The notes below the pieces were generated by a model. The model had not been told where the DNA came from and ran no database searches. It worked only from the letters and a program-made list of their open reading frames with translations. The translations under genes and the position numbers were made by a program. A stretch of 64,000 nt of DNA from Helicobacteraceae bacterium (GTDB taxonomy: Bacteria > Campylobacterota > Campylobacteria > Campylobacterales > Sulfurimonadaceae): positions 1 to 64,000 of the forward strand of contig CANMJR010000010.1 in NCBI GenBank assembly GCA_947498025.1, given 5' to 3'. Shown here piece after piece: positions 1-64,000 of this stretch (the stretch's first letter is position 1; each line of letters opens with the position of its first letter).

Positions 1-1515
1 ATAGCAAAAATTCAAGCTGATGAAATCAGCTCAATAATTAAAGAGCGTATCAATAACTTTGAATTAAGTGTTGATATTAATGAAACAGGTAAAATTGTTT
101 CTTATGCTGATGGTGTTGCACAAGTTTACGGACTTAACAATGTTATGGCGGGAGAAATGGTAGAGTTTGAAGAGGGAACTCAGGGTTTAGTTATGAACCT
201 TGAAGAGAGTAAAGTCGGTGTTGTTATACTTGGTGGAGGAACACAACTTAAGGAGGGCATGTCTGTTAAAAGATTAGGTCGCCTTTTAAAAGTTCCGGTA
301 GGTGAGGCACTTCTTGGAAGAGTTGTTAATGCACTTGGTGAACCAATTGACGGTAAAGGCCCAATTGAGACAACAGAGACTAGATTTGTTGAAGAAAAAG
401 CACCTGGCATTATGAATAGAAAATCTGTTCATGAGCCTATGGCAACCGGTATTAAGTCAATTGATGCACTCGTTCCAATCGGTCGCGGACAAAGAGAGTT
501 AATTATCGGCGACAGACAAACTGGTAAAACAACAATTGCATTAGATACTATTATTAATCAAAAAGGTAATGGTGTTGTTTGTATTTATGTAGCAATTGGG
601 CAAAAAGAGTCAACTGTAGCTCAAATTATTCGTCGTTTAGAAGATCATGGTGCTTTAGAATATACAATTATTGTATCTTCAACAGCTGCTGAAGCTGCTG
701 CGTTGCAATTCTTGGCTCCATATACCGGCGTTGCAATGGGTGAATATTTCCGTGATAATGCTAGACATGGCTTAATTGTGTATGATGATTTATCTAAACA
801 TGCAGTTGCTTACCGTGAAATGTCACTCATTCTTCGTCGTCCTCCGGGTCGTGAAGCATATCCGGGAGATGTATTTTATATTCACTCTCGTTTGTTAGAG
901 CGTGCTGCTAAAATGAGTGATGAAGATGGAGCTGGTTCATTAACTGCTCTTCCAATTATTGAAACACAAGCGGGGGATGTTGCTGCATATATTCCTACAA
1001 ATGTTATCTCTATTACAGATGGTCAAATATTCTTAGAGACTGATCTTTTTAACTCAGGTATTCGTCCTGCGATTAATGTTGGTTTATCTGTGTCTCGTGT
1101 AGGTGGGGCTGCTCAAATTAAAGCTACTAAGCAGGTTGCCGGTACTTTAAGACTTGATCTTGCTCAGTATCGTGAGCTTCAGGCGTTTGCTCAATTTGCA
1201 TCAGATTTAGATGAAGTATCTCGTAACCAGTTAGAGCGTGGTCAAAGAATGGTAGAAGTACTAAAACAAGGACCTTTTTCTCCTCTTTCAGTTGAGAAAC
1301 AAGTTCTTATCATTTTTGCCGGTAATGAAGGTTTCCTAGATGATATGCATGCATCAAATGTTGTTCGTTTTGAATCTGAACTTTATCCATTTATTGAAGC
1401 ATCTTACCCTCAAATTTTTGAGAGTATAAAAAGTACTTCTAAAGTAGATGATGATATTAAGATACTGATGATTAAAGCACTTGAAGAATTTAAAGCTAGC
1501 TTTATAGCAGCATAA
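1..1515 (+). CDS. atpA: F1-ATPase subunit alpha (5' end cut by window edge)
   Basis: This is the non-catalytic nucleotide-binding subunit of the F1 head of ATP synthase, on the cytoplasmic face of the inner membrane. The frame is open from base 1 ([13 protein letters not shown]...), which matches the usual alpha N-terminus, so only the first two or three codons are missing. The ATG at 145 is internal and is not the start. The P-loop GDRQTGKT lies near residue 170, and the alpha signature around [17 protein letters not shown] is present. atpG follows after 10 bp and atpD and atpC complete the F1 set. The delta and b subunits presumably lie just upstream of the window. Identification is certain. 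Confidence 0.98.
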
Positions 1516-1525
1516 GGGATACTTT

Positions 1526-3825
<2,300 letters not shown>

Positions 3826-3851
3826 ATTCATATAAAATTTAAGGAATAGCC

Positions 3852-4244
3852 ATGGATAAATTTAAACTTGAAATACTAACTCCTAATGGTGTCATCTACA
3901 ATGATGATGCTGTTAGTGTAGTTCTTCCTGGTGAAGAAGGAGAGTTTGGTGTTCTCGCTCACCATGCTTCATTAACAACTTTATTAGAAGCCGGTGTTAT
4001 AGACATTGAAAAAAAAGATAAATCCGTTGAGTCTATCTTAATTAATTGGGGCGTTGTTCAAGTTGATGAGAAAAAAGTAATTGTTTTAGTTGAAGGTGCC
4101 GTAGCTATTCGTGGTGATAGTGAAAGTGCAATTGCCAATGCTCTTGAAGATGCTAAAAAACTCATAAAAGATATAGCAGATTCAAATCCTGCTATTGCAT
4201 CCGTCTCAGCGAAACTTGAATCAGCAGCCAGCAGATTATTGTAA
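3852..4244 (+). CDS. atpC: F1-ATPase subunit epsilon
   Basis: This is the small rotor-foot subunit, which can inhibit ATP hydrolysis. The N-terminal beta-sandwich (MDKFKLEILTPNGVIYND, VVLPGEEGEFGVLAHHA) is typical. The C-terminal helical part is present, for a total of 130 residues. The gene closes the F1 group. The tolQ-like gene starts only 3 bases after its stop, so the ATPase and Tol-Pal genes are probably read as one transcript. Confidence 0.96.
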   Translation: MDKFKLEILTPNGVIYNDDAVSVVLPGEEGEFGVLAHHASLTTLLEAGVIDIEKKDKSVESILINWGVVQVDEKKVIVLVEGAVAIRGDSESAIANALEDAKKLIKDIADSNPAIASVSAKLESAASRLL

Positions 4245-4247
4245 CAT

Positions 4248-4814
4248 ATGATTAACAATTTAATTGATTTTTATTTAAAAAGTAACCCAGCAACCATAGG
4301 TGTGCTACTAGTTTTGTCAGTATACTTTATAATTTTGAATTGGGTGTTTTTTTACCGTTATTTTTCACTTAATAGCTGGCTTTCTATAGAGAATAACTCT
4401 TTAGAAAGTTTGCTCATGGGAGCAACTACAGTGAGTAGCCAGTCCTTTTTAAGAGGATTTTTGAAAAGCAATGCAAATAATCCTAAAGAAATTTTAGATT
4501 TAGCGATGTTGGCAGCTACAAAAGAGGCTACAAAAGGTCTCTCTATAATATCAGTATTTGCATCAACAACACCATTTATTGGTCTCTTTGGTACAGTTGT
4601 TTCTATTTTAGATACTTTTTCTCACATTGGCCAGAGTAGTGGAGGTATGTCGATTATATCCGGTGGAGTGTCAGATGCCCTTATCGCAACTGCTGCTGGT
4701 ATTTTTGTTGCAATCTTTTCATACACATATCACCAAATTCTAAAAAGAAAATCGTTTGATTTAATCAGCTTCTTGCAGATGCAAAGTGATGCACTCTTAG
4801 CTCGTAAAGTATAA
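4248..4814 (+). CDS. tolQ: TolQ/ExbB-family proton channel subunit
   Basis: This inner-membrane subunit forms the proton-driven motor with TolR and energises TolA. Three membrane segments are visible, at about residues 15-38, 100-122 and 138-160, with a cytoplasmic loop between the first and second. The motif TPFIGLFGTVVSI in TM2 is the MotA/TolQ/ExbB signature. Sequence alone separates TolQ from ExbB poorly. Its place before tolR, tolA, tolB and pal supports TolQ. Confidence 0.88.
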   Translation: MINNLIDFYLKSNPATIGVLLVLSVYFIILNWVFFYRYFSLNSWLSIENNSLESLLMGATTVSSQSFLRGFLKSNANNPKEILDLAMLAATKEATKGLSIISVFASTTPFIGLFGTVVSILDTFSHIGQSSGGMSIISGGVSDALIATAAGIFVAIFSYTYHQILKRKSFDLISFLQMQSDALLARKV

Positions 4815-4817
4815 ATA

Positions 4818-5210
4818 ATGATATATGATTGGGATGATAAACCTGAGTTAAATATTACTCCGTTGGTTGATGTTATGTTAGTTTTATTGGCAATTTTGAT
4901 GGTAATTGCTCCAAATATAGTCTATGAAGAAAATATTAAATTACCTCAAGGTTCAGTTTCAAAGCAATTATCAGAAATTCCTCCTGTTCATATTGTAATT
5001 GATAAAGAAAGAAATGTAAAAGTAAATAAAGAAAATTTCTTACTAAATGCTTTTATGGATAACTTTGCAACTTTTTCAGGTAAATTGGACAAAAAAGCAA
5101 GTGTGCTGATTAGTGCTGATAAAAGTTTAGATTATGGAATTGTTATGTCAGTTTTAGCTGCAGTTAAGCAGGCTGGATTTTCTGAGGTTTCTCTAGCTAC
5201 AAATGGGTGA
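4818..5210 (+). CDS. tolR: TolR/ExbD-family motor subunit
   Basis: This is the partner of TolQ in the proton-driven motor. It has a short cytoplasmic N-terminus, one membrane segment at about residues 15-35 (PLVDVMLVLLAILMVIAP) and a periplasmic domain. Asp18 in that segment matches the proton-path aspartate of the family. The 130-residue length is normal. It begins 3 bases after tolQ and overlaps the start of the tolA-like gene by 8 bases. Confidence 0.88.
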   Translation: MIYDWDDKPELNITPLVDVMLVLLAILMVIAPNIVYEENIKLPQGSVSKQLSEIPPVHIVIDKERNVKVNKENFLLNAFMDNFATFSGKLDKKASVLISADKSLDYGIVMSVLAAVKQAGFSEVSLATNG

Positions 5211-5928
5211 TAATAAATCTTTTTTTATTTTAAGCGGTGCAATATCGCTATCTTTCTTTTCAATCATATTAGCTCTTTTCTTCTACATGATGTTTTCAGT
5301 TACAAATACAAAAACATACGCATTAAAAAAAGATAATTTTGTTTCAATTTCTTTAAATACACCAAAAGAACAAACTAAACAAAATAACAAAAAAGTAGTT
5401 ACTCCTGTTGAAGAAAGCAAGACTGTTCCTGAGGTTAAAGAAGTTGATGTAGGAAGTTTGTTTAGTTCAGTACCAACACAAGATATAAGTAAAACTAAGA
5501 AAGTTGTTGAAAAAACAGAAGAAAAAAGAAAACAAGAAGTACAAAAAAGACCAAAACCAGTAGTAAACAATGATGTAGATAAAATTTTACAGAAAATTAA
5601 CAATATTGATGCTGTTGTTAAAAGTGATGATAGTACTAAGACATCAAGTGGTGAAGAAGTTGATGAGTATTTGGCTAAAATTCAAGCTTTGGTTTATGAG
5701 CATTTTATTCCACCAAAGAACTCAGAGGGTAACACTGTTAAAGTAGTCATTGAACTTAGTGCCATAGGTAAAGTTTTAGATTTTAGAATCTTAAATTATT
5801 CTTCTAGCAGAGCATTAAATGAAGAGTGTGATAGGATGAAGGAAAGATTAATGAATGTTGTTTTTCCTGTAAACCCAAAAAATTCATCTGCTAGTACTAT
5901 AATTAATATTACTTCAGATAAAAATTAA
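5203..5928 (+). CDS. tolA: TolA/TonB-family energy transducer
   Basis: This protein spans the periplasm and passes motor energy to the outer membrane. It has one N-terminal membrane anchor (about residues 9-32), then a Lys/Glu/Pro-rich extended region (about 45-130), then a C-terminal alpha/beta domain (about 145-235, VKVVIELSAIGKVLDFRIL) of the TonB/TolA type. The long helical middle domain of enterobacterial TolA is much shorter here, as is usual in this phylum. The start overlaps tolR by 8 bases. Confidence 0.82.
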   Translation: MGDNKSFFILSGAISLSFFSIILALFFYMMFSVTNTKTYALKKDNFVSISLNTPKEQTKQNNKKVVTPVEESKTVPEVKEVDVGSLFSSVPTQDISKTKKVVEKTEEKRKQEVQKRPKPVVNNDVDKILQKINNIDAVVKSDDSTKTSSGEEVDEYLAKIQALVYEHFIPPKNSEGNTVKVVIELSAIGKVLDFRILNYSSSRALNEECDRMKERLMNVVFPVNPKNSSASTIINITSDKN

Positions 5929-5943
5929 TTTAAAGGAGCGGTT

Positions 5944-7191
5944 ATGAAAATATTTTTTATATGGTTGTTTCTAATTTCAATGTCTTTTGCAGGCGATGCA
6001 ACAATTGAGGTTATTAAAAAAGTTGATACTCTTCCATCTTTGGCAGTTGAAGATGCAACTGTAAAATATGATAATGCGATAAAGATGCTGTTCTTTAAAT
6101 CTTTAGTTGCAGATCTTAATGTAATCTCTATCTTTAATGTAGATGGACATTATAGAAATGTAGATTTTGGCGCAAGTAATGTTGTTGTTGAAAATAAGGA
6201 TATGAAATATGTTTTAAGATATAGAATATTTGAGGATGATAGTGCTGCCTTTAATGTTGAAATGAAATTGCTTAAAGACAATAGTGAAGTATTGAGTAAA
6301 AGTTACAAAGCTAATAAGAATGAGTTTTATATGTTTATATCACATGCAATTGCATTTGACATAAATGAGTACATGGGAGAGCCATCTGTAGAATGGATGA
6401 AAAGAAAAGTTGTTTTTTCAAAAAACACAACTCCTAAAAAAACAGAAATTGTAATTTCTGACTATACTCTTACATATCAGCATACTATAGTGGCTGGTGG
6501 TTTTAATATTTTTCCAAAATGGGCGAATAAGGAACAAACTTCGTTATATTACACATCTCTTGATTCAAAACCTACCTTAAAACAGCTTGATATTAAAACT
6601 GGTCAGACAAAAGCTATAATTTCATCAGACGGTATGATGATTTGTTCAGACGTAAGTGTTAACTCCAAAAAGCTATTGGTTACTATGGCACCGAATGGTC
6701 AGCCAGATATATATTTATACAATGTTGATAGCAAAAAATCTACTAAGGTTACAAACTATAGTGGAATTGATGTTGGCGGTCAATTTTTAGATGACAACAC
6801 TGTTGTATTTGTTTCAAATCGTCTGGGCTATCCAAATATTTTTTCTCAAAAAATAGATACTGGTGTAGTCGAACAAATGATTTTTTACGGAAAAAGCAAT
6901 GCTGCATGTAGTGTTAATGGTGAATATATAGTTTATAAAGCCAGAGAAAGTTCGGACGCATTTGGTAATAATACATTTAATTTGCACCTAATATCTACAA
7001 AAACAGATTTTATAAGAAGACTTACGGCAAGTGGTGTTAATGAATTTCCAAGATTTTCTAAAGATGGGGATGCAATTTTATTTATAAAAAATTATATGTC
7101 TCAAAGTTCTATAGGAATTATCAGGTTAAACCATGATAAAAATTATCTTTTTCCTCTTAAACAGGGAAAAATTCAATCTATGGATTGGTAA
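5944..7191 (+). CDS. tolB: Tol-Pal system protein TolB
   Basis: This is a periplasmic beta-propeller that links the Tol motor to Pal. A signal peptide (MKIFFIWLFLISMSFA) is cleaved near residue 16. An N-terminal alpha/beta domain follows (about 20-160), then a C-terminal six-bladed propeller with WD-like repeats such as YTSLDSKP, PDIYLYNVDSKK and FVSNRLGYPNIF. The 415-residue length is normal. It is preceded by a strong ribosome site (AAAGGAG) and followed by an AT-rich hairpin. Confidence 0.93.
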   Translation: MKIFFIWLFLISMSFAGDATIEVIKKVDTLPSLAVEDATVKYDNAIKMLFFKSLVADLNVISIFNVDGHYRNVDFGASNVVVENKDMKYVLRYRIFEDDSAAFNVEMKLLKDNSEVLSKSYKANKNEFYMFISHAIAFDINEYMGEPSVEWMKRKVVFSKNTTPKKTEIVISDYTLTYQHTIVAGGFNIFPKWANKEQTSLYYTSLDSKPTLKQLDIKTGQTKAIISSDGMMICSDVSVNSKKLLVTMAPNGQPDIYLYNVDSKKSTKVTNYSGIDVGGQFLDDNTVVFVSNRLGYPNIFSQKIDTGVVEQMIFYGKSNAACSVNGEYIVYKARESSDAFGNNTFNLHLISTKTDFIRRLTASGVNEFPRFSKDGDAILFIKNYMSQSSIGIIRLNHDKNYLFPLKQGKIQSMDW

Positions 7192-7205
7192 AAATAATAA
7201 AAACT

Positions 7206-7227
7206 AGTATAAATTATTTTTTATACT
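7206..7227 (+). terminator. AT-rich hairpin after tolB
   Basis: AGTATAAA (7206-7213) and TTTATACT (7220-7227) form a perfect 8-bp stem with a 6-base loop, 15 bases past the tolB stop, followed by AATTTTAAT. The stem is weak. It could be a partial terminator or an mRNA-end stabiliser between tolB and the pal promoter. Confidence 0.4.
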
Positions 7228-7246
7228 AATTTTAATATTATTCTGC

Positions 7247-7252
7247 TATAAT
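7247..7252 (+). promoter_or_regulatory. -10 element of a pal promoter
   Basis: TATAAT lies 31 bases upstream of the pal ATG in an AT-rich tract without an obvious -35 box. Vegetative promoters of this phylum generally lack a conserved -35. A separate promoter would let the abundant lipoprotein Pal be made in excess of TolB. Confidence 0.6.
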
Positions 7253-7282
7253 TCCGCTATATTAATACAGAGGAAATCGGAT

Positions 7283-7789
7283 ATGAAGAATGTAGTACTT
7301 TTAAGCGTTGCGGTTGCGGTTTTAGTTTTTAGTGGTTGTAGTTCAAAAGAACCAACAGTTGATGGGTCAGCTCAAGCTCCAGTAGTTAGTGGTGAGTCTT
7401 CAACAAACAACATGGTATCAGAGTCAAGCGATGCAAGAATCGCTGCTATCCAGAATAAATTATCAACAATCTACTTTGATTTTGATAAATTCAATATTCG
7501 TACAGATATGCAATCTAACCTTTCTGCAGATGCTTCAGTAATTAAAACAGAAGCTAGTGATTTAAACATCAAATTAGAAGGTAATTGTGATGAGTGGGGT
7601 AGTGATGAGTATAACTTCGCACTTGGCTTAAAAAGAGCAACTACAGTTAAAGATGCTTTAATTGCAAGTGGTGCTGATGCTAGTAAAGTTACTATGGTAA
7701 GTTATGGTGAAAGCAATGCAGTTTGTACAGAAAAAACTAAAGATTGCTGGGCTAAAAATCGTCGTGTAGACTTCAAAGTCCTTCCATAA
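7283..7789 (+). CDS. pal: Peptidoglycan-associated lipoprotein Pal
   Basis: This outer-membrane lipoprotein binds peptidoglycan and TolB. The signal sequence ends in the lipobox VFSGC, so Cys19 is the lipidated residue. A Ser-rich linker follows, then an OmpA-type peptidoglycan-binding domain (about 60-168) with TIYFDFDKFNI, the NFALGLKRA helix and NRRVDFKVL. An extra Cys pair (VCTEKTKDCW) sits in the last loop, as often seen in relatives. cpoB starts 3 bases downstream. Confidence 0.95.
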   Translation: MKNVVLLSVAVAVLVFSGCSSKEPTVDGSAQAPVVSGESSTNNMVSESSDARIAAIQNKLSTIYFDFDKFNIRTDMQSNLSADASVIKTEASDLNIKLEGNCDEWGSDEYNFALGLKRATTVKDALIASGADASKVTMVSYGESNAVCTEKTKDCWAKNRRVDFKVLP

Positions 7790-7792
7790 TCT

Positions 7793-8776
7793 ATGCGTAA
7801 CGGTATTTTAGTTGCGATTATTGCAACTATTACTTCTACAAATCTAATTGCCGCCGAACCTTCTGCGTTTGGAGCAGGCAATTTAGATAATCCTACTCCT
7901 TATGGACTGACCTCTACTGAGAATACGGTACATGAAAATCAAAATAATCTTCAAAAAGTTGTTGCAAAAAGTAATAGTCAAGGCAGTGAGGTCGATTCTC
8001 TTAGAGAAAGGATTGATGGGCTACAGAGTATTATAGAGAGTTTAAGTAAAAAAGCTCAAAGCAATAAAAGTGAAATTAATATTCTTAATCAAAAAAATAG
8101 TGTAGAATCGAAAAGTTCTGATGAATTTTACAAAAGATTAAGTGATATGAGTCATGCGAACAGTGAAGATATAGCAAAGATTAAAGTAGTAATATCTGAG
8201 TTGTCTAAAGCAATCGACGCGATGAATAAATCGCAAGTCTCCAAAAGTGAATTTACTGATTTAGTTGATGAAGTAAATAAACTTAAAGGGACTACTTCAA
8301 AAGATTCTAAAGATAAAGCTTCGTCCAAAAAATCTGAAAACAAAGAAAAATTAGATAATGCTAAAAGCACAGATAAATCTGCAAATACAGAAAAATCTGA
8401 GTTGGAAAGTATGTCAAACGAAGATGTTGATACTAAGGCAAAAGAGTTCTTTGATAAAAAGAATTATACTAAATCAAGTGAATACTATAGCCATTTAGTA
8501 GATAAAAATTATAAGCCAGCCGTTTCACACTATATGATGGGGGAAATTAATTTTAAGAGAAAAAATTATTCCGAAGCTGTAGCATACTATAAAAAGAGTA
8601 GTTCTCTATATGCAAAAGCGTCCTATATGCCTTCCTTATTATTACATACTGCTATATCTATGGATAGCACAAATGATAAAAAGAATGCTAAAATGTTTTA
8701 TGAGGGGTTAATAGCAAAATATCCTGAAAGCAATGAAGCAAAAGAAGCGAAAAAATATCTTACTTCTCTGAAGTAA
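7793..8776 (+). CDS. cpoB: Tol-Pal cell division coordinator CpoB (YbgF)
   Basis: This is a periplasmic protein of the Tol-Pal system. A signal peptide (cleavage near residue 20, IAA/EPSAF) is followed by a long coiled coil (about 45-165), a Lys/Ser/Glu-rich linker (about 165-205) and a C-terminal TPR region (about 210-327: AKEFFDKKNYTKSSEYYSHL, AVAYYKKSSSLY, AKMFYEGLIAKYPESNEAKEA). The domain order and the position after pal are diagnostic. The coiled coil is longer than in E. coli. Confidence 0.9.
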   Translation: MRNGILVAIIATITSTNLIAAEPSAFGAGNLDNPTPYGLTSTENTVHENQNNLQKVVAKSNSQGSEVDSLRERIDGLQSIIESLSKKAQSNKSEINILNQKNSVESKSSDEFYKRLSDMSHANSEDIAKIKVVISELSKAIDAMNKSQVSKSEFTDLVDEVNKLKGTTSKDSKDKASSKKSENKEKLDNAKSTDKSANTEKSELESMSNEDVDTKAKEFFDKKNYTKSSEYYSHLVDKNYKPAVSHYMMGEINFKRKNYSEAVAYYKKSSSLYAKASYMPSLLLHTAISMDSTNDKKNAKMFYEGLIAKYPESNEAKEAKKYLTSLK

Positions 8777-8808
8777 TCACACACTTTTTTATAAAAATAA
8801 CAGAGTTT

Positions 8809-8819
8809 TATGATAAAAT
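8809..8819 (+). promoter_or_regulatory. Candidate -10 region for slyD
   Basis: TATGATAAAAT sits about 30 bases upstream of slyD, in the 71-base gap after cpoB. It is the only promoter-like sequence in that gap. It is a match by eye with no -35. Confidence 0.35.
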
Positions 8820-8847
8820 CCAAAAAAATAAATTAAAGGTAAATTAA

Positions 8848-9366
8848 ATGGCTATAGAAACAAATCAAATTGTATCAATAGAGTATGAAGTTCGTGATGG
8901 AAATAAAGTTGTAGATAGTAATATAGGTGGAACGCCTTTAGTTTTTATGTATGGAAAAGGTCAAATTATTCCAGGTTTAGAAAGTGGAATAAAAAACATG
9001 TCCATTGGCGAAAAAGCTGATATTCTAGTTAAATCCGAAGATGCTTATGGCGTATATAATGCTGATGCGAAACAAGAAGTTCCATCAGATCAATTTGCCG
9101 GTATTGATTTAGAAATTGGAATGACTCTTTATGGGCAAGGTGAAGACGGTGGTACTGTTCAAGTTACTGTTATAGAAATAGGTGCAGATGATATTGTTAT
9201 AGATTTTAACCATCCTTTGGCCGGAAAAGATTTAATGTTTGCTGTTACGATTAACAATATTAGAGAAGCCTCTGCTGAAGAAGCTATGACTGGCATTCCT
9301 GCTGAAAACATGCAAGATGATGATTGTTGTGGTACTGGTGGCGGCAGCGGTTGTGGATGTCACTAA
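8848..9366 (+). CDS. slyD: FKBP-type peptidyl-prolyl isomerase SlyD
   Basis: This is a cytoplasmic prolyl isomerase and metallochaperone. The FKBP core (about 1-70 and 130-150) holds the insert-in-flap domain (about 70-130), as in SlyD. Motifs include GQIIPGLESGIKNM and FNHPLAGKDLMF. The C-terminal tail is short but rich in Cys and Gly (DDDCCGTGGGSGCGCH), a likely nickel or zinc site, whereas the E. coli tail is His-rich. The downstream gene starts within or right at its 3' end. Confidence 0.93.
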   Translation: MAIETNQIVSIEYEVRDGNKVVDSNIGGTPLVFMYGKGQIIPGLESGIKNMSIGEKADILVKSEDAYGVYNADAKQEVPSDQFAGIDLEIGMTLYGQGEDGGTVQVTVIEIGADDIVIDFNHPLAGKDLMFAVTINNIREASAEEAMTGIPAENMQDDDCCGTGGGSGCGCH

Positions 9367-10105
9367 TTTTGTAACGGCTTCAGATGCTTCATCTGAAGCG
9401 TTTAAAACAGCAACTCTTCTTAAGACACTAAATATTAACTCCCTTATTACAGGGGAGTCGGGTGTCGGAAAGAGAAGTATCGCTAAATATATCCTTCCAG
9501 ATGCTCCTCTCTTGGATGCATCTAATTTTGATGAATTATTGGTTGCAATCGAGAGTTCAAGAGAGATAATCATCACAAATTTAGAAAACTCACCCAATAT
9601 AAAGAGAGTAATAGATAGTATTATCTCAAACAATGTCAGAGTAGTTGCAACAGCAAAAAGTTCATTTTATAATCAATATGCTGATGAGCTTTTTAGTGTT
9701 AAATTTGACATTCCGCCATTGTCTCAAAGATTAGAGGATATTGAATTATTAGTAAAAAAATTTACTAAAGAGGCCTCCGCACTTTTTGGTTCTAATGAAA
9801 AATTTAATATTAAAAATTTCAAACCTGATCTCAGTGAAAATGCAAATTCTTTAAGAAGACAGGTAATGATTAATTATCTGCTGCAAGATATAAAAGATAG
9901 AGAACTGATAGATATTATTGAAAATTATTTATCAGATAAGCTTGGTTCAAACAGTGATTATAGAAACTTTTTATATTTATATGAAGCACCTTTAATTAAA
10001 GCAGGGCTTAATAAATTTAAATCTCAACTTCAACTCTCAGACAGATTGGGATTAAACAGAAACACTCTTAGAAAAAAAATATCAGACAATATAGATTACT
10101 TATAA
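9353..10105 (+). CDS. Small NtrC-like protein with Fis-type helix-turn-helix
   Basis: The product resembles a cut-down sigma-54 activator. It has a P-loop (ITGESGVGK), a strand resembling Walker B (REIIITNLEN), a segment like the activator sensor region (KFDIPPLSQRLEDIELLVKKF) and a C-terminal Fis-type helix-turn-helix (LSDRLGLNRNTLRKKI). The GAFTGA loop that contacts sigma-54 is absent, so activation of sigma-54 is unlikely; it may be a DNA-binding modulator. The start is uncertain. GTG 9353 gives a 14-base overlap with slyD, while ATG 9317 would overlap by 50 bases and add a run of Val/Ala. The function is not known. Confidence 0.7.
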   Translation: MDVTNFVTASDASSEAFKTATLLKTLNINSLITGESGVGKRSIAKYILPDAPLLDASNFDELLVAIESSREIIITNLENSPNIKRVIDSIISNNVRVVATAKSSFYNQYADELFSVKFDIPPLSQRLEDIELLVKKFTKEASALFGSNEKFNIKNFKPDLSENANSLRRQVMINYLLQDIKDRELIDIIENYLSDKLGSNSDYRNFLYLYEAPLIKAGLNKFKSQLQLSDRLGLNRNTLRKKISDNIDYL

Positions 10106-10114
10106 GGATAATAA

Positions 10115-11053
10115 ATGCAAAAAAAAATAGCAATGATTTTTTCAGGTCAAGGTTCTCAAGCGATAGGAATGGGTAAGAGTTTTTATGAGAATTCTGATAT
10201 TGCAAAAGAGATGTTTGATAAAGCCGGAGAGAGAATAGGTGTTGATTTTAAAGAGCTTCTTTTTGAAGAGAATGATAGACTAGGGCAAACAGCTTACACC
10301 CAACCTGCAATTTTACTTATTCAGATGATTGCATATCGTCTTTTTAAAGAGGCATGTAGGGTGCAACCCACTCTCTTTTTAGGGCACTCACTTGGCGAAT
10401 TTTCTGCTTTGTGTGCTAGCGGCGCTATCGATTATATTGATGCTGTAGAGTTGGTGCATAAAAGAGGTTTATTGATGCAAGAGGCATGCGAATCTATCGA
10501 AGCCGGCATGATGGCTCTTGTTGGTATTGATGACGCAGCCGTAGAAAAGGCATGTCTTGATGCACAAAATAGTGGCAAAAAAGTTTGGCCTGCAAACTAC
10601 AATCAAGATGGGCAGTTGGTAGTTGCTGGAATGAAGAATGATTTAATTTCTATGGAACAGGCATTTAAAGATGCCGGTGCAAAAAGAGCAATTCTTTTGG
10701 ACATGTCAGTTGCCTCTCACTGTGATTTGCTCGCTCACGCGCAAGAGCCATTGACCCAATTGATGAAAAATATGATTAAAGAGGAGTTTGCTGCTCCGAT
10801 TATTTCAAATGTTACTACTAAGCCATACAGCACAAAAGAGGAAGCAGTTTTTCTTTTAAAAGAGCAGTTGGTGAAGCCTGTAAAATACAAACAATCGATA
10901 GAAGCAATAGCAAATGATATCGACCTTGCAATTGAATTTGGTCATGGCAGTGTATTAAAAGGTCTTAATAAAAGAATTGCCAAAGATTTGCAAACTCTCA
11001 ATGTTTCAGATATGGATTCCTTAGCAAAAGTTGTAGAGGAAATTTGTTTATAA
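10115..11053 (+). CDS. fabD: Malonyl-CoA:ACP transacylase FabD
   Basis: This enzyme loads malonyl groups onto acyl carrier protein for fatty-acid synthesis. The N-terminal FSGQGSQAIGMGKSF and the nucleophile elbow GHSLGEFSALCASGA (Ser near residue 91) are present, as are the catalytic His (VASHC) and the late EFGHGSVLKGLNKR. The 312-residue length is normal. The gene begins 9 bases after the regulator-like gene and ends one base before the nitrilase start. Confidence 0.96.
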   Translation: MQKKIAMIFSGQGSQAIGMGKSFYENSDIAKEMFDKAGERIGVDFKELLFEENDRLGQTAYTQPAILLIQMIAYRLFKEACRVQPTLFLGHSLGEFSALCASGAIDYIDAVELVHKRGLLMQEACESIEAGMMALVGIDDAAVEKACLDAQNSGKKVWPANYNQDGQLVVAGMKNDLISMEQAFKDAGAKRAILLDMSVASHCDLLAHAQEPLTQLMKNMIKEEFAAPIISNVTTKPYSTKEEAVFLLKEQLVKPVKYKQSIEAIANDIDLAIEFGHGSVLKGLNKRIAKDLQTLNVSDMDSLAKVVEEICL

Positions 11054-11054
11054 C

Positions 11055-11783
11055 ATGAGAGTAACACTCGCTCAGACTTCACCCAAGCTTAACCGTTCTA
11101 ATCTTGAGGAGACACTCTCTATTGTAAATGAGTTTATGAATGAAAGTGATTTGATTGTGTTTCCTGAACTCTCACTGAGCGGCTATCTTCTGCAGGATAA
11201 ACTATTTGAAGATGCTTGGAATATAGATGAGTTAAGCAGACTAAAAGAGTTAAGTATGCATGTGGATATTGTAGTGGGTGCTGCAATAAAAGAGAATCAA
11301 ACATTCAAAAATAGAGCTCTTTATTTTTCAAAAGGGGAACTTTTAAGTCAACACTCTAAAGTTTATTTGCCAAATTACGGCATGTTTGAAGAAGCAAGAT
11401 ATTTTAGTGCAGGCAATAAATTTGAGAGTTTTATTACCTCTTTTGGAAGAACATCTATGCTTGTATGTGAAGACTTGTGGCACAAAGAGGCTCATAACGA
11501 ACTCATAAAAGAGAATCCAGACCTTATTATTGCTCTTGTTGCTTCGCCGGCTCGCGGGTTTGATGAGGGCGGTTTAGAGATAGAAGATAAGTGGTACTCA
11601 ATTATAAAAACACTGTCGGGCGAATGCAGTGCAAAAGTAATTTTTGTAAATCGTGTCGGCTTTGAAGATGGACTTGGTTTTTGGGGCGGAAGCTGTATCG
11701 TTGATGAGAACTCAAACATAATAGAAAAATTGCCACGATATGAAAAAGTAGTAAAAACATTTGAAATAGAAGGGATAACATGA
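11055..11783 (+). CDS. Carbon-nitrogen hydrolase (nitrilase family)
   Basis: This cytoplasmic amidase- or nitrilase-fold enzyme keeps all three catalytic residues: Glu in FPELSLSGY, Lys in HSKVYLPNYGMFEE and Cys in LVCEDLWH. At 242 residues it is a single-domain member. It resembles the amidase half of glutamine-dependent NAD synthetase but lacks the synthetase half. The substrate cannot be read from the sequence. It lies in a tight run (fabD, this gene, mtn) with 1-4 base junctions. Confidence 0.85.
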   Translation: MRVTLAQTSPKLNRSNLEETLSIVNEFMNESDLIVFPELSLSGYLLQDKLFEDAWNIDELSRLKELSMHVDIVVGAAIKENQTFKNRALYFSKGELLSQHSKVYLPNYGMFEEARYFSAGNKFESFITSFGRTSMLVCEDLWHKEAHNELIKENPDLIIALVASPARGFDEGGLEIEDKWYSIIKTLSGECSAKVIFVNRVGFEDGLGFWGGSCIVDENSNIIEKLPRYEKVVKTFEIEGIT

Positions 11784-12484
11784 AAATAGCAATAATGGGT
11801 GCAATGCCCGAAGAGATAGCACCGATACTCAAGAAATTAGGCAACTATACAACAATAGAGTATGCAAAAAACAGCTACTATGAAGCATCCTATAAAGGTG
11901 TGGATTTAATAATAGCTTATTCTAAAATCGGCAAAGTCTTTTCAACTCTAACCGCTACAACAATGATTGAACATTTCGGTGCTACTCAATTGCTATTTTC
12001 TGGTGTTGCCGGTGCTATTTCGTCCGCTTTGAAAGTTGGCGATTTGATTGTAGCGACAAAACTATCGCAACATGATTTAGATATTACGGCATTTGGACAT
12101 CCATTTGGATTTGTTCCTGAGGGTTCAGTTTTTGTTGAAGCAAATAAAAAAATGATAGAGATGAGCAAAGAAGTTGCCCTTGACATGGGTAAAATAGTTC
12201 AAGAGGGGATTATTGCCACAGGTGATCAGTTCGTTGCAAATGAAGAGCGTAAAAATTGGATTGGCTCTACTTTTGGTGCGGACGCTCTGGAGATGGAGGG
12301 TGCTTCTGTTGCCGTTGTTTGTGATGCTCTGAATGTTCCGTTTTTTATTCTCCGTGCAATAAGCGATGCCGCTGACATGGATGCGAGTTTCTCTTTTGAT
12401 AAGTTTCTTGAAACAAGTGCAGTAGAAAGTGCAGAATTTGTTATGAAAATGGTTGATAAAATACTTGATAAAAACCGAACTTAA
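11780..12484 (+). CDS. mtn: MTA/SAH (and probably aminofutalosine) nucleosidase
   Basis: This enzyme removes adenine from 5'-methylthioadenosine and S-adenosylhomocysteine. In this phylum the same enzyme usually acts on 6-amino-6-deoxyfutalosine in menaquinone synthesis. The start MKIAIMGAMPEEI, the glycine motif SGVAGAI, the substrate-binding ALEMEGASVA and the catalytic Asp in ISDAAD are all present. It overlaps the nitrilase by 4 bases. Confidence 0.93.
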   Translation: MKIAIMGAMPEEIAPILKKLGNYTTIEYAKNSYYEASYKGVDLIIAYSKIGKVFSTLTATTMIEHFGATQLLFSGVAGAISSALKVGDLIVATKLSQHDLDITAFGHPFGFVPEGSVFVEANKKMIEMSKEVALDMGKIVQEGIIATGDQFVANEERKNWIGSTFGADALEMEGASVAVVCDALNVPFFILRAISDAADMDASFSFDKFLETSAVESAEFVMKMVDKILDKNRT

Positions 12485-12485
12485 T

Positions 12486-13244
12486 ATGTCTATAGTTTTA
12501 TCTAAAAAAATCATGTCCAAACTCGGACGAACGAATGCCGAGTTTAACCTTATAGAAGAGGGCGACAAAATTCTAGTTGGTCTTAGCGGCGGTAAAGATT
12601 CTTTAACAATGGTGCATGCCATGAAAGAGCAACAGCGTCGCGCTCCTTTTAAGTTTGAATTTATTGCAGTAACCGTCTCCTATGGCATGGATGAAAACTT
12701 TGATGCATTGACAGCCCACTGTAAAGAGTATGGGATACCGCATATCATACATGACACAAAAATTTATGATTTAGCGCAAGAGAAGATAAGAGAGAACTCC
12801 TCTTTTTGCAGTTTCTTCTCACGCATGCGAAGAGGCTCTTTGTATAGTGCTGCTGAGAAATTTGGATGTAATAAAGTGGCTTTAGGTCATCATATGGATG
12901 ATGCCGCAGAGAGTTTTTTTATGAACTTTATCTATAACGGGCAGATGCGTTCCCTTGCTCCAAAATATAGAGCAGGAAATGGTTTGATTGTAATTCGTCC
13001 GCTTATCCAGATGAGAGAGAGACAACTGGCTGCATTTGCACTTGAAAATAGTGTGCCAACCATTGGGGATGAATCTTGTCCATCCATGCGGTTTGATGTA
13101 AAAATGCCACATGCAAGAGCGCATACAAAAGAGATGTTGGCAAAGATGGAAAAAGAGTTTCCAACGCTCTTTACAAGTCTAAATGCCGCTTTTAAGAATA
13201 TTTCGATTGATAGTTTTTTTGATGTAGAGAAATTTTCAGTTTAA
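12486..13244 (+). CDS. ttcA: TtcA-like tRNA thiolation PP-loop protein
   Basis: This is a PP-loop ATPase of the type that makes 2-thiocytidine in tRNA. The P-loop SGGKDS lies near residues 34-39, and GHHMDDAAESFFMN is typical of the family. The E. coli enzyme binds an iron-sulphur cluster through CxxC plus a later Cys. Here the first motif reads CSFF, so the second Cys is Phe, while a Cys near the third position (GDESCPSM) remains. Start 12486 is chosen because it follows the mtn stop directly; an upstream ATG at 12453 overlaps mtn. The family is clear, the exact product less so. Confidence 0.82.
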   Translation: MSIVLSKKIMSKLGRTNAEFNLIEEGDKILVGLSGGKDSLTMVHAMKEQQRRAPFKFEFIAVTVSYGMDENFDALTAHCKEYGIPHIIHDTKIYDLAQEKIRENSSFCSFFSRMRRGSLYSAAEKFGCNKVALGHHMDDAAESFFMNFIYNGQMRSLAPKYRAGNGLIVIRPLIQMRERQLAAFALENSVPTIGDESCPSMRFDVKMPHARAHTKEMLAKMEKEFPTLFTSLNAAFKNISIDSFFDVEKFSV

Positions 13245-13316
13245 ATAAATAGTTTGGGCTTATAAGTAGATTATAGTGAAAATGGCTCACTAAGTATCTT
13301 ACAAATGAGTTAATGA

Positions 13317-13322
13317 TATAAT
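13317..13322 (+). promoter_or_regulatory. -10 element of the yebC promoter
   Basis: TATAAT (within GATATAATCTGC) lies 31 bases upstream of the yebC ATG, in a 108-base gap. The same gap holds a short inverted repeat AGTGA...TCACT (13275-13291) that may help end ttcA transcription. Confidence 0.55.
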
Positions 13323-13352
13323 CTGCGGCATTAATAAAAAAGGAACAATTCT

Positions 13353-14063
13353 ATGGGAAGAGCGTTTGAATATAGAAAAGCATCAAAATTAAAAAGATGG
13401 GGAGCAATGTCAAAATTGTTTCCAAAATTGGGCAAAATAATTACTATGGCAGCTAAAGAGGGAAGTAGCGACCCTGACATGAACTCTAAACTTCGCACGG
13501 CAATTATGAATGCAAAAGCTGAGAATATGCCAAAAGATAATATTGAGGCAGCTATAAAAAGAGCGAGTGCAAAAGATACGGCGAGTATGTTGGAAGTAAA
13601 CTTTGAGGGCAAAGCTCCGCATGGAGTTTTGCTTTTTATAGAGTGTCTGACGGACAATAATACGAGAACCGTCGCCAATGTAAAAAATGTACTCACTAAA
13701 CATGGCGGGGAAATGTTGACCAACGGCTCTTTGGAATTTATGTTTAGCAGAAAAGCTGTCATAGAATTTAAGCTTCAAGATGGCATGGATATAGAAGAGT
13801 TAGAGCTAGAGCTCATCGATGCAGGTCTTGAAGAGATAGAAGAGGAAGACGGAGTTGTTTTAGTGACGGGTGATTATACTAATTTCGGTAAACTCAATGA
13901 AGCACTGGAAAAGATGGGAATCGAGGTTACAAAAGCAAACTTAGAGAGAATGGCAAATGCACCGATATCTATTTCTGAGAAAGAGCAACTTGATATTGAT
14001 AAAATTATAGATAAACTAGAAGATGATGAAGATGTCAACAAGATTTTTACAAATCTAGCATAA
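13353..14063 (+). CDS. yebC: YebC/PmpR-family protein
   Basis: This protein is of the YebC/TACO1 family, described as transcriptional regulators and, more recently, as translation factors that relieve ribosome stalling. The N-terminus [19 protein letters not shown], the [10 protein letters not shown] block and [13 protein letters not shown] are conserved features. The 236-residue length is normal. It has its own promoter-like sequence and is followed after 33 bases by yigZ. Confidence 0.94.
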
Positions 14064-14096
14064 TCTCCACATGCCGGTATTTGATAAAAATAATAT

Positions 14097-14672
14097 ATGA
14101 AATACATTGATAAAATACACATACATACACATGAGGTAAAGCAATCGAAGTTTATTGCTTACCTTGTTCCTTTCTCGGAATTTACAACCATTTTAGAAGA
14201 ACTCAAAAACTCACATCCAAAAGCTAGACATTTTGTTGTTGCGTACAGATATTTAAATGAGTTTAATCAAATTGTAGAACACTCCAATGATGATGGAGAG
14301 CCAAAAGGTACATCCGGCAAGCCCTCTCTTTTTGTTTTGCAAGGGTTGGAAATGATAAACAGCGGCGTCATAATTGTCAGATATTTTGGCGGAACAAAGC
14401 TAGGTACTGGCGGACTGGTTAGGGCATACAGCGATAGTGTAAACTTGGTGCTAAATTCGGCATCACTCGTTGAATATAAACAAGATACAAGCGTAACTAT
14501 ATCTTTTGAATACTCAAATATAAGAATGGTAGAGTATGAGTGTTCGGCATGTGGAGTTGATATAGTTGAAAAAAGTTTTGATACAGGAACTATCTATAAA
14601 ATAAAGGGCATTGAATCAAATATGAAACTATTTTTAGAAAAGATGGACAGACTGGTTAAAATTGTGGAGTAG
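14097..14672 (+). CDS. yigZ: YigZ/IMPACT-family protein
   Basis: This protein has the conserved IMPACT (UPF0029) N-terminal domain: KQSKFIAYL, HPKARHFVVAYR, NDDGEPKGTSGKP and VIIVRYFGGTKLGTGGLVRAYSDSV. A C-terminal domain follows (about residues 130-190). Members are linked to translation control and stress, but the biochemical role is unsettled. It converges on the mshG end, with only 19 bases between the stops. Confidence 0.9.
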   Translation: MKYIDKIHIHTHEVKQSKFIAYLVPFSEFTTILEELKNSHPKARHFVVAYRYLNEFNQIVEHSNDDGEPKGTSGKPSLFVLQGLEMINSGVIIVRYFGGTKLGTGGLVRAYSDSVNLVLNSASLVEYKQDTSVTISFEYSNIRMVEYECSACGVDIVEKSFDTGTIYKIKGIESNMKLFLEKMDRLVKIVE

Positions 14673-14691
14673 ATAAAAATCTACTCACAAC

Positions 14692-15936
14692 TTATCTTCC
14701 ATGCACAGCGTTACCCATATCCCACATCGGCAAGAAAATACCAAGTGCGAGTAAAATAACCATAGATGCTATAATAAACAGCATTATAGGTTCAATGGCC
14801 TCCGATAGCCCGTCAATGATGGCATCAAATCTCATTTTGTAGTATTCTGCAACTTTTTTTATCATGGCGTCAAGCGTACCGCTATCCTCTCCGGCGCTTA
14901 CCATTTGAATAATCATATTCTCAAAAAGTCCCGTATCTTTAAGCCCTTTGTTGAGTGCACCACCCTTTTCAACGGTAATTCTTACAGACAAAAGTTTAGC
15001 TTTGAGAGGAAGATTGTCTATCATCTCTATGGAAGTGTCAAGCGCTTCAGCTATTGGAATACCTGCACGGATAAGTTCCGAAAAAACAAGTGTAAATCTG
15101 CTTAATGTTGAAAATTTAATGATACTTTTTATAAGATATGTTTTTAGCAGTAGCTCATGCCACCCATATCTTATGTTCCTATAGTTATTAATCAGATATT
15201 TAAATGTCATGATAGATGTGAAAATAACGGCTAAAACATAGGGTCCATAGTTGTTGAAAAGGTGTTCAAGTACCAAGAGTATTCTGGTTGGAAGAGGCAG
15301 TGTCGCATGGAGTGACTCAAAAATAGCCTTAAATTCAGGAACAACATAGGAGATTAAGATTGTAAATGCCACAGCCATGGCAATCATAACATTTCGCGGG
15401 TATGCCATGGCTTTTTTAAATTTAATAACATTCGCACGAATCTCTTCAAGCATGTCAGCGAGGGCATAGAGTGACTCATCCAGATTACCTGTTTTTTCGC
15501 CTAGTTGAACCATGGCAATGGTTAAATTACCGAGTTCAAAACGAAAGTTTTCCATAGACGCTGAGAGGGAACGGCCGGAGTTTATATCTTCTGCAAGTTT
15601 AGAAAAAACTGTTTTCAGTGCTTCATCTTCTGTTGCATTTGCTATTTCGCTCAAACAATCATATATGGAAATACCGGCATTTGTCATAACTGCTAGCTGT
15701 CTAATGGATGCTATGAGCGCATCAGGCTTGATTTTTCTTTTTTTTATATTTTGTAAAAAAGAGGTTTTAAATCTTTTAAGTTGCGCCTCAAAGGGTTCTT
15801 CTGCTTCCGCAACTTTAATAATTATTCCGGAGAGTTTTAATTTGGCATGTTTGCTAGCCTCTTTTTTATCCTCGGCATAGATTGGAAACTCCTCTTTTTT
15901 TCCTTTTACAAGAACAGTAGCAATAAAATATTTCAT
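14692..15936 (-). CDS. mshG: GspF/PilC-type inner-membrane platform protein (MshG-like)
   Basis: This is the inner-membrane platform of a type IV pilus or type II secretion machine. Two GspF domains are visible (about residues 60-185 and 265-390), with membrane segments near 165-195, 215-240 and 380-405. Conserved parts include MTNAGISIYDCL, GNLDESLYALADMLE and SAGEDSGTLDAMIKKVAEYY. The 414-residue length is normal. It is the last gene of the minus-strand assembly cluster and overlaps the ATPase gene by 4 bases. Confidence 0.9.
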   Translation of the reverse strand: MKYFIATVLVKGKKEEFPIYAEDKKEASKHAKLKLSGIIIKVAEAEEPFEAQLKRFKTSFLQNIKKRKIKPDALIASIRQLAVMTNAGISIYDCLSEIANATEDEALKTVFSKLAEDINSGRSLSASMENFRFELGNLTIAMVQLGEKTGNLDESLYALADMLEEIRANVIKFKKAMAYPRNVMIAMAVAFTILISYVVPEFKAIFESLHATLPLPTRILLVLEHLFNNYGPYVLAVIFTSIMTFKYLINNYRNIRYGWHELLLKTYLIKSIIKFSTLSRFTLVFSELIRAGIPIAEALDTSIEMIDNLPLKAKLLSVRITVEKGGALNKGLKDTGLFENMIIQMVSAGEDSGTLDAMIKKVAEYYKMRFDAIIDGLSEAIEPIMLFIIASMVILLALGIFLPMWDMGNAVHGR

Positions 15937-17669
15937 CCTTTTGCCACCTTTAAAATCTCTTCTAGGGAGGTTATCCCGTCTAAAGCTTTCTGTATTCCAT
16001 TCTCAAAAATGGTTACAAATCCGTCACTCATGGCTTGCGCCAACATGGCATCTTTTGGAGCCCCTTTTGCGATGAGACTTGAGAGTCCATCGGTGATACT
16101 AAGTACCTCGCATATCATTTCTCTTCCCATGTAGCCTGACTCATTACACTCTTTACACCCTTTTCCTGTGTAAAACTTGGCATCTTTTGGGATAACATGG
16201 TGCAGCTCTTCAAGGGTTGATGCTGAAATCTCCTCAACTACTTTACAATGTTTGCATATTTTTCTAACAAGTCTTTGCGCTTGAATTGCTACGAGGGCAC
16301 CGCTGATTAGATAGTGTTCAATACCCATGTCAACCATTCTCGGAATGGCGCTTATAGAGTCGTTTGTGTGCAAAGTTGAGATAACCAAATGCCCAGTGAG
16401 TGCGGCTTTAATCGCTATTTCTAGTGTCTCTTGGTCACGAATTTCACCAATCATAATTTTGTCTGGATCTTGTCTTAAAATTGAGCGAAGCGCGTCTGCA
16501 AAACTAAGTCCGACTTTTGGATTGACCTGAACTTGCTGAATGAGATTCATTCTGTACTCAACAGGATCTTCGACTGTGATGACTTTATCTTCAACATTTC
16601 TAAGCTCATTTAAAGCACCGTAAAGAGTTGTAGTTTTACCGCTGCCCGTTGGTCCAGTAACTAAAATAATTCCATGCGGAGCCTTGAGCCCATGAAGTAA
16701 TTTATGATAACTAGCACTGTCCATACCGGCATCTTCAAGCTTCACAAGTGCCTTTTGTTTGTCCAGAACACGCATGACTATAGATTCACCGTAAAGTATC
16801 GGTAGAGTTGATATACGAAAATCATATTCACTCTCCCCGACTGCCGTTGAAAAACGACCATCTTGCGGTTTTCGCTTCTCTGCAATATCTAGATTTGCCA
16901 ATAGCTTTAAGCGAGATGCGAGTGGCGGATAGATATCTTTTTCAAAAATAAACATTTCGGTTAATTTACCATCTACACGACCGCGAACGACACAGTTTTT
17001 CTCGGTTGGCTCCACATGTATATCGCTTGCACGGTTTTTTATACAAGTTTTTAGCACCACATCAATCAGTAGTAGTATAGAAGAGGCTTCTTGCTGCTCT
17101 TCTATGGTATTTATAGAATTTAACTCATCTCTTATTTTTTTAACTAACCCTTTTACGCTATCTTTTAATTCGACTTTGTAAAGGTAGGAGTGAATCTGTT
17201 TTTTTATGGATACGGCTATTTTTATAACTTTTCTTGGAAAGAGTCTTTGCATAGACTCTTGAGCTTCAATGTTCAGCGGGTCATTAAAAGCTATAGTAAC
17301 GCTCATGTCATCTTCTGAAATTGGTAAAACATTATATTTTTGGAGTTGTGCTAGAGGAACCCTGCTTGTGATTCTGTAGTCCATATCAATGGAGTCTAAA
17401 TCTAAAAACTGTAAATCCAATTCATGGGCTAGTTTTTCTAAAACAGCTTTTTCAGGAATGTAGTCGTAATTGTCTATGATGGAGAGTTCATATACACCGT
17501 TTCTTATCTGCTCAACGATAAAACGAACCAGTCTATCCATGGTCATAAAACCTGAGAGAGTTATATCTCTTAAGATAAGGTTAGCATTAATTCCCTGCGC
17601 TTGAAGTCTGTCAACTTGCCTTTGCATAATCGAACCGTTGGCAAGTAAATCTGCTGTTATTCTGTCCAT
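15933..17669 (-). CDS. mshE: GspE/PilB-type assembly ATPase (MshE-like)
   Basis: This hexameric ATPase powers pilus or pseudopilus assembly. The N-terminal GspE-II domain (about 20-160) is of the kind that binds c-di-GMP in MshE. The core has Walker A TGPTGSGKTT (about 338-346), the Asp box with EDPVEYR, Walker B MIGEIRDQETLEIA and the His box LVISTLHTND. A tetracysteine zinc site is formed by CKHC and CKEC. All catalytic motifs are intact, so it should be active. Given the many c-di-GMP proteins nearby, c-di-GMP control is plausible. Confidence 0.93.
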   Translation of the reverse strand: MDRITADLLANGSIMQRQVDRLQAQGINANLILRDITLSGFMTMDRLVRFIVEQIRNGVYELSIIDNYDYIPEKAVLEKLAHELDLQFLDLDSIDMDYRITSRVPLAQLQKYNVLPISEDDMSVTIAFNDPLNIEAQESMQRLFPRKVIKIAVSIKKQIHSYLYKVELKDSVKGLVKKIRDELNSINTIEEQQEASSILLLIDVVLKTCIKNRASDIHVEPTEKNCVVRGRVDGKLTEMFIFEKDIYPPLASRLKLLANLDIAEKRKPQDGRFSTAVGESEYDFRISTLPILYGESIVMRVLDKQKALVKLEDAGMDSASYHKLLHGLKAPHGIILVTGPTGSGKTTTLYGALNELRNVEDKVITVEDPVEYRMNLIQQVQVNPKVGLSFADALRSILRQDPDKIMIGEIRDQETLEIAIKAALTGHLVISTLHTNDSISAIPRMVDMGIEHYLISGALVAIQAQRLVRKICKHCKVVEEISASTLEELHHVIPKDAKFYTGKGCKECNESGYMGREMICEVLSITDGLSSLIAKGAPKDAMLAQAMSDGFVTIFENGIQKALDGITSLEEILKVAKG

Positions 17670-17678
17670 CTTATTATC

Positions 17679-18221
17679 CTACCAGTAGATATGCTGTTTT
17701 ATGATTTTTTTATCATAAAACTCATCTATTACAAGTTTGCTGAGTTTCTCATCTTTTAAAAGATAAAGGTTATATGTAATTTTTTTATCATCTTTATCTT
17801 CAAAAATATAAAATCCTTTTGGAGTCTCTTCATTCAGTTGGCTATATAAATCAAAAACTTTTGAAAGTACATAATCTGTTGTAGGTAAATTGAGTGATGA
17901 TAACTTATATCCATCAAGCAGAGCGTGGTAAAGAAGTTTTTTTTGCATCATGATTATGGAAAAGTAGGCTCCATTTGATCTTGATTCAGGTGAAAATTTA
18001 AGTTTAATTATTGGTATTGCCAGACGGTCAATAGAGTCTGCTTTTAAACATGCAAATGCAAAGAGCGAGATATAGTCTTCATCCTTATCATTTGCATTAA
18101 AATTATTAAAACCCAAATTACAGGCATTTTCATATTTTTTATTCTGATAAAGTCCTAACATCTCCTGTTTTACATCCGCACAGAGTATGATTGCAAAAAT
18201 CAAAGATAAGACTATTTTCAT
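17679..18221 (-). CDS. Small exported protein of the assembly cluster, unknown function
   Basis: The product has 180 residues and a short N-terminal signal (MKIVLSLIFAIILCA), then a helical region that looks TPR-like (LGLYQNKKYENACNLGFNNF, LFAFACLKADSIDRLAIPII). No family is recognised. It lies between the mshN-like and mshE-like genes, overlaps the former by 4 bases and is 9 bases from the latter, so it is surely part of the operon. The MSHA loci I know of have no gene at this position. The signal lacks a proper lipobox, so it is probably periplasmic. Confidence 0.8.
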   Translation of the reverse strand: MKIVLSLIFAIILCADVKQEMLGLYQNKKYENACNLGFNNFNANDKDEDYISLFAFACLKADSIDRLAIPIIKLKFSPESRSNGAYFSIIMMQKKLLYHALLDGYKLSSLNLPTTDYVLSKVFDLYSQLNEETPKGFYIFEDKDDKKITYNLYLLKDEKLSKLVIDEFYDKKIIKQHIYW

Positions 18222-19048
18222 TTCATCTCTCCTGAGAGTATCTCATCCATAAGTGTTTTTGCATTGGCTGAATGCGACTGTTTTATATACTCTTTGAGCG
18301 TTTCAACAGCTTTGTCCTTTTGATCTAGTTTGACTAATGATTTAGCAAAAATTATCCAACTTGTTTCTTGATTACTGTCAATTTCATTTGTTATCAAAGC
18401 GTAATTATATGCCAGATTATAATCACCCGCGTTATAATAACTTTTTGCAATAAAGAGACTGAGTGTCGGGTCATTGCTCTTTTTGAATCTTTTTATAACT
18501 TGTTCTATATCATTTTGTATATTTTGTCTCTTAATATTTATGCTGCCTTTTGGTTCCTCAAGAGTAATAGCCTCTTCTTTTGCTATGACTCTTTCCTCTT
18601 CTTTAACTGTTTCTACCGCCGGTGCTTCTGCTTCAATTATTCGTATCGGTTCTGAAACAGTTGACTTATTTATTTTATCCATAAAACTGAGTGATGGGGT
18701 TAGGACAACTTTTGTTTCTACTTTTTTTGTCTCATTCTTTTCATTAAAAAATTTTTCATTTATAGTCTCTTGAGCCTTTTGCGGTGTATTCTCTAAAGGA
18801 GTATTTTGTGTATTGCTATCAACTTTTTTTGCTGTTATTGTTTCTGCTTTTACCTTAGATATATTTCCATCTTTTGCTACCGCTGCAGTGTTTCCATTTT
18901 GTACTCTGCTTTTTGAATTTTGATAATTTATAGTGGTAAATAGAGTGATAAAAATCACTAAAGTGCTGATGATAATTATAGCATGCGGAAGATAGGATTT
19001 TATTTTATATGTGAGCCACTTTCTTTCCAGCTCATTTATATCAAACAT
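18218..19048 (-). CDS. mshN: MshN-like membrane-anchored TPR protein
   Basis: This bitopic inner-membrane protein has a cytoplasmic N-terminus, one membrane segment (about residues 20-42), a long charged linker (about 45-180) and a C-terminal TPR pair (LSLFIAKSYYNAGDYNLAYNYA, TSWIIFAKSLVKLDQKDKAVETLKEYI). This architecture and the place after the AAA ATPase gene match MshN. It overlaps the ATPase gene by 8 bases. Sequence similarity to any one MshN cannot be judged by eye. Confidence 0.7.
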   Translation of the reverse strand: MFDINELERKWLTYKIKSYLPHAIIIISTLVIFITLFTTINYQNSKSRVQNGNTAAVAKDGNISKVKAETITAKKVDSNTQNTPLENTPQKAQETINEKFFNEKNETKKVETKVVLTPSLSFMDKINKSTVSEPIRIIEAEAPAVETVKEEERVIAKEEAITLEEPKGSINIKRQNIQNDIEQVIKRFKKSNDPTLSLFIAKSYYNAGDYNLAYNYALITNEIDSNQETSWIIFAKSLVKLDQKDKAVETLKEYIKQSHSANAKTLMDEILSGEMK

Positions 19049-19850
19049 GTATTAATCCTGTGTGAATTGCTGACATCTCTATAATCTTGTTTGATATTGA
19101 GATTGTATTTATCTTTGCAGGGTTGTTTTCATGGTAATGCGAGTAGATGTCAAAGAGTATATAGAGCAATTTATTTGTATCTCTATAATTACCATGGGTT
19201 AAGTTATGAATCAACTTTACAGAACTATCCTTGAACATATTTGCACTATCAAAACAATTTGCTTTCATAAGTTTTTTTTGTATATATACTTTTAACTCAG
19301 AGGCTGAAGCATTTTTAAGTTCTATGCTATCCCAAATTCTAGTTTGAAAGTGCTCTTTTGCTATTAAATCCTCTTTTTCGGTTTTATGAAGAGTTATTAC
19401 GAATTTTATTTTTCTTGTATCTGAGAGCAATCTGATTTTTTCTATCAAAAAATTTGAATAGAGCTGCGCCTCATCCAAGAGCACTATCGGAACATAATCC
19501 AGTGCTCTGTTTTCTAAAATTTTCATAAATTGAGTAAAATTCAGATCACCTTGATACTTTACATCTAATATATCTTTTGCCAATGTTTTAAAAAATTCAC
19601 TGTCATCAAGAATAGGTGTTTGATACAAATAGACAATTCTTGAAGATAATAGATCATGGTAGAGTTTTGTTAAAAACATGCTCTTGCCGGTACCGGGTTT
19701 GCCATAAAGAAGCAACATCTTTAACGGCTTATTCACGGAGTCTTTGAATGAGTGATACATTTTAGAGACCCTGTCTATCTGTATATAATCTTCTGCATTT
19801 ACGATATCTAAAAAAACATTTTTAGAATTTTTAAATATATTTGATTTCAT
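19041..19850 (-). CDS. mshM: ExeA/MshM-like AAA ATPase
   Basis: This cytoplasmic AAA ATPase is of the ExeA/GspA/MshM type, a group tied to placing secretins. Walker A GKPGTGKS lies at residues 50-57 and Walker B is VPIVLLDEAQ; the arginine-rich QTRIWDSIEL and a lid domain follow. At 269 residues it lacks the C-terminal membrane and peptidoglycan-binding part of ExeA, as MshM does. It sits 5 bases after the secretin gene. Confidence 0.82.
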   Translation of the reverse strand: MKSNIFKNSKNVFLDIVNAEDYIQIDRVSKMYHSFKDSVNKPLKMLLLYGKPGTGKSMFLTKLYHDLLSSRIVYLYQTPILDDSEFFKTLAKDILDVKYQGDLNFTQFMKILENRALDYVPIVLLDEAQLYSNFLIEKIRLLSDTRKIKFVITLHKTEKEDLIAKEHFQTRIWDSIELKNASASELKVYIQKKLMKANCFDSANMFKDSSVKLIHNLTHGNYRDTNKLLYILFDIYSHYHENNPAKINTISISNKIIEMSAIHTGLIHV

Positions 19851-19855
19851 CTTAA

Positions 19856-21457
19856 TTACTTTTCAACTTCTTTATCTACTTTTACATCAGTTTTATTGTG
19901 ATCTAAAATATTATCTTTTAAACCTGCATAACCTAAATCTGATAAAGATAAATTACTTTTTTCTTTACTGATAATATGAGGTTCTATAACAATAATAAGC
20001 TCTTGCGTCTGTTTAGACTTCTCATCATATTTAAAGAGATAGCCAAGAAGGGGAATACTTCCTAGCAGCGGTACTTGACTAGAACTTTGAGTATTTTTTG
20101 TATTGATTAGACCGCCGAGTATTATTCTGTTGCCATCTTTTACCGTAACTACAGATGAGAGTTGGCGACGATCCAAATCCGGTGGCATTGTTCTATTTTC
20201 TGAAGTTGAAAGCATATTAGTAGAAGTCTCAGAAAGAGATGGATTTATCTTTAAGGTTATAGAATTGTCATCTGATATTTCAGGAGTTATATCTAAAAGA
20301 ACACCCGCAAAAACAGATTGAATATTTTCATTTACGCTTGAAGCACCGGTTGTGCCACCTGCTAAAGTTTCCGTACTGGTGATTTTGTAAAAATACTCCG
20401 TACCGACTGTAATGAGTGCAGGCTGGTTGTTGAGAGTTAAAACCTTAGGATTAGAGATAGAACTTACATCCCCTTGAGTATTTAAAAACTTAATCACCTC
20501 TTTGAGACTTACATTCCCTTTTGCTTGAACAAGACTGGCTACAGTTCCGGAATTTCCCTTTATAGGGTCTGGATACAGAGCAGTTGTGATGTCAGAACCC
20601 GCGTATGTACCAACATTTTGTGCATTTAATACATTGGATGTTATCTGAAAGTTTTGAAGCGCATAGAGTTGCTTCCAATCTACACCCGTCGATTTACCTT
20701 CGCTCATCGTAACTGCTAAAATTTGAACATCTATCAAAACCTGAAGTTTAACCTTTTCTTGAAGTCTTTTGAGGTACTCTTCAAGTCTAATCATCTGCTT
20801 AGCAGTACATGTTACAGTAATTAAACCGGCATTTTTATTTATGATGGGCGGGTTAGCTACATATGCGTCATGCGGTCTATTTATAACCCCTTGCAGCTCT
20901 AAATCTAACTCTTCCCAAAACTTAACTTCATCACTAGATATTATTTTTACACCGGATTCGGCAGTTGAACTTCCACCGGATTTAGAAGTTGATGCGCTCG
21001 AAGAGCCAGTAGAGCTAGTGGAGCCAGAAGAGCCTTTCGGAGCTTTAGAACCTGCGGATGAACTGAGTGTAATATCAGTGCTACCGCTACTTTTTCTTTG
21101 AGATAAGATATAGTCTATAGCAAAAACTTTTGTAGTTAAGTAGGAGATTTTTAATACATTATTCACTAATGTGTAGGAAAGATTATTTTCATTAAGAACA
21201 ATATTTAAAACTTCATCAATTGTTAAATTATTGAGATGTGTTTTGTTGAGTTGTTTGTTCAGATACTCTTCTGCATTTGAATCGGTTACTACAATACTGA
21301 ACTCACATGAATCACTGAGTTGCTCAATAAAATCAATAATTTTAGTATCTTTTGTAGAGCTGATGCTAAAAAGCTCGGAAGAACAATCAGCAAAAACATT
21401 GCCCGTTAGCAAGAGTGTTAACATTGTTCCATAAATTGATGATTTTATCATACACAT
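19856..21457 (-). CDS. mshL: Secretin (MshL/PilQ-like outer-membrane channel)
   Basis: This is the outer-membrane channel of the assembly system. A signal peptide (cleaved near VFA/DCSS) is followed by an STN-type domain (about 45-115), a Ser/Gly/Thr-rich low-complexity linker (about 140-175), an N1-like ring domain (about 195-260) and the secretin core (about 260-510) with SNPKVLTLNNQPALITVG, NRIILGGLINT and PLLGSIPLLGYLF. There is no lipobox, so a separate pilotin or the MshK-like protein may guide it. Length and order match MshL. Confidence 0.9.
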   Translation of the reverse strand: MCMIKSSIYGTMLTLLLTGNVFADCSSELFSISSTKDTKIIDFIEQLSDSCEFSIVVTDSNAEEYLNKQLNKTHLNNLTIDEVLNIVLNENNLSYTLVNNVLKISYLTTKVFAIDYILSQRKSSGSTDITLSSSAGSKAPKGSSGSTSSTGSSSASTSKSGGSSTAESGVKIISSDEVKFWEELDLELQGVINRPHDAYVANPPIINKNAGLITVTCTAKQMIRLEEYLKRLQEKVKLQVLIDVQILAVTMSEGKSTGVDWKQLYALQNFQITSNVLNAQNVGTYAGSDITTALYPDPIKGNSGTVASLVQAKGNVSLKEVIKFLNTQGDVSSISNPKVLTLNNQPALITVGTEYFYKITSTETLAGGTTGASSVNENIQSVFAGVLLDITPEISDDNSITLKINPSLSETSTNMLSTSENRTMPPDLDRRQLSSVVTVKDGNRIILGGLINTKNTQSSSQVPLLGSIPLLGYLFKYDEKSKQTQELIIVIEPHIISKEKSNLSLSDLGYAGLKDNILDHNKTDVKVDKEVEK

Positions 21458-21467
21458 TGTTCTAATC

Positions 21468-21926
21468 TCACTTGTTTTTAAATTTTAAATTTAGATTTTT
21501 ACTACTTGTAGAGAGTATTTCTTCTTTACCTTTTTTTGATAGAGTAATCGATGTCGTATCGATTCTTGAAACTGTGTAATCGTCAATTTTATCGCTTATC
21601 CTATACCATTTGCCATTAATCAAAGCTGATTTATTGATAATGGCATCGAGAATAAACTTCTTTTTTTGAGGTAACACTTTTATTTTCGGTGAATCAGTTG
21701 CCTCCGCGGTGAAAACGGTAGGCGTAGTAGCATCGACGGCAGTACTTTTTGTATCCGTTTTTTTTAAAAAAATAAAAGGGTCTTTGAGTGATGCTATTTC
21801 AGATTCACTAATTCCTTCTCTTGGAGGCTTGATTGCTTCAATCTGTTCATCAACCCACTCAAGCTCATTCGAGCTAAGATTCAGCGAGAGAAGCACTGAA
21901 AAACTAATTATAAAAAAACTTTTCAT
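21468..21926 (-). CDS. mshK: MshK-like periplasmic protein
   Basis: The product has 152 residues, a signal peptide (MKSFFIISFSVLLSLNLSS), a spacer and a small C-terminal domain (about 95-150: FILDAIINKSALINGKWYRI, SITLSKKGKEEIL). That domain looks like the HR or PilP-type domain that contacts secretins. The ATG at 21926 overlaps the mshJ stop as TAATG and is preferred over one at 21944. Position between J and L supports MshK; the name rests mainly on position. Confidence 0.68.
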   Translation of the reverse strand: MKSFFIISFSVLLSLNLSSNELEWVDEQIEAIKPPREGISESEIASLKDPFIFLKKTDTKSTAVDATTPTVFTAEATDSPKIKVLPQKKKFILDAIINKSALINGKWYRISDKIDDYTVSRIDTTSITLSKKGKEEILSTSSKNLNLKFKNK

Positions 21927-22558
21927 TAGTATGTAATCCCCCAAACAGAGATATTGAAATATCCATTTATGTTATTTTCCATAGTCAGGTTTAAATCATG
22001 TAAATCAACAACCAATTCGCTCTGTTCAAGTGAATTCATAAAATTGAGAGTGTTTTTATACTCCCCTGTGCTGCTAATATTGATATCTAATACATGACCG
22101 AATGCACTGTTATTAAGAGCAAGTTTATTTGTAAAGTCAAGAATCTTAATATTATATTTAAGTGCGTTTTTAGAGATAGAGTGCAGATATTCACCCCATG
22201 TACGCTCATCGTAGATAAGCGAAGAGATAGCTTCAATTTTGCCTTTTATGTATGCATTATTGTCTTTGTAAATGAGTAGTTCACTCTGAGCTTGTTTAAT
22301 CTCTTCTTCAAGCAGTGTTATTTTAGCTGCAGGATTTTGTTGCAAATAGAGTTTATCACTATTTATTTTAGACTCTATGGTTGTAACTTGCTCCTTTATT
22401 TTTTTAAAGGCTATCTCAGAACTATCCCAAAAAAGCAGATATGAAAAAGCAAATATCATAGCGAAAGTCATAACATATATCATGTATATATCTTTTTGAG
22501 CTTTGTTCTTAAATGACGCATCTATGTTTTGTAAATAATTTTCATAATTTATTTTCAT
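21926..22558 (-). CDS. mshJ: MshJ/PilO-like inner-membrane protein
   Basis: This bitopic inner-membrane protein has one membrane segment (about residues 25-45), a coiled coil (about 50-110) and a small periplasmic alpha/beta domain (about 115-208). This is the PilO/GspM-like plan. It overlaps the upstream gene by 4 bases and the next by one, which indicates a fixed ratio with its partners. Pairing with the MshI-like protein in an inner-membrane alignment complex is expected from the family. Confidence 0.72.
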   Translation of the reverse strand: MKINYENYLQNIDASFKNKAQKDIYMIYVMTFAMIFAFSYLLFWDSSEIAFKKIKEQVTTIESKINSDKLYLQQNPAAKITLLEEEIKQAQSELLIYKDNNAYIKGKIEAISSLIYDERTWGEYLHSISKNALKYNIKILDFTNKLALNNSAFGHVLDINISSTGEYKNTLNFMNSLEQSELVVDLHDLNLTMENNINGYFNISVWGITY

Positions 22559-24090
22559 AATATCGTCACCTTTAATTCGCTGAAATATTTTGCCGACTCC
22601 TTATTGTATAAAATTTTTTCAAGTGAAAATTTAAACTTTCTTTCATATTTTTTTGTTAAATTTTCTAAAAGTGCAGTAATTATTTTATCCTCAGATGAAA
22701 CCAAGTTCAAGAGAAATTTCTTACTCTTATTGTTTTCATTGTAAGAGAGAGATTCTATCTTTACTCCAATATCATTTAAATCATTTGTTAATGTATATAA
22801 CAACTTAGCCTTCATAGGATAGTTTACTTTTACATCATGAATCTTTATAAGTGTATTCTTTTTGTCTATGTACTCTTGTTTTTCTTTATTCAGAAGAGCA
22901 AGAATTTTTTCTTTATCCGCTTCTCGGCTCTTTATTGTAGATTCTCTTATGGTTCTTTCAATGTGAAGTTCTGCATAGCTTGTCTCAAGCAGCTTATATT
23001 GCAGCTCCTGAGCATAGGTCAGTGTCCAATAGCTAACAGGATATGCAAATGCAATAAAAAACGATGCAACAATTAAAAGTAGGAGTTTTCCGCTCTCTCT
23101 TTGTAGAAAATTTGGAGGACGGTGGAATATCGTGAAATTACAATTATATCTCTCTTCCTCAGAAAGGGTAGTATAGATGTGCATTAAAGCATGAAGTTGG
23201 TTGATACCTTTATTACTTTGCTCATAACCAAAATCAAATTTAAAATCACTTGCTTTGATACTAAGCTCAACTTCTGCTATCTCGCTCAGGACTGAAGCAG
23301 TAGAGCTTTGCGAACCAATATAGATATGTTCAATTTTTTCTATTTCAAAAGCTCTTTTAGCATATGTCAAAATATCGTTGATACTTGCAAAAATTTCTTT
23401 ATATAATTTAACGATAAAATTTGTATAACTGTTCTCTCTGTTTTTGAGATTATCATCAGATAGAATTTTTATAAAATCTTGGTATTCAACTCTTTCACCA
23501 TAAATTTCACAAAACCTCTCATGCATCTGTATCAGTGTATATTTCAGTGATTTTGTATAAACAAACTCTTTTTCATTATAAATAGTTACGAATGCATCGT
23601 TCTCTTCAAAATATATAAAACAGTGAACCCCACTATTTTGTATTATTTCTTTTGTATAAAGTGATTTAATTAGGAGAGGGGTTGGAATAATTACATCAAT
23701 ATATTTTAATTTTTCTACGGCATCTTTGTATGTTTTTTCTATGGTTGAAGGCTCAGCTATAAAAACTTGAAAGTGCCTATTCTCATAACTTTTATTATTG
23801 AAAACCTCAATGTATCTTATTTGATACTCTAAAGCTTGGTCAAGGGCTAGTTCATCATATATTTTGTTGTTTATAGCATCAAATAAATCTTCTTCAAGGA
23901 TATTTTTACTAATCTCTATATGAGCATTGATATATCCCTGAGTGTTTAGATAGGAAATAATAAATTGATTTTTATCATACTCTGGAGATTTAATATCATT
24001 TAAAAAATTAGAAACACCACTAACATACGAACCGTTATATGGATTAACAGAAATAACACTTAAAAAAGGGTGCTTCTTTATTGTACTCAT
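22555..24090 (-). CDS. mshI: MshI/PilM-N-like inner-membrane assembly protein
   Basis: The product has 511 residues. The N-terminal half (about 1-310) is an actin-like (PilM/GspL-type) cytoplasmic domain in weakly conserved form. One membrane segment follows (about 335-352), then a coiled coil (about 360-420) and a PilN-like periplasmic domain (about 425-510). This PilM-PilN fusion plan is that of MshI. It is the first gene of the assembly set in transcription order, 11 bases after the csd4-like gene. Confidence 0.72.
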   Translation of the reverse strand: MSTIKKHPFLSVISVNPYNGSYVSGVSNFLNDIKSPEYDKNQFIISYLNTQGYINAHIEISKNILEEDLFDAINNKIYDELALDQALEYQIRYIEVFNNKSYENRHFQVFIAEPSTIEKTYKDAVEKLKYIDVIIPTPLLIKSLYTKEIIQNSGVHCFIYFEENDAFVTIYNEKEFVYTKSLKYTLIQMHERFCEIYGERVEYQDFIKILSDDNLKNRENSYTNFIVKLYKEIFASINDILTYAKRAFEIEKIEHIYIGSQSSTASVLSEIAEVELSIKASDFKFDFGYEQSNKGINQLHALMHIYTTLSEEERYNCNFTIFHRPPNFLQRESGKLLLLIVASFFIAFAYPVSYWTLTYAQELQYKLLETSYAELHIERTIRESTIKSREADKEKILALLNKEKQEYIDKKNTLIKIHDVKVNYPMKAKLLYTLTNDLNDIGVKIESLSYNENNKSKKFLLNLVSSEDKIITALLENLTKKYERKFKFSLEKILYNKESAKYFSELKVTIL

Positions 24091-24101
24091 AAGTTATTAT
24101 C

Positions 24102-25403
24102 CTATTTGAAGTGAACCATCGACATGCAACAAAATTCTTCACCCTTGTAAAACTCTACTCTGAAAATTTTATTATCTTTATCGACAGAAAAATTCTTATT
24201 CATAGATTTGAGATTTATCTTCATTCCGCTCTCGTTTGAGCTATTCTTTGATACAAATCCGATAACATTTATACGAAAATTTTTATCATCCACTACCTTA
24301 AAATCGTCATTAACAAAAAAATCTGAAGATTTGTCTATGGAAGTTGCTTTGCCATCAATTTCCACATTAAACTTTTTAGGACAGCTCCCAGCCATCTTGA
24401 AGTATTCCGGTTTTATTGTTGTAATTTCTTTGTTTCCAATATAAGCAATATATGTTCCATTCACCTTGCTGATTCCACCCAAAGGGTTTGAAAAATCAAA
24501 TACATTATCATTAGATTTTTTTATAGGAACATAGGCTAAATCTTTTTTTATATCATTTAACTTGAGTGACATATTGCCGTTTATAGCAAGGTTTCCATAA
24601 TTGTTTATTAATTTGCCTATCTCCTCCTCTTTTAAACTGAAATCTTTTGTATAAGAAATATCCATAACTTTCATAAACTCTTCAACGGCCAAAAGGTGAT
24701 AAAAAACTTTTTGAGAAAGAGAAGATAAATTTTTACTGCTCTCTATTGCAAATGCCGGTTTATTATTTGTTACTGCAAAATAAGTAAGGGAGAGTTTCAT
24801 GGCCTCATCATCATATTTTGTATTGGTATTTCTTACATTAAAACTGTGATGTTCTTGCAGCAAATTTTTGTTTACATTATCTCTGACTTTAGAGGCAATG
24901 GTGTCCAAGTTTCCAAATGGCTGATTTTGTATAAGTTTACACTGGTCTATAACGCAGGTTTGTCCCCATGCGGTTGGATTAAAAATATTTCCTTTATCTT
25001 CTTTTCTGTAAAAACCATGACCGTCATGCAAGTTTAAAACCAAAGAAACATTCTGTGCTAGAATAATTTTTTTTATCTCTCCTACAGTCTCTTTATCTTT
25101 GTCGCCGACTTCCATAAAGGAAAATTTTCTATTCATGTCACCGTTTATACCTCTAGAATCAGCTTTTATACTCTCTTTATTGAGATTTGGAACTATCCAT
25201 AAGTTTTTTGACTTGATTTTATAGTGCGTGGCGAGTATAGATGCAGCAAAATAGCTGCCAGGTTCATCTCCATGGACTCCGGCTATTACAAGTAGTGTAG
25301 TCTTAGAACCACTGTTCTCTTTCTTTATTAGGTTAATATTAGCAGATACATGAGCATAAGATACAATCAGTATAAAAAATATTTTAATACAAAGTTTATT
25401 CAT
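24102..25403 (-). CDS. csd4: Csd4/Pgp1-like peptidoglycan DL-carboxypeptidase (M14 fold)
   Basis: This is a zinc carboxypeptidase of the group that trims peptidoglycan tripeptides to dipeptides and sets helical shape in Helicobacter and Campylobacter. A signal peptide ends near residue 21. The zinc site is HGDE (His44, Glu47) with His126 in NLHDGHG. H. pylori Csd4 has Gln where this protein has His44, so this site is the more classical one. C-terminal beta domains follow (about 255-433). It lies 8 bases after the csd6-like gene, so the two shape enzymes are co-transcribed. Confidence 0.85.
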   Translation of the reverse strand: MNKLCIKIFFILIVSYAHVSANINLIKKENSGSKTTLLVIAGVHGDEPGSYFAASILATHYKIKSKNLWIVPNLNKESIKADSRGINGDMNRKFSFMEVGDKDKETVGEIKKIILAQNVSLVLNLHDGHGFYRKEDKGNIFNPTAWGQTCVIDQCKLIQNQPFGNLDTIASKVRDNVNKNLLQEHHSFNVRNTNTKYDDEAMKLSLTYFAVTNNKPAFAIESSKNLSSLSQKVFYHLLAVEEFMKVMDISYTKDFSLKEEEIGKLINNYGNLAINGNMSLKLNDIKKDLAYVPIKKSNDNVFDFSNPLGGISKVNGTYIAYIGNKEITTIKPEYFKMAGSCPKKFNVEIDGKATSIDKSSDFFVNDDFKVVDDKNFRINVIGFVSKNSSNESGMKINLKSMNKNFSVDKDNKIFRVEFYKGEEFCCMSMVHFK

Positions 25404-25411
25404 TCTTTAGA

Positions 25412-26374
25412 CTACTGATTTTCTGTAAATATTTTGAATTTATTATCTTTAGCAAGTTTAACCATGAGTGTTTTTTCACCGACAAATTTAAGTGTATCTG
25501 ATGAATATACCTCTTTAAATGATATCTGATACATGTCCGGTGCACTAGGATACGGAACAACATTTATGCGGTCAAATATAATTGTTTTCTTCTCGGATTT
25601 ACCAAATACTCTCTTTTTATAGGTTGTAAATGCACTGAAACTCATTCCATCATCTCTCATAAAATCCGGTGCATAAAAACCTAAATAAGTTTGGATATCA
25701 TTATAGAGCCAAGCGTATCTCCATGCATAGAGTTGTGCTAAAAGTTCTGCGAGTATTTTTTTAGGAACATCTTTTTTTGTTTCACCGCTATTAATAATTA
25801 GCATTGTGTTCTCTATATCAATTCTTCTATCAAGGCACTCTAAACTTGGATTATTGATTGCTATACAGCCTTTTGTATAATCATCTCTTTTTTGATCCGT
25901 AGGAAGACCATGTATCCATATTCCGGAACCTCCTCTTCCTCTGTATCTGTCGTAGGTATTAGGGTAGGAAGTAACAAATGCAAGCGGTCCATAAAATGAA
26001 TCCACTTTGGAGAGTTTTTTTGTTATTTCATAGACTCCAAGAGGCGTTGTTAAATCTCCCTCTCTCATCTTGTCGCCTTTCATTTTTCCTGTAAAAGCAC
26101 TGTAATCTTTTGCAAATTCAAACTTTTTATTTTTATTTTGTTTGTACAAAACGAGAGTCGATTTCTCCTTATTACATGTCAAAACAGATGAAAAAGTTTC
26201 TAAATAACCAAAAGTAGTATCTTTCCCTTCTAAAAATTCGCTCCAATACTCCTTTTTAGCCAGTTCTAAATCCATTTTCTTCTCTATATCTTGCAGACCA
26301 TGTGTTCTATAGTTCGTTAAAATATCACTAGCATTTACAGTTAAACTCAGTAAAATCAGAAATATTATTTTCAT
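25412..26374 (-). CDS. csd6: Csd6/Pgp2-like L,D-carboxypeptidase (YkuD domain)
   Basis: This is a periplasmic peptidoglycan-trimming enzyme. A signal peptide ends near residue 15. The YkuD catalytic domain (about 70-195) has His155 in GIWIHG and Cys170 in KGCIAI. A C-terminal NTF2-like pocket domain (about 205-320) matches Csd6/Pgp2, which act as L,D-carboxypeptidases that cut tetrapeptides to tripeptides. Its product is the substrate of the Csd4-like enzyme encoded next. It overlaps era by 4 bases. Confidence 0.88.
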   Translation of the reverse strand: MKIIFLILLSLTVNASDILTNYRTHGLQDIEKKMDLELAKKEYWSEFLEGKDTTFGYLETFSSVLTCNKEKSTLVLYKQNKNKKFEFAKDYSAFTGKMKGDKMREGDLTTPLGVYEITKKLSKVDSFYGPLAFVTSYPNTYDRYRGRGGSGIWIHGLPTDQKRDDYTKGCIAINNPSLECLDRRIDIENTMLIINSGETKKDVPKKILAELLAQLYAWRYAWLYNDIQTYLGFYAPDFMRDDGMSFSAFTTYKKRVFGKSEKKTIIFDRINVVPYPSAPDMYQISFKEVYSSDTLKFVGEKTLMVKLAKDNKFKIFTENQ

Positions 26375-27279
26375 GCTTGGTATCCTATCTCTTTTAAGAA
26401 TGTTTTATCTTTTGTCCAACCTTTTTTTACAGTTACCTGAAGGTTTAAAAAAGCTTTTTTTCCGCTGAGTGTTTCTATTTTGGTTCTTGCATAGACCCCG
26501 ATTCGCTTAATAGAATCACCACCTTTGCCTATAATTATCCCTTTTTGACTCTCTTTTTCTATAATGATTGTTGCATGGATTTTGTCTAAATTTTTTCCTT
26601 CCTCTATTTTGTCTATGATGACGTCCGACTCATATGGAATTTCGTCACTGACATTTTCAAATATACCCTCTCTGATAAAGCCGGCATAAATATCTCGCAC
26701 AAGTTCACTTGTTAAATCTTCCGGATCAAATAGGTAGGGTGACTCGGGAAGATTCTTTGAAATTGTGTCAAGTAAATCTGTATGTCCTACTTTTTTTGGT
26801 ATTGCTACGGGAATAAGTGCTTCAAAATAGTCTGAAAATTGACTATAGGAACTGATTTTTTTAAAAAGTTTTTCTTGTGTAACTTGGTCGATTTTGCTGA
26901 GTACTACGATATGTTTTACTTTAGAATTGTTCAGCTTTAAAAATTTTTCATAATGCTCCAGGTTGTCGGTTACCGGAGCTAAATAAACTATTAAGTCACA
27001 ATCCCCCATCGCTTTTAAAGCTTCATCAAGCATAAATTGGTTTAAAATTTTCTCTCTTTCATGTAACCCAGGAGTATCAACAAAGATAATCTGGGTATCG
27101 TTGTGCATAACTATCGCATTTGAGCGTTTTCGAGTGGCATTTGCTTTTTGGCTGACCATAGCAATTTTTTCACCCAAGAGAGAGTTCATAAGCGTACTTT
27201 TTCCAGCATTTGGACGACCAATGAGAGACACGAAACCCGCCTTAGTGGCGGTATCTTTAGATAAACCTGTTTTATTCAT
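26371..27279 (-). CDS. era: GTPase Era
   Basis: This small GTPase assists 16S rRNA maturation and 30S assembly. The G motifs are clear: GRPNAGKST, DTPG and SKID. A C-terminal KH domain carries GIIIGKGGDSIKRIG. The 302-residue length is normal. The ribosome site AAAGGA sits just before the ATG. A structured repeat fills the gap to hslU upstream. Confidence 0.97.
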   Translation of the reverse strand: MNKTGLSKDTATKAGFVSLIGRPNAGKSTLMNSLLGEKIAMVSQKANATRKRSNAIVMHNDTQIIFVDTPGLHEREKILNQFMLDEALKAMGDCDLIVYLAPVTDNLEHYEKFLKLNNSKVKHIVVLSKIDQVTQEKLFKKISSYSQFSDYFEALIPVAIPKKVGHTDLLDTISKNLPESPYLFDPEDLTSELVRDIYAGFIREGIFENVSDEIPYESDVIIDKIEEGKNLDKIHATIIIEKESQKGIIIGKGGDSIKRIGVYARTKIETLSGKKAFLNLQVTVKKGWTKDKTFLKEIGYQA

Positions 27280-27319
27280 TTTTTTCCTTTAAAAAAATTA
27301 CCAAGTGACATGCTAACTG

Positions 27320-27456
27320 ATGTTACGCACTTTTATAAAAAAACTCGTAAAATCCCTTATTATTCTCGAAAAACAGAGTTTTTCGTAGCTTCAGGGGGTT
27401 GTAGGGACATATGTCCCTGCCACATAAACGGACGAGTTCGTTTATGTGCGTAACAT
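27320..27456 (-). repeat. Structured repeat element, copy 1 (between hslU and era)
   Basis: The 137-bp element is bounded by a perfect 11-bp inverted repeat (ATGTTACGCAC at 27320-27330, its complement at 27446-27456). Inside are a 10-bp-stem hairpin at 27421-27448, a perfect 16-base palindrome AGGGACATATGTCCCT (27403-27418), a 24-base block at 27385-27408 containing GGGGGTTGTAGGGAC, and an 8-bp-stem hairpin at 27367-27385. A second copy lies at 63545-63695 with the 24-base block 23/24 identical. The pairing of both hairpins is kept while stem sequences differ. The orientation matches the direction of hslU and era. Confidence 0.8.
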
Positions 27457-28784
27457 TATAAAATATATCTTGATAAGTCGTTGTCTTCAACAATAATATC
27501 AAGCTTCTCATGCACAAACTCTGCTGTTATTACAAAGTCCTCATTTTTATGTTCGTCCGCATTAAAACTTATCTCTTCCAAAACTTTTTCTAAAACAGTG
27601 TGCAATCTTCTTGCACCAATGTCTTCAGTAACCTCATTTGCACGATGTGAAACTTTTGCGATAGCTTTTATTGCCTCATCTTCAAAAATGAGGTTCACTC
27701 CCTCTACGCCTAAGAGCGCTTTGTATTGTGTAAGCAGAGAGTTTTTTGTTTGCGTTAAAATTTTGTAGAGCGTCTCTTCCGTGAGCGATTCAAGCTCAAC
27801 GCGAAGAGGAAATCTACCTTGAAGTTCAGGTATCAAATCGCTCGGTTTTGTAAGATGAAATGCACCTGCCGCAATAAAAAGAATATGGTCGGTATTTACA
27901 ACTCCATACTTTGTTGTAACACTGCTGCCCTCGACAATAGGAAGCAAGTCTCTTTGAACTCCCTCTTTGCTAGGGTCATTTCTGCCCTGTGACTTAGAGC
28001 TGATAGCAATCTTGTCAATCTCATCCAAAAAGATAATTCCACCATCCTCAGCGCGTCTGAGTGCTTCGGCATGGATGTTTGTCATATTGAGAAGTTTTGA
28101 AGTTGCTTCATTTTTTAAAAGTGATTTTGCATCTTTTACGCTCATCTCTTTTTTATTATCTTCTTTGTTCATAGCTGTAAATATTTTAGAAAAAGATTCT
28201 TGAACTTTTGCCATCTCCGGCGGAAGATTTGTGTCATTAAACTCAATATTTATCTTATCAAATTCAATAGAGATAATTTTATCATCCATCTCACCGTTTA
28301 TAACTTTTTCTTCCATTGACTTTAAAATTTTTGCATAATCATCTTTTTTCTCTTGGCTTGCTTGTTCCGGCAGGGGAGGGAGAAGTTTTTCTACGATTTT
28401 ATTGACAATATAGTTTTCTATTTTGTCTTTGTTTGTCTCTTCTTGCTCTGCTTTTACGAGGTTTATTGCATTTACAACCAAATCTCGTACCATTGACTCA
28501 ACATCTCTTCCGACAAAACCGACTTCAGTGTATTTGCTCGCTTCAACTTTTATAAAAGGGACTTTCATCATGTTTGCAAGACGTCTTGAAATTTCAGTTT
28601 TTCCGACACCAGTTGAACCGATCATAAGAATGTTTTTAGGCATTATTTCATCTTGAAACTCTTGGCTTAGCTGCATTCTTCTATATCTTGTTCTAAGTGC
28701 GAGAGCAATAGTTTTTTTGGCGTCTTTTTGAGAAATAACATATTTATCTAAATACTCGACTATCTCTTTGGGAGTTAAATTCAT
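27456..28784 (-). CDS. hslU: HslUV protease ATPase subunit HslU
   Basis: This is the AAA+ unfoldase of the HslUV protease. Walker [10 protein letters not shown] lies near residue 60, the I-domain spans about 110-225, Walker [11 protein letters not shown] follows, and sensor residues lie in [16 protein letters not shown]. The C-terminus ends in DLSRYIL, the tail that docks into HslV. The 442-residue length is normal. It overlaps hslV by 4 bases, and its stop abuts the end of the structured repeat. Confidence 0.97.
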
Positions 28785-29326
28785 TCTTTTTCTTCCTCAA
28801 GCGTGAGAATTTTGATGTTATGATTTGTATAAATACAGAGGTCTGCAGCAATGCTTAAACTCTCACGAACCAACTCCTCTTCATCAAGCGAGGTGTGCTT
28901 TTTGAGCGCTCTTGCTGCTGATATTGCATAGTTTCCGCCACTTCCAATCGAGGCAATTTCCCCATCTTCGGGTTCAACGACATCCCCGTTTCCGGTTAAA
29001 ATAAAAATATGTTCATTATTCAAAACAATCATCATAGCTTCAAGACGGCGAAGAACTTTATCTTTTCTCCATGCCTTAGAAAACTCGACAACCGATTTTA
29101 AAATATCACCTTTTTTATCTTCTAAAAACTCTTCGAACATGTCAAAAAGATTAAAAGCATCGGCAGTACTGCCTGCAAATCCGGCAAGAACTTTGCCCTT
29201 GTGGAGTGTGCGAATTTTTGTGGCATTTCCTTTTAAGACGCTGTCTCCAAAAGTAACTTGTCCATCCCCGCCGATTACAGCTTTGTTCTTGCCTTTGTAT
29301 GCAAGTATCGTGGTTGCATCAAACAT
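28781..29326 (-). CDS. hslV: HslUV protease peptidase subunit HslV
   Basis: This is the threonine-protease ring of HslUV. The N-terminus [12 protein letters not shown] shows that the catalytic Thr (the first T of TTI) is preceded by a four-residue leader that must be removed, unlike the single Met in E. coli. [15 protein letters not shown] and [14 protein letters not shown] are family features. The 181-residue length is normal. It shares one base with rplI. Confidence 0.96.
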
Positions 29327-29772
29327 TATTCGCCTTGAACATCCACATGTAGAGTCGCATGAATTCCGTGACCGAGTTTAAAGTCCAAATCATGTTCTCC
29401 TACAGTTTTTATAGTCAGTTTATCTGTGATATGTTTTTTATCTATATCTATTTTATGTTGCTCAAAAAGGGCATGGGCTACTTCCTCTTTTGTGATAGAA
29501 CCAAAGAGATGACCGTTCTGACCAAGCTTTTTAGTTATGATTATTTCTGCTTTATCAAGTTTTGACGCCAAAACTTTCAGGAGTGCTATCTCCTCTTCTA
29601 AAGCTTTAGCATTTTGAATTTCTTCCTCTTTATGCTGCGCTAAAATTTCAGCAGTCGCATGTTTTGCAAAACCTTTTCCAATTAAAAAGTTTTTGCCGTA
29701 ACCATCTTTTACCTCTTTCACTTCACCGGCTTTACCTAAACTTTTTACATCTTTTATTAATAGTACTTTCAT
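29326..29772 (-). CDS. rplI: 50S ribosomal protein L9
   Basis: The N-terminal rRNA-binding domain ([32 protein letters not shown]) is followed by a long connecting helix and a C-terminal domain ([18 protein letters not shown]). The 148-residue length is normal. It lies 21 bases after the reductase/rhodanese fusion gene and shares one base with hslV. Confidence 0.97.
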
Positions 29773-29793
29773 CTTTATTCCTTAATTTTATAA

Positions 29794-30531
29794 TTATCTT
29801 TTTATTTTTCCACTATAAGAAACAATACCATGGGATAAGTTGCCTATTTTTGTATAGCCCATGTCGGAAAGAATTCTTGCACAGTGTGCACTTCTGCTGC
29901 CAACATGACAGTAAACAATAATGTTTTCATCTTTGCCAAGGTTGGCTTCATCAAGCGTTTGGAAAAAACTGCTTGTCGGAACAAGTTTATCAGCACCTTC
30001 GATATGACCCATTTTCCACTCCATGTGCTCACGAACATCCACAAGTTTAAAGTGAACCATTCCAAGTGAACGCGCTTCAAGAAGTGCAGTAAGTTCGTCA
30101 GAATCTAGTTCATGGTTATTCACTAAAGCTTCACACTCCTGTTTTGTAAGACCGCGAGAGTGTTGATGTACAACTTCTTCCATCTGGTTTTCTTGGCGCT
30201 TTGCAGCTGCGAACTCCGGTGTACAGAAAATTTGGCAGTGACAAACGCCATCTTCCGGAATCTCTTTTTCAATTGCAGGTGTACATGGACACATTCTATC
30301 ATCTGAACTTTTATAAACTCCATCCACTTGCTCTACCATGTAACAAGGACAAAATCTTTTGTTGTACATCATTTTATTGCGGGCAAGACCCAGCTGTACG
30401 CCCTCATTAATCTCTTCTTGCGGATTGTATTCCCAATTAAATTGCTTCACTACTTTGTCTGTAAATTTAATTGTTTTTTCTAGTTCAGCTTGAAACTCAG
30501 GTGAATTCATATCTATTTTTATTATACTCAT
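29794..30531 (-). CDS. Ferredoxin:thioredoxin reductase catalytic domain fused to rhodanese
   Basis: The N-terminal half (about residues 1-120) carries the catalytic-subunit pattern of ferredoxin:thioredoxin reductase: CPC, then CPC after 17 residues, then CHC after 13. The plant and cyanobacterial spacing, as I recall it, is 16 and 8. These cysteines bind a 4Fe-4S cluster beside a redox disulphide. The C-terminal half (about 145-245) is a rhodanese domain with the active loop CHVGSRS. The fusion suggests iron-sulphur electrons feeding a persulphide or disulphide step. The start at 30531 has a GGAAC site upstream; a longer frame would overlap argG. The partner is unknown. Confidence 0.85.
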   Translation of the reverse strand: MSIIKIDMNSPEFQAELEKTIKFTDKVVKQFNWEYNPQEEINEGVQLGLARNKMMYNKRFCPCYMVEQVDGVYKSSDDRMCPCTPAIEKEIPEDGVCHCQIFCTPEFAAAKRQENQMEEVVHQHSRGLTKQECEALVNNHELDSDELTALLEARSLGMVHFKLVDVREHMEWKMGHIEGADKLVPTSSFFQTLDEANLGKDENIIVYCHVGSRSAHCARILSDMGYTKIGNLSHGIVSYSGKIKR

Positions 30532-30541
30532 TGTTAAGTTC

Positions 30542-31765
30542 CTAATTATTTTTATTTTTACGAGCTTTACCGGCAATTATAAAGCGTAAAGCATTGAGTT
30601 TGATAAATCCCGCTGCATCTTTTTGGTCATAAACAGAATCCTCTTCAAAAGTACAATACTCCGGATTAAAAAGCGAATTTTCAGATGAACGACCAACAAC
30701 GCTCACAACACCTTTGTAGAGTTTTAATCTAACGCTTCCGGAGACATTTACCTGTGTTTTGTCAATTGCAGCCTGAAGCATTTCTCTCTCTGGGGCAAAC
30801 CAAAATCCGTTATAGATAAGTTTTGCATAGCGAGGCATCATCTCATCTTTAAGGTGTGCTTCTTCACGGTCAAGAGTAATTGACTCAATTGCACGGTGTG
30901 CTTTTATCATAATTGTTCCGCCCGGTGTCTCATAACATCCGCGGCTTTTCATACCGACAAATCTGTTTTCAACGATGTCTGCACGGCCGATTCCATGTTT
31001 ACCGGCAATCTTATTGAGAGTTGCAAGCATAGTTGCAGGGCTTAACTCCTCTCCATTTAATGATATTGGGTCGCCGTTTTTGTATCCAAGTGTAATATAT
31101 TCAGCAACATCCGGAGCATCTTCAGGTTTTGTCGTCCATAGCCACATGCTGTCTTCAGGCTCCGCATTTGGGTCTTCCAAAATTCCACCCTCATAAGAGA
31201 TGTGAAGAAGATTAGCATCCATAGAGTAGGGTGATTTTTTACCTTTTGTATCGATCTGAATGCCATGTTCTGCCGCATAAGCTAAAAGTTTTTCTCTTGA
31301 ATTTAAATCCCACTCTCTCCATGGAGCGATAATAGTAAGAGTAGAATCTTTGCCTAAATAACCCATCTCAAATCGTACTTGGTCGTTTCCTTTGCCTGTC
31401 GCGCCGTGGCTCACGCCGTCCGCACCGGTAATATGAGCAATCTCCACCTGTCTTTTAGCGATAAGCGGTCTTGCAATTGAAGTTCCTAAAAGGTATTCAC
31501 CCTCATAAATCGCATTTGCTCTAAACATAGGAAATACATAATCTTTTACAAACTCTTCTCTTAAATCATCAATAAAGATGTTTTCAGGTTTGATACCCAA
31601 GGCTAGAGCCTTTACGCGAGCAGGTTCAACTTCTTCGCCTTGACCGATATCAGCTGTAAAAGTTACAACTTCACACTTGTATTCATCTTGAAGCCATTTT
31701 AAAATAACACTTGTATCTAAACCGCCGGAATAGGCTAAAACTACTTTTTTAACATTTTTTTTCAT
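30542..31765 (-). CDS. argG: Argininosuccinate synthase
   Basis: This enzyme condenses citrulline and aspartate in arginine synthesis. The ATP-binding [15 protein letters not shown], the [13 protein letters not shown] block and [17 protein letters not shown] are typical. The product from ATG 31765 has 407 residues; this start has AAGGG 8 bases upstream and is preferred to the in-frame ATG at 31786. It is the first gene of the long minus-strand block. Confidence 0.96.
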
Positions 31766-31904
31766 GTAAAAAACCCTTATAAGCAAAATAATTGTCGCGA
31801 TATTACTATAAAAGAGATTAAAAAATAGCTTGAATGCAGTTTTATTTAATGATAAAGTAGGGGATTGTTTTAGATAGTTATAAGATAATAGAATACGAAA
31901 TGTT

Positions 31905-31936
31905 GGCTCAAAAGGGCTTTATTACCCTTTTGAGTC
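31905..31936 (-). terminator. Hairpin spanning the flaG stop
   Basis: GGCTCAAAAGGG (31905-31916) pairs with CCCTTTTGAGTC (31925-31936), with a 10-bp perfect core and an 8-base loop that holds the flaG stop codon. No T-run follows on the minus strand. It probably ends or protects the flaG mRNA and separates it from argG. The remaining gap to argG (31766-31904) shows nothing else of note. Confidence 0.55.
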
Positions 31937-32314
31937 AAACAATATCCCCGTTACTTCTTTCATTTTTGGAAGAAAATCAGCTGCTTGTTCTGCCGGAAAT
32001 CTTCGAATCATTTTATTCGTTTGCGCTTCAATTACAGATACATAAAAAACATCTTGTTGATCTACGCCAAATTTTAAGTTTGTGTTCATCGGAGCCATCG
32101 CGTTATTTAGCTCTTTTACTAACGCCTCTACTTGCTCTTTAGAATTTATTTTTTCAGCTTTTTGCGTAGTACTTTGCTGCATCTCTTTTACAAGGTCAAC
32201 TTTGGGCTGCTCCACTTGCTGAACCGACTGTTGTGTTTTTGCCATTCTTCCCTGCGACTCACCAGCACCCATATTAGTTTGTTGCTGTTTTGCTACACCT
32301 GCTATGCCATCCAT
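31922..32314 (-). CDS. flaG: FlaG-family flagellar protein
   Basis: The 130-residue product has a Gln-rich, low-complexity N-terminus (about 1-55) and a conserved C-terminal FlaG domain (about 60-130: VEALVKELNNAMAPMNTNLKFGVDQ, VYVIEAQTN-like strand, MIRRFPAEQAADFL). FlaG affects filament length in flagellated bacteria. It is a single gene here with a consensus sigma-28 promoter and a GAGGAG ribosome site, which fits late flagellar expression. The rest of the flagellar locus is not in the window. Confidence 0.88.
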   Translation of the reverse strand: MDGIAGVAKQQQTNMGAGESQGRMAKTQQSVQQVEQPKVDLVKEMQQSTTQKAEKINSKEQVEALVKELNNAMAPMNTNLKFGVDQQDVFYVSVIEAQTNKMIRRFPAEQAADFLPKMKEVTGILFDSKG

Positions 32315-32354
32315 GACTCACTCCTCACCTTCAAGAATATTGTTGTTAGACAGA

Positions 32355-32381
32355 ATATCGGCTGTTAAAAAAATAACTTAA
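32355..32381 (-). promoter_or_regulatory. Sigma-28 (FliA) promoter of flaG
   Basis: On the minus strand, TTAAGTTA (32381-32374) and GCCGATAT (32362-32355) are separated by 11 bases. The FliA consensus is TAAAGTTT-N11-GCCGATAA, so 6/8 and 7/8 positions match. The -10 lies about 40 bases upstream of the flaG ATG. Confidence 0.85.
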
Positions 32382-32449
32382 ATAAATTAAATAATATTTT
32401 TTTACTTTATCTCTTCTAACTGCTACATATTTATGATAATCTTGCGTGC

Positions 32450-33655
32450 ATGAATGAATATATAAATCTATTAAAAAAAGAGCCGGTTTTAAGACGCCTC
32501 TCTTCTATACAGCTTATTGCATATTTTGGTGCTTGGTTTAGCAATGTTGCAATATACACCCTTCTTCTTGATATGAAAGTATCGCCTGAAATTGTTGCAT
32601 TTGTGGCAATGCTCCATTTTTTAGCCGGTGTTATTCAAGCGCCGCTTTCAGGTTCTATTATAGATATGCTCAGACCTAAAAAATTGATGCTCTCTCTTAT
32701 CTTTGTACAAGTTTTGGCAACTCTATTTTTAATTCTGGTTACCGACATAAACGATTTATGGCTTTTGTATGTCCTGATATTTATTAAAATGGCGGCAGCT
32801 AGTTTTTATTTTACTACCGAAATGTCACTTCTGCCAAAAATTCTTCATGGAAATAAACTTCAAAAGGCAAATGAGCTTCACTCTATAATCTGGTCATTTT
32901 CATATACTTTAGGAATGGCTATAAGCGGTTTTGTGGTTTATATGCTCGGTATCAAAATCGCCTTTATATTGGATGCTCTCATGTTTATTGTTGGTTTTTT
33001 CCTGCTTTATACTTTGGAGATTAAAGTTGAATTTCTAAAAAGCAAAGAGAATTTATTAGAGATGATGCGAGATACTTTTAGATACCTCAAAAGATTTCCG
33101 CATGCCATGCACCTTATGTTTGTTCATGCTTTTGTAGGACTCACTGCCTTTGATGCGCTTGTGGCTTTGATGGTTGATAAATATTACGCTTCTGTCATCG
33201 CCACCTCTTTGGCTTTGGGACTTTTACATGCTTCAAGAGCTTTAGGTCTTGTCATCGGTCCCGTAATTTTAGGCTCTTGGGTCAATAACAAACGAGTGGT
33301 TGCCATTTTTATTCTGCAAGCAATCGCCGTTTGGTTTTGGGCGTTTATGATGCACAACTTTTATCTCTCCCTCTTTGCAAGCGTAATTGTCGGGCTATTT
33401 ACTACAACACTTTGGTCCTACACATACACACTTCTGCAAAAAAATATAGAGGAGAAATATTATGGGCGAATCGTCGCATACAACGACATGATTTTTCTAA
33501 GTTCGGCAGCATTGACCTCTTTTATGATTGGATATTTGGCTTCAAACGACTACTCTTTAGAATTCATAACCGTAGCCATCGGAAGCGGGTTTATTGTGGG
33601 CGGAGTCTATTTTGCATGGATACTCAAAACTCAAAATATAAAAGAGATTATATGA
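32450..33655 (+). CDS. MFS transporter
   Basis: This is an inner-membrane major facilitator of the EntS/MFS_3 type with about 12 membrane segments over 401 residues. The loop after TM2 (SIIDMLRPKKLML) fits the MFS motif A position. The substrate is unknown; relatives export small molecules or siderophores. Two membrane-protein genes follow, the first overlapping its stop as ATGA. Confidence 0.85.
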   Translation: MNEYINLLKKEPVLRRLSSIQLIAYFGAWFSNVAIYTLLLDMKVSPEIVAFVAMLHFLAGVIQAPLSGSIIDMLRPKKLMLSLIFVQVLATLFLILVTDINDLWLLYVLIFIKMAAASFYFTTEMSLLPKILHGNKLQKANELHSIIWSFSYTLGMAISGFVVYMLGIKIAFILDALMFIVGFFLLYTLEIKVEFLKSKENLLEMMRDTFRYLKRFPHAMHLMFVHAFVGLTAFDALVALMVDKYYASVIATSLALGLLHASRALGLVIGPVILGSWVNNKRVVAIFILQAIAVWFWAFMMHNFYLSLFASVIVGLFTTTLWSYTYTLLQKNIEEKYYGRIVAYNDMIFLSSAALTSFMIGYLASNDYSLEFITVAIGSGFIVGGVYFAWILKTQNIKEII

Positions 33656-33903
33656 TTTCATTTGCATTTATCGGCGGAGTTCTTCTGAATATCGGGGCAT
33701 ATCTAACATATAAAGGGAAGATTTATGAAGCCGTAATAGTTTATCTTTTTGCGGATTCTTGTTGGGTAGTCATGGCATATCAAAGGGATGATTTCTGGGG
33801 AGTTTTTTCCATAATCATTGGGGTGACTTTTGGTTTTTTGGCGTTTATAAAGATGCGAAGCGGAGAGATGAATAAATCACTCAACAAAAAGGAGAACGAG
33901 TAG
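33652..33903 (+). CDS. Small membrane protein, unknown
   Basis: The 83-residue product has about three hydrophobic segments (MISFAFIGGVLLNIGAYL, AVIVYLFADSCWVVMAY, GVFSIIIGVTFGFLAFI) and a short charged tail (MRSGEMNKSLNKKENE). The ATG at 33652 overlaps the MFS stop as ATGA and is followed exactly by the start of the next gene, so this short form is preferred to a longer frame from 33331 that would lie inside the MFS gene. No family is recognised. Confidence 0.72.
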   Translation: MISFAFIGGVLLNIGAYLTYKGKIYEAVIVYLFADSCWVVMAYQRDDFWGVFSIIIGVTFGFLAFIKMRSGEMNKSLNKKENE

Positions 33904-34752
33904 ATGGCATCCGGAATTTTTATGCTGCTCGACGACATAGCGATGCTGGCGGATGATGTGGCGGTGGCAAGTAAAATAGCCACGCAAAAAACGGTGGCAA
34001 TTTTGGGAGATGACTTAGCCGTCAATGCCCAAAAAGCGACAGGGTTTGACCAGTCAAGGGAACTAGCGGTTATCTGGGCAATCACAAAGGGCTCTCTAAA
34101 AAATAAAGCGATAATTTTGCCTCTGGCTTTTATACTTAGTGCCGTAGCACCAAGTTTCATTATTTACATTTTAATGCTGGGTGCTCTGTATCTTCTTTAT
34201 GAAGGAACGGAGAAGATTGAAGAGTATCTTTTTCATAAACATCATGAAGCAAAAAATGAAGAGTTGCTTCATTCAACCAAAGAGACTATTTTAGACATCG
34301 AAAAAGAGAAGATAAAATCAGCCGTATTTACAGACTTTATACTCTCCATAGAAATCGTTGTAATTGCGCTCGCTGCCGTAGCAAATCAGCCATTTACGGT
34401 GCAAATCGTATCTACTCTGTTTGTAGCAGTTGTAGCCACTTTTGGTGTCTATGGCTTGGTTGCCATGATAGTGAGAATGGATAATTTAGGCTTTTGGCTT
34501 ATAGAAAAAAAACACCAAAAAAGCGGAGATTTTCTCATAAGTGCCATGCCAAAATTGATAAAAACATTGGCATTCGTCGGAACATTCGCTATGATTTTAG
34601 TGGGAAGCGGCATATTGGTTCACCATATCGAAGTGTTGCACCATTTTTTTATAGCTGCTATTCCGTTTATAATAAATGAGCTGTTAGTCGGTCTTTTAAT
34701 AGGTGCGGCTCTGCTTTTGATTATGAAGTTATTTAAGAAGTGGGTTTTTTAG
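33904..34752 (+). CDS. DUF808/YedI-family inner-membrane protein
   Basis: The conserved N-terminus MASGIFMLLDDIAMLADDVA and the block TKGSLKNKAIILPLAFILSA mark the DUF808 (YedI) family. About six membrane segments are visible across 282 residues. The molecular role is unknown. The ATG follows the upstream stop with no gap, so the gene is part of the three-gene membrane-protein operon that starts at 32450. Confidence 0.9.
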   Translation: MASGIFMLLDDIAMLADDVAVASKIATQKTVAILGDDLAVNAQKATGFDQSRELAVIWAITKGSLKNKAIILPLAFILSAVAPSFIIYILMLGALYLLYEGTEKIEEYLFHKHHEAKNEELLHSTKETILDIEKEKIKSAVFTDFILSIEIVVIALAAVANQPFTVQIVSTLFVAVVATFGVYGLVAMIVRMDNLGFWLIEKKHQKSGDFLISAMPKLIKTLAFVGTFAMILVGSGILVHHIEVLHHFFIAAIPFIINELLVGLLIGAALLLIMKLFKKWVF

Positions 34753-35065
34753 AAATCTAGCTCAAATTGCTAGTTGCAAATATTCATGAGACAATTTTAA
34801 AAGAAATCCATAGAGTAAACAGTGATAAATATTTCCCTTGCTGTTATACTTTTTATTATTATAGCTATTCGATTGATTGCAAGTGTTGGGACACTTTGAA
34901 CCGCCAATTCTAATATCAAGTGGCGAAAATAAATTAAACTATAATTCAATACTTTATGAGTAGAATCTTAGATGTATAGGGTGTGCAATTAATTAATTAA
35001 TGGTTAACTTTATAAGATTAAAATATTTGGCACATAAAAATATAAAGTCTAATAGGGGTTATTTT
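34753..35065. other. Non-coding stretch before the response regulator
   Basis: This 313-base gap holds the left 19-bp repeat (34761-34779), a TATAAT box at 34940-34945 as a candidate promoter, and AT-rich sequence. I see no open frame of interest and no RNA gene. Its lack of coding content, beside two normal operons, marks it as the edge of an accessory or eroded patch. Confidence 0.5.
34761..34779 (+). repeat. 19-bp inverted repeat, left copy
   Basis: CTCAAATTGCTAGTTGCAA is an exact reverse complement of 36020-36038. The two copies bracket the decayed patch with the receiver protein and the broken YhcH gene. A third, partial copy starts at 35962. Confidence 0.85.
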
Positions 35066-35539
35066 ATGAATTCATTCGTTAACATATTGATTATTGATGA
35101 TGCTATGATAAATATAGAGGTTGTCAGGCATATATTAAGTGAAAATTATTTAAATTATCATTTTTCCATCGCCACTAGCGGTAAAGAGGCTCTTGAAATA
35201 GTTAAAATAAAGAAATTTACTTTAATTCTATTAGATATAGTGATGCCTGAAATGGATGGTTTCGATGTATGCATGGCTTTAAAAAGTGATCCATTAACTA
35301 AAGATATACCAATAATATTTCTCACTGCAAGTACTGATCTAGATTCTATTAAAAAAGCCTTTAGTCTTGGTGCTGTTGATTATATTACCAAACCTTTTTT
35401 AAATGCTGAATTAGTTGCGAGAGTTGGAACTCATGTTACATTATCCAGAGCGATAATGATGCTTAAGGAACATAATTTAGACCTTGAATCTCGGTTAGAA
35501 TGGGAATCTGTCTCTTTATTTCAGACATTAGAGTCTTAG
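35066..35539 (+). CDS. Receiver-only response regulator (probably cut short)
   Basis: This is a CheY-like receiver domain (about residues 5-122) with the acidic pair Asp11/Asp12, the phosphorylation site Asp57 in LLDIVMPEMDG, Thr in FLTAS and Lys in ITKPF. A short helix follows (LSRAIMMLKEHNLDLESRLE) of the kind that normally leads into a GGDEF or kinase domain, but the frame stops at residue 157. This points to loss of an output domain. ATG 35066 has AGGGG 8 bases upstream and is preferred to 35000. No histidine kinase is nearby. Confidence 0.82.
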   Translation: MNSFVNILIIDDAMINIEVVRHILSENYLNYHFSIATSGKEALEIVKIKKFTLILLDIVMPEMDGFDVCMALKSDPLTKDIPIIFLTASTDLDSIKKAFSLGAVDYITKPFLNAELVARVGTHVTLSRAIMMLKEHNLDLESRLEWESVSLFQTLES

Positions 35540-35600
35540 TCAGAATGGGATTAGTCTCCATTTTACCTATGAAAATAGAGTACTTATCAACAAAAGGTCA

Positions 35601-35908
35601 AATCCTGGATTAGAGCAGTTTTGGAAAGATGTTTTTAAAAATCTGTCAATATTTACATACTAGCAGAAGCCTTTGAGTGTTTTTCTACAGATATGCTTGA
35701 AGTAACCATTGCTTATGATGCATCCAAAGATGCTGCATTTTACAAATATACTCCTCATTGCCACTCACGTGTCAATGTGTTTCCTGGAACTTTTGTGATG
35801 CTCTATCCACATGATGCACACATGTCCGGGCTCATGATTGATCAGCAACCTTAGTTTATAAAAAAAGTTGTTGTAAAGATAAGAAAAGAGTTATTGACAC
35901 TTCCATAA
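35601..35908 (+). pseudogene. Remnant of a YhcH/YjgK/YiaL-family gene
   Basis: Translation shows family motifs spread over broken frames. A segment NPGLEQFWKDVFKNLS starts at 35601 in one frame. From about 35663 another frame reads through LEVTIAYDASKDAAFY, VFPGTFVMLYPHDAHMSG and, after an in-frame TAG at 35852, KKVVVKIRKELL to a stop at 35908. The PHDAHMSG and KKVVVK parts match the conserved core of this sugar-related beta-sandwich family. At least one frameshift, one nonsense codon and a missing middle make a working product impossible. Confidence 0.65.
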
Positions 35909-35961
35909 TCAAAGTAGCATTTCTCTTTTTCTCGGTTGCGCTACTCATAAATATAAATAAA

Positions 35962-36039
35962 ACTCAAATTACTAGACAAGAGAGTGGTTGTACATCGTTA
36001 GAATAGTAAGAAAAGCTCGTTGCAACTAGCAATTTGAGT
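35962..36039. repeat. MITE-like 78-bp unit with 14-bp inverted ends
   Basis: ACTCAAATTACTAG (35962-35975) and CTAGCAATTTGAGT (36026-36039) are inverted copies with one mismatch. The inner right part continues the 19-bp word shared with 34761-34779. Size and terminal inverted repeats suggest a small non-autonomous element. No target-site duplication was identified. Confidence 0.5.
36020..36038 (-). repeat. 19-bp inverted repeat, right copy
   Basis: This is the exact reverse complement of 34761-34779, about 1.26 kb away. Recombination between such copies could invert the enclosed patch. Confidence 0.85.
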
Positions 36040-36060
36040 AAATCTAATATTTTGGCATGT

Positions 36061-36066
36061 TATAAT
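36061..36066 (+). promoter_or_regulatory. -10 element before the HD-GYP gene
   Basis: TATAAT lies 73 bases upstream of the GTG start, beyond the repeat. No -35 is evident. It is the best promoter candidate in the gap. Confidence 0.45.
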
Positions 36067-36139
36067 GTTTTTCGTATCTATTTTTATAAAAATGATAGTC
36101 GTGAAGAAGAGTAACTATTTCAATAAAGGGGCAACTTAA

Positions 36140-37141
36140 GTGTTAGATCGCAAGAGACAAGAGCAGCTTAATATAAATTCTACCTTTGTTGTTCCCCAAA
36201 AGAAGGAAGAGCACTCTTATGTTTTATTAGACAAACGATTTTTGCATCTTGGTGACAATATAAATTTTAATCTCTATTTTAAAAACAGACCAACGCAGAT
36301 GACTCTTTTTTTACAGAGTGATACGGTAGTAGATAAGCAGCAACAACAGAGGCTTCAAGAGGTTGAACAAGTTTTTGTATCTAGCACCGAATATCATAAA
36401 TATGAACTTTTTGTAGAAGAGCACCTTCAAAATCTCATACAAGATACAACCCTCACTTTAGATGAAAAAACCGATATTATCTATACTTCTAGTACGGAAT
36501 TGACACACTCCCTTTATGACAATCCGGAGGCACTCGAAAATGTACAGCGCTCCGAAAATATTGTCATGCCTATTCTGCAAAGTATCTTATATAACGATGA
36601 TACAATTGCTTCTTATATGAAAATAATCGAGCATGACTACTATACACATACGCACTCCTTAAATGTGAGTGTTTACGCACTCTGTCTAGGGGCAGCACTG
36701 GGATTAAAGGAGGAAAAATTAGTCCTTTTGGGTCGGGCAGCTCTTTTGCATGATCTTGGAAAAAGTAAAATCAGTTATGAAGTTATAAATAAAAACGGAG
36801 TACTTACTCGAGAAGAGTTTGATGAGATGAAGAACCATCCATTATTAGGGTATGAAATTGCGGTAAAGATTGGTATAAATGACAAAAATATATTGGACGG
36901 TATTCGGCATCATCATGAAAAGCTTGACGGCAAAGGCTATCCGGATAATCTAAAAGAGCATGAGATAAAACTGTTTCCTAGAATAATAGGAATTTGTGAC
37001 GTCTTTGATGCTTTAACGACGAAGCGATCCTATAAAGAGGCTATGCATTCTTTTAATGCACTTCAAATAATGAAACTTGAAATGAATGCTCACTTGGACA
37101 TGAAAATTTTAAATGTATTTATAAAAATGCTTCACAAGTAA
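36140..37141 (+). CDS. HD-GYP domain protein (likely c-di-GMP phosphodiesterase)
   Basis: The N-terminal half (about residues 1-130) has no recognised domain; the C-terminal half is an HD-GYP domain. The HD pair lies in LLHDLGKSKISYEVI (about 204-205) and the GYP motif in HHEKLDGKGYPDNL (about 264-266), both intact, so hydrolysis of c-di-GMP is expected. It is cytoplasmic, with no membrane segment. Translation begins at GTG with AAAGGGG about 9 bases upstream. The gene stands alone beside the decayed patch. Confidence 0.88.
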   Translation: MLDRKRQEQLNINSTFVVPQKKEEHSYVLLDKRFLHLGDNINFNLYFKNRPTQMTLFLQSDTVVDKQQQQRLQEVEQVFVSSTEYHKYELFVEEHLQNLIQDTTLTLDEKTDIIYTSSTELTHSLYDNPEALENVQRSENIVMPILQSILYNDDTIASYMKIIEHDYYTHTHSLNVSVYALCLGAALGLKEEKLVLLGRAALLHDLGKSKISYEVINKNGVLTREEFDEMKNHPLLGYEIAVKIGINDKNILDGIRHHHEKLDGKGYPDNLKEHEIKLFPRIIGICDVFDALTTKRSYKEAMHSFNALQIMKLEMNAHLDMKILNVFIKMLHK

Positions 37142-37221
37142 TATTTTGCGTCTCACCATTCAAACATGTATCCTAGAATTCCGACAACTTTTAGTGTTAT
37201 GTAAATATTTAGGATTTATAG

Positions 37222-40200
37222 ATGAATTTAACGACTAAAGATATTCGCAGTTGTGTGGATGCTATAGATTTTTCCAGGGGAGTTTCCTATTATCAAAGCT
37301 CCAAGGTTCTCTCTTATGCGGTAAAAAATCATGATGCAACAAATTTAAAATTTACTTCCCGAGTGAAGGGAAGTGGTGGTAGGGTTTATGAACAAAGCAT
37401 TAAAATCGTTCTTTTAGAAAACAGATTTGTCATGCATGGCGACTGCACATGTCCTGTCGGATATAATTGCAAACATGTTGTAGCTGCAGCTCTCTCCTAT
37501 GTCGGTAATAATTTGACATCCCAAAGAGTTATAGAAAAACCCGACCAAAATTTTATGCTCAACAGATGGATAAATTTACTCCAAGAGAGTGCTAAGCCAA
37601 AGAGCGTCAATGCAAACGAGTATTTTATAACCTACAGGCTTTTTGATAAACTATCCCGCCGTAGCACGGCAGAGTTCTCGATTTACAAATCAAAAATCCT
37701 AAAAAACAGAAAACTCTCTCAGGGCACAAAAATTGATGAGTACAAATTCTTTTCCAATTACGGCTACAGTGATATAAAAAACAGCGAAGATGAAAATATA
37801 GCCATGCTGATGGAGGGTTTACGCTCAAACTTTAGAGGTACGAACGGTTTTTTTAGAGAAAAACTAGGCCACATAGTCCTTTTGGAACTTTTTAAAACCA
37901 ATCGCTGCTATTTAGATACAAATCAAATTCCGCTTAAATACATGGATGAATTGTTTGAGCTGGAGTTTATTTGGAAAAAAACCAACGATGGATATAAGCT
38001 CAAATCGAATATCACCAAAGAGTATAAACTTCTTTACACCACCCCGCCTCTGATAATTGACATACTAAATTCTCTTGTTTATAAGATGAGCGTAGAGCCA
38101 AAAGTTTTAAAAGAGCTAGAGAATTGTCCGCCGATTTCTGAGGAACAGATGCTCAAAGTGTATGAAACAGTTCAAGCAGTAGCACCAAATATACAGCTTC
38201 AAACACCCAAAGGTGTCAAAATAAAAAGCATCCAAACAAAGCCGACTCCAATTATAAAGCTCTTTTATGAAGCGGGTGAAACTCTCAATTTTAATGTTAT
38301 TGAAGTGGCTTTTATGTACGAAAATCATAAACAAAGCTACCTCCCTCAAGAGCGAAAAACATCTTTTTTAAATGAAAATATCAAAACCGAAATTTTGAGA
38401 GATTTGGAGTTTGAAGAGAGCGTAAAAAAGAGGATTGAATCATTCGGATTTGATAGTAATGTAAAAGAAAAAAACCTTTTCATGTCTTGTAGTAACATGC
38501 ATAACAGACAGGCTGAGTTAAAAATTTGGAGTGATTTTTTAGAGTTCCACATGCAGGCACTTCAGAGCGAGGGCTGGCATGTAGAAAGGGATGAGAGCTT
38601 TGAGATGAAGTTTGAACAAAACTCAAATATCGTTGTAGAGAGCAGTGATACGAATGATTGGTTCAGTCTCTCTTTTAGCGTTGTGATTGACGGAGTCGCA
38701 CAGTCTCTCGTGCCTCTTGTGAGCAGTATCATTGCAGAGTTTGACGACTATGAAAATTTGCCCCAGCGCATAAATATAGAGGTAGCGGAGAATAGTTTTG
38801 TGACTCTGCAAACCAGCCAAATTCAGCCGATTCTTAAAACAATATTTGAGCTTTTGGATAAAAAAGAGAGAGATGACACCCTGAAAATCTCCGCGTATGA
38901 CGCACATCTTATCGGGGATTTGGATGAGACTGTTATTTGGAAGGGAAGCCGTGAAATACTTGAACTCTCCAAAAAACTCAAAAATTTTGAGGGAATCAAG
39001 GCAGTTGCGCCACCGAAGTGCTTCACTGCAAGACTCAGAGATTATCAGCAAGAGGGAGTAAACTGGCTCAACTTTTTGTATGAGTTTAAGTTTGGCGGCA
39101 TTTTGGCGGATGACATGGGATTGGGTAAAACCATACAAACTCTGGTGCATCTCTCCCGCCTCAAAGAGGATGGCAAGCTTACAAACCCCTCTCTTATTAT
39201 CATGCCGACCTCGCTCATTGCAAACTGGAAAAACGAGGTCAAAAAATTTACTCCAAACCTGAGTGTTTTATCACTTCATGGGAGTGAGAGAGCCCAAAGA
39301 TTTGGTGAAATACAGAGCCATGATTTGATTCTTACGACCTATCCGCTCATTGTCCGAGACAAAGAGAAGCTCGAATCGGAGCATTTTTTATACATTATTT
39401 TGGATGAGGCACAAAAGATAAAAAATCCGACAACAAAAATGACTGTGGCTATAAAAACCCTTAAATCCGAGTATAGATTGGCTCTGAGCGGAACGCCGAT
39501 TGAGAACCATCTGGGCGAACTTTGGTCTATTTTCAGCTTCTTGATGCCGGGGTTTTTGGACACGCTGAGTTTTTTTAGAAACTACTATCAAACCCCCATA
39601 GAAAAAGAGTATAACTTTGCAAGACAAGAGATTCTGAGCAAGAGAGTCAAACCCTTTATGGTGCGACGGACAAAAGAGAGAGTAGCCCATGAGCTCCCGC
39701 TCAAATCGGAGATTATAAAATACACGCAGTTTGAAGAGAAACAGTCAAAACTCTACGAAGCCATACGGGTAACTATGGAGAAAAAAGTGCGTGAAGCGGT
39801 AAGCAAAAAGGGAATCGGCTCTTCGCACATTACCATACTCGACGCACTTCTCAAGCTTCGTCAAGTCTGTTGTGACCCCTCACTTCTCAAAATCGATGAA
39901 GCCAAAAAAGTGAAAGAGTCCGCAAAACTGGAGCTATTTTTAGACCTTTTGGATGAGCTTTTGCAGGAGGGGAGAAAAATCCTTGTCTTTTCTCAATTTA
40001 CCTCCATGTTGGCTATTATAGAGGAAAAAATTGTAGAGTTGGGTGTAAAATATACAAAGCTTACCGGCTCGACAAAAAATAGGGAAGAAGCAATTGAAAG
40101 ATTTACAAAAGGGGACGCCGATATATTTCTTATTTCCCTCAAAGCGGGCGGAGTAGGGCTAAACTTAGTAGAAGCCGACACGGTTATCCACTACGATCCA

Positions 40201-40425
40201 TGGTGGAATCCGGCGGTTGAGAACCAAGCTACGGACAGAGCCTACCGCATAGGGCAGACAAAGGCGGTTTTTGTTTATAAACTTATTGTTGAAAACTCCA
40301 TTGAGCAGAAGATTTTGGAGCTTCAAAAGAAAAAACAGTCGCTTCAAGACGGAATCTACGACAATAACCAACAGCAAGAGGATATGAAATTCAGCGGCGA
40401 TGAGCTACTTGAGTTGTTACGATGA
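37222..40425 (+). CDS. SWIM-domain SNF2-family helicase
   Basis: This 1067-residue protein begins with a SWIM zinc motif (CTCP...CKHV, about residues 75-87), has a long central region, and ends in a SNF2 motor (about 600-1050). Motor motifs include DDMGLGKTIQT (about 630), LDEAQKIKN, LSGTPIENHLGELWSI and the helicase C part ISLKAGGVGLNL with DRAYRIGQTKAVFVYKL. Such proteins remodel DNA-protein complexes; the target is unknown. It overlaps or abuts the small gene downstream. Confidence 0.92.
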   Translation: MNLTTKDIRSCVDAIDFSRGVSYYQSSKVLSYAVKNHDATNLKFTSRVKGSGGRVYEQSIKIVLLENRFVMHGDCTCPVGYNCKHVVAAALSYVGNNLTSQRVIEKPDQNFMLNRWINLLQESAKPKSVNANEYFITYRLFDKLSRRSTAEFSIYKSKILKNRKLSQGTKIDEYKFFSNYGYSDIKNSEDENIAMLMEGLRSNFRGTNGFFREKLGHIVLLELFKTNRCYLDTNQIPLKYMDELFELEFIWKKTNDGYKLKSNITKEYKLLYTTPPLIIDILNSLVYKMSVEPKVLKELENCPPISEEQMLKVYETVQAVAPNIQLQTPKGVKIKSIQTKPTPIIKLFYEAGETLNFNVIEVAFMYENHKQSYLPQERKTSFLNENIKTEILRDLEFEESVKKRIESFGFDSNVKEKNLFMSCSNMHNRQAELKIWSDFLEFHMQALQSEGWHVERDESFEMKFEQNSNIVVESSDTNDWFSLSFSVVIDGVAQSLVPLVSSIIAEFDDYENLPQRINIEVAENSFVTLQTSQIQPILKTIFELLDKKERDDTLKISAYDAHLIGDLDETVIWKGSREILELSKKLKNFEGIKAVAPPKCFTARLRDYQQEGVNWLNFLYEFKFGGILADDMGLGKTIQTLVHLSRLKEDGKLTNPSLIIMPTSLIANWKNEVKKFTPNLSVLSLHGSERAQRFGEIQSHDLILTTYPLIVRDKEKLESEHFLYIILDEAQKIKNPTTKMTVAIKTLKSEYRLALSGTPIENHLGELWSIFSFLMPGFLDTLSFFRNYYQTPIEKEYNFARQEILSKRVKPFMVRRTKERVAHELPLKSEIIKYTQFEEKQSKLYEAIRVTMEKKVREAVSKKGIGSSHITILDALLKLRQVCCDPSLLKIDEAKKVKESAKLELFLDLLDELLQEGRKILVFSQFTSMLAIIEEKIVELGVKYTKLTGSTKNREEAIERFTKGDADIFLISLKAGGVGLNLVEADTVIHYDPWWNPAVENQATDRAYRIGQTKAVFVYKLIVENSIEQKILELQKKKQSLQDGIYDNNQQQEDMKFSGDELLELLR

Positions 40426-40450
40426 ACAAATTTATGAGGGAGTTACACAA

Positions 40451-40723
40451 GTGATTTATCATTCAAAAAAAGGGGATTTAGACCTCTCAAAAATCACCAG
40501 ACTCTATCCTGCCGTGCTTGTCGATTTGCATGGCGAAATGGCGGAGATGAGTTTGGAGTGGGAGGAGCTTTACGGTGAAAAAGTGAAACTTCTTTCCTAT
40601 ATTTTGGTTTTTGATTTTACACAGCTAAGTGCGGATGAAAAAACAAGAACAGTTCTTGAGTTTGAGACAAAAGAGGAACTTATAGATACGATGAGCGAGG
40701 TAGCACAATTTTTTCAAGAGTAA
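40451..40723 (+). CDS. Small conserved-looking protein, unknown
   Basis: A 90-residue acidic protein starts at GTG 40451, which has GAGGGAG 9 bases upstream. A longer form from ATG 40400 would overlap the helicase gene by 26 bases. Readable parts are LDLSKITRLYPAVLVDLHGEMAEMSLEWEELY and SYILVFDFTQLSADEKTRTVLEFETKEELI, given here only as pointers to residues 11-42 and 50-80. No family is recognised. It sits between a helicase and a MATE exporter gene. Confidence 0.65.
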   Translation: MIYHSKKGDLDLSKITRLYPAVLVDLHGEMAEMSLEWEELYGEKVKLLSYILVFDFTQLSADEKTRTVLEFETKEELIDTMSEVAQFFQE

Positions 40724-40800
40724 TCAGTAGCGACACGAGGCATGTTTTTAAGTTAGCAATCCCCGCCGCACTCAAACATTTAGTCGATATACTCCAAATC

Positions 40801-42036
40801 ATGATTGACATGATAATGGTTGGAATGGTGAGTGTTCAGGCGCTTGCCGCTGTTGGCATGAGCATGCAGTTTATGATGGTTGTCAATGTTTTAATGACGC
40901 TTTATGTGGTGGGTGGCAATGCTCTCATCTCTCGCTACATGGGGCAAAGACGTAAAAAAAGAGCTTCGGCTTTGCTCTATTCGCTGGGAATTTTTGCTCT
41001 TTTTTTATCTCTCTTTGTGGCACTCGGCGGATATTTTGGGAGTGAATCTCTCTATGCGTTGATGGGTGCAGAGGCAGAGGTTGTGCATCAAGGCGGACTT
41101 TTCTTTGGCATCTTAGCATGTGGAATGCCTCTCATATTTTTAGATACGCTCATGTACAATGCACTCTCCGCGGCAGGAGATACGAAAAGTTCACTTTATA
41201 TAAAACTTCTCGCTGCAGCACTCAACGCTTTTTTAAACTATGTTTTTATTTTTGGGCATTTTGGCTTCGGGGCGCATGGCATTGAGGGTGCGGCGTATGC
41301 AACTTTGATAGCGTACTTTTTTAGTGTTGTCTCTTACCTATTTCTTATAAAAAATCCGCTTGCCAAGCTTACCTTCATCCCGATTATCCGCATAAAAGAT
41401 TTGATAAAAGCTTGGCATGTGGGATGGAGTGCGGCGTTAGAACGAGGGATTTCAAGCCTCTCTTTTTTACTTTTTGTAGCCATCATCGCCTATTACGGAA
41501 CTGCGGAGTTGGCCGGGTATCAGGTGGGGCTTAGAATCGAGGGAATTGCTTTTATGCCGGGATTCGGTTTTGCGATAGCGGCGATGGCGTTAATCGGGCA
41601 GAATTTGGGTGCAAACAACAAAGAGAGAGCCTTTGCCATGGGGATTATCAGCGGCAGAATCGCCTATGTTTTTATGGGATTTGTCGGTGCATGTCTCATA
41701 CTCTTTCCTGAGTTTTTGGTGGGTTTTTTTACAAAAGATGCAGCGACTCTAAAAGTGGCTTCCACTTATCTTATTTTAGTAGGTTTGGCTCAAATTCCCT
41801 TGGCTATTGTGTTCGTTTATTCGGCAGCGCTTCGCGGAGCGGGAGCGACTAAAATAACACTCTATGTCAATGTGGCATCACTTTGGATATTTAGAGTTAT
41901 ACCCTCCTATATCGCCTATAAAATGGGTTTCGGAATCATCGCAATTTTCATCATTATGAATGTTGAAACGCTCATAAAAGGAGTGGTTTTTTGGTATATT
42001 TATCAAAAGAGAGCTTGGCTGAATATAAAGATTTAG
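40801..42036 (+). CDS. MATE-family efflux protein (start unresolved)
   Basis: This multidrug and toxin exporter has about 12 membrane segments. From ATG 40801 the product has 411 residues but lacks the first half of TM1. The frame is open further upstream, and the bases at 40741-40800 encode KLAIPAALKHLVDILQI, a typical MATE TM1. No ATG, GTG or TTG precedes it in frame before the stop near 40645. Possible starts are ATT 40708, with GAGG 7 bases upstream, or ATC 40723. Another option is a -1 shift at TTTTTT near 40709 from the upstream gene. All later MATE segments look intact. Confidence 0.85.
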   Translation: MIDMIMVGMVSVQALAAVGMSMQFMMVVNVLMTLYVVGGNALISRYMGQRRKKRASALLYSLGIFALFLSLFVALGGYFGSESLYALMGAEAEVVHQGGLFFGILACGMPLIFLDTLMYNALSAAGDTKSSLYIKLLAAALNAFLNYVFIFGHFGFGAHGIEGAAYATLIAYFFSVVSYLFLIKNPLAKLTFIPIIRIKDLIKAWHVGWSAALERGISSLSFLLFVAIIAYYGTAELAGYQVGLRIEGIAFMPGFGFAIAAMALIGQNLGANNKERAFAMGIISGRIAYVFMGFVGACLILFPEFLVGFFTKDAATLKVASTYLILVGLAQIPLAIVFVYSAALRGAGATKITLYVNVASLWIFRVIPSYIAYKMGFGIIAIFIIMNVETLIKGVVFWYIYQKRAWLNIKI

Positions 42037-42046
42037 TTGAAAATGC

Positions 42047-42052
42047 TATAAT
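42047..42052 (+). promoter_or_regulatory. -10 element before the GGDEF/EAL gene
   Basis: TATAAT lies 44 bases upstream of the ATG at 42097, followed by AAGGG as ribosome site. It suggests this gene is transcribed apart from the MATE gene. Confidence 0.55.
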
Positions 42053-42096
42053 CCAAAAAGATTGATGCGTATCCATAATTGCAAGGGAATATATAA

Positions 42097-44268
42097 ATGA
42101 ATATTGAAAAACAAACAAAACGAAATACGCTGATTCTTATTTCATTTATTTTGGTCGTCTTTGGGATAGTAATATATCTGTTTTTAAATGTTCAATTTAA
42201 AAATTCAGTAAATGAGCAATTTGAATCATTGTCCAAAAGCACGGAGACACTTTATAATTTAAACTTAGAAAATCAAACTGAAAAATTTAATCACGAACTA
42301 GATACTATTATTTCGGCAGATGGTTTGTCAGAGGCAGTGGCAAAGGGTAATTATGAGCAGATAAAATCCATTGTAACACCTTATTATAAACATATAAAAG
42401 AGACTAACAGCGGCGTTGATATTCTTACCTTTCGTTCGAGTGAGGGCGTAACACTCTTTCGTGCCCATAAGCCTGAAGAGTATGGTGATAAAATAAACGA
42501 AAAAAGAAAACTTATCACGGATACAGATAGGTTAAAAACCTCTCTCAATGGATTTGAAGTCGGTAAATTTGAGATGACATACCGCATTACAAAGCCACTC
42601 TTTTATAATAATAGATATGTCGGAAATTTTGAAATAGGTATCAACCCGACTAGCTTTATAAAAGATTTAACCAAAATATTAAAGATAGACATGGGAATAG
42701 CAATAGATAAATCCCTCCTAAATATCATGTTAAATCCCACTGCTATTTCTATAAATGATAAATATGTATTAGCAGAGGGGAGTGATAATTTAAAAAATCA
42801 CTTTGCGCAGAATCATCATCATAATGGAGATGCAGAGTTCTTTAAAACTGACATGAGTATTCCTCTGAAAAATCATTTATCAGAGACATTGGGCTATTTG
42901 GTTGTTGGATTTGATACATCAGAAATGCTTCAAAGAGATAAAGATTTTATCAATTATCTGTTTTTTATACTTGCCATTATGATATTTTTAGTAGGGAATA
43001 TATTACATCAAAGTTTTGAAATTGTTTTAAAACAATTTAAAAGGCAGATATATACTGACCATTTAACAGGTTTAAAAAATCGATATGCCCTCAATAATGC
43101 ACTATCTTCCCCACAAAGCCATGCGCTTATTTTGAGTAATATAAAAGAGTTTAGTCTCATAAATGAGCTCTATGGCATAGATATAGGTAATCAAATTCTT
43201 ATTAAAGTGGCAGAGGCTTTTGAGAGTTTTGCGTCAGAATATGAATTGACCGCATACAGAGTTGCGGGGGATGAATTCGTAGTGTTCAAAGAGGAGAAAT
43301 TTTTTGATGTAGAAAAATATAATAGTTTAGTGGATGCCTTGCATCTTAAGATAAACTCACTGAAAATTTCAGTGGATGGAGTAGATGAGATTATTGGCAT
43401 TGAATTATGCTCAGGTGTAGCATTTGACCATGACCACTCTCTTGAGGATGCTCAAATGGCGCTTAAAAAAGCAAAAAAGCAATCTCTTCCATATCTGATG
43501 TATTCACAGCAAGTAGATACAAAAGAGCACTCGCAGAGAGTTATGAAAGTAAAACGAACGCTTAGACATGCGGTTGAGCATAATAATATTATTCCATTCT
43601 TTCAGCCAATAACAGATAGAGACGGAAAATTTGTTAAGTATGAATCCCTAGTCAGAATTATTGTGTTTGAAGAGGGTGAAAAAAGAGTCCTGCTTCCGGA
43701 TGATTTTCTTGATATCTCTATGAAAAGCGGTCTCTATATAAAAATAGCAAAAAGTATGTTAAAACAGAGCTTAGATCTTTTTGTTAACAGAGATGAAAAA
43801 ATTTCTATAAATTTTTTACCAAATGATTTTTTTAATTCATCTCTGATGGACATACTGATAGAGGGAATAGAAAATTTTGATTCACCGGATAAAATTGTTG
43901 TTGAAATAACAGAACAAGAGGGTGTAGAAAATTTTGAAAGATTAGTGAGAGTTGTGAAGCAATTAAGAAAGTTGGGTGTTCTCATTGCTATTGACGATTT
44001 TGGCAGCGGTTATGCAAACTATGCTCATATTTTGGAAATCAAACCGGATTATATAAAGATAGACGGGTCACTTATAAAGAATATATTAACAGATAGGGAC
44101 TCACAAATCTTAGTAAAAAGTATTGTGGATTTTGCACGAGAGTTAAATATAACGACTGTTGCAGAGTACGTTGAAACTGAAGAGATATTTGAGCTGCTTA
44201 AAGAATATGGTGTGAATGAATTTCAGGGCTACTACTTTGGTCGCCCGACTGATTTGCTAAATCAATAA
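42097..44268 (+). CDS. Cache-like sensor with GGDEF and EAL domains
   Basis: This inner-membrane c-di-GMP protein has 723 residues. TM1 is at about 10-32, a periplasmic sensor of Cache-like type spans about 33-285 (ILTFRSSEGVTLFRAHKPEEYGD region), TM2 is at about 287-307, a GGDEF domain at about 320-470 and an EAL domain at about 485-720. The cyclase motif reads AGDEF (about 389), an allowed variant. The EAL motif reads ESL (about 514), and downstream EAL motifs such as IDDFGSGY and KIDGSLI are intact. Both activities are possible; hydrolysis seems likelier. Confidence 0.88.
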   Translation: MNIEKQTKRNTLILISFILVVFGIVIYLFLNVQFKNSVNEQFESLSKSTETLYNLNLENQTEKFNHELDTIISADGLSEAVAKGNYEQIKSIVTPYYKHIKETNSGVDILTFRSSEGVTLFRAHKPEEYGDKINEKRKLITDTDRLKTSLNGFEVGKFEMTYRITKPLFYNNRYVGNFEIGINPTSFIKDLTKILKIDMGIAIDKSLLNIMLNPTAISINDKYVLAEGSDNLKNHFAQNHHHNGDAEFFKTDMSIPLKNHLSETLGYLVVGFDTSEMLQRDKDFINYLFFILAIMIFLVGNILHQSFEIVLKQFKRQIYTDHLTGLKNRYALNNALSSPQSHALILSNIKEFSLINELYGIDIGNQILIKVAEAFESFASEYELTAYRVAGDEFVVFKEEKFFDVEKYNSLVDALHLKINSLKISVDGVDEIIGIELCSGVAFDHDHSLEDAQMALKKAKKQSLPYLMYSQQVDTKEHSQRVMKVKRTLRHAVEHNNIIPFFQPITDRDGKFVKYESLVRIIVFEEGEKRVLLPDDFLDISMKSGLYIKIAKSMLKQSLDLFVNRDEKISINFLPNDFFNSSLMDILIEGIENFDSPDKIVVEITEQEGVENFERLVRVVKQLRKLGVLIAIDDFGSGYANYAHILEIKPDYIKIDGSLIKNILTDRDSQILVKSIVDFARELNITTVAEYVETEEIFELLKEYGVNEFQGYYFGRPTDLLNQ

Positions 44269-44284
44269 AATACGGAAATATTAA

Positions 44285-46943
<2,659 letters not shown>

Positions 46944-46975
46944 TTTTGTTCATTTTCATGTTTGCTTGAGTTTTA

Positions 46976-46985
46976 ATCGTACGAT
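46976..46985. promoter_or_regulatory. Palindrome ATCGTACGAT upstream of the coiled-coil gene
   Basis: A perfect 10-base palindrome about 52 bases upstream of the next start. Its half AATCGTAC is the same as the half-sites of the inverted repeat before the Fic gene at 47545-47571, so both may be operators for one regulator. Confidence 0.5.
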
Positions 46986-47037
46986 ATGTATTTCCACTCG
47001 GAGAGTAGGAATAAGAAAAGAAAGGAAAAGATGAAAT

Positions 47038-47475
47038 ATGTATGAAAAAGCTAGTTTTGTTTTTTGGACAACTTTAATTCTGTATATAATTACTTTAGCA
47101 ACTGTTAGTTATGTTGGTGTTTATATTACTTATATTGCTCTTCCATTCATTGTTATATCTGGATTAATAATGAAATTTTCTGAACCGAGTCAACGAAGTA
47201 AAGAAATAATGAACACAACAAAAGCAACTTTAAAAACAGTTGAAAATACAACAAATAGCATTCTAAATGAAACAAATTCATTTTTAGAAGAAATAAATAA
47301 TTCTTTGGAAAAAATCAATTTACTCAACCAAAAAATAAAACCTCTAAAAAACAAGGTACACAAATTAGAAATACAAAAACTTGATAATAAGCTTCATAAT
47401 AGAGTTAATGACAATAAAGATATAGATAATGAAATTATAATGTTAAAAGACAAGATTAAAGAAATTGAAACTTAA
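47038..47475 (+). CDS. Membrane protein with coiled-coil tail, unknown
   Basis: This 145-residue protein has two membrane segments (about residues 8-27 and 30-47) and a long Asn/Lys-rich coiled coil (about 55-145). It is notably AT-rich and rich in Asn, unlike the flanking housekeeping genes. No family is recognised. It lies between tlyA and the Fic gene and is preceded by a palindrome that shares a half-site with the Fic operator. An earlier ATG at 47031 opens only a four-codon frame. Confidence 0.65.
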   Translation: MYEKASFVFWTTLILYIITLATVSYVGVYITYIALPFIVISGLIMKFSEPSQRSKEIMNTTKATLKTVENTTNSILNETNSFLEEINNSLEKINLLNQKIKPLKNKVHKLEIQKLDNKLHNRVNDNKDIDNEIIMLKDKIKEIET

Positions 47476-47544
47476 CTCCTTCCCACTTTTTAAGAATGCA
47501 AACGAAAAAACGATACGAAAAATTGAGTTTTTCATACCGTTTAT

Positions 47545-47571
47545 GGTACGATTATAGTTTTGAATCGTACC
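47545..47571. promoter_or_regulatory. Inverted repeat at the Fic gene start (operator candidate)
   Basis: GGTACGATT (47545-47553) and AATCGTACC (47563-47571) form a perfect 9-bp inverted repeat with a 9-base spacer, ending 18 bases before the ATG at 47590. A nearby CATACC at 47533-47538 may be a third half-site. Placement over the start region suggests a repressor site, most simply for the Fic protein's own C-terminal helix-turn-helix. Confidence 0.6.
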
Positions 47572-47589
47572 ACCAAAGGAATAAACTCT

Positions 47590-48720
47590 ATGAAACGCTG
47601 GATTTGGCAACAAGATAATTATCCAAACTTTACATATGACTTTAAAAAGCTTGAAGAACTTATTCAAAAAGTATCGTTAGAACAAGGGTATCTCATAGCC
47701 ATAACGCAAATTATGGATAAAAAAAATATTGCAAAAAGACAATTTGATGCTTTAATGAGTGAAGCGATGAACACCTCTGCGATAGAAGGGGAGATGCTCA
47801 ACCGTGATAGCGTAAAGGCTTCTATTCAAAGAAAACTCGGTTTTAAAGAGGGAAATTCTAACAGGATAGATGAAGTCTCTGATAACCTTATAGAGATACT
47901 GATAGATGCAAATACAAACCACCATGACACTCTCACCATAGAGCGACTTTTTGGTTGGCATAATGCCCTTTTTCCAAAAGGGTACAGCGGATTTTATAAA
48001 ATCAACACGGCATCGTTTCGAGGTGAAGAGACAATGGAAATAGTAGGTTCTATTGCCGGAGGAGAAGAGGTTTTTTATGAAGCACCTCCAAAAGAGAGAG
48101 TAGAAAAAGAGATGCAACAGTTTTTAAACTGGTTCAACACAACGCCATCAAGCTTGATAAAAGCTTGTATTACGCATCTTTGGTTTGTTATTATTCATCC
48201 CTTTGATGATGGAAACGGCAGGATTGCCAGAGCAATTACCGATTTGGTACTATCAAATATTGAAAACTCTAAAGTTTCAAGACTCTACTCCATGTCAAGT
48301 GCTATCCATGCGGATAGAAAAAATTACTATAAAGTCCTCGAACAAACGACTGGATACATCAAAAAAGCGGATAATCGGCTTGATATTACTCTTTGGTGTG
48401 AATGGTTTTTATCTACTCTATACACAGCATTGAAGCAAACGAAAAAAAAGTTAGACTCTATTGTGGATAAAACAAATTTTTGGGATAAATATAAAAACGG
48501 CAACCTCAATGCACGACAGACAAAGGTGCTTAACTTTATTCTTGATATCGGCATTGAAAATTTCAAAGGAAACATAAGTAAAAAAAAGTATATGAGCCTA
48601 GCTAACGCAGCTTCAACTACTGCTTCAAGAGATATAACACAACTACTTGAGATTGGATGTATAAAGCAAAAAGAGGGAACAAGCGGAAGAAATATCTGTT
48701 ATGAGATAGTTTTGGAGTAA
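47590..48720 (+). CDS. Fic-domain protein (DUF4172 type) with C-terminal winged helix
   Basis: Fic proteins usually transfer AMP to a target protein. The N-terminal DUF4172-like part (WIWQQDNYPNFTYD) carries the inhibitory motif TSAIEGE, which fits [S/T]xxxE[G/N] and makes this a self-inhibited type. The catalytic loop HPFDDGNGRIAR (His near 203) is intact. The C-terminal part (about 300-376) looks like a winged helix (MSLANAASTTASRDITQLLE). Start 47590 has AAAGGA 9 bases upstream; the longer frame from 47560 would begin inside the inverted repeat. No separate antitoxin gene is required by this class. Confidence 0.9.
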   Translation: MKRWIWQQDNYPNFTYDFKKLEELIQKVSLEQGYLIAITQIMDKKNIAKRQFDALMSEAMNTSAIEGEMLNRDSVKASIQRKLGFKEGNSNRIDEVSDNLIEILIDANTNHHDTLTIERLFGWHNALFPKGYSGFYKINTASFRGEETMEIVGSIAGGEEVFYEAPPKERVEKEMQQFLNWFNTTPSSLIKACITHLWFVIIHPFDDGNGRIARAITDLVLSNIENSKVSRLYSMSSAIHADRKNYYKVLEQTTGYIKKADNRLDITLWCEWFLSTLYTALKQTKKKLDSIVDKTNFWDKYKNGNLNARQTKVLNFILDIGIENFKGNISKKKYMSLANAASTTASRDITQLLEIGCIKQKEGTSGRNICYEIVLE

Positions 48721-48920
48721 AAAATAAGAGTTCAGACGAGACAAATCCACATGCCAAGAATATGAGTATAATCTTGACTAACTTATTGCATCACGATACT
48801 ATTCTGAGATTATAAAGACTCTATTGGCTCAATCTGTAAAAAGCTTATGACTTGTACAAAACTTACGAAAAAGAGAAAAAAAATATACAAAATATTGTAC
48901 GAAGAGTTGCATAGACAGAG
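48721..48920. other. 200-base gap after the Fic gene
   Basis: The gap holds the TCCACATGCC word at 48746-48755 and AT-rich sequence with TTGTAC/GTAC motifs. No gene or clear promoter is visible; it may be worn sequence at the edge of the Fic patch. Confidence 0.4.
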
Positions 48921-49766
48921 ATGAATGAAGGAAAAAGTTATTTGAAAAATGAGAGTACGGCAATCGCAATCGGCGGTTTTGACGGGATGCATATCGGGCA
49001 TCAGCATCTTTTTAACGCTTTGGGCGAAAATGGAACTATAGTCGTGATTGAGACGGGTTATGCGAATCTCACGCCTAAAAATGAGAGAGAGAAGTTCTCA
49101 CACTATCCTCTCATGTATATAGAGTTGGATGATATTCGCCATCTCAGCGGTGAAGAGTTTATAACGCTTTTGAAAGATAGATTTCCTAAGCTTCAAAAGA
49201 TTGTTGTCGGGTATGATTTTCATTTTGGTAAAAATAGAAAATACTCGTTTGAAGAGTTGAAAACACTCTTTGACGGAGAGGTTGTTGTCATTGATGAGGT
49301 GACGCATGAGGGCGATTCTGTCCATTCGCATAAGATAAGAGCTAAACTTCAGATAGGCGATATCAAGGGTGCAAACGCATTTTTGGGACATAACTACACC
49401 ATCCGAGGCGAACATGTGGCAGGGCAGGGAATCGGTAAAAAGGAGTTGGTGGCGACTATCAACATTACGGCAAGCGGATATTTAACACCAAAAGAGGGTG
49501 TCTATGCGACGCTAACCCGCATAAATGATGAAGAACATTATCATCCATCAGTCTCTTTTGTCGGTCACAGAGTAACTACCGACGGCTCATTTGCCATAGA
49601 GAGTCACATACTTGACGGTGAAGTTTTTTGCAAAGAGAAGGCAAGTATCAGTTTTGTCTCCTACATAAGAGGCAATGAAAAATTCGAGTCACTGGCAGAG
49701 TTAAAAAAGGCTATACAAAAAGATATAGCTATCGCGTCAAAAGAGCTGAAACTCTTGCAACTATAA
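48921..49766 (+). CDS. ribF: Bifunctional riboflavin kinase/FAD synthetase
   Basis: This enzyme makes FMN and FAD from riboflavin. The nucleotidyl-transferase part (about 1-150) has IGGFDGMHIGHQHLF and VGYDFHFGKNR. The kinase part (about 155-280) has GQGIGKKELVATINI, where the usual GRxLG and PT signature is somewhat changed. At 281 residues it is slightly short, as in related species. truD follows after 9 bases. Confidence 0.92.
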   Translation: MNEGKSYLKNESTAIAIGGFDGMHIGHQHLFNALGENGTIVVIETGYANLTPKNEREKFSHYPLMYIELDDIRHLSGEEFITLLKDRFPKLQKIVVGYDFHFGKNRKYSFEELKTLFDGEVVVIDEVTHEGDSVHSHKIRAKLQIGDIKGANAFLGHNYTIRGEHVAGQGIGKKELVATINITASGYLTPKEGVYATLTRINDEEHYHPSVSFVGHRVTTDGSFAIESHILDGEVFCKEKASISFVSYIRGNEKFESLAELKKAIQKDIAIASKELKLLQL

Positions 49767-49775
49767 AGAGAGAAT

Positions 49776-50792
49776 ATGGAAAGAGAATATTTACAAGACA
49801 ACAAACCGATTTATTTTGATTTTGTGCAGACACAAAAAGATTTTATAGTGGATGAAATTCCGCTCTCAGAGTTTAAAGGCAATGGGAATTTCTTAGTTCT
49901 GCATGTAAAAAAAGTAGAACTTACAACATGGGATATGATAGCTGTCTTTGCAGAGCTGCTCAATATTCCGGCTGAGAAGATAGGCTACGCTGGGCTAAAA
50001 GATAAACATGCAACAACAACACAGTATATATCTGTGGAAGCAAAATTTGAAAAACATCTGAAAAAGTTTAAACATCCGCAGATAAAAATTTTAAAAACAA
50101 CGAGACACACGCACTCCATTCGGATGGGTGATTTGACCGGAAACAGATTTAGTATCAATCTTTTTGATGTGGATGATATTAAAGCCGGTCAAATAGAAAA
50201 GCTGGCAAGAAAAGGTGAAAAATCAGGAATTCCAAACTACTTTGGCTACCAAAGATTTGGGCGAGATAACGATTCGATTGAACAGGCAAAAGAGATGATT
50301 GCCGGAGATTTGTACATAAAAGATGCAAAACTCAAAAAGTTTTTAATCTCTGTATATCAAAGCGTGCGTTTTAACGAGTGGCTCAAAGAGCGAGTGCTTT
50401 TAAGCCGTGAAAAAAATAGCGGCAACTTCATGCTGCTTGATGGAGATGTTTACCTTTCAAATGAAGAAAAAATTTTTACTCCAAAAAATATTCCTTTAAA
50501 AGATTTTGAAGATAAAAAAGTTATTCCTACAGGATTGTTGTGCGGCAGAGATGTTTATCGTGCACGCGATGCGGCAAGAGAGATAGAGGAGAAATATGAT
50601 GATGAATTTTTGTATGAAAAGGGACTTAGAAGAGAGGCTTTGGTATTTCCTTATACGCTAGAACTGAAGTACAACAAAAACTTCGGCATCATGAATATAA
50701 GCTTCAGTCTTCCAAAAGGTGCGTATGCCACTGTATTTTTAGAGAGTATCGCAAATAGAAATTTCAGCGCCAAAGATGTGAAGTTGAAATAA
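49776..50792 (+). CDS. truD: tRNA pseudouridine(13) synthase TruD
   Basis: This enzyme forms pseudouridine 13 in tRNA-Glu. The catalytic motif GYAGLKDKHATTTQYISV, the NYFGYQRFGRDN block and the late RREALVFPY are family marks. The 338-residue length is normal. It is co-directional with ribF in a likely two-gene operon. Confidence 0.95.
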   Translation: MEREYLQDNKPIYFDFVQTQKDFIVDEIPLSEFKGNGNFLVLHVKKVELTTWDMIAVFAELLNIPAEKIGYAGLKDKHATTTQYISVEAKFEKHLKKFKHPQIKILKTTRHTHSIRMGDLTGNRFSINLFDVDDIKAGQIEKLARKGEKSGIPNYFGYQRFGRDNDSIEQAKEMIAGDLYIKDAKLKKFLISVYQSVRFNEWLKERVLLSREKNSGNFMLLDGDVYLSNEEKIFTPKNIPLKDFEDKKVIPTGLLCGRDVYRARDAAREIEEKYDDEFLYEKGLRREALVFPYTLELKYNKNFGIMNISFSLPKGAYATVFLESIANRNFSAKDVKLK

Positions 50793-50838
50793 TTCACAAA
50801 ATTCGTACAATATTATAAAAGTTTAATGAAGCTTTGAC

Positions 50839-50844
50839 TATAAT
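50839..50844 (+). promoter_or_regulatory. -10 element of the atpB promoter
   Basis: TATAAT lies 32 bases upstream of the atpB ATG and AGGGAG at 50864-50869 is the ribosome site. The separate promoter fits the split of atpB from the main ATP synthase genes. Confidence 0.6.
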
Positions 50845-50876
50845 TTCATAATTTTTTAAGACTAGGGAGCACGCCT

Positions 50877-51551
50877 ATGGGTGAATTGTTTACTTTTTTC
50901 GGAGTATTTTCTCACGATAAAACTTTTATATATGTAACACACATGTTACTATCTGCCGGAATCGCTTTGATGCTTGTTAAAATAGCTATGTCAAATCTTC
51001 AGCTTGTTCCAAGAGGAACTCAAAATGTGATGGAAGCATACATTTCAGGTGTTCTTAAAATGGGAACAGATGTAATGGGCGCAGAGCCTGCACGTCGTTA
51101 CCTTCCGCTTGTTGCTACAATCGGTCTTTTTGTAGGAATTGCAAACTTAATCGGTGTATTACCAGGTTTTGAAGCTCCGACTGCATTTTTAGAAATGCCG
51201 CTTACACTTGCTCTAGTTGTATTTGTTTACTACAACTTTGAGGGTATTCGCCGTCAAGGTATTGTAAAGTACTTTAAGCACTTTTTAGGACCTGTTTGGT
51301 GGTTGTATTGGTTAATGTTTCCAATCGAAATTGTTTCTCACTTTTCTCGTTTAATCTCACTTAGTTTCCGTCTTTTTGGAAATGTAAAAGGTGATGACAT
51401 GTTCTTGATGGTAATTTTGATGTTGGCTCCTTGGGTTTTACCGATGGTTCCATTTGCTCTTCTTACTTTTATGGCATTCTTGCAAGCTTTCATTTTCATG
51501 ATGCTTACTTATGTTTACCTTGGTGGCGCAATCGCTGTTGACGAACACTAG
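50877..51551 (+). CDS. atpB: F0-ATPase subunit a
   Basis: This integral membrane subunit carries the proton half-channels. About five or six membrane helices are visible, and the essential Arg sits in [14 protein letters not shown]. The 224-residue length is normal for this phylum. It is about 47 kb from the F1 genes at the start of the window, an arrangement known in Campylobacter and relatives. A small membrane protein gene follows after 9 bases. Confidence 0.96.
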
Positions 51552-51560
51552 TAGTTTTCT

Positions 51561-51824
51561 ATGCAAAAAGATATATTCGACAGAATTATAAGCTTTTTGC
51601 TTGGAGCCTCTTGGGGTATCGTTATTTTTGGTACCCTTATAGTTTTTAATATATTTCTTCCTTTTGGCATCAGCCTATCTATCTTTATCACAACACTTTT
51701 TATCATTGTTTCTCTCTTTCTTATTTTAGCTCTGGATGCTTTTTCTGTAAATAAACAAAGATTGGCAGAAGCACAAAAACAGACAAAACTTTTGGAAAAA
51801 ATCTACTCAAAACATACAAAATAG
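51561..51824 (+). CDS. Small membrane protein next to atpB
   Basis: The 87-residue product has two membrane helices (about 10-32 and 36-58) and a charged C-terminal helix (VNKQRLAEAQKQTKLLEKIY). I recall a comparable integral membrane gene next to atpB in Campylobacter. A role in ATP synthase assembly is conceivable but only inferred from place. Its stop overlaps the GTG of the next gene by one base. Confidence 0.75.
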   Translation: MQKDIFDRIISFLLGASWGIVIFGTLIVFNIFLPFGISLSIFITTLFIIVSLFLILALDAFSVNKQRLAEAQKQTKLLEKIYSKHTK

Positions 51825-52222
51825 TGTTGAGTAAAAAAACTGTTTCAATTCTATTTACTTTTATAGCGGCTCTTCTTTATCTTCTGTTTGAAGATGATAT
51901 TGCACCTCAAAAACTCTCTACCGCAAACCATAATGAAAAATACTACCAGACTAAAATGTGTAATGCTTTAGGCGGAAAAATGGAAGTTGTTTTGGAAGAT
52001 AGGGCAAGAATCGACTGCCTCACTTCAGAGTATGCAATTGAGGTGGATTTTGCCGAAAAGTGGGCTGAAGGAATCGGTCAATCACTCTATTATGCAGAGA
52101 TGAGTGGAAAAAAACCGGCCGTCGGGCTTATTTCCGGAGCAGGCGATGCAAAATTTGTCAGCAGAATAAGCAGAGTTGCTAAAACGCATAACATAAAAAT
52201 TATTATCATAGATGAAGAGTAA
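51824..52222 (+). CDS. Membrane-anchored protein with nuclease-like fold pattern, unknown
   Basis: The product has 132 residues and starts at GTG 51824 (or TTG 51827). One N-terminal membrane segment (about 5-22) is followed by a domain with the pattern RIDCLTSEYAIEVDFAEKW, then EGIGQSLYYAEMSGKKPAVGL. Asp, Glu-x-Asp and a Gln-rich helix in this order recall the PD-(D/E)xK nuclease fold. The last motif position is D followed by AEK rather than a clean ExK, so activity is doubtful. The domain would face the periplasm if the N-terminus is a signal anchor. Confidence 0.7.
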   Translation: MLSKKTVSILFTFIAALLYLLFEDDIAPQKLSTANHNEKYYQTKMCNALGGKMEVVLEDRARIDCLTSEYAIEVDFAEKWAEGIGQSLYYAEMSGKKPAVGLISGAGDAKFVSRISRVAKTHNIKIIIIDEE

Positions 52223-52371
52223 AAGAAAAAAATCACAAATCTATAGTAAAAGTTTGAATAATTTAGCAATGAATAAAGACAAATATTTCCACATGTCAAG
52301 CCCTCTTTATCAGATTTAAAAGATAATTTAGATAACATAAAAACCTAATTTTTTAAAATTTAAGGAACGAT

Positions 52372-53796
52372 ATGTTTGAAACAGTTATAGGACTTGAAGT
52401 CCATGTGCAACTCAATACAAAAACTAAACTTTTTTGCTCGTGCGCTACGAGTTTTAATCACAAACAAAATACAAATACCTGCCCGACATGTTTGGCTCTT
52501 CCCGGAGCTTTGCCTGTTTTGAATAAAGAGGTGCTTCACAAGGCTATTATGCTTGGAACGGCGATTGATGCGACTATAAACAGGACTTCTTATTTTGACA
52601 GAAAATCCTACTTTTATCCTGATAGTCCATCGGCATATCAGATTACGCAGCTTTATACTCCCGTGGTTGAACATGGAAAACTTCGTATTGATTTTGAGGA
52701 TGGTACACATAAAACTATCCGTATTAATCGTGCGCACATAGAAGCGGATGCGGGGAAAAACATACATGAGGGCGATATTTCTAAGGTGGATTTGAATCGT
52801 GCAGGAACGCCGCTTTTAGAGATTGTCTCAGAGCCCGACATGCGAAATAGTGAAGAGGTGATTCTCTATCTTAAAAAACTTCACTCCATCATCCGTTACC
52901 TCGACATCGGCGATGCAAACATGCAAGAGGGTTCGTTCCGTGTGGATGTAAATGTCTCTATCCGTCCAAAAGGGGATGAAAAACTCTACACGCGTGTTGA
53001 GATAAAAAATATCAACAGCTTTAAATTTATTCAAAAAGCGATAGAACTTGAAGTCGCTCGTCAAAAAGAGGCGTGGGAAGATGGCGTTTATGAGAAAGAG
53101 ATTTGTCAAGAGACTAGACTTTTTGACCAGACAAAACAGGAAACCCGCTCCATGCGTGGGAAAGAGGAGGCAGCGGATTACCGTTACTTCCCAGAGCCTG
53201 ATTTGCTTAAGGCTGTTGTGACTGATGCGATGATGGTAGAGTTTAGTGTTATTCCAGAGCTTCCGGATCAAAAAATGGCTCGATTTGTAAGCGAATACGG
53301 AATGAATGAGTACAGTGCGAGTGTTCTTACATCAAGCGTTGAAATGGCTCACTTTTTTGAAGCGATGATGGCAGAGGGTATCAGTGCTAAAAATGCTCTG
53401 ACATGGCTTACAACAGAGCTTCAAGGTCGCCTAAAGGGTGAGATGAATATCACAAATTCACCGGTGGATGCCAAAAAATTGGGTCACTTGGTGAAACGAA
53501 TAGAAGATGGCACAATCAGCGGAAAAGCGGCTAAAGAGGTACTTGATTATTTGATGGAGAATGAGAGTGATGTTGATAGCGTAATCGACACATTAGGACT
53601 CAAACAAGTGAGTGACACGGGTGCCATCGAAGCTATTTGTGATGCCGTTATAGCTGCAAATCCAGACAAAGCCGAGGAGTACAGAAGCGGAAAAGATAAG
53701 CTTTTCGGCTTCTTCGTAGGGCAGGTTATGAAAGAGAGCAAAGGGAGTGCGAACCCTCAAACTGTAAATGAGTTACTTAAAGCTAAGCTTGGATAA
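52372..53796 (+). CDS. gatB: Aspartyl/glutamyl-tRNA amidotransferase subunit B
   Basis: This is the kinase and tRNA-binding subunit of GatCAB, which converts Glu-tRNA(Gln) and Asp-tRNA(Asn) to the amidated forms. The start [19 protein letters not shown], a zinc site (CSC...CPTC) and the LPGALPVLN block are conserved, and a YqeY-like tail closes the protein. The 474-residue length is normal. gatA and gatC are not in the window. AAGGA precedes the ATG. Confidence 0.96.
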
Positions 53797-55362
53797 ATGA
53801 ACTTTTTTTCCCGCCTTATAGTTGATATTGCCTATTTTATACATACATCAGATGCGTATCAACATAAGAAGCGATTTTTTTATGACCTTTTAGAGAATAA
53901 TAAATACAAGTATAAAAAAGTATTTGATATTTTTATGATAATACTCATTTTTTTGAGTGTCTTTATTTTGATTTCTGAAGTAAAACATCAAGTTCCTGCG
54001 TATATAAAATATTTCAATATATATGTTATCTCAATTATTTTTTTCATAGAGTATCTACTGAGATTTTGGACGAGCAGCAGTGTTTGTGAGATTATTATTG
54101 CAAAGAGTGAACATGATACGATGCTAGGAAGAGAATTCTCTCTCTCTCGAGCTATCATCAAGGTACTCAAAGCAAAGTTAAATTTTATTTTTTCATTTAA
54201 AGCGATTATAGATTTACTTGCAATCTTGCCTTTTTTCCATGAACTCAGACTTCTTCGTCTTTTTGTTCTTTTTCGAGTGTTCAAGCTTTTTCGTTATACG
54301 ACAAGTTTTCAGATTTTTGCTTCCGTTTTATCTACAAAAAAATTTGAATTTATAATTCTTTTGATGTTCGCATCTATTGTCGTTTTTGTCTCTTCTGTTC
54401 TTGTTTATGTGATGGAAGCAAACAATCCAGATTCACCTGTGAACACTCTTTTTGATGCACTCTATTGGTCGATTGTGACTATTTCAACGGTTGGATACGG
54501 CGATGTTACGGCAGTTACTACCGAGGGTCGCATTGTTGCCATGTTTGTCATTATTGCAGGGGTTTCTGTTTTGGCGTTTACAACTTCTATCGTTGTTTCT
54601 GCTTTTACCGAAAAGCTTGATGAGATTAAAGAGACAAAAACAATCGAAGATATCAGGAAGCTCAAAAAATTTTATCTCATTTGCGGATATGAGCAAGTAG
54701 CCCAAGAAGTTGCAAAAAAGTTGGCAAATTCTATGACAACTATTATTGTTTTAGATGAAGATGAACATAGAATTGCACATGCCAAAAGAGATGGACTTGT
54801 GGCTCTCAATTATGATCCGGGCGATACACATAGTTATAAAAAAATTGGCTTAGATTTGAGTACACAAGTCAAATCTGTTTTGTGTTTGAGAGAGAGTGAT
54901 GTAGAGAATGTTTACACAACGCTTACAATTCGCTCTATAGATAAAGAGGTCAATATCGTTTCGCTTTTGATGGATGATACAAATAGAAATAAATTAACTT
55001 TTGCCGGTGTAAATGAGATACTTTATCCAAAAGGTTTAGTCGGCATGATTTCTAAAGAACTCATAGGGCGACCTGTTGCGTTTGAGGTAATTCATGCTCT
55101 GAGAAATGAATATTTTGGTGTAAACATCGAAGAGATACTGGTAGATGACAGAATGAGTGAAAAAATTATCTATGTAAATGAACTCAACAACACGAAGTTT
55201 AGAGTTGTACTGCTGGGAATTTACAAAAAAGATACGAAGAGATTTTTCTTTAATCCAATCGATGCAACAATGCTTGAGAGCGGAGACTATCTTCTTGTCA
55301 TCGGAAAAACTATCTTTATCAAAGAGTTTGAGAAATATTTACATAAGAAGACTAAAAAATGA
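53797..55362 (+). CDS. Potassium channel with RCK domain
   Basis: This 521-residue inner-membrane channel has a voltage-channel-like set of six membrane segments (about 45-265), including an Arg-rich S4-like stretch (ELRLLRLFVLFRVFKLFR, about 149-166). The selectivity filter TVGYGD is at about 231-236. RCK_N and RCK_C domains follow (about 290-515) with a modified Rossmann start (LICGYEQVAQEVAKKL). It starts with no gap after the gatB stop and overlaps the next gene by 4 bases. Confidence 0.9.
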   Translation: MNFFSRLIVDIAYFIHTSDAYQHKKRFFYDLLENNKYKYKKVFDIFMIILIFLSVFILISEVKHQVPAYIKYFNIYVISIIFFIEYLLRFWTSSSVCEIIIAKSEHDTMLGREFSLSRAIIKVLKAKLNFIFSFKAIIDLLAILPFFHELRLLRLFVLFRVFKLFRYTTSFQIFASVLSTKKFEFIILLMFASIVVFVSSVLVYVMEANNPDSPVNTLFDALYWSIVTISTVGYGDVTAVTTEGRIVAMFVIIAGVSVLAFTTSIVVSAFTEKLDEIKETKTIEDIRKLKKFYLICGYEQVAQEVAKKLANSMTTIIVLDEDEHRIAHAKRDGLVALNYDPGDTHSYKKIGLDLSTQVKSVLCLRESDVENVYTTLTIRSIDKEVNIVSLLMDDTNRNKLTFAGVNEILYPKGLVGMISKELIGRPVAFEVIHALRNEYFGVNIEEILVDDRMSEKIIYVNELNNTKFRVVLLGIYKKDTKRFFFNPIDATMLESGDYLLVIGKTIFIKEFEKYLHKKTKK

Positions 55363-56087
55363 AAAGTAAAATGGCTCTAATTTTTGGATACAACGATTAT
55401 GCTTTAGAGATAGCAAAGAATATTGCAGATAAATATGGCAGCGTAGTTATTTACAGCCTCCATAGTGAGCAAGACAGTTTAAAAAACAAATCAGATTTTG
55501 AGATAAGAGGTCTGGATTTAAGCGACAATTGGGACGGAATAAATGAAAATTTTGATTTTGAAAATTCTATAGCATTTTGTGTACTTGAAGATAGTGCAGA
55601 AAATATATTTTTAACTATATCTTTAAGGTCTCTGTTTAGCGACTTACATATTATTGCACTATCAAACAATAAAGAAACGGCGAACAAACTACAAATGGCA
55701 GGGGCAAACAGAGTAATTCCACTCGTTCAAACTACTGCAGAGATGATTGCAGAGATGATGGAAAAGCCTATTGTCAAAGAAGTTTTTCATAAAATTTTAT
55801 TTGAAAGCGGTGAGTTAAAAATCACTCAGGTAAAAATTAATGCAAGCAATGAATATATCGGCAAAGAAATTTCTCAATTGGATTGGAACGATAAATATGG
55901 AGTTATACCTCTTTCTATGGTACATGAAGATATGAGAAGTGAGTTCATATACTCCTCAAAAATAAAGCATCATGTAATACAAGAGGGTGATCTGTTTGTT
56001 ATTGTAGGATACGAAAATTGTATTCAAGAGTTTGAAAAATCAATAGGGAGCAGATACGATGTCAATTGGTGTAATTGGAGCAGGTAA
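55359..56087 (+). CDS. Stand-alone RCK (TrkA-N/TrkA-C) protein
   Basis: This cytoplasmic 242-residue protein has an RCK_N domain (about 5-120, LIFGYNDYALEIAKNIA) and an RCK_C domain (about 150-232, ITQVKINASNEYIGKEISQL). The 4-base overlap with the channel gene implies that it forms a mixed gating ring with that channel. The ligand is unknown. gpsA begins within its last 29 bases. Confidence 0.85.
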   Translation: MKSKMALIFGYNDYALEIAKNIADKYGSVVIYSLHSEQDSLKNKSDFEIRGLDLSDNWDGINENFDFENSIAFCVLEDSAENIFLTISLRSLFSDLHIIALSNNKETANKLQMAGANRVIPLVQTTAEMIAEMMEKPIVKEVFHKILFESGELKITQVKINASNEYIGKEISQLDWNDKYGVIPLSMVHEDMRSEFIYSSKIKHHVIQEGDLFVIVGYENCIQEFEKSIGSRYDVNWCNWSR

Positions 56088-56946
56088 ATGGGGTTCTGCC
56101 CTAGCTTACGCGCTCTCAAAAAATAATAAAGTTTTTATACACTCAAGAACACCCAGAAATATTGAAAATTTTGTCTCTTTGGAAGAGATTTTGAAGTCTG
56201 AATATCTTGTAATCGCTATACCTGCGCAACAGATAGCATCATGGCTTAGAGAGAATTTTGTCTTTAAAAATCAAAAGATTTTAGTCGCTTCAAAGGGAAT
56301 AGAGGCCTCAAGCGGAAAGTTTCTCAACGAGATATATTCCGAGTTTGTTCCGGACGCAAACATTGCTTTTTTATCGGGTCCCTCTTTTGCAACAGAGGTT
56401 ATGAAATCACTCCCTACCGCACTTGTTGTTAACTCTTACAACGAAGAGTTGAGCAAAGAGTTTGCCTCGTTTTTTCCTGATTTTATAAAAACATACACCT
56501 CTACGGATGTGGTCGGTGCAGAGATTGCAGGTGCATACAAAAATGTAATAGCCATCGCCGCCGGAATATGCGAGGGTCTCTCTCTCGGCAAAAATGCTGC
56601 TGCCGCACTTATCTCAAGAGGTTTGGTAGAGATGCAGAGATTTGGCAAGGTTTACGGTGCAAAAGAGGAGAGTTTTGTGGGTTTAAGCGGTGCAGGGGAT
56701 TTGTTTTTAACTGCTTCGTCTCCCATGAGCCGGAACTTTCGCGTCGGTTTGGGTCTTGCTTGCGGAAAAACAAAAGAGCAGATTGTAGAAGAGTTAGGAG
56801 AGGTTGCAGAGGGGATAGAAACGGCATATGCACTTCATAAAATAGCCAAAGAAAAAGAGTTGTATCTGCCGATAGCCAGAGAAGTATATGAGCTGCTTGA
56901 GGGAAAAAATCCGCATATCTCTTTGAGAGATTTGCTTTCAAACTGA
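56059..56946 (+). CDS. gpsA: Glycerol-3-phosphate dehydrogenase (NAD(P)+)
   Basis: This enzyme makes sn-glycerol 3-phosphate for phospholipids. The dinucleotide motif GVIGAGKWGSALA is at the start, and LSGPSFATEV, the catalytic Lys in GAYKNVIAIAAG and SSPMSRNFRVGLGL are conserved. At 295 residues it is a little shorter than E. coli GpsA. The ATG at 56059 has GGGAG upstream and overlaps the RCK gene by 29 bases. Confidence 0.95.
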   Translation: MSIGVIGAGKWGSALAYALSKNNKVFIHSRTPRNIENFVSLEEILKSEYLVIAIPAQQIASWLRENFVFKNQKILVASKGIEASSGKFLNEIYSEFVPDANIAFLSGPSFATEVMKSLPTALVVNSYNEELSKEFASFFPDFIKTYTSTDVVGAEIAGAYKNVIAIAAGICEGLSLGKNAAAALISRGLVEMQRFGKVYGAKEESFVGLSGAGDLFLTASSPMSRNFRVGLGLACGKTKEQIVEELGEVAEGIETAYALHKIAKEKELYLPIAREVYELLEGKNPHISLRDLLSN

Positions 56947-57029
56947 AGCAACGCCTAAATCTTTTTGCATTTATCTCAAAATTAGATAGTTATCGATAGA
57001 ATTTCGCTATATTTTTTAAGGTGTAAATA

Positions 57030-57323
57030 ATGGTTGTTCATATAGTAATGTTTAAGTTTAAGGATGAAAACAAGGCTCTCAATATAGCGAAAGTTCAGAA
57101 CAAGTTGATGAGCTTAGAGGGTAAAATTCCGTTTTTAAAATCTATGGAAGTCGGTATAAATTTTGATGAGTCCGAGAGAGCTTTTGATATGTCTCTTTAT
57201 AGCACTTTTGAAGATAGAAGAGATTTAAAAGCGTATGCGGCGCATGAAGAGCATTTAAAAGTTGTTGAACTTATCAAACAAGTGACAACAGAATCTAAAG
57301 TAGTGGATTATATTTTAGAGTAA
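57030..57323 (+). CDS. Dabb (stress-responsive A/B barrel) protein
   Basis: This 97-residue protein starts MVVHIVMFKFKDEN, typical of the Dabb ferredoxin-like barrel, and keeps the family's FEDRRDLKAYAAHEEHLKVV near the C-terminus. Dabb proteins form dimers; the bacterial role is mostly unknown. It is a single gene that converges on the cytochrome gene with a strong hairpin between. Confidence 0.85.
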   Translation: MVVHIVMFKFKDENKALNIAKVQNKLMSLEGKIPFLKSMEVGINFDESERAFDMSLYSTFEDRRDLKAYAAHEEHLKVVELIKQVTTESKVVDYILE

Positions 57324-57328
57324 AATTG

Positions 57329-57352
57329 TTTCCACATGCCCTCATGTGGAAA
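57329..57352. terminator. Two-way terminator hairpin
   Basis: TTTCCACATG (57329-57338) and CATGTGGAAA (57343-57352) form a perfect 10-bp stem with the loop CCCT, between two convergent genes. There is no long T-run on either side. Both arms contain the overabundant TCCACATG word, so a word pair may serve as the terminator, as uptake sequences do in Neisseria and Haemophilus. Confidence 0.7.
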
Positions 57353-57358
57353 TCTCAA

Positions 57359-57769
57359 TCACTCAAACTTTACATTTTCATATCTATCATAGAGCCACTC
57401 TGCAACGGCTTGTTTATCTTCACTATTGATTTTACCTTCAAGCGAAGGCATTACTCCAAATCTCTCTAAAGCGCCGGCATGACACATGCTGTTATCAAGT
57501 TTTGGATTGATTATGTAATCTTTAACAAAGAGTATAAAAAGGTGGCGATGCAAATCTTCCTCATCATCTTTTATAACAATATTCTCTTTTAAGCGGTTTG
57601 AAACCTCCACCATTGGCGGAGCTTTCATCTTTCTGAGATTTTTCAGCGCTTCTCCCTTTTCTATAATCTCCACATGGCAGCTCTGACAATTCTTTTTATA
57701 GACCTCATATCCATCGCTTGCAAAGAGTGTTACGCCTAGAAGGAGTGAAGCTGTCACTATTTTTTTCAT
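57359..57769 (-). CDS. Periplasmic c-type cytochrome
   Basis: The 136-residue product has a signal peptide (MKKIVTASLLLGVTLFA) and one haem site CQSCH near residue 29. A likely axial Met lies in FGVMPSLEG. The middle (about 55-100) is longer and more charged than in classical small cytochrome c. It probably carries electrons in the periplasm; the partner is unknown. It is a single gene, divergent from the small membrane gene at 57908. Confidence 0.85.
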   Translation of the reverse strand: MKKIVTASLLLGVTLFASDGYEVYKKNCQSCHVEIIEKGEALKNLRKMKAPPMVEVSNRLKENIVIKDDEEDLHRHLFILFVKDYIINPKLDNSMCHAGALERFGVMPSLEGKINSEDKQAVAEWLYDRYENVKFE

Positions 57770-57907
57770 GGTAATTCCTTAAAATTTTTTAGCGAACAAA
57801 GTATCTAAAATAAATGCTTAAATCGTCTCACTAGTTTTATTAGTGTAGCGTTTTAGTATAAAGTAATTGTTAAGATGCGTCAATAAAAGCACAAAAAAGG
57901 AGAGAAG

Positions 57908-58099
57908 ATGAGCGAACCTAGATTAGAAGATATAAGTGATTACAACACGCTAAAAGGCAGTAAAAAAAAGGTTGTGTGGGCTGTTATAGTAATAGGTCTT
58001 TTAATGGGAGTTCTTTACATGACCGTGTATAATATGTACGACAGTAAAGAGGATACTATAAAAATAGAAGACCCTATAAAAGCAGTACCTATGAGATAA
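57908..58099 (+). CDS. Small single-span membrane protein, unknown
   Basis: The 63-residue product has a charged N-terminus (SEPRLEDISDYNTLKGSKKK), one membrane helix (about 24-44, VVWAVIVIGLLMGVLYMTVY) and an acidic tail. AAAGGAG lies 8 bases before the ATG, which supports translation. No family is recognised. It lies 49 bases upstream of the M48 protease gene and could share its transcript. Confidence 0.7.
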   Translation: MSEPRLEDISDYNTLKGSKKKVVWAVIVIGLLMGVLYMTVYNMYDSKEDTIKIEDPIKAVPMR

Positions 58100-58148
58100 A
58101 TAAGCTGTAAATAATGCTAAAATAACAAAATTTTTTTAAGGTCTTTTA

Positions 58149-59405
58149 ATGTTAATGACAATCGTAGCCATTTATAGTTTATATGTTCTCATTACAATCT
58201 ACACAAGCGTAATGCAAATAGGATTTGTAAATCAAGCAAAAAGAAAATCTGCAGTTCTGCTCTCAGGGACAGATTTTTTAAAAGCAGGCAATTATGCAGT
58301 TGCCAAAGAGAAGATGTCGATTCTTAGTACATTTGTTGATTATCTGCTGTTTGTGGCATGGCTTGGTTTTGGAATCTCTTTTGTATCGCAAATTGCTTTT
58401 TTTGAGAATGAAGCTCTCAAAAATATTGCAGTTGTTATGGGCTTTATCGTTATAAACTCCCTTGTCTCTTTGCCGTTTTCCTACTATGAGAAGTTTGTAT
58501 TGGATGCTAAGTTCGGCTTCAATAAATCAACAATGGCGCAATATATAAAAGATACCCTCATCACATTTGTTATGACGTTCGTAATCGGTTCTTTGATAGT
58601 TTGGGGTATTTATGAGATTATCTCAAACTTTACTTACTGGTGGCTTTGGAGTTTTGCATTTATTTTTGTGATAGTTGTTCTTATCAATATGCTTTTTCCG
58701 ACATTTAGAGCTCTTTTTTTTGACAAACTCACGCCGCTCGACGATGAAGAGCTTAATAGTGAGATTAAAGCTCTTATGGATAAGACGGGGTTTGTAAGTG
58801 CAGGTGTTTTTATAAGTGATGCAAGCAAAAGAGATTCACGACTTAATGCTTACTTCGGCGGTTTAGGAAAAACAAAAAGAGTTGTACTTTTTGATACGCT
58901 CATAGAAAAACTCACGACAAAAGAGCTTTTGGCTGTTTTAGGACATGAATTGGGGCATTTCGCACATGGGGATATATATAAAAATATAGCTCTTGTCGGA
59001 GTTATGCTTTTTGCCATGTTCGGAATTTTCGGCAATCTGCCGGAATCGCTCTATTTGGAACTAGGGCTAAGCCGGTCGCCATCTATTACGATGATACTAT
59101 TACTTCTTTTTATGCCGGTTTTGGGCTTTCTTATGATGCCAATCATGGGAATTGTCAGTCGTCATAATGAGTATGCGGCAGATAAAATGGGAAGTGAATT
59201 AGCAGGTGTGACGGGAGAGATTGAGCTTGCAAATGCACTTAAAAAGTTGGTGAGTGAGAATAAAAGTTTTCCTCTTTCTCATCCGCTCTATATATTTTTT
59301 CATTATACACACCCACCTGTTTTAGAGCGTTTGAAAGCTTTAGGTGTTGCTATCGGTGATATTGATACAAGTTCGTTAGGCTCTGCATGTCAAGCCGATA
59401 TATAG
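58149..59405 (+). CDS. M48-family membrane metalloprotease (Ste24-like)
   Basis: This 418-residue inner-membrane zinc protease has several membrane helices in the N-terminal half (about 5-25, 65-85, 100-120, 155-175, 180-205). The zinc motif HELGH lies near residue 266, with the third ligand in NEYAADKMG. The overall plan follows Ste24/CAAX protease 1 more than HtpX. It probably takes part in membrane protein quality control. prmC overlaps its end by 19 bases. Confidence 0.92.
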   Translation: MLMTIVAIYSLYVLITIYTSVMQIGFVNQAKRKSAVLLSGTDFLKAGNYAVAKEKMSILSTFVDYLLFVAWLGFGISFVSQIAFFENEALKNIAVVMGFIVINSLVSLPFSYYEKFVLDAKFGFNKSTMAQYIKDTLITFVMTFVIGSLIVWGIYEIISNFTYWWLWSFAFIFVIVVLINMLFPTFRALFFDKLTPLDDEELNSEIKALMDKTGFVSAGVFISDASKRDSRLNAYFGGLGKTKRVVLFDTLIEKLTTKELLAVLGHELGHFAHGDIYKNIALVGVMLFAMFGIFGNLPESLYLELGLSRSPSITMILLLLFMPVLGFLMMPIMGIVSRHNEYAADKMGSELAGVTGEIELANALKKLVSENKSFPLSHPLYIFFHYTHPPVLERLKALGVAIGDIDTSSLGSACQADI

Positions 59406-60217
59406 TTCAATATGTACTCAAAGAGATAACCGCAAAACTAAATTCAATTATTCCAAGAGCATCAAGAGAGGCACAGCTTCTCTTGATGGCACATTTGGGG
59501 TGTGATGAACTCTGGATTATTACAAATCAAAATACGCAGGTAAAAGATATTGATAAACTTTATGAGTGGGTGGAGAGAAGGGTTAAAAATGAGCCTTTTG
59601 AGTACATAACGAACAGGGTAAGTTTTTACAGTGAGGAGTTTTACATCGCTTCGGGTGCTCTTATCCCACGCCCTGAAACAGAACTTTTGATAGATGAAGT
59701 TATCAAAAATATTCCGCATGCCAAAGAAGTGATGACCATTGTCGAGGTAGGCGTCGGGAGTGGAATTATCTCAATTATGCTGGCAAAGCAGTTTCCGCAT
59801 GCAAAGATTATTGCAGTCGATATTTCGCAGGATGCCCTAGAAATTGCAAAAATAAACATTGCAAAATTTTTACTGGAGGATAGAATTGAGCTCAGATTAG
59901 GTTCACTTTTAGAGCCAATAAATGAGCATGTGGATTATTTGGTTTCTAATCCGCCCTACATTGCAAATGATGCATATTTAGAATCAAATTTATCGTATGA
60001 GCCGCAAAATGCACTCTTTGGGGGAAGCGTTGGAGATGAGATAATTCAGGAGCTTCTTAACGAGGTATTAAAGCGAAAAATTAACTTGTTTACATGTGAG
60101 ATAGGTTATGACCAACAAGATAAAATAAGAAACTTTTTAAATAAAGAAAAATATAAAAATTTAGATTTCTACAAAGATTTAAGCGATTTTGATAGAGGTT
60201 TTACCCTAAGGTTATAA
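59387..60217 (+). CDS. prmC: Release factor glutamine methyltransferase PrmC
   Basis: This enzyme methylates the GGQ glutamine of release factors RF1 and RF2. The helical N-terminal domain (about 1-75), the SAM motif VEVGVGSGIISIMLAKQFP and the catalytic NPPY (about 187-190, LVSNPPYIAND) are present. The 276-residue length is normal. It overlaps the M48 gene by 19 bases and is followed after 3 bases by the DUF4149 gene. Confidence 0.95.
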   Translation: MSSRYIVQYVLKEITAKLNSIIPRASREAQLLLMAHLGCDELWIITNQNTQVKDIDKLYEWVERRVKNEPFEYITNRVSFYSEEFYIASGALIPRPETELLIDEVIKNIPHAKEVMTIVEVGVGSGIISIMLAKQFPHAKIIAVDISQDALEIAKINIAKFLLEDRIELRLGSLLEPINEHVDYLVSNPPYIANDAYLESNLSYEPQNALFGGSVGDEIIQELLNEVLKRKINLFTCEIGYDQQDKIRNFLNKEKYKNLDFYKDLSDFDRGFTLRL

Positions 60218-60220
60218 AAT

Positions 60221-60700
60221 TTGAGCAAAAAAATATATGTAGATTTCAGTTATTTAATTCTCCTTGCAGCCACTTTTGGTGCAGTTATAGTTTTGGGAGC
60301 AGTTGTTGCTCCTGTTATTTTTCATTCAGACAAGATATTGGTTGATGTGCTGCTTAACAAGTACAATTCCGGAATTATTATGGGTGAAGTTTTTCATAGA
60401 TTCAGCTACTGGCTCTATGTTGTGGCAGCCGCAGTCGCTGTATATGAGGCAGCATGGTACAAAATGGGTCAAAGAGATGCTATTGCTTTTGGTTCTGCAA
60501 TAACTGTTCTGTTCTCCTCTCTCATGTTTAGTGCCGTGTATGCTCCAAAAATTCTTCTCATGCAAGCACTAGGAATTGAAGCAACACAGAGCGATACATT
60601 TGTCAATATCCACATAGCCAGTGAGCTAGATTTTAAAATTTTGGCTCTTTCTTTATTTGTGTTATTTATTAGAAGATTAATGTTGCTTAGACGCGCATAA
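60221..60700 (+). CDS. DUF4149-like four-helix membrane protein
   Basis: The 159-residue product starts at TTG 60221 and has four membrane helices (about 10-32, 62-82, 88-108, 132-150). The motifs GAVVAPVIF and HRFSYWLYVVAAAVAVYE fit the DUF4149 type. The function is unknown. It is tightly coupled to prmC and is probably the last gene of that operon. Confidence 0.78.
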   Translation: MSKKIYVDFSYLILLAATFGAVIVLGAVVAPVIFHSDKILVDVLLNKYNSGIIMGEVFHRFSYWLYVVAAAVAVYEAAWYKMGQRDAIAFGSAITVLFSSLMFSAVYAPKILLMQALGIEATQSDTFVNIHIASELDFKILALSLFVLFIRRLMLLRRA

Positions 60701-60809
60701 AGGTGTTGTTCTATTAGCCACATCACTATTAAGCGACAATCAATGTCGTAAATGGTAAACTCATTTTCAAAAAGAAATAAACCTGAATTTGGGTTAAATG
60801 AGATAACTT

Positions 60810-62771
60810 TTGAAAAGTAAAACTTCCTACGCAAAAATCACTGCAAAAATTATATTAATTACAATGCTTATTGCACTGTTTGGTGGCTTTTTATATGGTG
60901 AATATATGAAAAAAGATGCCATTACAAACTTAGCCCATGTAGATGCAAAAAAAACAAGTATGCTCATTTTTGAAGCTCTCTACTCCGCCATGCAAAGGGG
61001 ATGGAATAGAGAAGATATTAATGAGATAATTAACAGACTGAACAAAATTGATAAAAACATGAAGGTGGATGTTTACAGAAGTGAAATTGTCGCAAATTTG
61101 TTCGGAGAGATAGAAAGAGACAAACAAAATAGAGAGAGCAGTATTAATATAAAAAGCGCCATGCAAGGAGAGGAGCTATTAAATATTTCTGACTCAAATT
61201 ATATAGAATATTTTTATCCTGTTGCTGCAAAAAATGATTGTTTAAAGTGTCATACAAACGCAAAAGTAGGTGATATTTTAGGCATTATAGATGTTTCCTA
61301 TCCGGTAGAAGATTTGAAAGTTTCTCTCTCAGAACTCATAAACTTTTTTATGATATTTCTTGTGATTTTTTCATTTGTAATATTTATTGCTATATTTTTG
61401 GAATTAAATAAGTATTTGATAAAACCTATTAAAAACTTTTCAAATGCCATTAGAAATATTACAAGTTCTCAAGACATGACAACAAGAGTTTTAGTGAATG
61501 ATAACATTGAAGAGATTGATTCAATTAAAGATATATTTAATGGCATGTTGGACTCTATTGAAAGTCAATTTTACAATGATAGTTTAACAGGCTTGAAAAA
61601 TAGAAGAAGATTGACAGAAAAGCTTGAAGAAAAAATAAATTCATTTTTAATTATCATAAACATAGACGCATTTCAGGAGATAAATGATTTATATGGAGAG
61701 GAGGCAGGTGATACAATTTTGAAAGAGTTTGCTCTGTTTTTGCAAGAAAACATGTTAGATAAAGCAACTCTGTATAGACTTCATTCGGATGAATTTGCCC
61801 ATTTGTGCCGAGCACCGAAAGATATAGATAAAATTAATGTACTTGCTTCTTTAATAAGTGAAAAAATTTCTAAAAAAAGATTTAAAATAGATGAAAAAAG
61901 TGAAGTGAGTCTAACTGCTACTATGGGTATATCTTATGGCACAGAACTGTTGCTAGTAAATGCAGATACAGCCATGAAGGTTGCTAAAAAAGCTAAAAAA
62001 GATTTTTTAGTTTATGATGATTCAATGGCTATGGCTAAAGAGTATGAAAAAAATCTAGAGTGGACAAAGCGTCTTAAAAATGCGATAGAAGAGGATAAAA
62101 TAGTACCGGTCTATCAACCGATTTTAGATACAAAAACAAAAAAAATTGTTAAGTATGAATCGCTTATGAGAATGATTGATCCGGATGGCACGCTTATAGT
62201 ACCAATCCATTTCTTGGAACTTGCTAAGAAAAATAAACTCTACCATCAACTTACAATGATAATGATAGAAAAAACATTTGAAAAATTTAAACATCTGCCG
62301 TACTCTGTCTCAATTAATCTCTCCGTGGATGACATTCTAAACAAAGATATATATAAATTTATTATAGACAAATTGAAAAATAGTCCTATCAGCAAAAATA
62401 TAGTTTTTGAAATTATAGAGTCGGAGGGAATAGAAAATTTTGATCAGGTTTTGGAATTTATAAACAGCGTAAAGAGTTATGGTGCGAAGATATCTATAGA
62501 TGACTTTGGAACAGGATACTCAAATTTTGAGTATCTTATGAAGTTAAAAGTGGATTATATAAAGATAGACGGTTCCATGATTAAAAATATAGATACGGAT
62601 AAAAACTCTCAAATGATTACGCAAACCATAGTGGAATTTGCTAAAAAGATGAATATAAAAACCGTCGCCGAATTTGTCCACTCAAAAGATGTTTTTGACA
62701 AGATAGCAGAACTTGGGGTTGATTATACGCAAGGTTACTATTTTGGTGCACCTACGCAAGATATAAAATAG
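60810..62771 (+). CDS. Haem-motif periplasmic sensor with GGDEF and EAL domains
   Basis: This 653-residue inner-membrane protein starts at TTG 60810. TM1 is at about 12-32. The periplasmic sensor (about 33-170) resembles DUF3365 and contains CLKCH (about 143), a c-type haem binding motif. TM2 is at about 175-198, followed by HAMP-like helices, a GGDEF domain (about 250-400) and an EAL domain (about 415-650). The GGDEF motif is degenerate (HSDEF, about 325), so cyclase activity is unlikely. The EAL part (ESL, IDDFGTGY, KIDGSMI) looks active. This suggests a redox- or gas-sensing c-di-GMP phosphodiesterase. Confidence 0.88.
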   Translation: MKSKTSYAKITAKIILITMLIALFGGFLYGEYMKKDAITNLAHVDAKKTSMLIFEALYSAMQRGWNREDINEIINRLNKIDKNMKVDVYRSEIVANLFGEIERDKQNRESSINIKSAMQGEELLNISDSNYIEYFYPVAAKNDCLKCHTNAKVGDILGIIDVSYPVEDLKVSLSELINFFMIFLVIFSFVIFIAIFLELNKYLIKPIKNFSNAIRNITSSQDMTTRVLVNDNIEEIDSIKDIFNGMLDSIESQFYNDSLTGLKNRRRLTEKLEEKINSFLIIINIDAFQEINDLYGEEAGDTILKEFALFLQENMLDKATLYRLHSDEFAHLCRAPKDIDKINVLASLISEKISKKRFKIDEKSEVSLTATMGISYGTELLLVNADTAMKVAKKAKKDFLVYDDSMAMAKEYEKNLEWTKRLKNAIEEDKIVPVYQPILDTKTKKIVKYESLMRMIDPDGTLIVPIHFLELAKKNKLYHQLTMIMIEKTFEKFKHLPYSVSINLSVDDILNKDIYKFIIDKLKNSPISKNIVFEIIESEGIENFDQVLEFINSVKSYGAKISIDDFGTGYSNFEYLMKLKVDYIKIDGSMIKNIDTDKNSQMITQTIVEFAKKMNIKTVAEFVHSKDVFDKIAELGVDYTQGYYFGAPTQDIK

Positions 62772-62856
62772 GAAGTGTTGTATGTGTTAATTACATATTA
62801 AGCCATTGACTGATATATTGCAGAGAAGTCAAAAGTAGATGATAAAAAGGGATAAG

Positions 62857-63495
62857 ATGAGAGATTTAAAACAATTTTATTTTTTTGAGAATTTAGACGA
62901 TGAGCAGCTAGCTCTCCTCTCCTCATTTTCAAATAAAAAGCACTACGAGAAGGGTTCGATTTTATTTTATGAAAAAGATGAAGCAAAATCTTTAATACTG
63001 CTTATTGAAGGGGTATTAAAAGTATATAAAACAGATCAAAAAAACAATGAAATAATTATGCATAGGTTTATGCCGGTATCTTTAGTTGCAGAGATGGCAG
63101 TGTTAGAGGGGATTTCATACCCTGCGTCAGCAGCCTTTGAGAGTGCAGGAGTTGTAATTGAGATTGATTTTGAGCGTTTTAAAAAGGAGTTTTTGCATAA
63201 TCCACAAATGGCATTGCTGTTTTTTAAATCACTATCAAAAAAGATAAAATATCTTGAAGATGTGATAGCTCTTAATATTGTTCTTGATTCAACGGCAAGG
63301 TTGGCAAAATATATATTTGATAAAGAGGATGCTTTAAATAGTTTAAAACAGTATCAGGTTGCAGAACATCTTCACATGACACCGGAGACGCTCTCTCGAA
63401 CATTTAAAAAACTTGTTATTTTGGAGTTGTTAGAAAAAGATTCTAACGGATATAAAATTAAAAACAAAGAGGGGCTGCGCGTACTTTTCGAGTAG
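62857..63495 (+). CDS. Crp/Fnr-family transcriptional regulator
   Basis: The 212-residue regulator has an N-terminal cyclic-nucleotide-like sensor domain (about 1-115), a dimer helix (about 120-145) and a C-terminal winged helix (QVAEHLHMTPETLSRTFKKL, about 163-182). It has no Cys, so it is not a classical iron-sulphur FNR; it is closer in kind to the DNR/NssR-like haem or nitrosative-stress members. ATG 62857 has AGGG 8 bases upstream and is preferred to 62839. It follows the haem-motif EAL gene in the same direction. Confidence 0.88.
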   Translation: MRDLKQFYFFENLDDEQLALLSSFSNKKHYEKGSILFYEKDEAKSLILLIEGVLKVYKTDQKNNEIIMHRFMPVSLVAEMAVLEGISYPASAAFESAGVVIEIDFERFKKEFLHNPQMALLFFKSLSKKIKYLEDVIALNIVLDSTARLAKYIFDKEDALNSLKQYQVAEHLHMTPETLSRTFKKLVILELLEKDSNGYKIKNKEGLRVLFE

Positions 63496-63544
63496 CCCAT
63501 GCAGCTGACGTCTTGATATAAATCACAACTACTTTTTAGCACTT

Positions 63545-63695
63545 ATGTTACACTGCACAATTTATGTTACACACTAAAATGGACGCGTCCGTTTTAGTGT
63601 GTAACATAAATTGTCCCTACAACCCCCTAAAGCTACCCATATCTGTCGGATATGGGAGAAAAATTAACACTTTACGCTCTTTTTTATAAAAGTGC
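63545..63695 (+). repeat. Structured repeat element, copy 2
   Basis: This copy opens with a 58-base near-perfect palindrome (63557-63614, one T/G mismatch per arm pair, centre GGACGCGTCC). It continues with the 24-base block at 63613-63636, which is 23/24 identical to copy 1 (27385-27408, other strand). Then comes an 8-bp hairpin CCCATATC/GATATGGG (63636-63656), followed by AGAAAAA, TTTACGC and TTTTTTATAAAAGTGC shared with copy 1. The hairpins keep position and size but not sequence. It fills the gap between two plus-strand genes and reads in their direction. Confidence 0.8.
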
Positions 63696-63740
63696 ATGAG
63701 GTCAGTCAATAAATATATGGATATGTAAAAAGGATTTTTT

Positions 63741-63935
63741 ATGGTTTTGCAAGATGTTATGATTATTTTGGTGATGACATTTCCAATGTTTCTCTTTACG
63801 ATTTATCCCGCTATCAGGGTTGCGGATTTTTTGGAAGAAAGATATGAAATATCAGAGGCTAAAAAGAGGGCTGCCATGGTGAGTGTGACATTTCTGTGTG
63901 CAGTTTGTTTATCTTCACTTTTACATTTTTTATAG
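63741..63935 (+). CDS. Small two-helix membrane protein, unknown
   Basis: The 64-residue product has a first membrane helix (about 5-25, MIILVMTFPMFLFTIYPAI), a charged middle (DFLEERYEISEAKKRAA) and a second helix (about 45-63). The ATG is preceded by AAAAGGA. No family is recognised. The next gene begins 10 bases after its stop, so both are probably one operon starting after the structured repeat. Confidence 0.7.
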   Translation: MVLQDVMIILVMTFPMFLFTIYPAIRVADFLEERYEISEAKKRAAMVSVTFLCAVCLSSLLHFL

Positions 63936-63945
63936 GGGTTTTTGT

Positions 63946-64000
63946 ATGTTTAAATTGTTTTTATTTTTTAGTTTAGTTCTGGCACTTTATGCTGAAAATT
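63946..64000 (+). CDS. Exported protein, 5' end only
   Basis: The ATG at 63946 follows AGGGG by 7 bases and opens a frame that runs off the window (MFKLFLFFSLVLALYAEN). This is a clear signal peptide with a probable cleavage site after Tyr-Ala. Nothing can be said about the mature protein. Confidence 0.7.
   Translation, partial: MFKLFLFFSLVLALYAEN

Follow-up and report, generated by a model that had tools for sequence, protein, structure and literature searches.

A dispersed MITE with IS701-family ends and a three-hairpin interior that is probably kept by selection on one folded strand

The element at positions 27317 to 27459 of the window (the whole 64-kb stretch of DNA that was analysed) belongs to a genome-wide dispersed family of repeats of about 143 bases, which is almost certainly a MITE. 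The reading that we favor, with a probability of roughly 0.6, is that an IS701-family transposase likely moves this MITE in trans and that selection on one folded strand keeps its three-hairpin interior.

Copy number, spread, and the two copies of the window

The initial annotation had described a two-copy element. This was wrong, since 82 places in the source genome carry a 15-nt core, TCCCTACAACCCCCT, with up to two mismatches (62 of them exact), versus 2 places for the reversed control. Within the window, a scan for CCCCCTRAAGCT with up to one mismatch returned only the sites of copies 1 and 2 (expected number, 0.19; at least two sites in 3 of 100 shuffles). A longer core was present in 111 of 200 genomes of the family and in 33 of 397 genomes of the phylum, the latter distributed over the source family and three others; the carriers among the named matches listed include names such as Sulfurimonas, Sulfuricurvum, Sulfurovum, and Sulfurospirillum. 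A covariance model built exclusively from other genomes matched both window copies, with 84.9 and 45.8 bits. A lack of further copies, stems that do not covary, or an Rfam match had been named as observations that would speak against the proposal; further copies exist, the stems do show covariation, and nowhere in the 64-kb window did an Rfam family attain its cut-off. Literature searches returned no description of the repeat itself; REP counts for Sulfurimonas gotlandica are given in PMC12306157.

Read in the direction of the initial annotation, the repeat consists of the left end CTGATGTTACGCAC, hairpin 1 overlapping that end, GGCA, hairpin 2 (GGGAC..GTCCC), the linker TACAACCCCCTRAAGCTA, hairpin 3, AGAA, a tail with TTTACG, and the right end GTGCGTAAGGTCAG. 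Copy 1 (143 bp, minus strand) has ends matched to the terminal repeats and no visible target duplication. It lies between an AAA ATPase gene and a gene for a GTPase with a KH domain, which we take to be HslU and Era, respectively. Its left end, ATAATGTTACGCAC (27446 to 27459), differs from CTGATGTTACGCAC by 2 mismatches and provides the TAA stop codon of the upstream AAA ATPase gene. Hairpin 1, CACATAAACGAACTCGTCCGTTTATGTG (27421 to 27448), contains the usual A.C, a G.U on the opposite strand, close to its tip. It is followed by hairpin 2, GCAGGGACATATGTCCCTAC (27401 to 27420), by the linker TACAACCCCCTGAAGCTA (27386 to 27403; opposite strand, TAGCTTCAGGGGGTTGTA), which begins with the foot of hairpin 2, by hairpin 3, CGAAAAACTCTGTTTTTCG (27367 to 27385), and by the right end, GTGCGTAACATCAG (27317 to 27330), all on the minus strand. 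The conserved block and stem quoted for this copy, GTCCCTACAACCCCCTGAAGCTA and then CGAAAAAC/GTTTTTCG, were found as described on the minus strand.

Copy 2 (63561 to 63705, plus strand, 145 bp) is located after a Crp-type regulator gene; it too was delimited by its terminal repeats and has no visible target duplication. The quoted block GTCCCTACAACCCCCTAAAGCTA and stem CCCATATC/GATATGGG are present on the plus strand, and its parts include the linker TACAACCCCCTAAAGCTA (63618 to 63635), hairpin 3, CCCATATC-TGTCG-GATATGGG (63636 to 63656), and the right end GTGCATGAGGTCAG (63692 to 63705). The limits first proposed, 27320-27456 and 63545-63695, were slightly off with respect to those given by the terminal repeats, 27317-27459 and 63561-63705. 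The other hairpin had been said to keep its pairing with a different stem. It does pair in copy 2, but it is no ordinary covariant, as its arms are a perfect 50-nt palindrome (63561 to 63610) that comprises hairpin 1 and the left end and replaces the left arm of hairpin 2, which is lost. Copy 2 looks like a template-switch product, and its palindrome indicates that rewriting of a palindrome in one step does occur. More pieces of the left end precede the palindrome in the interval 63545-63610.

Both window copies lie between co-directional genes and read in their direction, as had been noted, but this holds for only 30 of the 87 copies of the source genome that have two flanking open reading frames (ORFs). 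Orientation to genes is not fixed, the four contexts accounting for 30, 26, 18, and 13 of these copies. Visual inspection of 23 copies in four genomes revealed no clear orientation bias relative to the replication strand.

Ends, target duplications, and a probable IS701-family partner

Full copies are bounded by 14-bp inverted ends, CTGATGTTACGCAC and GTGCGTAAGGTCAG. Both ends retained at least 10 of 14 letters in 85 of 205 distinct elements, the rest being decayed or cut at one end. Exact 7-bp repeats flank 18 of the 85 full copies, versus none for lengths of 5, 6, and 9 to 12 bp and 3 for a length of 8 bp. With one mismatch allowed from 7 bp upward, the flank score was at least 6 for 40 of the 85 full copies, versus about 4 when the right flanks were shuffled. 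No flank duplication was seen in 43 of the 85, both window copies included. At one gene junction, the element is present in 7 of 30 relatives and absent from the other 23. The repeat thus has three features of MITEs, namely, terminal inverted repeats, a duplication of fixed length (7 bp), and the presence of both in an autonomous element of a relative. This transposon-type nature, apparent from the inverted ends, the 7-bp target duplications, and the match of the ends to an IS701-family insertion sequence, was missing from the initial annotation. Positions 1501-1759 of locus L223 (G200:C9:27538-27796) hold a 259-bp element that has these ends (CTGACCTTACGGAC) but a different, long-palindromic interior and is a candidate for another MITE family.

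In one relative (G202), the 14-bp end lies tens of bases from several contig ends, and the complement of the adjoining sequence encodes the C-terminal end of a protein, with the stop codon inside the 14-bp end. A degenerate pattern for this type of junction matched 18 sites, located in 12 of the 228 family genomes searched. A complete insertion sequence of 1102 bp in a relative (L257/L274) carries CTGACCTTACGCAC at both ends, an exact 7-bp duplication, and an open frame of 351 codons. The protein matches the NCBIfam model NF049921 for the IS701 family with 342.5 bits (cut-off, 250) as well as Pfam DDE_5 and DDE_Tnp_1; against the older IS701 model NF033540 it scores 104.3, below the cut-off of 150. 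A second insertion sequence (L282; 40% identical) has the ends CTGATGTTACGATA and the exact duplication AAAATCA. Duplications are decayed or unequal in other insertion-sequence copies, and the CGGAC variant of the MITE end is also seen in insertion-sequence ends (L276, L280). The link between the MITE and the IS701 family rests on the common ends and the common duplication length; judging from these sequence features, an IS701-family transposase most likely moves the MITE in trans, in which case it would cut at both MITE ends.

Relatives of the transposase were detected at E<=0.001 in 37 of 228 family genomes, many being fragments or remote. Neither the end-junction pattern nor the protein search revealed such a transposase in the source genome, which may have lost it. 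No autonomous element was found there either among 20 end-only loci of which the first 190 bases were read, with ORFs listed for two, and a search of 1.1 Mb of loci for end pairs 400-6000 bp apart gave one pair, spanning two MITEs. Genome G005 has an intact transposase but no match to the core. By eye, co-occurrence of transposase and MITE is unclear, the core being present in 11 of the 17 genomes that had a transposase match at E<=1e-20 and also lay in the 200-genome core survey, versus 111 of 200 overall.

Covarying hairpins, a probable folded strand, and conservation at shared loci

In an alignment of 56 copies from other genomes, RNAalifold paired 13 positions of hairpin 1, of which 11 had compensatory changes; hairpin 2 hardly varied and thus gave little covariation information, and hairpin 3 was misaligned. 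The arms were anchored for a set of 147 copies (86 from other genomes, 61 from the source genome), drawn from 214 elements after setting aside 26 without a parsable junction and 40 more with weak stems, so that the figures tilt towards pairing. For the 86 copies from other genomes, the Watson-Crick fraction was 0.941 for the 10 pairs of hairpin 1 and 0.935 for hairpin 3, versus 0.672 and 0.532, respectively, after shuffling. Both-sided cells numbered 165 versus 40 for hairpin 1 and 200 versus 44 for hairpin 3, and none of 300 shuffles came close. Hairpin 2 was not fully paired in 28 of 88 copies of the source genome and in 35 of 126 others. Six strands were folded (both strands of copy 1, copy 2, and one relative), and each was more stable than all 200 shuffles, with z values of -6.05 to -8.90.

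The mismatches that remain are unevenly distributed between the two strands. On the strand read in the initial annotation, 121 of the 147 copies have A.C at one and the same position of hairpin 1; with this position excluded, hairpin 1 has 44 A.C and 12 G.T mismatches. For hairpin 3, the counts are 38 A.C versus 20 G.T, divided into 20 versus 6 in other genomes and 18 versus 14 in the source genome, where the excess nearly vanishes. A cruder, unfiltered parse that included fixed positions gave A.C/G.T counts of 234/43, 189/37, and 70/26 for hairpins 1 to 3, respectively. The binomial values for the A.C excess, 1e-5 and 0.012, overstate the case because the copies are related; in addition, weak-stemmed copies had been dropped. 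Because an A.C mismatch corresponds to a G.U wobble on the complementary strand, the excess of A.C places the wobbles on the strand opposite to that of the initial annotation. Equal numbers of A.C and G.T are expected if folding is not strand specific, and the observed excess therefore speaks for a strand-specific fold. The computed fold of the opposite strand was the more stable one in two of three elements. The proposal of a folded RNA or single-stranded DNA thus holds as far as whole-stem covariation around conserved unpaired words (147 copies) and strand bias are concerned, but the strand to which the wobbles point is the other one.

The invariance of the linker in the covariation alignment was set aside because the copies there had been found by the linker. 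Among 54 copies of the source genome found by the left end and hairpin 1 alone, the linker CCCCCTRAAGCTA was exact in 43, and mean identity was 0.96 in CCCCCTRAAGCTA, 0.78 in the loop of hairpin 2, and 0.56 for shuffled letters.

Several variant forms were seen. In one subfamily, which carries CCCTTGCAACCCCCTAAAGCTA and is represented by loci of G081, G101, and G131 and by L202 and L220, the pairing at the foot of hairpin 2 is free of the wobble. Hybrid forms of hairpin 2 combine one GGGAC/GTCCC arm with one GCTGC/GCAGC arm in copies of the source genome, such as L036, L059, L075, L076, and L206, as if copies had recombined; the left arm is of the GCTGC type in 8 of 88 copies of that genome. 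Four loci of G202 (L231, L234, L237, L246) have an extra hairpin, TGTCATGGAGTATGCCATTGGTTAGCATACC, within the linker, between CCCCC and AAAGCT. Loci L230, L233, L236, and L245 of G201 include short forms that lack hairpins 1 and 2 yet retain both ends, as well as forms with a tandemly duplicated hairpin 3. Some hairpin tips of the MITE, for example, in the source-genome copies L019, L020, L021, and L032 but nowhere in the window, carry a nested palindrome of about 40-45 nt with TTTCTTTAG at its end. This insert may be a second mobile unit targeting such tips. It was found near hairpin 1 in 4 of 88 copies of the source genome and 1 of 126 others and near hairpin 3 in 23 of 88 and 11 of 126, respectively.

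Three related genomes, G131, G081, and G101 (20, 19, and 15 copies), share seven orthologous pairs at five loci, four of the pairs linking G131 with G081. The majority of copies are thus not common to these species, and the search used the core, so that decayed orthologs were missed. Element identity in the seven pairs was 87/95, 84/97, 92/97, 92/97, 83/94, 98/98, and 74/97, versus 70-89% for the flanks over 300 bp on either side. The element exceeded both flanks in five of the seven pairs, corresponding to three of the five loci, and did not at the other two loci; our confidence in the joint claim of mobility and selection is tempered by this split. Two of the seven pairs showed a subfamily change in the core (19/22), which could reflect replacement.

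A few copies seem, from their sequences, to stay at one locus past the decay of their ends, an example being the junction of a DUF3972 gene with an ARMT1-like (DUF89-type) gene. The copies L151 and L323 at this junction, both without ends, are identical at 78 of 89 positions, whereas only 14 of 45 fourfold sites of the next gene match. In a windowed comparison, the two element windows were 0.83 and 0.91 identical, versus 0.45-0.85 for the flanking windows. The nearest other copies within G131, G081, and G101 match at only 76, 70, and 69 of 90 positions, indicating that copying within a genome did not yield the likeness of L151 and L323. The site has been hit by insertion more than once, since L304/L306 and L331 have ends, which makes shared descent of L151 and L323 likely but not certain. 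Locus L330 was left out of the gene comparison at this junction (8-9 matching residues, owing to the frame). The pair L323 and L328, identical at 90 of 90 positions, was rejected as proof of selection because its identity profile is raised into the end of the adjoining gene.

Competing explanations and relation to known systems

Under the reading that we favor, the folded strand would be the opposite one, 5'-hairpin 3-TAGCTTTAGGGGGTT-hairpin 2-hairpin 1-3', which would act as an RNA or a single-stranded DNA; a partner would likely make contact at the conserved linker. In a fuller, tentative version, the interior would serve as a nucleic-acid device under selection: an RNA or single-stranded DNA that has three hairpins, is specific to one strand, and holds a conserved TAGCTTTAGGGGG linker. 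This device would have spread on IS701-family ends across four families of one bacterial order, be bound by a putative protein, and have been domesticated at some loci after end decay. The main rival, a serious one although we consider it less likely, is that the MITE is neutral and its interior without function, template switching in quasi-palindromes rewriting one arm from the other and recent descent from few source copies making the linker look fixed. The palindrome of copy 2, in which one arm has overwritten the left arm of hairpin 2, is the type of event that this explanation calls for, and it accommodates the hybrids with unmatched hairpin 2 arms, the sharing of only 4 of about 20 copies between G131 and G081, and the persistence of both ends in L230 and L236, which lack hairpins 1 and 2. 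However, a neutral interior predicts A.C and G.T in equal numbers, rewriting would erase the one-sided A.C of hairpin 1 that most copies keep, and the element has been retained between L151 and L323 where the fourfold sites have largely diverged.

A structured RNA or regulatory element that does not move and is found at many genes for its usefulness would explain why, in several genomes, end-less copies at one gene junction retain the hairpins and the linker. However, the target duplications, the match to insertion-sequence ends, the 23 of 30 relatives lacking the element at that junction, and the mixed gene orientation make this explanation quite improbable. The REP/REPIN units moved by RAYT (Y1) transposases, raised in the initial annotation, are a very improbable source despite 10 Y1_Tnp matches in the source genome and a TAG(C) beside a hairpin on the opposite strand. 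To our knowledge, REPs have neither target duplications nor long inverted ends, whereas the repeat has both, together with the IS701-family end match; of the 10 Y1 loci, 8 were read, and none had an end match or flanking copies, the closest being a single decayed core at a distance of about 1 kb. A guide or omega-type RNA of a TnpB/IscB system would likewise have conserved words and covarying hairpins, but this origin is extremely improbable given the ends of an IS701-family element, no guide-like segment, and no Rfam match at cut-offs in the window. Kinship with the Clostridiales-2 RNA (Rfam RF02937) was not accepted, as scores lay far below the cut-off of 58.6: the full model matched the opposite strand at L161 5657-5737 (+) with 21.2 bits and at L086 7021-7103 (+) with 20.5 bits, these being weak matches in two of four relatives' loci, and window copy 1 gave no match at E<=1.

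Bacterial MITEs are mostly viewed as inert palindromes. The present family, which numbers dozens of copies per genome across many species, amounts to a mutagenesis experiment done by nature, in which pairing can be told apart from sequence and the folded strand is indicated, and its copies without transposon ends offer tests of a host role. If the folded strand does have a partner, a mobile repeat would be a vehicle spreading a structured nucleic acid across families.

Among known systems, MITEs of insertion sequences, such as Correia, RUP, and Nezha, are likewise short, dispersed, and intergenic and have inverted ends and a duplication common to a full-length insertion sequence; three covarying hairpins, strand-biased wobbles, and a conserved linker inside are the features of the present repeat. 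With the IS701-family insertion sequences (NF049921), it has in common the 14-bp end and the 7-bp duplication of L257/L274, but it lacks a transposase gene and its interior is unrelated. Published IS701 elements make a 4-bp duplication, a value for which literature searches gave no confirmation, and the 7 bp of L274 and L282 therefore set the L257/L282 subgroup itself apart. REP/REPIN units with RAYT similarly form many intergenic hairpin copies per genome, but the repeat differs from them by its target duplications, its inverted ends, and its location away from the Y1 genes examined. BOX and ERIC are dispersed repeats whose transcripts would fold, as here, but their sequences and hosts are other ones. 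The mobile part thus belongs to a familiar type, the MITEs of IS701-family elements, the duplications being 7 bp long in this case, whereas the interior departs from the MITEs cited above.
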